Part shown: one piece after another, positions 1 to 31,950 of the stretch
Layout: every line of letters starts with the position of its first letter
Position numbering within the stretch: position 1 is the first letter of the stretch
From: a virus
Direction: 5' to 3' (one strand)
Virus record (IMG/VR): IMGVR_UViG_3300021976_000053
Location: 1 to 31,950 of that record
Length of the DNA: 31,950 nucleotides
The notes under the pieces: generated by a model
Told to the model about the DNA's origin: nothing
What the model saw: the letters and a program-made list of their open reading frames with translations, nothing else
Database searches by the model: none
Made by a program: the position numbers and the translations under genes

Positions 1-174
1 GCGGAGGCCATCGAGTTGGCCGAGGCCCGCGCGATCTCCCAGGACCAGTGCCCCGGCATGGTCGTGGTTCCGATGAAGGAGTCGGACCCCGTCCGCACCT
101 GGACGCTGGCCACCGCGGTCGGCTTCCCGGTCCTGATCAACCCCGACCTGACGTTCACTGCGACAGTCGCCTAA
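1..174 (+). CDS. C-terminal end of a capsid-region protein, probably the major capsid protein (partial)
   Basis: The reading frame is open from base 1 to a TAA at 172-174, giving the last 57 residues of a protein that begins outside the window. The tail reads as beta-rich structural protein (ending PVLINPDLTFTATVA). It is followed by a strong hairpin terminator and then by small genes and head-tail joining genes, which is where a major capsid gene usually ends in siphoviruses. The call rests on position rather than on a recognised motif. A decoration or other head protein is possible. Confidence 0.5.
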   Translation, partial: AEAIELAEARAISQDQCPGMVVVPMKESDPVRTWTLATAVGFPVLINPDLTFTATVA

Positions 175-183
175 GACACAGTC

Positions 184-209
184 GGTACCCGGCATCCGTG
201 CCGGGTACC
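184..209 (+). terminator. Hairpin terminator after the capsid-region gene
   Basis: A perfect 11-bp stem (GGTACCCGGCA / TGCCGGGTACC) closes a TCCG loop just 9 bases after the stop codon of the upstream gene. There is no long T tract after it, only GGGCTAGTTCTT. It probably sets the high level of capsid message against downstream genes. Confidence 0.7.
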
Positions 210-245
210 GGGCTAGTTCTTGGTGAAGACGAGGAGAAACTTGAC

Positions 246-593
246 ATGGCAAAGGAACTGAAGGGCTATGTGACCGTCGCGGACCACACCTACGGGCCGG
301 GCGAGAGCCTTCCGGATGACGTGGACACGTCGGCGCTGGACTCCTCGCTGTTTGAGGACAGTGACCCGGCCGAAGACCACGACAACGAAGAGGTTGCCGG
401 TCCGGGCCAGGTCGGCCCGCCCGAGTCCGACGAGGACCGCAAGGCCCGCGAGGACAAGGAAGCCAAGCTGAAGGCCGACCGTGACCGCAAGGCGAAGAAG
501 CGGGCCGACGACAAGGCCGCGGCCGACGCTGCGGCGTTGAAGGCAGCCCAGGACGCAGAAGCGAAGCGTGCGGCCGAGGGCGGCGGTAACTGA
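246..593 (+). CDS. Small head-region protein with a charged coiled-coil tail
   Basis: This 115-residue protein starts at ATG 246 behind GAGGAGA. Residues 1-35 (MAKELKGYVTVADHTYGPGE and following) resemble the short proteins with a KGYVxV...YGPG motif often found just after the capsid gene of actinophages; their function is not known to me. Residues 55-115 are almost entirely Asp, Glu, Lys, Arg and Ala and should form a highly charged helix or coiled coil. The stop overlaps the next start as TGATG, so the two genes are probably translated together. Confidence 0.75.
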   Translation: MAKELKGYVTVADHTYGPGESLPDDVDTSALDSSLFEDSDPAEDHDNEEVAGPGQVGPPESDEDRKAREDKEAKLKADRDRKAKKRADDKAAADAAALKAAQDAEAKRAAEGGGN

Positions 594-799
594 TGCCAGC
601 CCCGCGTCGCAACACTCCGGCGCTGAAGGGCATGCCTGCCCAGGGCTCCCGGCCGGCCAGCAAGGGCGGGGTCGTGCCGAACGGGCAGTACCCGACCGTC
701 ATCGGTACACACGGAGCGCCGGGCACCGGTGCGCCGTACGTGCCGAACCCCGGCAAGACCACGGTCAACTCCACCCCGGCACCGGGCGCCAAGAAGTAG
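593..799 (+). CDS. Small Pro/Gly-rich basic protein
   Basis: This 68-residue protein starts at ATG 593, overlapping the previous stop by one base. It is rich in Pro, Gly, Lys and Arg with no predicted membrane segment or recognisable domain, and is probably mostly disordered. Its place between the capsid gene and the head-tail connectors suggests a minor head or assembly protein, but that is inference from position only. A strong hairpin follows the stop codon after 14 bases. Confidence 0.65.
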   Translation: MPAPRRNTPALKGMPAQGSRPASKGGVVPNGQYPTVIGTHGAPGTGAPYVPNPGKTTVNSTPAPGAKK

Positions 800-813
800 C
801 CCCACCCGCGATC

Positions 814-854
814 GACACCCGGTACCGGCTTTTCCTCCCTCGGTGCCGGGTGTC
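814..854 (+). terminator. Hairpin terminator preceding an internal promoter
   Basis: GACACCCGGTACCG (814-827) pairs with CGGTGCCGGGTGTC (841-854) over 14 positions with one mismatch, around a T/C-rich loop. The next base begins a promoter -35 element, so transcription of the head genes seems to be stopped and then started again at this point. Confidence 0.65.
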
Positions 855-883
855 TTGCGCATCAACTATAGAAAAGCTACAGT
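855..883 (+). promoter_or_regulatory. Promoter TTGCGC-17-TACAGT
   Basis: TTGCGC (855-860) and TACAGT (878-883) are separated by exactly 17 bases, giving a SigA-type promoter with a TAnnnT -10. Transcription would start near 889-891, about 22 bases before the ATG at 913. The spacer and -10 carry the CTATAG-N5-CTACAG dyad. The same architecture, with an 18-base identical core, recurs on the minus strand at 20228-20256, which makes chance unlikely. Confidence 0.65.
866..882. promoter_or_regulatory. Operator-like dyad 1 (CTATAG-AAAAG-CTACAG)
   Basis: The half-sites CTATAG and CTACAG are inverted repeats of each other with one mismatch, around a 5-base centre. The site covers the promoter spacer and the -10 element, where a bound protein would block RNA polymerase. 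Dyad 2 at 20229-20245 has the identical 17 bases in the other orientation. Confidence 0.5.
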
Positions 884-912
884 TATGGAACAGGCAGACA
901 CCGGGAGGAAAA

Positions 913-1224
913 ATGAAGGTCAAGATCACGGCTTACATCACGCTGGATCCGGCGGAGTACTTCCCGATCGGGGGGGCTCACGATCCTCAGCGCACACGAA
1001 TCCAGGCGCAACGGCTGGACGCCTCGGCGGAGAGCAAATGGGTGTACTGCTTCGGCCCGAAGCTGCTCCGTAACGGCAAGCCGAGCGGTGCTCGCAACAG
1101 TTGCGTGATGCTGGAGCTGAGCGGCCTTCCCGAGCAGGTGCAGGGGCTGGCCCGTGCGGCGCTGGCGCCGTACCAGGTAGAGCCCGCCGGTGCTGAAGCG
1201 GCCCGGCAGGCGGCACTCGGATGA
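913..1224 (+). CDS. Hypothetical protein, first gene of a small promoter-driven cassette
   Basis: This 103-residue soluble protein starts at ATG 913 behind a clear GGGAGGA site. I do not recognise the family. It has an N-terminal beta-rich stretch (KVKITAYITLDP) and a KWVYCFGPKLL segment, which would suit a small beta-fold, and an Ala-rich C-terminal helix. It is the first gene after the promoter at 855-883 and overlaps the next gene as ATGA. It sits within the head genes but has its own promoter, so it is more likely an accessory or regulatory gene than a structural one. Confidence 0.75.
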   Translation: MKVKITAYITLDPAEYFPIGGAHDPQRTRIQAQRLDASAESKWVYCFGPKLLRNGKPSGARNSCVMLELSGLPEQVQGLARAALAPYQVEPAGAEAARQAALG

Positions 1225-1328
1225 GCGACACCGCAGAGAGCATCCTTGTCCTGATGGCCATTGTCCAGACTGTCCTGCTGCTGGCCGCCGTCGGCCTGCT
1301 GGCCAGCATCTCCAACCGGAGGCGGTGA
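1221..1328 (+). CDS. Very small single-pass membrane protein
   Basis: This 35-residue ORF starts at ATG 1221, overlapping the upstream stop as ATGA, and ends at TGA 1326-1328. After a short acidic N-terminus (MSDTAES), residues 8-29 are an unbroken hydrophobic stretch (Leu, Val, Ala, Ile), followed by the positive tail SNRRR. This is the pattern of a one-helix membrane peptide with its C-terminus inside the cell. Both ends are coupled to neighbouring genes by overlaps, which supports a real gene despite the size. Confidence 0.6.
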   Translation: MSDTAESILVLMAIVQTVLLLAAVGLLASISNRRR

Positions 1329-1459
1329 TGGGCAGCCCGATCTGGGCTTACCGGAGGCCCAGCGCGTTCTGCAGCCCGCTCGAAAGAACGCATCGGAGGC
1401 ATCTGAAGCGCAAGCGCAAGGTGAAGGCCTGCCCGTTCTGCCGGCCGCACACCGTCTGA
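1328..1459 (+). CDS. Very small basic protein with a CPFC motif
   Basis: This 43-residue ORF starts at ATG 1328, overlapping the previous stop by one base (TGATG). It is strongly basic (runs of Arg, Lys and His) with a CPFC pair near the C-terminus and one more Cys at residue 15. It could bind a metal or nucleic acid, but no family is recognised. It is the last gene of the 913-1459 cassette. Confidence 0.5.
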   Translation: MGSPIWAYRRPSAFCSPLERTHRRHLKRKRKVKACPFCRPHTV

Positions 1460-1503
1460 TTCCGCCTACACTGACCCTGACCAACACACCGGGAGGGGTC
1501 AGT

Positions 1504-1851
1504 ATGGCGTTCACGGGTGCAGACCTGGCGTACCTGCGGACCCGGCTGGGGTCCACAGTCAACGAGGACACCAACCCCGAGGTGACCGACGACCTCGAAG
1601 AGCGGTTCGCGCGGCTCCTGAGCCTGCCCCTCGTCGTGGTCGAGGTCCTGCAGCAGCGGCTGGCGGATGTCGCCAACGCGGCTGAGAACCCGCTGAACTA
1701 CACGATCCCCGGCGAGTACTCCCAGGACGCCTCCGCCAACGTCGCCTTCCTGAAGGAAGCGCTGGCTGACGCGCGGGACGAGGCCGGGGTGAACGCGCCC
1801 GGCAGCCTGCTGACCGCCGTACGGGCGCCGCGTAGCCGCTGGCGGCGGTAG
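1504..1851 (+). CDS. Head-tail connector-like protein
   Basis: This 115-residue protein starts at ATG 1504 behind GGGAGGGG. It is mostly alpha-helical. The N-terminal MAFTGADLAYLRTRLGSTVN pattern and a small helical fold fit the adaptor-type connectors that dock under the portal, although I see no diagnostic motif. The stop overlaps the GTG start of the minor head protein gene (TAGTG), placing it at the start of the head-tail joining operon. Confidence 0.55.
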   Translation: MAFTGADLAYLRTRLGSTVNEDTNPEVTDDLEERFARLLSLPLVVVEVLQQRLADVANAAENPLNYTIPGEYSQDASANVAFLKEALADARDEAGVNAPGSLLTAVRAPRSRWRR

Positions 1852-3641
1852 TGCCCACCCAGCAGCCGAAGGCCGCCATCGCCGCGATTGAGGACCTGCT
1901 GCTGAAGGTCTACGCCAAGGCCTGGCAGGACATCATGGACTTGCAGGAGCAGATCGCCGCGGACCCACTGAAGTGGCGGCGTCGGCGCCGGCTCAACGAG
2001 CTGCTGAAGGCTGTCGAGGACAAGATGGCCGATCTCGATGTGCGCACCCGGGCCTGGGCAACCAGTGAGTTGGTGCGCCCGTACGCGCTCGGGGCCGCAG
2101 CCGGAGCAGTAGAGCTCGGGGAATCGGCGGCCGCCGTTTGGACGCAGCTTCCCGAGCAGGCCATCTCCCGAATCGCCACGGACACCCTGGACGATCTGCT
2201 CAAGTCGACCCGGTACGTACGGCGTACGACCAAGGCGCTCATCCGGGCGATCGGCAAGGACGAGATCCTCGCCAAGCTCACTCGGGGCGACACCGCCGTG
2301 CAGGCCGGCCGGAGGATGGCCCAGATCCTGGCCGATAAGGGCATCCACGCGATCCGGTACAAGGACGGCTCGATGCACGGGCTGAAGGAGTACGCGGAGA
2401 TGCTGGTCCGCACCAAGACCGCTGAGGCGTACAACCTCGGTGTGCTCGAATCCCAGGAGGTGCTCGGGGTCGAGTTCTGGGAGATCTTCGACGGGGCCGG
2501 CTGCGGGCTGACCTCCCACCAGGACCCGGTCAAGGCGCTCGGACGGATCGTGGACAAGGCGACTGCGGAGAAGTACCCGATAAGTCACCCAAACGCGATT
2601 ATGGAGGGATCGCAGGTGCTTTCTGTGGGCGGCATTCGTGCTGCTTACCGGGCAGAGTGGTCAGGCCCTGTGTACGTCGTACGGACGGCGGCTGGATCGA
2701 GGCTCACCGTCGGTCCTAATCATCCAGTGCTCACCGTACGTGGGTGGCTTCCTGCCCGCAGTCTTCGCGAAGGAGATCAGGTACTTCGCAGCACCGTCCA
2801 TCGGCAGATCCCGGTGCTGTCGGCTGATGTGCACCTCGATGAGGTGCCAGCCAGCGTTTCGGATGTCTTCGCGACGCTGCGGCATCTGGGCGCGCACTCG
2901 CGGGTTGTACCCGCCTCCGACGATCTCCACGGCGATGGGGAATTCTGTCAAGGCGAAGTCGATGTTGTAGCGGTTGCAGAGGCTTTTCTGCCGTACGAAG
3001 AGCAAGCCCGTTCGGGAGAGGGTTTCAGCCATCAACTCTTCGTGCCGACTGCTGTGCGAGAGAGAGCGTTCCGCGGACTCAGCACGGCGCCTTTTCGTTT
3101 GCTCGGTGTCTCGTTGCCCGCGCCGAGCACGATGCGCAGCATCGACGGTGATCCGGTAGCTGGATCTTGGTCTAATTTTGATTCCGCACTCAGTGAGGCG
3201 CTTGCGTATGACGCTGCTAGAGCAGCCGATACGACGAGCCAAATCCTGGGCCGAAGTGCCAGCGAGATAGAGCTGGACCAAATCATCGAAATTCGGTATG
3301 TGGAGTCTTGGACGGGGCATGCCTACGACCTCGAAACTGGAACGGGCGTGTACTGGTGTGACGGTATTCTAGTCCACAACTGCCGCCGTGCATATGGCGC
3401 CCGCCCGGACATCCACACGAAGCTAGGTGCTGAGGCAGCTTCACCATCCGTCACCAAGGACCAGGTGGCCGACAACCTGGCAGCCGATCAGGCACGCTCC
3501 CGGGCGCAACAGGCCCGCCGTTACCGGATGCGCGCACGCCACGCGCCACGCCCGGCGCAGCGCCAGGCCAAGGCCACCACGATCACCGCCGCGCGCCGCG
3601 GCGACGTCAATGTACCGACCAAGCGCCGCAAGCGCCGATAA
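1851..3641 (+). CDS. MuF-like minor head protein interrupted by an intein
   Basis: The 596-codon gene starts at GTG 1851. After removal of the 262-residue intein (2595-3380) the product would be 334 residues. The host protein has a helical N-terminal domain and a C-terminal MuF-type region: an EIFDGAGCGLTSH segment, a Gly/Pro-containing loop, and SHPN joined after splicing to CRRAY, recreating the family's HPNCR motif. MuF-like proteins attach to the portal and are packaged in the head. The C-terminus is very basic (KRRKRR). The intein sits in the most conserved MuF motif, as is usual for inteins. The stop is followed by ATG 3649 of the next gene. Confidence 0.85.
   Translation: MPTQQPKAAIAAIEDLLLKVYAKAWQDIMDLQEQIAADPLKWRRRRRLNELLKAVEDKMADLDVRTRAWATSELVRPYALGAAAGAVELGESAAAVWTQLPEQAISRIATDTLDDLLKSTRYVRRTTKALIRAIGKDEILAKLTRGDTAVQAGRRMAQILADKGIHAIRYKDGSMHGLKEYAEMLVRTKTAEAYNLGVLESQEVLGVEFWEIFDGAGCGLTSHQDPVKALGRIVDKATAEKYPISHPNAIMEGSQVLSVGGIRAAYRAEWSGPVYVVRTAAGSRLTVGPNHPVLTVRGWLPARSLREGDQVLRSTVHRQIPVLSADVHLDEVPASVSDVFATLRHLGAHSRVVPASDDLHGDGEFCQGEVDVVAVAEAFLPYEEQARSGEGFSHQLFVPTAVRERAFRGLSTAPFRLLGVSLPAPSTMRSIDGDPVAGSWSNFDSALSEALAYDAARAADTTSQILGRSASEIELDQIIEIRYVESWTGHAYDLETGTGVYWCDGILVHNCRRAYGARPDIHTKLGAEAASPSVTKDQVADNLAADQARSRAQQARRYRMRARHAPRPAQRQAKATTITAARRGDVNVPTKRRKRR
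2595..3380 (+). other. Intein 1: Ala1 (class 2-like) intein in the MuF gene
   Basis: Intein residue 1 is Ala (codon 2595-2597) and the end is LVHN followed by Cys+1 (3381-3383). Block A reads AIMEGSQVLSVGG. Block B is GPNHPVLT, keeping the His but with Gly where Thr is usual. The block ends GWLPARSLREGD. Block F is GHAYDLETG and block G GILVHN. Starting with Ala, and lacking Trp and Cys at the class 3 positions, it fits class 2, in which Cys+1 attacks directly. Hint-like sequence covers residues 1-65 and 235-262. The 169 residues between show no LAGLIDADG, HNH or other endonuclease domain in this frame. The segment is visibly more A+T-rich than its flanks. Confidence 0.85.
2661..3320 (-). CDS. 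Vsr/EDxHD-type homing endonuclease encoded antisense inside intein 1
   Basis: This 219-residue ORF runs from ATG 3320 to TGA 2661 wholly within the intein, on the other strand. Residues 10-46 form a resolvase-like helix-turn-helix (LVQLYLAGTSAQDLARRIGC, then VIRKRL). Residues 105-165 match the Vsr-like homing endonuclease core: GLLFVRQ, NRYNIDFAL with Asp121, IAVEIVGGGYN with Glu132, RREDI, and GWHLIEVHI. That order is typical of the family, which is known from fractured or intein-linked genes. The start has only a weak ribosome site. TAGAAT at 3366-3371 (minus) could be a -10, without a convincing -35. The conserved fold argues for a real gene, and the sense-frame filler opposite it for a by-product. 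Confidence 0.8.
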   Translation of the reverse strand: MPRPRLHIPNFDDLVQLYLAGTSAQDLARRIGCSSSVIRKRLTECGIKIRPRSSYRITVDAAHRARRGQRDTEQTKRRRAESAERSLSHSSRHEELMAETLSRTGLLFVRQKSLCNRYNIDFALTEFPIAVEIVGGGYNPRVRAQMPQRREDIRNAGWHLIEVHISRQHRDLPMDGAAKYLISFAKTAGRKPPTYGEHWMIRTDGEPRSSRRPYDVHRA

Positions 3642-3648
3642 TGGCGCC

Positions 3649-4011
3649 ATGACCGACACGCAGCCAGTGAAGATCGCCTGGGCATCGCCGTACAAGGCTC
3701 CGACCGTTCTGGTCGGGCAGACCCTGGTCACCGATGCCAGCCGGGTCACGGTGGACTGTGTCGCCGGCGAGCCACCGAAGATCTTCCTGGAGTTCGCAGA
3801 GCAGCCGGTCGAGGACCTGAATCTCGAAGGCGTCGTGCACGTCGTGAAAGAGGTCGCCGCCGATCCGCTGGAAGCCGTGGGCGGATTCCTGGACGAGATC
3901 GACCCGGCCGAGCTCGACCGCTGCGTCCTGGCCGCCATGGAGATGGGCGGCCCGCAGACCTACGGAGCCGCCACTCTCGAAGTGATGAAGGGGTGGGCGC
4001 GTGGCGATTAA
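3649..4011 (+). CDS. Head-tail joining region protein, unknown function
   Basis: This 120-residue acidic protein starts at ATG 3649, eight bases after the MuF stop. The N-terminal half is beta-rich (VKIAWASPYKAPTVLVGQ), and the second half is a helix-rich acidic region (DEIDPAELDRCVLAAMEMGG). No family is recognised with confidence. It overlaps the following gene by 11 bases, and its location among connector genes suggests a small head-tail completion role. Confidence 0.6.
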   Translation: MTDTQPVKIAWASPYKAPTVLVGQTLVTDASRVTVDCVAGEPPKIFLEFAEQPVEDLNLEGVVHVVKEVAADPLEAVGGFLDEIDPAELDRCVLAAMEMGGPQTYGAATLEVMKGWARGD

Positions 4012-4435
4012 CCTGGAGCCCGCCCGGCACAAGGTCGAGTCCTTCATGACGGAGACCTGCGACGTCATCGCGCCCGGCGCCGTGCATGCAGCCACGGTCG
4101 ATCCGGTGACGCTGGAGCTGATCTACCCGGATGCCGTAAAGCTGTACTCCGCCGGTGCCTGCAAGATCAAGGACATCATGGCCCAGTCGTCCCGCGGCGG
4201 CACCAGCACGTCGGCCGAGGGCGGCAACCAGTTGCTCATCGTCGGGACCAAGATCGACTTTCCGATCGGAGAGGTCGGCAACGGCTTTCCCGAGGGGTCG
4301 CTGATCATCTGCCTGAGCTCGTTGCGGATGCCGCAGATGGTCGGCGCGCACTACCTGATGCGACAGTCCGCGCTGAAGACCTTCGCCATCCAGTACTCCG
4401 TGATGGCCGATCGCCGCAAGCAGGTGGACCCGTGA
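4001..4435 (+). CDS. Head-tail stopper-like protein
   Basis: This 144-residue protein starts at GTG 4001. It has a short N-terminal helix (PARHKVESFM) followed by a beta-rich body (TCDVIAPG, ...KLYSAGACKIKDI, ...LLIVGTKIDFPIG) typical in size and texture of siphovirus head-tail stopper proteins. It resembles what I remember of the DUF6093 family of actinophage proteins, but no search was possible. It ends in a GTGA overlap with the gp10-like gene, consistent with the usual order adaptor, stopper, gp10-like, tail terminator. Confidence 0.6.
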   Translation: MAINLEPARHKVESFMTETCDVIAPGAVHAATVDPVTLELIYPDAVKLYSAGACKIKDIMAQSSRGGTSTSAEGGNQLLIVGTKIDFPIGEVGNGFPEGSLIICLSSLRMPQMVGAHYLMRQSALKTFAIQYSVMADRRKQVDP

Positions 4436-5865
4436 GCGAGGTCTACTTCACGCTGACGGGCGCACAGGAAGCTGTCGCGATGCTGACTGGTGCCCGGAAG
4501 AAGGTCGGGCCGGCGCTGGACAAGCTGGTCAACCACCACGGCATGCTGCTGCGGACCCGGGTCATGGCGAAGGCGTCCGGCCGCCCGGGGCCGCGCGCGA
4601 TCACCGGCGACTACCGGCGGTCCTGGCAGCACAAGCACACCGGAGGCGGCAGCATGTCGCGCTCCGAGGTCGGGACCAACGCCGTGCAGGGCCGACGGCT
4701 GGAGTACGGCTTCAACGGATCAGACTCGCTCGGCCGGGTGTATTGTGCCGACATGGAAACAAAAGCCTTGACCCAACGCGGCTGGCTAAGTGGCGATGAG
4801 ATCACTATTGGTGATCAAATCATGACACTGAACCCTGATACTTGGATGTCGGAGTTTCAGCCGGTTCTTGCCGTGAACAAGTTTGCAGATCAGAGCGTCG
4901 CTGTTGTCGAGGCACGTACTCTCTCGCAGGCCACTACGGACGACCATCGTTGGCTGGTCGAGCGCTACTACGCGCGGAAAAAGATGTGGGTGCGGGAGTG
5001 GCGGACGACGAAAGACATGCCGCCGAATGTCCGGGTGCCGCTTGCAGCGCCCCGACAGGACCTTCCAGTGCATGCGACGGTGGAAGACGCCGTCGTGGAG
5101 ATGGTTGGTTGGTTCTGGACCGAGGGCAGCTACGGCTGGCGGACTGGTAAAGCAAGAGAACATGGGCCGACGTACGCCAACATCTCACAGTCAAATCGCG
5201 CTAATCCGGATAAATGCGCGCGTATCGACGCGGCATTGCTGCGTCTGTTCGGCCCGCCGGCTCCTTTTGCTGCTGGAGGGCACTGGCACTGCAGGGAGCG
5301 AGGGGACGGCGTCAGAACGTACACCCTGGATCGAGCTGCCGTCTGGCTTCTTGCTCGGGCAGTTTCTTCCCCGGACAAGGAACTTCGTCCGGAGTGGCTG
5401 TGCACGCTCACGCAGGGGCAACTGGACTTGCTGATTGACGTCTCCATGGCGGCTGATGGGCATGTCGATAAGAGCGGAGTAGCGCGTCTTTGTCAGGCAA
5501 ACGAAGACCGAGCAGATAGTTGGGCGATGGCTCTAGCGCTAGCAGGTAAGGCACCTGTAACGCGGAGAATAGAACGCGCACGCGGCGGTGTTGAGTGGGC
5601 TACAACTACGCTCCGCACCGCGTATTCGCACGGATTCGGATCTGCGCTCCGGAAGGACAGGGGGCATTCTTCGGTGCAGCACAGGCGCGCAGATGTTTGG
5701 TGCCCGACTACGGCCAACGGAACATGGCTTGCCCGTCGAAACGGGACGGTCTACTTCACAGGCAACTCGCAGCCGCCGTTCCCGCATGCCCGGCCTGCTT
5801 TCGACGAGACTGCACCCGGCTTCGAGGCTGGCGGCGTGGCGCTGATTGCGGGGCTGTTCAAGTGA
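4432..5865 (+). CDS. HK97 gp10-like head-tail/tail component interrupted by an intein
   Basis: The 477-codon gene starts at GTG 4432. Residues 1-104 and the last 32 residues form a 136-residue host protein of HK97 gp10 type: a helical N-terminal region (EAVAMLTGARKKVGPALDKL), TGDYRRSW, YGF, and the C-terminal QPPFPHARPAFDE motif that is the family signature. The 341-residue intein (4744-5766) splits the protein just before that signature, between Tyr and Ser. Splicing would join GRVY to SQPPFPH. Without splicing, the conserved C-terminal helix would be displaced, so virion assembly probably depends on splicing. The gene is coupled at both ends by GTGA overlaps. Confidence 0.88.
   Translation: MSEVYFTLTGAQEAVAMLTGARKKVGPALDKLVNHHGMLLRTRVMAKASGRPGPRAITGDYRRSWQHKHTGGGSMSRSEVGTNAVQGRRLEYGFNGSDSLGRVYCADMETKALTQRGWLSGDEITIGDQIMTLNPDTWMSEFQPVLAVNKFADQSVAVVEARTLSQATTDDHRWLVERYYARKKMWVREWRTTKDMPPNVRVPLAAPRQDLPVHATVEDAVVEMVGWFWTEGSYGWRTGKAREHGPTYANISQSNRANPDKCARIDAALLRLFGPPAPFAAGGHWHCRERGDGVRTYTLDRAAVWLLARAVSSPDKELRPEWLCTLTQGQLDLLIDVSMAADGHVDKSGVARLCQANEDRADSWAMALALAGKAPVTRRIERARGGVEWATTTLRTAYSHGFGSALRKDRGHSSVQHRRADVWCPTTANGTWLARRNGTVYFTGNSQPPFPHARPAFDETAPGFEAGGVALIAGLFK
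4744..5766 (+). other. Intein 2: LAGLIDADG intein with class 3 (WCT) motifs and Cys1
   Basis: The 341-residue intein begins CADMETKALTQRGW and ends VYFTGN before Ser+1. Block B is TTDDHRW (Thr, His and Trp at positions 7, 10 and 12). Block F is VWCPTT, with Cys in place of the usual Asp. Block G has Thr and Gly before the terminal Asn. These Trp-Cys-Thr residues are the class 3 signature. Two LAGLIDADG-like helices are present, VEMVGWFWTEGSY and LLIDVSMAADGHV, each with an acidic residue (Glu, Asp) at the catalytic place. The endonuclease therefore lies in the sense frame, unlike intein 1. Base composition is lower in G+C than the flanks. Confidence 0.88.
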
Positions 5866-6335
5866 CGGAGACGCCGAGCAAGTCCGAGGTCACCGACTGG
5901 ATTCTGGAGCTGGTGGGCGATCTGCTGCCGGGTGCGCAGAAATGCGGCGATCACCGGGCGGAGTTTCCCGAGGCCTCGCCAGGTGTAGCCGGGCCGCCTG
6001 TCTACCCGTACAACGTGCTCTACTCGATCCCCGGCGGCTCGATCGGCGGCCCACCGCTGGGGCAGGCCCAGGGAGATGCCCGGTTCGCCTACCAGTTGGA
6101 TTCCGTGGGGAAGACCCGCAAGCAGGCTGAGATGGCCGCGGACCGGGCACGCAACTGGCTCGTTGGACGTGGCCCGGACGGCGTGTTCGTCGTGGTAAAG
6201 GGCGATCCGGACAACGTGCATATCCATGACAGAATCGTGGACGGCACCCCCGGCGCACCTCTGCAGGAGGGACAGCCACCTAACGAGGTGTTCACCGTGT
6301 CGGAAACCTACGGGATCGACGTCTCGGTGAGATGA
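5862..6335 (+). CDS. Tail terminator-like protein
   Basis: This 157-residue protein starts at GTG 5862 in a GTGA overlap with the gp10-like gene. Features include an N-terminal helix, a long loop (PEASPGVAGPPVYPYNVLYS), a beta hairpin, a long central helix (GKTRKQAEMAADRARNWLVG) and a C-terminal beta region. This size, secondary-structure order and position directly after gp10 fit the tail terminator of siphoviruses, which caps the tail tube and joins it to the head. The assignment is from position and fold pattern. Confidence 0.65.
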   Translation: MTETPSKSEVTDWILELVGDLLPGAQKCGDHRAEFPEASPGVAGPPVYPYNVLYSIPGGSIGGPPLGQAQGDARFAYQLDSVGKTRKQAEMAADRARNWLVGRGPDGVFVVVKGDPDNVHIHDRIVDGTPGAPLQEGQPPNEVFTVSETYGIDVSVR

Positions 6336-6351
6336 CCGGAAGGAGTACGAA

Positions 6352-6684
6352 ATGGCCTTGATTCCTGAGGCGCTGGCGTCCGGAGGCGGCACTGCGAGTG
6401 CCCCACGGCCGCCGGTCAGCGGCGATACGATCGCCAACCCCAGCCCGACCACGAACCTGGTGGTGAAGAACGTTTTGGGAGGCGCCCTTTCCGTGACAAT
6501 TCTCGGGAAAAAGGTGTGCAGCCAGGGTGGACTGCATGACCTGGTGGCGTCGGTTGCAGCGGGCGCTGAAGAGGTCATTGGCCCGATCGACAGTCGGTAC
6601 GCGGACCCGGTCACCGGCTTGGCCACGGTCAGCCTCTACTCCCCCACCCCGACCGGCTGCACTGTGTACACCACCAGGGTCTAG
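6352..6684 (+). CDS. Hypothetical protein in tail operon
   Basis: This 110-residue protein starts at ATG 6352 behind GGAAGGAG. The first 30 residues are rich in Ala, Gly, Ser and Pro. The remainder is predicted beta-strand (NLVVKNVLGGALSVTILG, ...ATVSLYSPTPTG), suggesting a small beta-sandwich. It has two Cys (GKKVCSQGG and PTGCTVY). The location between tail terminator and major tail protein suggests a virion or tail-assembly protein. No family is recognised. Confidence 0.65.
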   Translation: MALIPEALASGGGTASAPRPPVSGDTIANPSPTTNLVVKNVLGGALSVTILGKKVCSQGGLHDLVASVAAGAEEVIGPIDSRYADPVTGLATVSLYSPTPTGCTVYTTRV

Positions 6685-6695
6685 GAGGCTCTCCG

Positions 6696-7226
6696 ATGAA
6701 GATGGTTCACCCTGAAATCCAAGCGGCTGGAGAGGTTGCCAGCCTCGATGCGTTCCGGCAGATCTACGCCCCGCGCGGCTGGCAGCTGATGGACGAGTCG
6801 ACGGAGTTCGCCAACGACCAGCTCGGCCGGTTCGTCCGGGATGCCTCGAAGACCAACGCCGAAGAGGGCGGCCTGACCAAGGACGAGGCCCGCGCGCTGA
6901 TCGCCACCAAGGGCGGCGACTACCCCGACGCGGACGCCACCGATTCCGACGTGCTCGACGGCTACCTCGGCATGTTCGGCACCCGCCGTCCCCGACCGGC
7001 CGCGGCCACCGAGAGTCCGGCCGGCGTGCCGATCAAGCTCTACGACCCGTCTGAGCACACCGTCGACGAGGTCACCACGTACCTCGCGACGGCCGACACC
7101 GACGAGCAGTTGCGTGTCATCGAGGCGGAGGAGGGCGGCAAGAACCGGGTCACCATCACCGGTTGGACCCCGCCGGATCCCGACGAAACCAACCCCGCCC
7201 CGGCGGACAACGCAGGACAGGAGTAA
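6696..7226 (+). CDS. Hypothetical acidic protein before the major tail protein
   Basis: This 176-residue acidic protein starts at ATG 6696 behind CTAGGAGGC. It has an N-terminal helix region with RQIYAPRGWQLMDES and a C-terminal segment (HTVDEVTTYLATADTDEQLR and the following VIEAEEGG). That segment resembles short helical motifs ("V..yLa.a...E..rVl..E..gk.R..I") found near the end of actinophage head-tail and tail proteins. Function unknown. It lies only three bases before the major tail protein gene, so the two are probably co-translated. Confidence 0.7.
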   Translation: MKMVHPEIQAAGEVASLDAFRQIYAPRGWQLMDESTEFANDQLGRFVRDASKTNAEEGGLTKDEARALIATKGGDYPDADATDSDVLDGYLGMFGTRRPRPAAATESPAGVPIKLYDPSEHTVDEVTTYLATADTDEQLRVIEAEEGGKNRVTITGWTPPDPDETNPAPADNAGQE

Positions 7227-7229
7227 GAC

Positions 7230-7688
7230 ATGGCTCGCTACTTCCGCCGGGGCATCTCGAAGACCAAGTGGCTGCCGGCTCAGGCTGGTGCCAGCCCCAC
7301 CCGTCCGGAGATCACCGCCGGTGTGGATCTCTCGCCATCGGTCAACGCGATCAACGGGTTCCAGTTCAGCAACTCGCCGATCGCCACGCCGGACTTGTCG
7401 GACAACTTCGATTCGCAGATCACCGGCCCGGACACCGCCGGAGACAGCTCGATCGATTTCTACGACGATGACACGTCGACCGTGGTCCGGACGGCGCTGG
7501 CCAAGGGCACCGCGGGCATCGCGCTGCTGATGCCGTACGGCGACGTCCCGACCAAGCGGTGCGAGTCCTGGTACGCCACCAGCCTCGGGGTCAACGACGC
7601 CTGGAGCATGGACGCGGTTGCGGCCCTGTTCAACGTCCAGTTCGCCATCACCAAGCGCCCAAACCAGGCCGGGGTCATCCCGGCCTAG
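7230..7688 (+). CDS. Major tail protein
   Basis: This 152-residue protein starts at ATG 7230 behind CAGGAGT. The pattern RPEITAGVDLS, a variable strand (INGFQFSN), IATPDLSDNFDSQITGP, SSIDFYDDD, VRTALAKGTAGIALLMPYGDVP and a C-terminal sheet is the standard actinophage tail-tube subunit. It forms the hexameric rings stacked around the tape measure. A strong terminator follows at 7726-7758, as expected for a gene needed in high copy, and the tail assembly chaperones come next. Confidence 0.85.
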   Translation: MARYFRRGISKTKWLPAQAGASPTRPEITAGVDLSPSVNAINGFQFSNSPIATPDLSDNFDSQITGPDTAGDSSIDFYDDDTSTVVRTALAKGTAGIALLMPYGDVPTKRCESWYATSLGVNDAWSMDAVAALFNVQFAITKRPNQAGVIPA

Positions 7689-7725
7689 CTATTCGGCGCA
7701 GCCCGGCGCGCGGCTGCTCTACAGT

Positions 7726-7758
7726 CTGAACCGAGGTCCCTGACGGGCCTCGGTTCAG
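7726..7758 (+). terminator. Terminator after the major tail protein gene
   Basis: A perfect 11-bp stem, CTGAACCGAGG (7726-7736) with CCTCGGTTCAG (7748-7758), is extended inside by CCC/GGG around TGAC with one bulged T. It is followed by TCGTTTC, a short T-rich run. Read-through must occur, because the chaperone genes downstream show no clear promoter. Confidence 0.75.
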
Positions 7759-7776
7759 TCGTTTCTGGGAGGAAAC

Positions 7777-8319
7777 ATGACGAAGTTGACCAAGGCAGCG
7801 CTCAACCGCAAGAAGCCGGTGACGGATGAAGTCCTGATCCCGGCCGACGACGCGCAGGCGAAGCGCCTGGAGCGGGCCAAGGACAAGCTGTCCACGGTCG
7901 AGCAGGCGCTGCAGTTGGCCGAGATGGGCGACTCCGGCACGGAGGACGCACAGGTCAGGGTCCGGAAGGCCGAAGAGGCGCTGGCCGCGGTCAAGGCGGA
8001 CATCCGCAAGACCGGGACGGCGTTCGATCTTGTCGGGGTCGGGCGGATCCGCTGGGACGAGCTGCTCCGGGAGCACCCGCCTACCGACGACCAGCGCAAA
8101 GAGGACGAGGAGAAGGGCGGCTTGCCGCGGACCTTCAATCCGAAGACCTTCTGGCCGGCACTGCTGGCCGAAACCGTGGCCGAGTCCGACCTGACGGCCG
8201 ACGACTGGCGCAAGGAGGTGTTCGAGTCCAGCAACTGGGGTCCGGGTGAGCTCGAAGAACTTCGCAACCGCGCGTCGGCGGTCAACCAGGGAAGCAGGAT
8301 CCTCGAACTGGGAAACTGA
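7777..8319 (+). CDS. Tail assembly chaperone (gpG-like, unshifted product)
   Basis: This 180-residue protein starts at ATG 7777 behind GGGAGGAA. It is acidic and helical, with an N-terminal coiled coil (residues 28-72) and a typical chaperone C-terminal half (FDLVGVGRIRWDELL, then ...FNPKTFWPALLAETVAESDLTADDW). Such proteins coat the tape measure during tail polymerisation. Its last codons carry a slippery heptamer directly before TGA 8317-8319, so a share of ribosomes should shift to make the longer form. Its position between major tail protein and tape measure is the conserved one. Confidence 0.88.
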   Translation: MTKLTKAALNRKKPVTDEVLIPADDAQAKRLERAKDKLSTVEQALQLAEMGDSGTEDAQVRVRKAEEALAAVKADIRKTGTAFDLVGVGRIRWDELLREHPPTDDQRKEDEEKGGLPRTFNPKTFWPALLAETVAESDLTADDWRKEVFESSNWGPGELEELRNRASAVNQGSRILELGN

Positions 8320-8660
8320 TCAGGGACGACTACCTGCTGAACGAGCAGCTGTCGTACGTCGTCCCGCTCGGCATCCCGCACTCTCATTTCCTCGGAGGTC
8401 CGAACGTCTGGACCGAGCTCGATCAGGACAAGGCACTGGCCTGGAAGCGGGACCAGCGCCTGATCTGCCCAGGCTGCCGGACTCGCAAGGAAGAATGGGC
8501 CAAAGACCGGGACGCGTTCATAGGCAACATCGATCAGTGCCCCGGCTGCGAGGTGGTGGAGCAGGAACGGGAAAACGCCTCCCAGATGAAGGTTCGCGGC
8601 CTGAAGATCGGGCTGGTCCCGAAGGAGTTCGCCAAGACCGGTGAAGAGCTAGGAGCCTGA
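7777..8660 (+). CDS. Tail assembly chaperone (gpGT-like, -1 frameshift product)
   Basis: A -1 shift at 8310-8316 joins the first chaperone frame to a second frame that ends at TGA 8658-8660, giving about 294 residues (join 7777-8316 and 8316-8660). The extension carries NEQLSYVVPLGIPHSHFLGG, WTELDQDKALAWKRDQRL, and two CPGC pairs about 31 residues apart that look like a zinc ribbon. G and GT chaperones made by programmed frameshifting are general in long-tailed phages. The extension has no plausible separate start, which supports fusion. The tape measure ATG follows one base later. Confidence 0.85.
8310..8316 (+). other. Slippery heptamer for -1 programmed frameshift
   Basis: G GGA AAC in the chaperone frame is a canonical X XXY YYZ slippery site. 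It abuts the TGA at 8317-8319, so the zero-frame stop directly follows the shift site. After slipping, the A and P sites pair with GGG AAA and reading continues as CTG ATC AGG. The direction (-1) matches the frame of the downstream extension. Confidence 0.88.
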
Positions 8661-8661
8661 C

Positions 8662-11600
8662 ATGGCTGGTGCGGCCAAGACCCTCACGCTGGAGTTGATC
8701 GGTAAGGACCGCAACGTCGGCCGGATGTTCGATGACACCGGCCGCAGCGTGGATTCCTTCCAGAAGAAGGTAGAGGGGTCCAACCGCAGCCTGTCCCTGT
8801 CCAAGATGGCCGTGGCCGGCGCAGTGGCCGGGGTTACCGCGCTGGCAGCCGGCCTGACGTACGCCATCACGAAGGCCGTCGCCTTCGACAAGGCGATGCG
8901 CAACGTCAATTCACTGAGCAAACTGAACGAAACGCAGTTTGCGGCCATGGAGAAGCAGGTCATCTCCATGTCCACGAAGCTGCCGCAGAGCGCCACCACC
9001 CTGGCCGAGGGGCTGTACGACATCGCCTCGTCAGGCTTCCAGGGTGCAGACGGCATCAAGGTGCTGGACGCCGCAGCCCGAAGCGCTTCGGCGGGTCTGA
9101 CCACCACCGCCACCAGCTCGAAAGCGATCACCGCAGTACTGAACGCCTACGGCCTGAAGGCCAAGGATGCGGCCGATGTCTCCGATGTGCTGTTCTCCAC
9201 GGTCAACCTAGGTGTCATCTCGTTTGATGAGCTCGCCAACAACCTCGGTGATGTGGTCGGCGCGACGGCGGCGGCCAAGGTCGGGATCGATGAGGTCGGC
9301 GCGGCCATCGCGACCATGACACTATCCGGCATCAAGGGGGCTCAGGCCACCACCTCCCTGAGCAGCCTCACCACCAAACTGGTGCAGCCGAGTACCGCGC
9401 TGGCCGAGCTGTACGACAAGCTCGGGTACAAGTCCGGCGCTGCGGCCCTGGAGACCAAGGGCCTGCACGGTGTCATGGAGGACCTGCGGGTTGCGACCGG
9501 CGGCAACATCACCACGATGCTGCAGCTGTTCCCGGACATCGAGGCGGCCCGCGGTGCGCTGGCGCTGATGGCCAACGACGGCGCCAACTACAACAAGGTT
9601 GCCGACCAGATCACCGACAAGACCAAGCGCATGGGCGCGACGCAGGCTGTTCTGGATGAGCAGATGAAGGGCGTCTCGGCCCAGTGGCAGCTCTTCACCA
9701 ACAAGATCGACGCCGCTGCCGTCACTGTGGGCGTGGCGCTGCTACCGAAACTGACCCAGGGCATGAAGACCGCGCAGGACTTCGGCGGTGCCGTCGCCAA
9801 GATGGCTATGGAGCTGAAGGACAAGGGAGCCTCCGGGCTCGATGCCCTGGGCGCCAGTGCGCAGAACGTTGCCCAGTTCCTGGAGGAGCTCGGCAAGACC
9901 GTCATCTCCGCCGGCAAGGCGATCGGTGATGCCGTCGGGGACGACGCGGTGCAGACCTTCAACGATCTGGCGTCGGCGCTGGAGAAGGTCACCGGATTCG
10001 CGCTCAACAACCAGGGCGCCATTATCGCGCTCGGCCTGGCGTACGGCGTGCACGCGCTCGGAGGGGTCCAGGCGCTGAACGCCGGGATCTCGATCCTCGG
10101 AGCCGGGCTGAGCAAGTCGTACGACTTCATCGCCAGCGTCTTCACGCCGCGGCTGGCCGAGGGTGCCGATGTGTTCGACAAGCTGGGGAACAAGGCCAAG
10201 GCCGCCGGATCCAAGGTCCAGGCTGCGTTTGTCGAGTTCGCGCCCGCCGCTGCGATCGGCGGTGTTCTGGCGTTGGCGGTCACCGCCTGGCAGGGCTACT
10301 CCGAGGCGGCTGATCGCGCCGGGGACATCACGAAGGGCACCCAGCAGGTCATTTCATCATTCAAGGTGGATGAGCTCGCGATCGAGCTGAAGAAGGCCCA
10401 GGACTACATCAGCGAGTTCAACACCCAGCTGGCCGATTTCGGCAGCAAGGACAACAAGATCGACCTGTCTACGTTGTTCGACGTCAAGGACAACTACAAG
10501 CTGTTGGGAATGTCCGACAATCTGGGGAAGGTCCAGGCATCTGCCGACGCCACAGCGCAGCGCATGGGCCAGTTGCAGTACAACACCGTCGAGCTGTTCA
10601 AGGTGATGGGGAAGCCGCTTCCCGACGAGGCTAAGTGGATCAATGACGTGCAGGGCGCGAACGGGGCTGCTGCGCAGGCAGTCGCGATGGGCCAGATGAG
10701 TTCCGTTCTGGATCAGCTCGGCCCGAAGCTGAAGGCCGCCGGCGTCGACATGGGCGCGGCCTGGAGCACCCAGCAGTTGACCAACGCCTACAGCGCCCTG
10801 AACAGCGTGAAGACCGGCACCGACCAGGCTGCCGATGCGCAGTCCGCATTGATTGAGGCGATGGGCGGCACGGAGGATGTGCTGTCCACTGCCGCCGATG
10901 CGGCCAGCAAACTGCAGACCGCGCTGGACGGCCTGATGGGCGCTTCGCTGGGCGTCGACAAGGCGCAACTGGATTGGCGGAACGGGCTGGCGGCGCTGAA
11001 CGTCGAGTTGGCGAAGAACGGCCCAACGCTTTCGTTCAACACGCAGAAGGGCCGTGACAACCGCGAGGCCGTCATTGGGCAGGTTGAGGCCCTGCAGGGC
11101 ATGCTGGTTGCCAATGCCAACGCCGGCCAGTCGCAGGAGCAGCTGTCCGCCACGCTGATGGGCGGCCGGGATGCGCTGATCAAGGCCGGTGCCGCGGCGA
11201 AGATCCCGAAGGACGCGATGGTCGCGCTCCTGGCCCAGTACAAGCTGACTCCGGATCTGGTGCAGACCCTGATCAAAGAGTCCGGCGCCAAGCCGACGCA
11301 GGCGAAACTGGCGGAACTGGCGGCCGAAGCAGACCGGCTCGGCGCGAAGAAACCGAAACCGAAGGTGAGCGCGGAGACCACCGCCGCGCAGGCCCGTCTG
11401 AACTCGGTGCAGTCACGGCTCGACTCGATCGACGGAAGGCATGCCTCCGCCTCGGTGAGCATCACCGAGAACACGTACAAGAACATGATTGAAACCGTCG
11501 TCCACAAGGATGTTGGCGTCCGGGTCGGGGCAGACGGGTTCATCTCCTACGCCAACTCCTACGCGAACGGGAAGCTGCCCGGCCAGGCGATGGTCATGGC

Positions 11601-13080
11601 GCCGAAGGGCGACGCCGGACTGGTCCAGTGGGCGGAGAAGGAAACCGGCGGGGAGGCCTTCATCCCGTTGGCCAAGTCCAAGCGGCAACGGTCGGAGAAG
11701 ATCCTCGGTGCGGTGGCCGACGAGTTCGGCCTGGTGCTAGGGGAGAAGTTCGCCAGTGGCGGATTCAGGTATCCCGCGTTCAAGTACCCCGCGTTCAAGT
11801 ATGACCCGAAAGGCGGGGCACGGACCCAGCAAAGCCGCCAGTACCTGGCGGACAAGGCCTCCAAGTACACCGAGTACCAGAACTCCCGGTATGCCGCGTA
11901 CGAGGACTACAAGGACCGGGTGGCGCTGACTGCCGCGAGCAAGGCGGGCTTCACGCCTGGGCTGACGGCCGCCGACACCTTCACCAGCCTGGGTGACTCG
12001 GCGGAGAAGCGTGCGCAGGCCAGCGCGGAGCTCCGTGCCAAGAATTCCCGCAGCCCGAGCGACGACGCGGCCGACTACTACAAGAAGCCGAACATCTCGC
12101 TGAAGGAGTACATGGCTTCACTGAAGTTGGCTGAGGTCTACCAGCGACAGTGGAACACGACCCTTCGGAACCTGTCGACCAACGTCGGGTCCGATGTGGT
12201 TATTGCGCTGCAGGCTATGGGCGACCAGGGCGAGGCGATCATCAGAAAGATGGCGACCTCTTCCGTGGCCGACATGAAGAAGATGGCCGCACAGATCCGG
12301 GCCATGAACTTCACCAAGTTCTTCTCCGACACCGCATCCGACGTGAAGGGCCAGGCCCAGTTCCAGGCCAACCTGCAGGCGCTGGTCAAGATGGGCCGGG
12401 CAGACCTGGCCAGCCGGTTCGAGGAGATGGGATACGACAGCGCGGCGGGGCTGGCGGCCACTGCTGTCACCTCACCGGGCAGCACCCTGACGCAGCTCAA
12501 CAATCTGCTTGCGCAGCAGGCCAACCTGAACGACCCGAAGATGAAGGATGCCTACAAGCTCGCCGGCCTGATCCAGAGCTCCGGCGGCAAGCTCGGGGTC
12601 ATCGGGCTGTCGAAGTCGTCCGGGATGGCGATCGGTGACGTGCTCGGGCTGCTGACGCAGTACAACTCCCAGGTGTTCGGCAGCATCCCGGCCGCGGCGA
12701 TGAAGCAGATCAACATCGACCAGGCCCTGCTGAAGGCCGGCAAGCAGCCGAGCGGGCTGGCGATGGGCGCTATCGTCCGAGGCTCCGACACCGGTTACTA
12801 CTGGGGCGAGCCGAGCTCCGGAGGTGAGTCACTGATCCCGCACGGGCTCGACCGGCGCCAGCGCGCGCGCGACCTGTGGCACGAGACCGGGCGGATCATC
12901 GGCGCCTCTGCAGCGGGAGGCGGGTCGGGTTCGGTCAGTATCTCTCCGGGCGCGCTTACGATGACCATCAACGCACCGCAGGCCAACGCTACCGCCGGCG
13001 AGATCAAGACGGTGGCGCAGCAAGTCATGACCGACGGTATGGGCCAGTTGGTTCGGCTGATCACGAGCGGAAGGCGCTGA
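8662..13080 (+). CDS. Tape measure protein
   Basis: At 1472 residues this is the longest gene here and directly follows the chaperones, as is standard. Residues about 90-300 match the phage minor-tail/tape-measure core (FDKAMRNVNSLSKLNE, TLAEGLYDIASSGFQG, IKGAQATTSLSSLTTKL). There are hydrophobic helices near residues 48-73, 450-470 and 525-545, long helical stretches, and a Tyr/Phe/Lys repeat (YPAFKYPAFKYDPK) near residue 1035. At about 0.15 nm per residue the tail would be around 220 nm. No peptidase or lysozyme motif was noticed. The start is ATG 8662. Confidence 0.93.
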   Translation: MAGAAKTLTLELIGKDRNVGRMFDDTGRSVDSFQKKVEGSNRSLSLSKMAVAGAVAGVTALAAGLTYAITKAVAFDKAMRNVNSLSKLNETQFAAMEKQVISMSTKLPQSATTLAEGLYDIASSGFQGADGIKVLDAAARSASAGLTTTATSSKAITAVLNAYGLKAKDAADVSDVLFSTVNLGVISFDELANNLGDVVGATAAAKVGIDEVGAAIATMTLSGIKGAQATTSLSSLTTKLVQPSTALAELYDKLGYKSGAAALETKGLHGVMEDLRVATGGNITTMLQLFPDIEAARGALALMANDGANYNKVADQITDKTKRMGATQAVLDEQMKGVSAQWQLFTNKIDAAAVTVGVALLPKLTQGMKTAQDFGGAVAKMAMELKDKGASGLDALGASAQNVAQFLEELGKTVISAGKAIGDAVGDDAVQTFNDLASALEKVTGFALNNQGAIIALGLAYGVHALGGVQALNAGISILGAGLSKSYDFIASVFTPRLAEGADVFDKLGNKAKAAGSKVQAAFVEFAPAAAIGGVLALAVTAWQGYSEAADRAGDITKGTQQVISSFKVDELAIELKKAQDYISEFNTQLADFGSKDNKIDLSTLFDVKDNYKLLGMSDNLGKVQASADATAQRMGQLQYNTVELFKVMGKPLPDEAKWINDVQGANGAAAQAVAMGQMSSVLDQLGPKLKAAGVDMGAAWSTQQLTNAYSALNSVKTGTDQAADAQSALIEAMGGTEDVLSTAADAASKLQTALDGLMGASLGVDKAQLDWRNGLAALNVELAKNGPTLSFNTQKGRDNREAVIGQVEALQGMLVANANAGQSQEQLSATLMGGRDALIKAGAAAKIPKDAMVALLAQYKLTPDLVQTLIKESGAKPTQAKLAELAAEADRLGAKKPKPKVSAETTAAQARLNSVQSRLDSIDGRHASASVSITENTYKNMIETVVHKDVGVRVGADGFISYANSYANGKLPGQAMVMAPKGDAGLVQWAEKETGGEAFIPLAKSKRQRSEKILGAVADEFGLVLGEKFASGGFRYPAFKYPAFKYDPKGGARTQQSRQYLADKASKYTEYQNSRYAAYEDYKDRVALTAASKAGFTPGLTAADTFTSLGDSAEKRAQASAELRAKNSRSPSDDAADYYKKPNISLKEYMASLKLAEVYQRQWNTTLRNLSTNVGSDVVIALQAMGDQGEAIIRKMATSSVADMKKMAAQIRAMNFTKFFSDTASDVKGQAQFQANLQALVKMGRADLASRFEEMGYDSAAGLAATAVTSPGSTLTQLNNLLAQQANLNDPKMKDAYKLAGLIQSSGGKLGVIGLSKSSGMAIGDVLGLLTQYNSQVFGSIPAAAMKQINIDQALLKAGKQPSGLAMGAIVRGSDTGYYWGEPSSGGESLIPHGLDRRQRARDLWHETGRIIGASAAGGGSGSVSISPGALTMTINAPQANATAGEIKTVAQQVMTDGMGQLVRLITSGRR

Positions 13081-13081
13081 C

Positions 13082-14761
13082 ATGGGCGGCACGCTCACAC
13101 TCGCTCCTGACGGGTTCATCGCAACCAAGACCTTCGGGTGGGTCGTGGTCGGCGGAGGCACGCTGAACAGCGCCGTGGCGGATGCGAGCGACGCGACGTA
13201 CATCACCGACACCACGCCGGGCGCGGCGAACACCCGGATCACCTGGACACTGGCGACCAGCGCACTGCCAGCCGGCGCAGCGGTGAAGTATTCCTACCCG
13301 GTGATCCGGAACTCGCAGCCAACCGGTAACCGGCAGCTGAACATGTCCCTGGGGACCTACAACCCTCCCGACGGTGTCTCGTACCAGTCGGCGGCGAAGG
13401 TCTGGACGCCGGTGGCTGGGATCGCAGACACCTCCGGTACGGCGGCCGGGGCGGTCCCACAGTCGCGTTCTCAGGGCGTCGTGGACTTGCTGATCATCTC
13501 GGTGCTGCAGACCCCCAGCAGCGCCTTCGCTGAGGACCATCGGCTGTACAAGGTGGACGGCAAGGTGGTCTATGTCGACTCACCACTGGCCAGTGGTGCC
13601 ACGCTGTTTCCTGCGGCGGCCAACACGCTGACCACCCGGCCCGGGGTGCAGTGGACCTACAACAGCGTGGATGGCTTTATCCAGTACGAGTACCGCGTGG
13701 CGCTGTGGAAGCTGTCAGAGCTGACCCTGCACACCGGAACGCGCGCCGGTTTCGAGGCGGCTCCCGCTGACATCTTCGACAACGCCAGCTTCACGGGCAC
13801 CGACGCACTCCAGCACTCCGCGGTCTGGCGGACCAACGGCGGAGTTGCGGGTTCCTGGATGGTCGGGCCGGACACCAATGTCACTCCTGACGTTGACCTG
13901 GACGGAACCAGCCAGTACGTCTACTACATCCAGGTGTCAGCGCTGCACGTCAACGAGCGTCTCGCCCACCCGACCGCGTTCAACAGCCTGGACTTCACCC
14001 AGGCCATCACCGTTCCGACGCAGCCGAGCGCGATTACCCCGACCTGGCAGCGTGACTTCCAGTTCCGGACCCAGGTCCAGGTCACTGTCCCGTCGGCCAC
14101 GCTGGGCTCCTGGTCGGGCCGCAAGGTCTACGTAGAACGGCGGATCGTCGGTACGCCGGTCACGTCCTGGATGGCTCTTCCGGTAGGGGTTCAGGAAGCC
14201 GGAGCCGGCGCGGGAACCCTGACCTTCTGGGACACCCTGCCAGCCGTCAACAGGACGCTGGAGTACCGGACTCGGGCGGTCTACTGGAACGCACTCGGTT
14301 ACACCTCTACCAGCACCTTCCGGACCAGCGCCTCTGTCGTGGCGGATTTCGTCGGGTTCGTACTGCGTGACCCTCTGGATGATGACAGCGCGGTGGTCTT
14401 CCGGATCCTTGGAGATCTCAAGGCCAACCAGGAAGAGACCCAAGGCAAGTTCCAGCCCCTTGCCGCCAAGTTCCCGGTGGTCGTTTCCGACTCGATCCGG
14501 GGCAGGTCCTGGTCGGTCGACGTGCGGGTCAAAGACCTGATCACCGAGCAGTTCATCGACGCGCTACGGGCCAAACAGTCACCGCTGGTGCTGCACACCG
14601 ACATGACCGACACCTGGTACTGGGTCCGGATCGGCCCGACCATCGGCAAGACGGTGTTCCGGCAGTCCGACCGGCGCGACGCGACCAAGCGGGAGCAGGT
14701 GTGGTCCATGGATCTGATCGAGGTCAACGCGATCCCCGGGCAGCCCCAGGTGTACTTCTGA
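13082..14761 (+). CDS. Minor tail protein (distal tail-like)
   Basis: This 559-residue protein starts at ATG 13082, two bases after the tape measure stop. It is beta-rich with several fibronectin-like stretches (for example QVTVPSATLGSWSGRKVYVERR). The C-terminal part, FVLRDPLDDDSAVVFRILGD and SDSIRGRSWSVDVRV to the end, resembles tail proteins that form the distal ring below the tape measure. This is the first of three consecutive minor tail genes joined by one-base TGATG overlaps. Its exact place in the tail tip is inferred from gene order. Confidence 0.75.
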   Translation: MGGTLTLAPDGFIATKTFGWVVVGGGTLNSAVADASDATYITDTTPGAANTRITWTLATSALPAGAAVKYSYPVIRNSQPTGNRQLNMSLGTYNPPDGVSYQSAAKVWTPVAGIADTSGTAAGAVPQSRSQGVVDLLIISVLQTPSSAFAEDHRLYKVDGKVVYVDSPLASGATLFPAAANTLTTRPGVQWTYNSVDGFIQYEYRVALWKLSELTLHTGTRAGFEAAPADIFDNASFTGTDALQHSAVWRTNGGVAGSWMVGPDTNVTPDVDLDGTSQYVYYIQVSALHVNERLAHPTAFNSLDFTQAITVPTQPSAITPTWQRDFQFRTQVQVTVPSATLGSWSGRKVYVERRIVGTPVTSWMALPVGVQEAGAGAGTLTFWDTLPAVNRTLEYRTRAVYWNALGYTSTSTFRTSASVVADFVGFVLRDPLDDDSAVVFRILGDLKANQEETQGKFQPLAAKFPVVVSDSIRGRSWSVDVRVKDLITEQFIDALRAKQSPLVLHTDMTDTWYWVRIGPTIGKTVFRQSDRRDATKREQVWSMDLIEVNAIPGQPQVYF

Positions 14762-15996
14762 TGTACGGCTACCCGACAGGTGCTGACGCCAACGGGCTGC
14801 CGATGCCGTACTGGGAGATCCTCGGTCACGACCATGTGGTGAACATCTTCTGCCAGATCGAGGACGCGCAGGGCAGCGTCCTGTCCTGGCAGTTCGGCGT
14901 GGAAGGCGGAGACGTCACCATCGACCGGACGGCCCAGTTCCGGCGATCCTGCAAGATTGAGGTCACACCGTATGGTGCAGCCGGGGTGATCAAAGACACC
15001 ACCGTGCTGGAGCAGCTCACTGCCTCGCTGATCCCGAAGGACGGCAAGGATGCTTTCGCGCCGTATGGCAACCAGGTCCGGCTTTGGTACGGGATTGAGA
15101 TTCCGGGGTATACCAACACCGCGCTCAACAGCAACTTCTACACCTGGCAGCTCGGGGTGTTCCGGCTGTCGGATGCCGATGTCACCGACGACGGAACCCC
15201 TCGGCTGACCATCCAGGGTTACGACCATTCCAGGACGATCAGCCGGAGGAAGAACACCATTCCCTGGATTGTTGGGGCAGGCACCAACTACGGTGATGCG
15301 ATCTTCGCTTTCTGCCTGGATCGCCTTCCTACGTTGACGACCAAGCCGCACACCGTCACCGCCGTCACACCGCAGATCATCGTGGATGCCGAGTCCGATC
15401 CCTGGAAGACGGTCACCGAGTGGGCGGCAGCGATTGGGTCTGAGGCGTACTTCGACCGCGATGGGGATCTGGTGATCGCGGAAGAGCCGGACCCGGCGAC
15501 CGACCCGGTCACCTGGACCTATGACGATGGCGAGACCAACCCGAACGCCGTCCTGCTGTCGACCAGCCGGAGCATGTCAGACGACCCGGGGTACAACGGG
15601 ATCGTGTTGACGTCGGAGTCCAACACCCTGCTGGCGCCGGTCCGGGTCGAGCTCTGGGACGACGACCCCGACAGCCCGACCTTCGCGCTCGGGGACTACG
15701 GCAAGATCCCGTACTTCGAGTCGAACCCGCTGGTGATCGACGCCGCACAGGGTCTACTGGCCGCCAACGCCAAGCTCCTGCAGATCCTGGGAGGCACCGA
15801 AACCCTGAACTTCGCTGCCATCCCGAATCCAGCGCACGAGGCGGGAGATCTGGTCCGGGTGATCCGGCCACTGTCCCGCACCGACACCACCAGCATTCTG
15901 GACTCGTTCACGATCCCGCTGTCCGTGGCGGACACCATGACGGTCAGGTGCCGTGAGCGCCGGTCCTCGGAGCAGGTCAGCGGAGGGTTGGTCTGA
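14761..15996 (+). CDS. Minor tail protein (tail-hub-like, DUF5047-like)
   Basis: This 411-residue protein has its start set at ATG 14761, which overlaps the previous stop as TGATG. An upstream in-frame candidate at 14701 lies inside the preceding gene and is rejected. The sequence (GDVTIDRTAQFRRSCKIEV, KDAFAPYGNQVRLWYGIE, TWQLGVFRLSDADV, LTIQGYDHSRTISRRKN, EAYFDRDGDLVIAEEPDP) matches my memory of actinophage tail-hub proteins of the DUF5047 type. These resemble gp27-like hub folds that organise the tail tip. Confidence 0.75.
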   Translation: MYGYPTGADANGLPMPYWEILGHDHVVNIFCQIEDAQGSVLSWQFGVEGGDVTIDRTAQFRRSCKIEVTPYGAAGVIKDTTVLEQLTASLIPKDGKDAFAPYGNQVRLWYGIEIPGYTNTALNSNFYTWQLGVFRLSDADVTDDGTPRLTIQGYDHSRTISRRKNTIPWIVGAGTNYGDAIFAFCLDRLPTLTTKPHTVTAVTPQIIVDAESDPWKTVTEWAAAIGSEAYFDRDGDLVIAEEPDPATDPVTWTYDDGETNPNAVLLSTSRSMSDDPGYNGIVLTSESNTLLAPVRVELWDDDPDSPTFALGDYGKIPYFESNPLVIDAAQGLLAANAKLLQILGGTETLNFAAIPNPAHEAGDLVRVIRPLSRTDTTSILDSFTIPLSVADTMTVRCRERRSSEQVSGGLV

Positions 15997-16841
15997 TGGC
16001 GGGCAGCGCGGGGCAGAGCGTCGTCAGGTCGGCCGAGCTACTGGCCGGTGTGCGCGCCGACACAGGCCTGCAGCGCTTCGCACAGAAGCTGCTGACCAAG
16101 ACCGATCCACCCGGTACGCCGTACTCCAAGGTCCGGCTCGGGTTCGTCACCGGCTACGACCCGGCCACCCACACCTGCACTGCGAAGATCGGGGACCAGA
16201 CAGTATCGGTCTCCGGCATCCCGATCCTGGCCGGAGCAACCCCGGTGCTGAATGCCGCCGGCCAGTTCCTGCAGGTCAGCAGCGAGAGGACAACGCAGTA
16301 CACCCTGATCGGAATGCTTCTGCAGGCGCCGGGGTCGTTCCGCATCCGGAAGACGGCGGATCAGGTGGTAACCAACTCGGCAACTGCTGTGCAGGACACG
16401 CATTTGAAGTTTTACGGACTGGCTGGGCGGTCGTATATCTACGATGTTTTGCTGCTGGTCGCGCAGAACGGCACCACTCTGCTTTCTGATGTCAGGGCTG
16501 GGTGGATCATGCCTAGCGGTGCCACATTCTCTGGAGGCGCTATCGGGCCGATCTCTTCGTTGGCGGCATCTGCAAGCGGTTCCGAGTCCACAGGGGCGGG
16601 CTCTAACTGGCGAGCACAGGTGAACACAGTTGGAACTTTCCCGTACGGCACTGACCCGCATCCAACCGGCCCCGATCCGACAGACAACTACCCCATCATG
16701 GTCCGGATGCAGGGTTCCCTGAAGCTCAACAGCACAGCAGGGTGGTGTTACGTGGCTTGGGCGCAGCAGACCGCCCAGCCCAGCATTAACACCACAGTTA
16801 AAGAAGGATCCTTCCTAAAGGTAGACATCACCTCCGAGTAG
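15996..16841 (+). CDS. Minor tail protein
   Basis: This 281-residue protein starts at ATG 15996 in a one-base overlap with the previous gene. It has a short N-terminal helix, an OB-like beta stretch (VRLGFVTGYDPATHTCTAKIGDQTVSVSGIP), then a beta-rich C-terminal domain. The latter has a lower G+C content from about 16380 on, hinting at a module of other origin, as is common for receptor-facing tail parts. Position right after the hub gene supports a tail-tip or baseplate role. Confidence 0.7.
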   Translation: MAGSAGQSVVRSAELLAGVRADTGLQRFAQKLLTKTDPPGTPYSKVRLGFVTGYDPATHTCTAKIGDQTVSVSGIPILAGATPVLNAAGQFLQVSSERTTQYTLIGMLLQAPGSFRIRKTADQVVTNSATAVQDTHLKFYGLAGRSYIYDVLLLVAQNGTTLLSDVRAGWIMPSGATFSGGAIGPISSLAASASGSESTGAGSNWRAQVNTVGTFPYGTDPHPTGPDPTDNYPIMVRMQGSLKLNSTAGWCYVAWAQQTAQPSINTTVKEGSFLKVDITSE

Positions 16842-16942
16842 CCCAGGACCTCGGGTCTGACTGCGGCGTTGCTCTGGGCAGATCAGTCCCGTTTCCGTGT
16901 GAGACTGGTTACCGAGTAACTACAGTCTGGGGAGGTTGGCAC
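16842..16942 (+). other. Short intergenic spacer before the lysis region
   Basis: This 101-base gap holds no gene that I can support. It contains TACAGT at 16921-16926, a possible -10, but no convincing -35 at 16-18 bases upstream. GGGGAGG at 16929-16935 is the ribosome binding site of the next gene. Confidence 0.4.
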
Positions 16943-17365
16943 GTGCGTGTCTGGATTCGGGCCTATCTCCCACTACTTGTCCGCCTGCTGCGGGGCATCC
17001 AGTACGCCGGCCTGACCGGTGCAGGCGTGTGGCTGCTGACCACACCCACCGAGCTTCTCCGGACAGCACTCGGGACCGTCGTCTACATCTGGGCCGCCTG
17101 CATGGTGCTCGGAGGGACGCTCTGCGCGATCGGGACTGCAACGAAGCTTTGGGCCGGGGAGTTCACCGGGCTGGTGCTGCTGATCACGGCGAACTGGATC
17201 TGGGGAGTCGCGCTGATCGGCGCCAGCCACACCTCCGCCAAGTACGGGGTGGTGCTGGTCGCCTGGGGGTTCGGGCTGGTCGCGCGTGAGCTGGAGATCT
17301 TCGCCACAGCGAGAGGGGCAGCGACGGCGGCCAAGCAGCGGAGGAGACGGGGGGATCAGCGGTGA
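16943..17365 (+). CDS. Multi-pass membrane protein of the lysis region
   Basis: This 140-residue protein starts at GTG 16943, seven bases after GGGGAGG. It has about four hydrophobic segments (residues 8-31, 40-65, 73-92 and 96-113) and a basic C-terminus (KQRRRRGDQR) likely inside the cell. Being just upstream of the endolysin, it may be a holin or holin-like protein. It could equally be an unrelated envelope protein, as a second holin candidate lies after the lysin. It overlaps the next gene as GTGA. Confidence 0.7.
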   Translation: MRVWIRAYLPLLVRLLRGIQYAGLTGAGVWLLTTPTELLRTALGTVVYIWAACMVLGGTLCAIGTATKLWAGEFTGLVLLITANWIWGVALIGASHTSAKYGVVLVAWGFGLVARELEIFATARGAATAAKQRRRRGDQR

Positions 17366-17685
17366 GCGACTTCCTCAAGTTCATCATGGGCGGCGGCCTG
17401 GTCCTGTTCCTGGGGGCTATCGGCGGCGCTGTGAAGTGGCTTGCCGATGGAGCCAGCCGGCGCGAGGACAAGGCCGAGACGCAGATCAAGAACTGGCAGC
17501 GCGACACTGTCAACAGGGCCACCTGGGAGGCCCTGCAGCACGACTGGTGGCGAGAGAAGGCCAACAAGAACGAGCGGGTGATCGTCGTCCAGCTCGGTGA
17601 GGACAAGGTGCCGAGGATGCGCACCTATCCGAAGAGGCCCAAAGACGAAGAAGCTGATGCCGAGACGAAAGCCGTAGACCGATGA
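17362..17685 (+). CDS. Small single-pass membrane protein
   Basis: This 107-residue protein starts at GTG 17362 in a GTGA overlap. One hydrophobic helix at residues 5-28 (LKFIMGGGLVLFLGAIGGAV) is followed by a charged, helical domain with Trp-rich stretches (KNWQRDTVNRATWEALQHDWW). The topology (N-terminal anchor, charged soluble part) suits a small holin-associated or spanin-like component, but no family is recognised. It is coupled to the next gene by ATGA. Confidence 0.65.
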   Translation: MSDFLKFIMGGGLVLFLGAIGGAVKWLADGASRREDKAETQIKNWQRDTVNRATWEALQHDWWREKANKNERVIVVQLGEDKVPRMRTYPKRPKDEEADAETKAVDR

Positions 17686-18635
17686 CCGTGGACGAGGAAG
17701 TGCGACCGGACGCCGAAGAGCGGATGGCAGAGATACCTGCCCCGCCGGTCGCGGCTGTGGAGGACTTCAGGGAGTGGCGCCGGCGAATCACTATCGCCAT
17801 CCTGATAGCCGGCGTCGCGATGGCCACCACCTTGGCGGTGGCCGCGTTCGCGCTCGGAGGCCAGAGCGAGGCGCAGGGCCGGGCAACCGCCAACGCCTCC
17901 GCTGCAGCCCAGGCGAACGAGAAAGCGGGGCTGGCCAACAACAACGCGTCGGCCGCCCTGGCTGCCGCGCGCGAGGCCAACCGGCGCCTGGTCGCGGCCG
18001 GCAAGCCGACCGTGCCGATCCCGACCATTACGGTGACGCCGTCCCTGCAGCCCGTTCCGGAGGGCCTCAGCGGCGCGCAACTGGCCGCGGTCCAGGTCCT
18101 GATCGCCAACCAGCTGGCTGCCTACCAGCCGAACCTCAGCCCGACCACGGTTCGTCAGATTGCCACGCAGGCCGCGGCACTGGTACCTAAGGCCGCCGAC
18201 GGCAAGACCCCGACCGTGGCCGAGCTCCAGCCCATCGTGTTTGCTGCCCAGGCGGCGTACTGCTCCTCGGGAGTGTGCGCCGGTAAGGACGGAGTGAAGG
18301 GTGCCGACGCTCCCGCAGTGACCGATGAGCAGCTCCGGCCGTTGATCGCCAGTGCGCTTGCTGCGTACTGCGGCCAGGAAACCAAGCCATGCGACGGCAA
18401 GGCCGGAGCGGACAGTACTGTTCCGGGGCCATCCGGGCCTGCCGGTCCTTCAGGCCCACGAGGCGCCGCAGCGCCGTACATTGCAGATACGGACTGCGTC
18501 GGCGACGACGTGGACTCGTACTGGAGGCTGTACTTCAACGATGGGACAACCAAGACCTCCAAAGGTCCGTGCCGGATCGGGTTTGATCCGGAGCCAGGCG
18601 AGCCGACGGTTACACCGGGAGCTCGTAAGAAGTAG
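17682..18635 (+). CDS. Membrane-anchored protein with helical stalk and collagen-like segment
   Basis: This 317-residue protein starts at ATG 17682 (ATGA overlap). A 35-residue acidic, Pro-containing N-terminus leads to one membrane helix (residues 38-60). There follow an Ala-rich coiled coil (about 62-105), a Pro/Thr linker, helical repeats, a short collagen-like run PGPSGPAGPSGPRG, and a C-terminal domain with DSYWRLYFNDGTTKTSKGPC. The collagen run and C-terminal domain resemble phage tail-fibre modules, yet the protein has a membrane anchor and lies in the lysis region. It may be a cell-surface protein made during infection or an unusual fibre. Function unknown. Confidence 0.65.
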   Translation: MTVDEEVRPDAEERMAEIPAPPVAAVEDFREWRRRITIAILIAGVAMATTLAVAAFALGGQSEAQGRATANASAAAQANEKAGLANNNASAALAAAREANRRLVAAGKPTVPIPTITVTPSLQPVPEGLSGAQLAAVQVLIANQLAAYQPNLSPTTVRQIATQAAALVPKAADGKTPTVAELQPIVFAAQAAYCSSGVCAGKDGVKGADAPAVTDEQLRPLIASALAAYCGQETKPCDGKAGADSTVPGPSGPAGPSGPRGAAAPYIADTDCVGDDVDSYWRLYFNDGTTKTSKGPCRIGFDPEPGEPTVTPGARKK

Positions 18636-18647
18636 CAGGGAGGAAGC

Positions 18648-19367
18648 ATGGCGGTCAGTCAGAACGGTTACGCAGCGAACGACATCAGCCGAACGCAGTC
18701 CTGGAAAATCCCCGGCACCGTACGCGCGGTCCGGTTGCGGAAGGGATCTCCCGGCGCGTTGCTGGTGCATCTCGCCGCTTGGTTCGACAAGAACGTGGAG
18801 GACATCGAGGCCGGTCAGCTCGATGACTGGGGCTACGCGGAACGCCCGATCAGGGGCGGGGTGCAGCTCAGCAACCACGCCTCCGGAACGGCAATGGACC
18901 TGAATGCTGTGAAGCACCCGCTCGGCAAGCGCGGCACCTTCACCAAGGCGCAAACCGAGAAGATCCGGACACACCTGAAGACCTACAACGGCTGCATCCG
19001 TTGGGGCGGCGACTACCAGAACCGGCCCGACGAGATGCACTTCGAGATCGACAAGTCCCCCGAGGCATGCGACGCGGCCTGGGGAAGACTGAACGCGAAA
19101 CCCACTACCCCAGCTGGAGGAAGCACCATGGCAGAGCTGACCGAAACGCAGGTGTACAACCAGGCGCTGGCTGCGAACCGCCAGTACGGTCGCGACTTCT
19201 GGACCGCACCGACCGGCACCGGAACTGCCGCGCTCGCGTTGCTGCGGGAGATCAAGATCCAGCTGGACCGGATCGAGGATGACACCGACAGCCTTCAGGC
19301 CAGCCAGGCGCTGGTCGCCAAGCTGGACGCCAACATGGAGACGCTGAAGGCGGCGGACGGCGCATGA
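18648..19367 (+). CDS. Endolysin, peptidase M15 family (D-Ala-D-Ala/L-Ala-D-Glu peptidase type)
   Basis: This 239-residue protein starts at ATG 18648 behind GGGAGGAA. It carries the M15 zinc peptidase motif set: SNHASGTAMDLNA (His77 and Asp84) and DEMHFEI (acidic residue 129 and His131), plus IRWGGDY. The enzyme cuts peptidoglycan stem peptides. Residues 150-160 are a Pro/Gly linker. The last 80 residues form a helical region with a coiled coil (REIKIQLDRIEDDTDSLQ) and may bind the wall or cause oligomerisation. An in-frame ATG at 19128 with its own strong ribosome site could produce this domain alone. The stop overlaps the holin-like gene as ATGA. Confidence 0.88.
   Translation: MAVSQNGYAANDISRTQSWKIPGTVRAVRLRKGSPGALLVHLAAWFDKNVEDIEAGQLDDWGYAERPIRGGVQLSNHASGTAMDLNAVKHPLGKRGTFTKAQTEKIRTHLKTYNGCIRWGGDYQNRPDEMHFEIDKSPEACDAAWGRLNAKPTTPAGGSTMAELTETQVYNQALAANRQYGRDFWTAPTGTGTAALALLREIKIQLDRIEDDTDSLQASQALVAKLDANMETLKAADGA
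19128..19367 (+). CDS. Possible separately translated C-terminal domain of the endolysin
   Basis: ATG 19128 lies in the endolysin frame, seven bases after GGAGG (19116-19120), a better-placed ribosome site than most genes here have. It falls exactly at the linker between the peptidase and the C-terminal helical domain and would give a 79-residue protein. Internal starts that make a wall-binding subunit are known in several phage endolysins. That this one is used is inference. Confidence 0.4.
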   Translation: MAELTETQVYNQALAANRQYGRDFWTAPTGTGTAALALLREIKIQLDRIEDDTDSLQASQALVAKLDANMETLKAADGA

Positions 19368-19771
19368 AGACGATCTTCGGTAAGCAACCGGCCTTCTGGC
19401 TCGGTGTACTGCAGGCGGCGCTGGCCTTCGTGCTGACGCTGCACCAGGTCGCCGCGCAACTGCACCTGACGGACGAGCGGGTCGGCACGATCATGGCCGT
19501 GCTGTTCGCAGTGCTCGGCATCTATGAGTCCTGGACGGTGCGGGACACGATGCTGGCGGCATTGACCGCGGCGGCCAAGGCCGTCATCGCCCTGCTGATC
19601 GCCTACCGCCTCGAAGTCAGTCCGGAGACCGCAGCCGCGGTGCTCGGCTTCGTGGCGATCATCGGCGGCGTCTTCGTGCGGGACCGGACGTCACCTCTGG
19701 TCGTGCCGTCCTTCGAGAGCGACGAGACCTCGCCGGTTCAGACCCGGGCCAGTACGACGCTCGTTGCCTGA
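19364..19771 (+). CDS. Holin-like membrane protein
   Basis: This 135-residue protein starts at ATG 19364 in an ATGA overlap with the endolysin. It has three or four hydrophobic segments (about residues 9-28, 41-58, 64-84 and 88-105) and a polar C-terminal tail of about 30 residues. Size, topology and coupling to the endolysin make it the best holin candidate in the window. The terminator at 19783-19814 follows at once, ending the late operon. Confidence 0.75.
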   Translation: MKTIFGKQPAFWLGVLQAALAFVLTLHQVAAQLHLTDERVGTIMAVLFAVLGIYESWTVRDTMLAALTAAAKAVIALLIAYRLEVSPETAAAVLGFVAIIGGVFVRDRTSPLVVPSFESDETSPVQTRASTTLVA

Positions 19772-19782
19772 CAGCAGACACG

Positions 19783-19814
19783 GAACGACCCCGGCCAGGT
19801 GACCGGGGTCGTTC
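19783..19814. terminator. Strong hairpin terminator at end of the lysis operon
   Basis: A perfect 12-bp stem, GAACGACCCCGG with CCGGGGTCGTTC, has an 8-base loop. It lies between the plus-strand holin-like gene and the minus-strand membrane protein gene, which converge here, and is symmetric enough to serve both directions. Confidence 0.8.
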
Positions 19815-19860
19815 TACGTCCGGCTGCTGAGGGTCGGGGGACGCCCATGCAACCGGAAGA

Positions 19861-20106
19861 TCAGGCCTTGCTCTTGCGCTCCAGCAGTACGACGGCGACA
19901 GTCAGCAGGACGAGCGGGCCGGCGAAGGCCGCGACCAGATCCAGCGCCGGAGCAGCGTCGTACTGAACCTCGGCGCCGACGGCCCGAAGATACATCCGGC
20001 AGGGACCGGCGATCGTAGCGCAGACCGCCATCAGTCCGAAGAAGCCGAGCAGCAGGTTGGCGGCGAGGCGCGGACGGCGCCAGGCGATGATCGCCTGGAT
20101 CCACAT
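19861..20106 (-). CDS. Small two-pass membrane protein of the minus-strand mini-operon
   Basis: This 81-residue protein starts at ATG 20106 behind GGAGGAG. Two hydrophobic segments (residues 14-35 and 55-75) are joined by a short loop, and the C-terminus is basic (ERKSKA). It is the second gene of a minus-strand pair placed between two plus-strand blocks, with its own promoter at 20228-20256. Such isolated, oppositely transcribed membrane protein genes often act on the host envelope, for instance in superinfection exclusion, but nothing in the sequence proves that. Confidence 0.7.
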   Translation of the reverse strand: MWIQAIIAWRRPRLAANLLLGFFGLMAVCATIAGPCRMYLRAVGAEVQYDAAPALDLVAAFAGPLVLLTVAVVLLERKSKA

Positions 20107-20107
20107 G

Positions 20108-20221
20108 TCAGTCTCCTCCGCAGTTCGAGCAAGCCGGGACCGCTTCGCCGTGCTGCGCGACCAGGAGCGGGGGCGCATCCGCCTCGGGCAGCTCCCGGTC
20201 GCAGTACCAGCAGTTCGTCAT
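20108..20221 (-). CDS. Very small zinc-ribbon-like protein, probably from a leaderless message
   Basis: This 37-residue ORF runs from ATG 20221 to TGA 20108. It has two Cys pairs, CWYC (residues 4-7) and CSNC (residues 31-34), spaced as in a zinc ribbon, with a Pro/Ala-rich loop between. The promoter -10 ends six bases before the ATG, so transcription should begin at or within a base or two of the start codon. Leaderless messages are common in Actinobacteria. One base separates its stop from the ATG of the membrane protein gene. Confidence 0.65.
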   Translation of the reverse strand: MTNCWYCDRELPEADAPPLLVAQHGEAVPACSNCGGD

Positions 20222-20227
20222 GTGATT

Positions 20228-20256
20228 ACTGTAGCTTTTCTATAGAGACAACGCAA
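20228..20256 (-). promoter_or_regulatory. Promoter TTGCGT-17-TACAGT of the minus-strand mini-operon
   Basis: On the minus strand TTGCGT (20251-20256) and TACAGT (20228-20233) are 17 bases apart. The spacer ends CTATAGAAAAGC, identical to that of the promoter at 855-883. The -10 lies six bases from the ATG at 20221, predicting a leaderless transcript. Confidence 0.7.
20229..20245. promoter_or_regulatory. Operator-like dyad 2 (CTGTAG-CTTTT-CTATAG)
   Basis: These 17 bases are the exact reverse complement of dyad 1 at 866-882 and overlap the promoter spacer and -10 in the same way relative to the transcript. Confidence 0.55.
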
Positions 20257-20326
20257 GAGACCGAGCCGACTAGTTTCGCGGATACCATGAGACCGACGTC
20301 GTACCGGCCTGGAGAAGGAGCACCTG

Positions 20327-20908
20327 ATGCAGAGCACCACGAAGGTAACGGACGCCTTCCGGCTCCAGATGAACCGCGCCAGGCAGATGCTGGACGGCAA
20401 GGTCGGGCTGGTCGGGTACGGCGTGATCGAAGTCAGGCGGCAGGGAGTACTCCGGCAGTCGATCCCCTTCACCAACCTGATCACCACAGCCGGGGACCAG
20501 TACTACGCGCAGAAGGGAATCGTTGGCGTCTCGCCGACCAACCCGTCCGCGCCTACGGTCGCCAGCGGGATGAAGCTCGGCACCGGTGCCACTGCGGCCG
20601 CCAAGTCCGGAGCGGGGGGCGCGCTGGTCACCTACAAGACCGCTTCCAACGTCGTCTTCGACGCTACGTTCCCCAGCGCCGCAGCGGTTGGTGGCGACGC
20701 CGGCTGGAACGCCACGTACAAGTCAACCTGGGCCGCAGGTGTCGCTACGGATGCCGCACTCACCGAGGCGGTACTGGTCAACGACGCGGCGGCCAACGCG
20801 ACCAGTATCGCGGCCAACACGTACGCTCGTGTCCTCTTCAGCGCGGTGAACAAAGGCGCGCTGGACTCGCTCTCGATCACGTGGACGCACAAGTTCCTTG
20901 GCGCCTAG
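20327..20908 (+). CDS. Tail fibre-associated/minor tail protein
   Basis: This 193-residue protein starts at ATG 20327 behind GAAGGAGC. The N-terminus is helical. The rest reads as beta-rich virion protein (LRQSIPFTNLITTAGDQYYAQKG, then a stretch with GMKLGTGATAAAKSG, and SITWTHKFLGA at the end). The pattern "NLITTAGDQYYA" followed by a "lGTG" turn is common in small tail-tip proteins encoded near fibre genes. It starts the plus-strand block with the large fibre gene. Confidence 0.7.
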   Translation: MQSTTKVTDAFRLQMNRARQMLDGKVGLVGYGVIEVRRQGVLRQSIPFTNLITTAGDQYYAQKGIVGVSPTNPSAPTVASGMKLGTGATAAAKSGAGGALVTYKTASNVVFDATFPSAAAVGGDAGWNATYKSTWAAGVATDAALTEAVLVNDAAANATSIAANTYARVLFSAVNKGALDSLSITWTHKFLGA

Positions 20909-20937
20909 CCACTGCCCTACCGGATAGGCGGTGACGA

Positions 20938-23001
20938 ATGCCACTAGTAGCCAACCTCACGCAGGACGGCGCGGCATCCAACACCGTCTTCAACACCGCG
21001 TCGGTCGCACCGACGGGCAGCCGGTTGATCCTGGTCGCGATCCACGCCTACGTCTCCACAGGGTCAGTCGCCCCGCCGACCCCGACCGTGGTCGGGAACG
21101 GCATCACCTACACGCTCGATGGGGCGCCGTCCGACGTCGACACGGCAGGTGTTGACCGGGCACGACTGTTCCTCTTCCGTGGCGTAGCGGCGTCGCCTAC
21201 CAGTGGCGCCATCACCATCACGTTCGGCACGTCGATGACCCGGTGCTCCTGGGTGGTCGATCAGTCCGACGCGGACATTGATCTCTCCGGCGTGAATGGT
21301 GCCGGTGCTATTGCCCAGCGCAACATCGTCACCACTGCGGGGGCGACGTCGCTGAGTGCGAGCTACACGCCGTCGATGCGGGCCGACAGTTGCGGCTACT
21401 CGGCTTGGGGTCATCAGATCCAAGAGGTGAAGACGCCTCGCGCGTCATGGACCGAACTGTCTGATGTCACCGCGGTGACGTTGTCGTGCATCGAAACGCA
21501 GATGTTCGCAGGCACCGACAGCGCCGCGTCCGCTTCGTGGGTTACGAGCTCGCGCGCCGGCGGCATCGCGATCGAGATCAAGAAGGCCGCACCGTTCATC
21601 TGGACGTCCCCGTTCGGGCTGCAGGGCGGCACCACTGGCCTGACCATGGTCCCTCCGGCCAGCTCACTAGGCGACCTGCAGGTCATCTGGGTCGCGAACA
21701 AGAACTCGTCCGTCGACCCGACCGACCCATCGGGCGGGACCGGCGGCACGTGGATCAGGCGCGGCACTCGCGAGGTCGGGACCGGTGCCGACGGCGTGGG
21801 CACCGGCAAGATCCGGATCACTGCCTGGTCGCGGGTCCTCTCCGGCGCCGATGGGAGCACGTCCATCACCATCACCGGCGCGAACCGGTCGATCGGCGGC
21901 GGAACGGTCTACCACCTCACCGGCGCTGGGACGTGGGCAACGCCCACCATCACCTTCGGCGAGGACACCGACGCGTCCACGACCGCGTTCTCCGCGCTCA
22001 TGGACGACGACCTTGCGACGGCCGTCGACGAGTACCTGTACTCGGTCGGGGCATTCACCGACGCGGTAGCGCTCAACGGGCGATCCCTGACGATCCCCGG
22101 CTCCACGCAGTCCCGCTACGACCAGATCGATTCCGCGGGCGGCGCCGTCGGCAACAAGATCTTCGTGTGGACCGATCAGCGGGTCGGGATGGTCGGCGCC
22201 CAGTCCGGGGCCGCAACGACTGGCGCGACCTCCGGTGTCGGTACGACCGGCGGCGCAATGCAGATCCGCATCGGGCTAGCCAGCGGCACTGGTTACACCC
22301 AGACCCCGACAGACGCGGAAGGCCTCACCGACACCGCCACGGTAGACCTGACCCACGACTCCGGCGGAGAGACCATCCTGCTGACCGACTCGGTCAGCCT
22401 CGGCACAGGCAAGGCGTCGTCCGACCCCGAGGGGCTGACGGACTCTACCGGGCTATCCGTAGGGCGCGGTGTATCTACCCTCGAAGCGTTGGGGTTGACT
22501 GACGCCGCTGCGCGGAGCCTTGATCGAGCTGCGGTGTACCCGGAGTCCGAAGGTCTCACCGACACAGCAGCCGTGGCCAGCGCCAACGCACGCGCGGCTA
22601 CAGACTCCGAAGGTCTCACCGATAGCGCGGCGCTGGCGCAGGCGGCCAGCCGGTCCGATATCGAGGGACTGACAGACCAGGCCACGGTGACGGCTGGCCG
22701 GGTTACTTCGGTGACGGACCTGGCCGGGATGGTCGACTTCGTGTTCATCCAGCTGACCGAGTCCGGCGATTTTGCCGATACCCTCGGGATGACCGATCAG
22801 GTCATGCTTTCGCTGGAGTTGGCGGTTGCCGACGGCATGTCCCTGACCGACGTCGCGACCGGTCCGCCGGTGGCACCCGATCGGGACCTGATGCTGAGCG
22901 GTGCCGTCGCGGCATCGAGGCTTGTTTCGGTTGTTGAAGGCAACAGGTTCGTCGGCACCATCCAGCCGGCCCGGTTCAAGGGAGAGGTGCAATGGCGATA
23001 G
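20938..23001 (+). CDS. Tail fibre protein with tandem EGLTD repeats
   Basis: This 687-residue protein starts at ATG 20938. Residues 1-210 and 215-455 appear to be two related beta-sandwich domains. Both contain a hydrophobic strand, a G-I-T-Y or G-T-W turn and an S-I-T-I-T strand. Residues 461-640 hold a tandem array built on EGLTD with an 18-20 residue period. The last part includes VVEGNRFVGTIQPARFKGEV. The combination suggests a fibre that projects from the tail tip and binds the host. It overlaps the next gene by 10 bases. Confidence 0.75.
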   Translation: MPLVANLTQDGAASNTVFNTASVAPTGSRLILVAIHAYVSTGSVAPPTPTVVGNGITYTLDGAPSDVDTAGVDRARLFLFRGVAASPTSGAITITFGTSMTRCSWVVDQSDADIDLSGVNGAGAIAQRNIVTTAGATSLSASYTPSMRADSCGYSAWGHQIQEVKTPRASWTELSDVTAVTLSCIETQMFAGTDSAASASWVTSSRAGGIAIEIKKAAPFIWTSPFGLQGGTTGLTMVPPASSLGDLQVIWVANKNSSVDPTDPSGGTGGTWIRRGTREVGTGADGVGTGKIRITAWSRVLSGADGSTSITITGANRSIGGGTVYHLTGAGTWATPTITFGEDTDASTTAFSALMDDDLATAVDEYLYSVGAFTDAVALNGRSLTIPGSTQSRYDQIDSAGGAVGNKIFVWTDQRVGMVGAQSGAATTGATSGVGTTGGAMQIRIGLASGTGYTQTPTDAEGLTDTATVDLTHDSGGETILLTDSVSLGTGKASSDPEGLTDSTGLSVGRGVSTLEALGLTDAAARSLDRAAVYPESEGLTDTAAVASANARAATDSEGLTDSAALAQAASRSDIEGLTDQATVTAGRVTSVTDLAGMVDFVFIQLTESGDFADTLGMTDQVMLSLELAVADGMSLTDVATGPPVAPDRDLMLSGAVAASRLVSVVEGNRFVGTIQPARFKGEVQWR
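22318..22860 (+). repeat. Tandem repeat encoding EGLTD-centred units in the tail fibre
   Basis: Five exact EGLTD pentapeptides and several variants (ILLTD, LGLTD, LGMTD, MSLTD) are spaced 18-20 residues apart. At DNA level TCCGAAGGTCTCACCGA is repeated exactly at 22546-22562 and 22606-22622, 60 bases apart, showing recent duplication. Such repeats change length by recombination and set fibre length. Confidence 0.8.
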
Positions 23002-23321
23002 TGCCGCGGACCATCAAGCAGGACTCGGTGGAGTTCGTGACCGCGATCATCACCGATCTGACCGGCCAGGACATCTCCGGCGCGTCGTACGAGGTGGCCC
23101 ACATCCTCGACTCGCTGAAGGCCACCGACCCTAGTACGTACCCCTGGGAGACCCCGCACGCGGACAGCGAGTCGCCGACGGATTCGACCAGGCTGGTCAA
23201 GAAGCTGGTCACCGGCGTACTGATCGACGGCGCCAAGACCAAGTACCGGGTGTTCGTCCGGATCAGCGACAGTCCGGAGATCCCGATTGTCGACTGCGGG
23301 ACCTACACGGTTGTGCCGTAG
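22992..23321 (+). CDS. Small beta-rich protein after the tail fibre gene
   Basis: This 109-residue protein starts at ATG 22992 behind AGGGAGAGG, inside the end of the fibre gene. The sequence (QDSVEFVTAIITDLTGQDIS, TRLVKKLVTGVL, TKYRVFVRISDSPEIPIVDCGTYTV) reads as a small immunoglobulin-like beta protein. Similar short genes commonly follow fibre genes in actinophages and may be fibre-tip or decoration modules. It is the last plus-strand gene, and the minus-strand block begins 3 bases beyond its stop. Confidence 0.7.
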   Translation: MAIVPRTIKQDSVEFVTAIITDLTGQDISGASYEVAHILDSLKATDPSTYPWETPHADSESPTDSTRLVKKLVTGVLIDGAKTKYRVFVRISDSPEIPIVDCGTYTVVP

Positions 23322-23324
23322 AGC

Positions 23325-23576
23325 TCAGGTCAGCGCGTAGTCCTCGCGCGCTCCGGTGACCAGCCGGTCCATCTGTCCTTCGGCGGTGTGGTGCGCCCCT
23401 GCCTGGTAGATCTCCCATGCCGTCTGGCCGTGGCCGTGGCCGAGCGCCCCGAAGGGCTGCTCGCCACGGCGGACACGGCAGTTGCAGGTCACGCCGATGC
23501 CGCCCGGACCGAAAGCCCGGAAGCCGATCTGATGCGGCAGCCTCCGGTTTGCGGCTACGGTCCGGACGGCAACCAT
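23325..23576 (-). CDS. Hypothetical small protein with CNC and His-rich segment
   Basis: This 83-residue protein starts at ATG 23576 and is basic in its N-terminal half. It contains VTCNCRV followed by GALGHGHGQTAWEIYQAGAHH, giving two Cys and four His that could bind a metal. The family is not recognised. It is the last gene of the minus-strand replication block and overlaps the upstream gene's stop by one base (TGATG). Confidence 0.6.
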   Translation of the reverse strand: MVAVRTVAANRRLPHQIGFRAFGPGGIGVTCNCRVRRGEQPFGALGHGHGQTAWEIYQAGAHHTAEGQMDRLVTGAREDYALT

Positions 23577-23779
23577 CAGACGCCGCCTGCAGCGACGTTC
23601 CAGCGTCCGCCGTTCCGGTCGATATGCATCGTTTCCGGTTGGCGTCCGATGTCAGCCGACTGGTACGTCTCGTGCCCATCGGCCAGCACGCACTCGCCGA
23701 ACTTGTTGCCGTGCTCGCACAGCTCGAAGCTGAGCAAGTGGACCGACACCTCCACCTTGATCAGACCGGTGGTGGCCAT
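23576..23779 (-). CDS. Hypothetical small protein
   Basis: This 67-residue protein starts at ATG 23779, overlapping the upstream stop by one base. It contains SFELCEHGNKFGECVLADGHETYQ, a Cys/His cluster that might form a small metal site, and a C-terminal HIDRNGGRWN segment. Function unknown. Both ends are translationally coupled, which supports a real gene. Confidence 0.6.
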   Translation of the reverse strand: MATTGLIKVEVSVHLLSFELCEHGNKFGECVLADGHETYQSADIGRQPETMHIDRNGGRWNVAAGGV

Positions 23780-24111
23780 CAGACGGCGCTCTCGTTGTAC
23801 GTCGCCACGAACTTGTCGACGTACTCGCCGTAGTTGTCCTGTTCGGTTTCCTCGTCACGCTCGATCGACTTGTGCAGGTCGTAGTCAGCGTGCGAAATGA
23901 CCTGACGGAGAGCACGGTCCACCGACTCTCGGTCCAGGCCCTGACGGCGCTTGATCTCGGCCATCAGCTCCTCGCCGATGGCCTTGGCGCGATCCGAGTT
24001 GAAGACGCCAGCGCCTTCCGGAGTCTCCCAGCACACCGACGCAGCGCCGATGGCCTGGAAGACGGCATTCTCCAGTGTCTCCGCCTGGTCCAGATCGAAC
24101 TGACCGGCCAT
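23779..24111 (-). CDS. Hypothetical acidic helical protein of the recombination operon
   Basis: This 110-residue protein starts at ATG 24111 (TGATG overlap with the gene before it); a longer in-frame extension up to 25230 is only the shadow of the DUF669-like gene and is rejected. It is strongly helical and acidic (QAETLENAVFQAIGAASVCW, KAIGEELMAEIKRRQGL, HKSIERDEETEQDNYGEYVDKF). It shows no domain I can name. Its tight packing after the ssDNA-binding-like gene suggests an accessory role in replication or recombination. Confidence 0.7.
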   Translation of the reverse strand: MAGQFDLDQAETLENAVFQAIGAASVCWETPEGAGVFNSDRAKAIGEELMAEIKRRQGLDRESVDRALRQVISHADYDLHKSIERDEETEQDNYGEYVDKFVATYNESAV

Positions 24112-25244
24112 CAGAAGCTGGCCTGCGGTGCGCCGGCCGGCGGCTGTCCCTGCGGGAAGCCGCCCGTGGGCAGTCCGTTCGGGTTGGGCTGCTGGCCGCC
24201 GAACTGCTGGAACGCCTGGGCCTGGGGAGCACCGGGCAGCTGCTGAGCCGGACCGGCCTGCATGCCCTGCTGCTGGAACTGACCGGCCTGGTCGGGCTGA
24301 CCCTGGAAGCCCTGCACCGGGCCGCCGAACTGCTGCCCAGCCTGCTGCTCGATCGGCGCACCGAAGCCGGACCCTGGCTGCTGAGCGAGCTGCGTGAAGG
24401 CGGACGGCTGCTGGCCCTGCGCGGGGAAGTTGGCCGGATTGACCTGACCCTGGAACTGCTGGCCGGGGAACCCCTGGTCCTGCTGCTGGGCCGGTGCCTG
24501 TTGGGCCTGCGCGGGCTGGGTGAACTGGTTCATCCCGGCAGCTTGCGGCTGCGCAGCGGCGGGCTGGTTGGCCCAGTCCGGCGCCGCGTTGGGCTGCAAT
24601 CCCTGGCCCGATCCCGGGAAACCTCCGAGCGGCATGGCGCCCGGACCGCCTGCGGGCGCGAACCCGCCCTGACCGCCTGCCGGAGCGCCACCGGGGAAGC
24701 CCGGTGCTCCCGGAACGCCGCCTGGCACACCGCCGGGGAAGGCCGGTCCGCCAACCGCAGGAGCGACCGCCTTTTGGACGGGCGGCTCCGGCTCGATCCC
24801 GTCGTCCGGGGTCCAGCCACCGAGGTTGATCCGGCTGGCGTCGCTGGCCTGCGGGCGGGCCGTGCCCTTGATGATCCGGCCGGTCTGCACCAGCGACTTG
24901 GCCAGGTAGTCGATCGTGTCGACGTCGATCGCGCGGCCGGCGAACATCTGGCCGAGCTGCTGACCGGTGACGCCGAAGGCCTCCAGCAGACCCAGGAAGA
25001 AGCCCATTCGCTGCTTGTCGGAGTCGGAGTTGCCCTTCGGCATGTTCTCGTTGTGGAAGGCCTTGCGACCGGCCAACGGACCGGATGCGACCTCCAGCTG
25101 CAGCGTCAGCATGAGCCCGCCGCCGCTGTTCTTCTTGCCTTCGCCGCCCACGACGCGGAATCGGTACGTTGCCGGGGGCAACGCCTGTCCTCCGACGATC
25201 GGTGCAACGCCCTGCAGCGCCTGCTCCCACATGACAGTGCTCAT
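24111..25244 (-). CDS. DUF669-like, probable single-strand DNA-binding protein with long disordered tail
   Basis: This 377-residue protein starts at ATG 25244 behind GGAGGAAC, in an ATGA overlap with the Sak4-like gene. Residues 1-150 match the DUF669 pattern: PATYRFRVVGGEGKKNSGG, MLTLQLEVASGPLAGRKAF, KQRMGFFLGLLEAFGV. DUF669 proteins are regular neighbours of Sak4-type ATPases and are thought to bind single-stranded DNA. Residues 165-377 are low-complexity Gly, Pro, Gln and Ala with no predicted fold, much longer than usual for the family, and end in QASF. This looks like the flexible tail of SSB proteins. The role is inferred from the neighbour and fold pattern. Confidence 0.7.
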   Translation of the reverse strand: MSTVMWEQALQGVAPIVGGQALPPATYRFRVVGGEGKKNSGGGLMLTLQLEVASGPLAGRKAFHNENMPKGNSDSDKQRMGFFLGLLEAFGVTGQQLGQMFAGRAIDVDTIDYLAKSLVQTGRIIKGTARPQASDASRINLGGWTPDDGIEPEPPVQKAVAPAVGGPAFPGGVPGGVPGAPGFPGGAPAGGQGGFAPAGGPGAMPLGGFPGSGQGLQPNAAPDWANQPAAAQPQAAGMNQFTQPAQAQQAPAQQQDQGFPGQQFQGQVNPANFPAQGQQPSAFTQLAQQPGSGFGAPIEQQAGQQFGGPVQGFQGQPDQAGQFQQQGMQAGPAQQLPGAPQAQAFQQFGGQQPNPNGLPTGGFPQGQPPAGAPQASF

Positions 25245-26080
25245 ACGTTTGTTCCTCCAGTGAGTTGCGCCGCGGGTGCGGCTTGATAGCGGGTTTCCAG
25301 AGCCTGGACAGCCTCGTTGAAGGTCCATCCCCCGAGCTCGGGTCGGTTCTGGTCGCGGATGTGGATGATGCCAGACCCGTACGGCTGCTCCGGCGAGCCG
25401 GACAGCAACGGGGTCAGGATCTTGGTGCGGTCTTTGGCGACGTACATGCCGTAGGGCTGGACCATCAGGTTGCGGGTCAGCGTGTAGCCGTCCGCCGCGG
25501 TCTGGGTGTACATGTAGCCCACCACGTCTACGAAGCCCGGCAGGGAGTCACGCAGCGATCCCTGGACCAACGGCCGGCCGCGGTCGTCCTTCAGCCCGGT
25601 CAGCGCCAGGATGATGACGTTCATCAGCCGATTGTGCGGCGACTTGGCCAGGTCCCGGAGTTCGCGAACTGCGGTCTCCATCTCGATCAGCAGCTGCCCC
25701 CAGTGTGAGGTCTGCATCTGGTCGGTTCCCCGGATGGCGTCGCGACAGCGCTTCTGGATCTCGGTCAGACTGTCGAGCGTGACGGAGGTGAACGGGTGCA
25801 TGCCGGTCTTCAGCCAGTAGTGCACGCGCTCCCAGGTCGCCCATTCCTGCACGATCACCCTGACGGTCTGGGCCGGCTGCTCGAAGCCCGGTTCACAGCC
25901 TTGCATGCCGGGCGGTGCGTAGTTGGGGTTCCAGATCTGCTTCGGCCAGCTCGGGCAGTACTCCGAGCCGCCTTCGGCATCGAGCACCAGGCGGATGCCG
26001 GGGATCGTGTCGGCCAGGTCGGACTTGCCGACGCCGGACTCTCCGTGGATCAGCGCGGTGAGGGTGCTCTGCTGGACCAC
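25241..26080 (-). CDS. Sak4-like RecA-family ATPase (single-strand annealing recombination)
   Basis: This 279-residue protein has its start set at GTG 26080, which overlaps the upstream TAG and follows GGGCGGTGGGAG. Walker A is GESGVGKS at residues 13-20. A hydrophobic strand ending in SVTLDSLTEIQ forms Walker B. SHWGQLLIEMETAVRELRDL and MNVIILALTG match the RecA/Sak4 core. Sak4 proteins pair single strands with the help of an SSB-type partner, which fits the DUF669-like gene next door. Together with the nuclease at 26511-27689 this makes a complete phage recombination set. Confidence 0.8.
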   Translation of the reverse strand: MVQQSTLTALIHGESGVGKSDLADTIPGIRLVLDAEGGSEYCPSWPKQIWNPNYAPPGMQGCEPGFEQPAQTVRVIVQEWATWERVHYWLKTGMHPFTSVTLDSLTEIQKRCRDAIRGTDQMQTSHWGQLLIEMETAVRELRDLAKSPHNRLMNVIILALTGLKDDRGRPLVQGSLRDSLPGFVDVVGYMYTQTAADGYTLTRNLMVQPYGMYVAKDRTKILTPLLSGSPEQPYGSGIIHIRDQNRPELGGWTFNEAVQALETRYQAAPAAQLTGGTNV

Positions 26081-26511
26081 TACTCCCACCGCCCGTCCGA
26101 CATGCTCCGATGTGCGCCCGGGTGACCGACAGCCCGAACGCAGGATCCGGGTCCACGCGGGTTGTCCACGTCGCAGGCGCGCTTGTTGCCGTCCCATGGC
26201 GTCGTCGGTCCTGGCACCTTGGCAGATACAGCACCAAGGAGTTTCCTCCCGTCGATTGAATCCACAGCCGCAGACGCCACGGCGAGAACGTCAATCAACT
26301 CGGAACGTAGCTGGTCGATCGGGCCGTCGTACGTCATCGTGTGCGCTACCTCTCCGATCTCCTCGACCAGGATGGGCAGCCAACGAGGGTCCGTCGGAGA
26401 GACGGATTCGATGCTGTTCTCTCCGTGCTTTTCGTGGGCGCGACGTCGGGCATTCTGCACCTCACGCCATACGTCGTGGTCATCGCGGAAGCAGTGCGTG
26501 TCGTTCCCCAT
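26080..26511 (-). CDS. MazG-like NTP pyrophosphohydrolase with C-terminal Cys/His motif
   Basis: This 143-residue protein starts at ATG 26511 (TGATG overlap). Residues 10-80 match the all-helical MazG-like fold: VQNARRRAHEKHGENS, ILVEEIGEVAH with the EExxE acidic cluster at 50-54, and ELIDVLAVASAAVDSI with Glu71 and Asp74. Such enzymes cut nucleoside triphosphates or related nucleotides to monophosphates, tuning the nucleotide pool during phage replication. The C-terminus carries C-x9-C-x5-GHPGAH, a small Cys/His unit that may bind zinc. Confidence 0.72.
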   Translation of the reverse strand: MGNDTHCFRDDHDVWREVQNARRRAHEKHGENSIESVSPTDPRWLPILVEEIGEVAHTMTYDGPIDQLRSELIDVLAVASAAVDSIDGRKLLGAVSAKVPGPTTPWDGNKRACDVDNPRGPGSCVRAVGHPGAHRSMSDGRWE

Positions 26512-27689
26512 CAGCCCTTCTCCACTTCCGTGTAGCGCTCCATCGGGTCGTGCTGCTCGTACTGCGTGGCGATGATCGCCTGGACGTCTGAGCCGTCATC
26601 GAACCGCGGGCAGATCAGCTTGAAGGGGCAAGCCCAATCGCAGTCCATGCCCGGCGTCGGGTAGGCGACCTGCTGGTGGTCGGCGCCGGCATCCAGCCGG
26701 GCCTTCAGCGTCAGCAGGTCGTAGACCTCACCCCAGAGTCGGGTGTGGAAGGTCCGATACACCTCATCCGGGTGGTTGACGCCGGCCCGGCCGTAGAACG
26801 GCGGCTTGCTGGTCGCGGTCCGCTTCACCTTCCGGAGCATGTTCAGCATGCCGCCGTGGGCGAACTGCATCTCGACCTGTTCGCCGTTGTGCGCGCGGGC
26901 CAGTGCCTCCATTCGCTGCAGCCAGCCGTAGTGCTTGAGCTGCTCGTTGATCTCGATCTGCTTCGGAAGCAGGCCGAGTGCGGCGACGGACTTGTGGTCC
27001 ATGAACCCACGGCGGCCGGTCGACTTCTCCAGCACCTCGGTGTCTAGCTTGCCGATGATCCAGACCTCGGTCCCTAGGATCGTGTCCAGGTAGACCTCGA
27101 CCTCACGCTCAGCCGAAATCACCTCGATGTCCGAGTCCGATCCGTCTTCCTGCAGCCAGGCGAAGTACCCGGCCAGCATGATCTTGGCCAGCTCGTAGTC
27201 CTGCTGCATTTCCGGCGCCTTGTCGGTCGGAAACCGGGGGTCTGCGAGGCGTTCCTGGTAGTACTCGTCCAGCGGCCGGCGCCAGTCGAAGGTCTCCGGG
27301 TCGCGCGACGAGCCGAGCGCGTAGTACGCCTCCAGCGGGTGATGGACCATGTTGCCCACTGACAGCGCGCCGACGCCGTCACGGATCGGCCGGAGCTGGA
27401 GGTAGTGGCCCAGCCACCACTTCCGCTTGCAGCGCTTCACCGTCTGCAGCTCGGAGTTCGAGATCTTGCGGAACGCGTTCAAGTTGGTGCCTCCCGGTGC
27501 TGAGGGACTGCCCGGTCCCTGGTCGGAAACCGTAACACGAAGTATAGAATTTTCATAGACAGCTTTGGACGGCAGCCGGCATCCAGCGCACACCCAGAGA
27601 TCCGACTCACGGTCATACCCGAAGCCGCCCGGCCCGCGCGACGGCGGGCAGGCTCCTGGGCTCGCGCAGTACGGCAGCGGGCTGGTCAC
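26511..27689 (-). CDS. Cas4/RecB-like PD-(D/E)XK exonuclease with N-terminal zinc-ribbon-like extension
   Basis: The frame runs from GTG 27689 (GTGA overlap with the previous gene) to TGA 26511, 392 codons. From residue 70 on it is a RecB/Cas4-type nuclease: SNSELQTVKRCKRKWWLGHY, IGKLDTEV and GFMDHKS with catalytic Asp and Lys, QLKHYGWLQ, and CDWACPFKLIC. These last Cys, with KRC near the front, form the set of four that binds a [4Fe-4S] cluster. Residues 1-69 have two Cys pairs (YCASPGAC and CAGC) like a stand-alone zinc ribbon. TTG 27482, seven bases after GGGAGG, is an excellent alternative start that would give the nuclease alone (323 residues). Confidence 0.8.
   Translation of the reverse strand: MTSPLPYCASPGACPPSRGPGGFGYDRESDLWVCAGCRLPSKAVYENSILRVTVSDQGPGSPSAPGGTNLNAFRKISNSELQTVKRCKRKWWLGHYLQLRPIRDGVGALSVGNMVHHPLEAYYALGSSRDPETFDWRRPLDEYYQERLADPRFPTDKAPEMQQDYELAKIMLAGYFAWLQEDGSDSDIEVISAEREVEVYLDTILGTEVWIIGKLDTEVLEKSTGRRGFMDHKSVAALGLLPKQIEINEQLKHYGWLQRMEALARAHNGEQVEMQFAHGGMLNMLRKVKRTATSKPPFYGRAGVNHPDEVYRTFHTRLWGEVYDLLTLKARLDAGADHQQVAYPTPGMDCDWACPFKLICPRFDDGSDVQAIIATQYEQHDPMERYTEVEKG
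27542..27558. promoter_or_regulatory. Operator-like dyad 3 with possible promoter (minus strand)
   Basis: GTATAG-AATTT-TCATAG on the plus strand resembles the CTATAG-N5-CTACAG dyad with mismatches in both half-sites. The minus strand has TATACT at 27541-27546 as a good -10, with only a weak -35 (TCCAAA, 17 bases away). It lies 60 bases before the TTG start with the strong ribosome site, so it may drive the nuclease and the recombination genes beyond it. Confidence 0.35.
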
Positions 27690-28057
27690 GCCAGATACCT
27701 GCGGACGATGATCCCGGCCCGGTCAGCGGCAGCTGCGCAGTGCGTGGCGCCGCGGCTGCCGTCCTTGATGAAGGCCAGACACAGTGCGGCACCGAGGTCC
27801 ACCATCTCCTGATTGCGCTGGAAGCCGGCGGACTTGCCGTGCGTGCGCCAGTCGGCGGGATGCGGTTCGACCGGGAGCCCAGCCTGCTGCCAGACCTGGT
27901 CGGCCAGTGCGTCGGCGCCACTGGAGCAGGCACCGTGGACCAGCAAGGCGTCGACACCGATGGTCCGGCACTCGCCCCAGACTTGAGCCAACGCGCCGTA
28001 GATCACCTCTCTATCCGTCCAGGAACGGCTGCCGGTGACGAGGATGCGCGCGATCAC
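27686..28057 (-). CDS. DUF2493/YspA-like SLOG-family nucleotide-binding protein
   Basis: This 123-residue protein starts at GTG 28057, overlapping the helicase stop as GTGA. RILVTGSRSWTDREVIYGAL at the N-terminus, LLVHGACSSGADALADQVW in the middle, HGKSAGFQRNQEMVDLG and a C-terminal GATHCAAAADRAGI match the cpYpsA-related SLOG family, a Rossmann-like fold common in actinophage genomes. SLOG proteins bind nucleotides or nucleotide-derived signals. The role in phages is not established. Confidence 0.85.
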   Translation of the reverse strand: MIARILVTGSRSWTDREVIYGALAQVWGECRTIGVDALLVHGACSSGADALADQVWQQAGLPVEPHPADWRTHGKSAGFQRNQEMVDLGAALCLAFIKDGSRGATHCAAAADRAGIIVRRYLA

Positions 28058-29976
28058 TCGATCCCCTTGAACTGGAGCATCGTGTAGAGCACCCGGGCAT
28101 CCGAAACAACCTGCTGGAAGTGCTCGTACTTGCGCTCCAGCGCCTCGATCTGCTCGAACTCCTCGGTAGTGCCCTCGGAGACCACGTCCAGAATCGTGAC
28201 CGACTTGGCGTGCTGGCCGGGCCGGTCGATCCGCGCGGCGAACTGCTCGTTGTCGACGCGGCTCCACGACTTCTGCAGGAAGACCAGCGTGTCCGCCTTC
28301 ACCAGGCTGTTCAGGCCTTCCTTGGCGGCCGAGATAACGCACAGCGCGATCCGGGTATTGCCGAGCTCGAAGTTGCGCTCCTGCCGCTCCTGCTCGTTGT
28401 CACTCATCTGGCCGGCGATCAGGCTGTACGGGATCTTGGCCTTGTTCAGTGCCTCCTCGCACAACCCGATCAGCTGACGAGACGTGGCGCCGAACACGAT
28501 CGACCGGCCGGGCCGCGGCTGCGAGTCGATCCCGAAGTCCTCCACCAGCTCCAGCATCGTGCTGACCTTGTTGGACGGGGTCTGAAGCAGCAGGTCCAGG
28601 ATCGGCTCCTGTGTGATCGGGTCGCGTCGGCCCTTCTCGACCATCGTCCCGTAGGCCTGTGCAAGCTGCGTCAGCCGGTTGGACTTGGACATGGCGTCGG
28701 TGGCCTTCAGGATGCCGGAGTCCATCTCGGCCAGCATGTTCTTGGCCAGGTCCTCGTACGCAGTGGCCTGTTTGGTCTCCATCGGAACTGTCAGCGTCTG
28801 CTTGACCACCTTCGGCTTGAAGGGGTCGAACTGCTCCCGCATCCGGCGGATCGAGCTCGGCAGAATCGCAGCGTAGAACTCCTCTGCGTTCTCCGGCTTC
28901 ACCCCGCCGATCTTCATGCCGCCCCACCCGTTGTACTCCAGGTGCGCGTACCGGTCGATCATCCGGCTGTACGCCGGCCAGCCTTCGGGATCGATGAAGT
29001 TCAGCAGCGACCAGGCTTCGGCGGCGTTGTTGGCGATCGGCGTACCGGTCAGCGCCCACCGGAAGCGGGCGGGGGAAGTCCCGACGGACGGGGTTCCGTT
29101 GGCGATCGCCTTGAGCGCACGGGTCTGCCGGGACTTCCGGTTCTTGGCCCGGTGTGCTTCGTCGGCGACTACCGTACGCCAGGGGATCTTGTTCAGCTCG
29201 CCGGGTGTCTGGTCCTTTTCGGTCAGCTCGATCTGCCCGAAGGCCTCCACCCGGGACAGTTTGTGGAGTGCCTCCCAGTTGATCACCAGGACCTGCGGGA
29301 GGTCGGAGGTCGCGAACTCCTCCGGCGATGACCACGGGTCGATCCAGTTCGAGAACTTCGCCAGGACCTTACGTTGCGCGGCCAGGCCCTTCGGCATGAT
29401 CTCCATCCGCAGCTCCGGGTAGAGACCGCCTAGCCCGTCACCGATCTCCTCCAGCGCGATCTTGCGCCAGCTGCGACGGACCTTGTTCGGGCAGACGATC
29501 AGCGCCGGGAACACCTGCTCTTCGCCGTGCACCGCGGCGGCCATCTTCAGCGCGGCCAGTGCGGTGGCGGTCTTGCCGCCGCCCATCTCGTCCATCTCCA
29601 GGTACCGCTCGGCCCAGACCATCGCCTGCACGGCGGCGCGTTGGAGCGGCCAGAGACGGGCCACGGTCGGACCGTCTCCGAGGTAGGTGTCTGGCTCGAA
29701 TCGGAGGTTGGTCAGCGGTCCGTATTTCTGCTTCCAGGCGGCGTGCGCCCACTCGCTGTACCGGTCGGACGGCTGCAGCAGGTGGCCGAACACGCCGTTG
29801 ATCGCAACGTACGCCGGCCAGGACACCGGGCACACCCAGGCGCCGTGCCCGCCGGTGAACGGGTTCGGCATCTGCTCCTTCCAGGACGTGCCCGGAATCT
29901 GCTTGGCCAGATCCTTCTCGTGCAGCCCGGTGTACAGGCAGAAGGTGCTATTGGCGGGTTCGTGGTCAACGATCAC
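28054..29976 (-). CDS. SNF2-family DNA helicase/translocase
   Basis: This 640-residue protein has its start set at GTG 29976, which overlaps the resolvase stop as GTGA; the longer frame up to 30294 is a shadow of the resolvase gene. Helicase motifs in order: MGGGKTATAL (Walker A, residues 131-140), LIVCPNKVRRSW, VVADEAHRAKN (DEAH at 272-275), LTGTPIANN, SIVFGATSRQL, and SWSRVDNEQFAARIDRPGQ (motif VI). It probably moves along double-stranded DNA to support replication or recombination. Its place between resolvase and SLOG genes is common in actinophage replication blocks. Confidence 0.9.
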   Translation of the reverse strand: MIVDHEPANSTFCLYTGLHEKDLAKQIPGTSWKEQMPNPFTGGHGAWVCPVSWPAYVAINGVFGHLLQPSDRYSEWAHAAWKQKYGPLTNLRFEPDTYLGDGPTVARLWPLQRAAVQAMVWAERYLEMDEMGGGKTATALAALKMAAAVHGEEQVFPALIVCPNKVRRSWRKIALEEIGDGLGGLYPELRMEIMPKGLAAQRKVLAKFSNWIDPWSSPEEFATSDLPQVLVINWEALHKLSRVEAFGQIELTEKDQTPGELNKIPWRTVVADEAHRAKNRKSRQTRALKAIANGTPSVGTSPARFRWALTGTPIANNAAEAWSLLNFIDPEGWPAYSRMIDRYAHLEYNGWGGMKIGGVKPENAEEFYAAILPSSIRRMREQFDPFKPKVVKQTLTVPMETKQATAYEDLAKNMLAEMDSGILKATDAMSKSNRLTQLAQAYGTMVEKGRRDPITQEPILDLLLQTPSNKVSTMLELVEDFGIDSQPRPGRSIVFGATSRQLIGLCEEALNKAKIPYSLIAGQMSDNEQERQERNFELGNTRIALCVISAAKEGLNSLVKADTLVFLQKSWSRVDNEQFAARIDRPGQHAKSVTILDVVSEGTTEEFEQIEALERKYEHFQQVVSDARVLYTMLQFKGIE

Positions 29977-30449
29977 AGCAGCTGCTCCAACGGGATGAGG
30001 TTGTGGTCCACGGCCCACTTCAGGGCGTGCTTGGCAGCGGCACGGCGGTGACCAGCTTCGCCCTTCACGCCTTCCTTGGCGGGCCACCAGCCGATCGCCT
30101 TCAGCTTGCTGCCGGACTTGTCGAAATTCATCGCCGCCGGCATGGAGCGCTCCAATGGGATCTCCAGCCGACGACACCACATCTCGGCCACGCCGATCTG
30201 CTTGACCGACCACAGGTACTCGTCGGACGGGTTGGTCTGCGCTGTCTTGGCGGTGACCTTGAACCCCTCGATGAGCACCCGGTCCAGGCGCCACAAGATC
30301 AACGGACTGTTGCTGGTGGCATCGGGTTGCGGCTCCATCCAGTCCAGGAAGGCATCCTGGGGAAGCTCGCCGCCCATCCAGTCGCTGGTGCTGAAGTCGA
30401 TGCAGAACCAGCCGGTTGCCTTACCCGGGTCGATGCTAAAGAGGCGCAT
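29973..30449 (-). CDS. RuvC-like Holliday junction resolvase
   Basis: This 158-residue protein starts at ATG 30449. The RNase H-like core is clear: FSIDPGKATGW with catalytic Asp7, VLIEGFKV with Glu61, and a C-terminal helix EAGHRRAAAKHALKW. The enzyme cuts branched DNA, resolving recombination intermediates or trimming DNA before packaging. It overlaps the HNH endonuclease gene by one base (TAATG) and the helicase gene as GTGA. Without the HNH gene it would directly follow the DNA polymerase gene. Confidence 0.82.
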   Translation of the reverse strand: MRLFSIDPGKATGWFCIDFSTSDWMGGELPQDAFLDWMEPQPDATSNSPLILWRLDRVLIEGFKVTAKTAQTNPSDEYLWSVKQIGVAEMWCRRLEIPLERSMPAAMNFDKSGSKLKAIGWWPAKEGVKGEAGHRRAAAKHALKWAVDHNLIPLEQLL

Positions 30450-31000
30450 TAGAGAACCCCTTCCAGCATCACGCGCAGGTAGTGCTGGTCCATGGCTTGC
30501 TGCTTCGACAGTCCCGTTGCTGCCTTGGTGTAGTCGGCTGCCTTGCAGGTCTTGCAGGCCCTGCCCCTTCGCTTCAGCAAGTTAGGTGCCTTCAGCAAAT
30601 GTCCGTAAGGGCACCGTTTCTTGTTGGTGTTGGCATGGTTGCCGTGGCGGATCTGGTCGATGATGTTTTCTTTCCGCGTGTCCCATCGGAGGTTTTCTAG
30701 CCTGTCATCCAGGGTTCCTCCTGATCCATGGCAGCTGTCGTACTTTGGCGGCCGAGGCCCGACAAAAGCTTCAAGAACAAGCCAGGCGATCGTTCTGGTT
30801 GAGTTTCTGCGCTCTGGGCTTTGCAGGTTGACAATGCGGTAATACGCGGATCCCCGCATCGGAACCGGCTTCAAGACCTTGCCCTCCGCAATCCTCCAGC
30901 CACGACCGAAGGCTACTTTCCGGGTCAGGGAACGGACGCGGCCCATGTTGCTGACCTCATACAGACCTTCCCAGCCAACGACCGCACGCCACTCTTCCAT
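30449..31000 (-). CDS. Free-standing HNH homing endonuclease with NUMOD4 domain
   Basis: This 183-residue protein starts at ATG 31000 behind GGGAGA; the longer frame to 31024 lacks a ribosome site. Residues 1-24 (EEWRAVVGWEGLYEVSNMGR and VRSL) are a NUMOD4 DNA-binding motif. The HNH core is divergent: DSCHGSGGTLDDRLENLRW, then TRKENIIDQIRHGNH. The C-terminus has CPYGH and CKTC, a zinc-finger-like pair. Base composition is visibly more A+T-rich than the flanking genes, a sign of mobility. Such genes typically insert beside conserved genes and cut the same place in rival genomes. Confidence 0.85.
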   Translation of the reverse strand: MEEWRAVVGWEGLYEVSNMGRVRSLTRKVAFGRGWRIAEGKVLKPVPMRGSAYYRIVNLQSPERRNSTRTIAWLVLEAFVGPRPPKYDSCHGSGGTLDDRLENLRWDTRKENIIDQIRHGNHANTNKKRCPYGHLLKAPNLLKRRGRACKTCKAADYTKAATGLSKQQAMDQHYLRVMLEGVL

Positions 31001-31022
31001 GGGATCTCCCGGTATCGACAAC

Positions 31023-31039
31023 ATATAGAGATACTACAG
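31023..31039. promoter_or_regulatory. Operator-like dyad 4 upstream of the HNH gene
   Basis: ATATAG-AGATA-CTACAG matches the CTATAG-N5-CTACAG form at 11 of 12 half-site positions. It lies in the short gap between the end of the DNA polymerase gene (31042) and the HNH start (31000). TAGTAT (31031-31036, minus) could be a -10, but no good -35 is seen. Confidence 0.4.
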
Positions 31040-31041
31040 CA

Positions 31042-31950
31042 TTAGACGACCAACGGAAGAGGATCGTCCCCCCACCGGCGCATCACTTCTACGTCCACGC
31101 TGAGAGGCACGGCGAACCGGTTGTTCTCCGGCATCACTTCTCGGATGGTCCGGACCGCGTCATAGACAGCATCCTCGCTGACATCGAACAGCAGCTCGTC
31201 GTGGATGGTCAGCAGCATGTGCTCGCCCACCCAGGTCTTGCTCAGGGCAACCATCCGGTCCTTCATCACGTCGGCTGCGGTGCCCTGGATCAGGTAGTTG
31301 ACCGCCTTGTATGCCTGGCTCGGCCAGCACGGCTCCTTCCGGCCGTACGCCGTCATGACGTAGGCCTCACCGGTGGACTTCTCGCGCTCGTACAGCCGAT
31401 CGGTGATCCGGCCCTGGAATCCACCCGACTTGCGGGTCTGCGGGAACTCGTCCTCGTACTTGGCGATGACCCGCCTGGCCTCGTCCAGCGACAGCCCCGA
31501 GCTGGCGGCGAACTTCTCCAGGCCGGAGCCGTAGATCTTGCCGAACTGGACCGTCTTGGTCCGGTTGCGCAAGGCTTTCGGTACTGCCTGATCGAGACCC
31601 AGGCCGAACACCATCCGGGCCGCCATGCTGTGCAGGTCGTACCCGGCGTAGCCGCCGGCGGTCATCTGGTCGCCGTACCGGATCGAGTTCAGCATGTTGA
31701 CGTCGCCGGAGTAGTGCGCGAACAGACGACCTTCAATCTGGTCGTAGTCCGCGCTGATCAGCACGTGTCCCGGCTGGGCAACGAAACCCTTCCGGATGCG
31801 CTTGTCGTCGCGCGGCAGGTTCTGCAGGTTCGGCCGGCTTGCCGACATGCGGCCGGTCCGGGCGCCCAGCGGGTTGATCGAGCAGTGCAGCCGGCCATCC
31901 GGTCCTGCGAGCTCCAGGTGCTGCTCCACGTACTGCTGCAGCTTGGTGTT
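31042..31950 (-). CDS. polA: DNA polymerase I, family A, C-terminal polymerase domain (partial)
   Basis: The last 302 residues are present; the gene begins beyond the right edge. All three family A polymerase motifs are seen: motif A ISADYDQIEGRLFAH (usual DYSQIELR, here Gln-Ile-Glu-Gly), motif B RNRTKTVQFGKIYGSG, and motif C LLTIHDELLFDV. SINPLGARTGRMSASRPNLQ is the classical sequence before motif A. It copies phage DNA and heads the minus-strand replication block. The stop TAA (31042-31044) is followed by a gap of about 40 bases holding dyad 4. The 3'-5' exonuclease part cannot be judged from this piece. Confidence 0.93.
   Translation of the reverse strand, partial: NTKLQQYVEQHLELAGPDGRLHCSINPLGARTGRMSASRPNLQNLPRDDKRIRKGFVAQPGHVLISADYDQIEGRLFAHYSGDVNMLNSIRYGDQMTAGGYAGYDLHSMAARMVFGLGLDQAVPKALRNRTKTVQFGKIYGSGLEKFAASSGLSLDEARRVIAKYEDEFPQTRKSGGFQGRITDRLYEREKSTGEAYVMTAYGRKEPCWPSQAYKAVNYLIQGTAADVMKDRMVALSKTWVGEHMLLTIHDELLFDVSEDAVYDAVRTIREVMPENNRFAVPLSVDVEVMRRWGDDPLPLVV

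Follow-up and report, generated by a model that had tools for sequence, protein, structure and literature searches.

The window, the whole stretch of 31,950 nucleotides of viral DNA that was analyzed (IMG/VR record IMGVR_UViG_3300021976_000053), contains a gene for a MuF-like phage minor capsid protein that includes an intein, while the complementary strand of the intein DNA carries a second gene encoding a homing-endonuclease-like protein (Table 1). The host gene and the intein form a single continuous open reading frame (ORF), and the antisense ORF lies inside the intein, leaving 66 and 60 intein bases uncovered. These boundaries, as well as the length of the antisense ORF, are exactly those that the first-pass annotation had proposed from the sequence. 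The two frames are codon-opposed, with sense codon position 1 facing antisense codon position 3.

Table 1. Features of the MuF-like gene, its intein and the nested antisense gene in the window (a slash marks an intein junction).
Feature	Position	Strand	Basis or remark
MuF-like / phage minor capsid protein ORF	1851..3641	+	GTG start, 596 aa; PF06152 Phage_min_cap2, E 4.8e-8
Exteins of the MuF-like ORF	1851-2594 and 3381-3641	+	flank the intein
Intein, 262 codons	2595..3380	+	HPN/AIMEGS...LVHN/CRR; Ala1, HN before Cys+1, class-2-like ends
Block B	2712..2726	+	GPNHP (TPNHP in most relatives); alignment
Predicted disordered linker, sense residues 129-222	2979..3260	+	pLDDT mostly 23-43; constrained in the antisense reading only
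Block F, HAYDLE	3318..3335	+	complement gives antisense start codon (CAT=ATG) and Shine-Dalgarno sequence
Nested antisense homing-endonuclease-like gene, 219 aa	2661..3320 (including stop)	-	tblastn relatives; profile score
Vsr-like nuclease domain, antisense residues 89-206	2703..3056	-	structural and profile matches
Putative active site E95, D121, E132	D121, 2958-2960; E132, 2925-2927	-	alignment; invariant D and E
Helix-turn-helix, antisense residues 11-44	3189..3290	-	Pfam HTH families, helices in model, alignment
Shine-Dalgarno sequence GAGG	3329..3332	-	8 nt before the ATG at 3318-3320

The sense reading of the intein matches the Pfam family Intein_splicing (PF14890) with an E-value of 1.1e-7, at a score of 32.2 bits that is below the curated cut-off of 35.8. 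The structural model generated with AlphaFold2 has Hint ends with pLDDT values of 75-94 and is closest to intein splicing domains, with the Mtu RecA intein as the best match (E 6.4e-4), in agreement with the good Hint ends read earlier from the sequence. The intein terminates in an asparagine preceded by histidine, with cysteine at position +1, and the alanine at position 1, in place of a cysteine, makes it compatible with class-2-like splicing only. In the alignment, the complement of block B encodes the C-terminal 'Y.VIR' strand of the nuclease. The insertion site is occupied by uninterrupted sequence in the intein-free relatives Streptomyces phage SV1 ('...QHPNCRHS') and the ZL12 protein ('...AHPNCQRE'); the site in the window is equivalent to 'HPNCRH' of SV1, where the coding junction is intact. 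A second intein was noted by sequence reading in the same window, at about 4744-5766 inside a small head-tail gene (4432-5865); it looks like an ordinary intein whose own frame includes a LAGLIDADG-like domain (LLIDVSMAADGH, EMVGWFWTEGSYG), and a Pfam search with this gene returned no significant match.

The antisense product matches Pfam families weakly (HTH_58, 5.5e-4; MTES_1575, 5e-3; DUF559, 6e-3), and its AlphaFold2 model, built with 16 relatives (pLDDT 77), comprises a helix-turn-helix (HTH) and an alpha/beta nuclease domain. The top three FoldSeek matches of this model in the PDB are two chains of 3r3p, the catalytic domain of the homing endonuclease I-Bth0305I, and the Vsr structure 1cw0; a second structural aligner (VIA) gave Z-scores of 10.8 to 1cw0, 10.5 to 3hrl and 10.2 to 3r3p, and a profile of 20 nuclease domains matches 3r3p with an E-value of 1.4e-7. 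Among the acidic residues of the nuclease, the aspartate and the glutamate are invariant in the 20 relatives, and the helix glutamate is present in most of them. The first-pass annotation had described the product as a Vsr/EDxHD-like endonuclease with an N-terminal HTH and had named a structural match to nucleases as the check; the weak Pfam HTH matches and the helices of the model bear out the HTH, and I-Bth0305I and Vsr at the head of the FoldSeek list bear out the Vsr-like fold. Of the EDxHD signature, the E and D are present, the H is not conserved, and the position aligned with 'KDKRK' of 3r3p is mostly not D. Since the strict H-D pair is not conserved, we prefer the name Vsr-like. The HTH region varies within the family, a second HTH being added in some relatives. 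In Rhodococcus phage REQ3 (locus L010, 2372-2917), the nearest neighbor of the window in the tree, the antisense gene has lost the HTH and begins at a different start, possibly through decay or a change of specificity; its intein has the Ala1 and the altered block B of the window.

The translation signals of the antisense gene coincide with block F, the start codon being the complement of the conserved histidine codon CAT and the Shine-Dalgarno sequence the complement of the leucine codon CTC. The histidine is encoded by CAT in 19 of 22 loci, and the other three have GTG starts. GAGG or GAGA likewise occurs in 19 of the 22, via the CTC leucine codon, against a local CTC frequency of 5-59%; the alternatives to CTC in block F are CTA and TTG, from which AGG-type sites still result. 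As this codon usage indicates, synonymous codon choice in block F preserves both the start codon and the ribosome-binding site on its complement. A scan of the window for promoters and terminators found no sigma-70-like promoter and no terminator for the antisense gene. At five loci (L004, L007, L044, L045, L035), the block G complement has TATAAT or TATTAT some 50 bases ahead of the antisense start codon, a possible -10 element built into the intein.

Because a codon-opposed frame is often open in GC-rich DNA, synonymous codons were randomized with the sense protein held fixed (1000 trials for each of eight members). The antisense frame of the window stayed open in 6% of the randomizations, which makes an open frame by itself weak evidence at the high GC content of this window. 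The real antisense protein reached 155 bits with a profile built from its relatives, compared with a mean of 31 and a maximum of 66 bits in the randomized sequences, and the real score likewise exceeded all 1000 randomizations in the other seven members. An open frame was seen in none of the randomizations for Aaphi23 (41% GC), the Helicobacter prophage or Snoke. The GC content by codon position in the core of the window intein (GC1 0.70, GC3 0.60; GC3 0.88 in the N-extein) fits antisense coding, although we do not take it as proof; nor do we take the low GC3 of the core as evidence of foreign origin, since dual coding itself lowers GC3.

As the frames are codon-opposed, substitutions reveal which reading is constrained, and we compared those synonymous in the sense (S_syn) and in the antisense reading (A_syn). 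In the Guernseyvirinae, the exteins have an S_syn of 0.84-0.90 (expected 0.27) and an A_syn of 0.08-0.10, whereas the central overlap has an A_syn of 0.76 (expected 0.26) and an S_syn of 0.16. The same flip from sense to antisense occurs in the Pseudomonas/enterobacterial, Gordonia, Malisha and Edwardsiella/Klebsiella groups, which are independent of each other although pairwise counts within them are not; it is weaker in the Aaphi23/Vibrio group, which is more diverged. In 20-codon bins, the switch of constrained strand falls within the intein. The element of the window has no close relative (33-35% identity), and its selection map is therefore one of deep comparisons. Sense residues 23-70 are constrained in the sense reading (S_syn 0.65-0.68, A_syn 0.16-0.22), residues 71-128 are about equally conserved in both readings, and residues 129-222 are constrained in antisense only (A_syn 0.60-0.62, S_syn 0.16-0.17), with 30% identity in the antisense and 15% in the sense product. 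These substitution patterns indicate three zones, namely sense-only tips, a dual zone and an antisense-only core, with selection on both readings. The dual zone may have a sense role too, given its similar conservation in both readings: in the window (2805-2978) and its relatives, it contains the motif P..[IV].DVF..L ... D[FL]HGD ... [EV].[IV]V, which is as conserved at deep divergence as its antisense nuclease mirror. The earlier proposal that one DNA segment encodes a splicing element in one direction and its nuclease in the other is borne out for the coding capacity of both strands and for selection on both, from which the two functions may be deduced.

A tblastn search of 50,697 phage records with the antisense protein retrieved 41 records, searches with relatives as queries retrieved 105 and 130, and the sense intein alone retrieved 120. 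In the loci that were read, the nuclease gene is on the opposite strand of an intein that has Hint ends, Acinetobacter phages being the sole exception; the hosts include Gordonia, Rhodococcus, Pseudomonas, Salmonella, Klebsiella, Vibrio and Helicobacter, and one locus belongs to an uncultured virus. All 34 distinct intein DNAs (42 loci) have an open antisense frame with the Y-N-x-D ... V-E nuclease motif, in a sample biased against broken copies, as most loci were found via the antisense protein. Conservation of the antisense frame in the inteins of other phages, suggested as a check by the first-pass annotation, was thus observed, and the opposing case of a broken antisense frame beside a conserved, folded sense middle was looked for and found in none of the 34; in the model of the window intein, the sense middle is poorly folded (pLDDT about 25), and selection acts there on the antisense reading. 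The nested antisense arrangement that it had singled out is present, not as a single case but as a widespread family. Most records list only the head protein at these loci; the Acinetobacter records list the nuclease too. Searches of viral and genome contig collections with the antisense protein and the spliced MuF found no close relatives of the window element, and a class search of 369 genomes had as its sole match the Atlantibacter prophage already in the set.

Besides the HPN/C site, inteins of this type occupy other positions, the host genes being assigned by sequence inspection. These are the terminase large subunit at locus L035 (...STEYD/C...HN/CIFVQEATD); a dCMP-deaminase-like gene of virus Rctr197k (L043; ...CVA/C...HN/CAKRL), where the composite intein lies at the metal-binding PC..C motif and the nuclease has a GTG start; and a second MuF site in Escherichia phage fEg-Eco06 (L055, 1501-2300; TST/C...N/CRARDG), where the intein with its antisense nuclease lies a few residues upstream of the usual site. 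In the Acinetobacter phages IME285 (L037) and P1068 (L038), MuF is intein-free and a free-standing homologous nuclease follows directly on the other strand, overlapping the MuF stop by a few bases, with a complement full of stops. Since this homolog stands alone beside an intein-free MuF, the nuclease does not need the overlap, and this copy points to an association of nuclease and intein that can be lost or gained; the tree did not resolve the direction of this change.

The distribution among close relatives points to mobility. A Snoke-like MuF was found in 851 phage records; among the matches listed, most cross the site uninterrupted and others have the intein. Snoke differs from fEg-Eco19 by an exact insertion of 816 bp at HPN/C, and the intein is absent at this exact site from both fEg-Eco19 and Escherichia phage Schulenburg, the latter sharing 99-100% identity with Snoke in the roughly 1.7 kb that precede the site. 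The intein DNAs of the E. coli phage Snoke and the Salmonella phage LSPA1 are 95-100% (about 97%) identical, whereas the terminase and portal regions of these phages are mostly 57-85% identical. From these sequence comparisons, we conclude that the cassette has been transferred laterally among relatives, and by extension such a transfer is presumed for the copy in the window. A tract of divergence around the intein between Snoke and fEg-Eco19 was initially considered as a co-conversion tract; we make no such claim because, in the wider context, mosaic divergence extends over the whole region. Schulenburg (L053, 3477-4046) has an HNH endonuclease gene just after its intein-free MuF; this gene may be another mobile element in competition for MuF.

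Coding on both strands, selection on both readings, the nuclease fold, the precise insertion and mobility in relatives are established computationally, and from them we infer splicing, antisense transcription and translation, a cleavage site and homing. In our preferred reading, to which we assign a probability of about 0.88, the locus is a composite mobile element, a splicing intein with a homing endonuclease gene nested in the opposite orientation in its own coding DNA. The sense reading would yield a Hint domain that holds a long unstructured linker and splices itself out of the MuF precursor. The antisense reading of the linker and of much of the Hint-coding DNA would yield an independent HTH-Vsr-like nuclease, the complement being transcribed separately and translated from the Shine-Dalgarno sequence and start codon on the block F complement. 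In a mixed infection, the nuclease would bind and cut the empty MuF allele at the insertion site, and break repair templated by the occupied allele would then transfer the complete 786-bp cassette with both intein and nuclease.

Of the alternatives, the one that retains some weight, though we regard it as unlikely, is that the nuclease is dead in the phage of the window and the element is kept vertically as a relic of a once-mobile design. The copy has no close relative, its Ala1 and GPNH block B are derived, and its sister REQ3 is without the HTH, all of which would fit such a relic; against it, the frame, Shine-Dalgarno sequence, start codon, HTH and putative active-site residues D121 and E132 of the window are intact. 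It is quite improbable that the antisense gene is real without being a homing endonuclease, and instead encodes a regulator that binds DNA, a nuclease for restriction or phage defense, or a repair enzyme sheltering in the intein. HTH domains and the Vsr fold are found in regulators, in Vsr repair enzymes and in function-unassigned DUF559 proteins as well, but the constant position within a precisely inserted intein, the several insertion sites, the presence or absence in near-identical phages, the transfer between phage genera and the homing endonuclease as closest structure all argue for homing. Finally, the view that the intein is the sole gene and that an open antisense frame inherits its similarity from conserved sense residues was rejected as scarcely credible: an open frame is not unusual among GC-rich members (6-24%), and homology of the sense protein is by itself enough for mean antisense profile scores of 31-81 bits, but the real scores lie far above all randomizations in 8/8 members, the frame is open even where the probability of openness is about 0, core substitutions are synonymous in the antisense and not in the sense reading, a free-standing homolog exists without a sense gene, and the antisense product has a nuclease fold.

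Taking the composite mobile element as the preferred reading, we consider it fairly probable that it represents a widespread, previously unrecognized class of mobile inteins in which splicing and homing are split between the strands, the start signals of the nuclease reside in synonymous codons of a splicing motif, and several genes and phages of very different hosts have been colonized. A full-text literature search, which did not cover the preprint 10.1101/2025.01.02.630785 on actinobacteriophage inteins of 'non-canonical architecture', found no antisense nuclease nested in an intein. Such a class would add a third way, next to in-frame fusion and fractured genes, in which a homing endonuclease can travel with an intein, and would separate expression of the nuclease from that of a late structural gene. 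It would also offer a natural and comparatively testable instance of extended dual coding on opposite strands that has been conserved in widely differing genomes, and annotation pipelines overlook such antisense nucleases. As the family includes a nuclease that stands alone, sister phages without the intein and several sites of insertion, the order of events and the function are directly testable.

Parts of this organization are found in known systems. Group I introns can carry homing endonuclease genes antisense to the host gene, as here, with the overlapped sequence being structural RNA or spacer; in the present element, by contrast, the overlapped DNA is a second protein-coding frame, and one for protein splicing. 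Mobile inteins with in-frame LAGLIDADG or HNH nucleases share the Hint ends, the precise insertion in a conserved motif and the patchy distribution, but here the nuclease is a separate gene on the other strand. Fractured genes, reportedly described by Dassa et al. in 2009, are said to combine split inteins with an EDxHD/Vsr-like endonuclease gene located between the split halves; they likewise tie a Vsr-like nuclease to intein coding sequence in phage-like DNA, while in our element the host gene and intein form one continuous ORF that the nuclease gene overlaps in antisense. I-Bth0305I (PDB 3r3p), the best FoldSeek match, is a homing endonuclease that likewise has a Vsr-like catalytic domain; it was deposited as a 'mobile intron protein', whereas the family described here does not keep the final D of EDxHD and its gene lies antisense within an intein. 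Among published cases, the closest is the ShiLan domain, described along with further HNH insertions hidden in phage methylase genes (Arsenault, Gosselin and Gogarten 2025, PMC11855218), in which a mobile endonuclease is also read out of frame from DNA that is read in frame with a phage host gene. The ShiLan element uses an alternative frame of the same strand, is of the HNH type and has neither a splicing domain nor a detectable ribosome-binding site (PMC11855218), in contrast to the present family, which combines the opposite strand, a Vsr-like nuclease, a real Hint intein and a conserved Shine-Dalgarno sequence.
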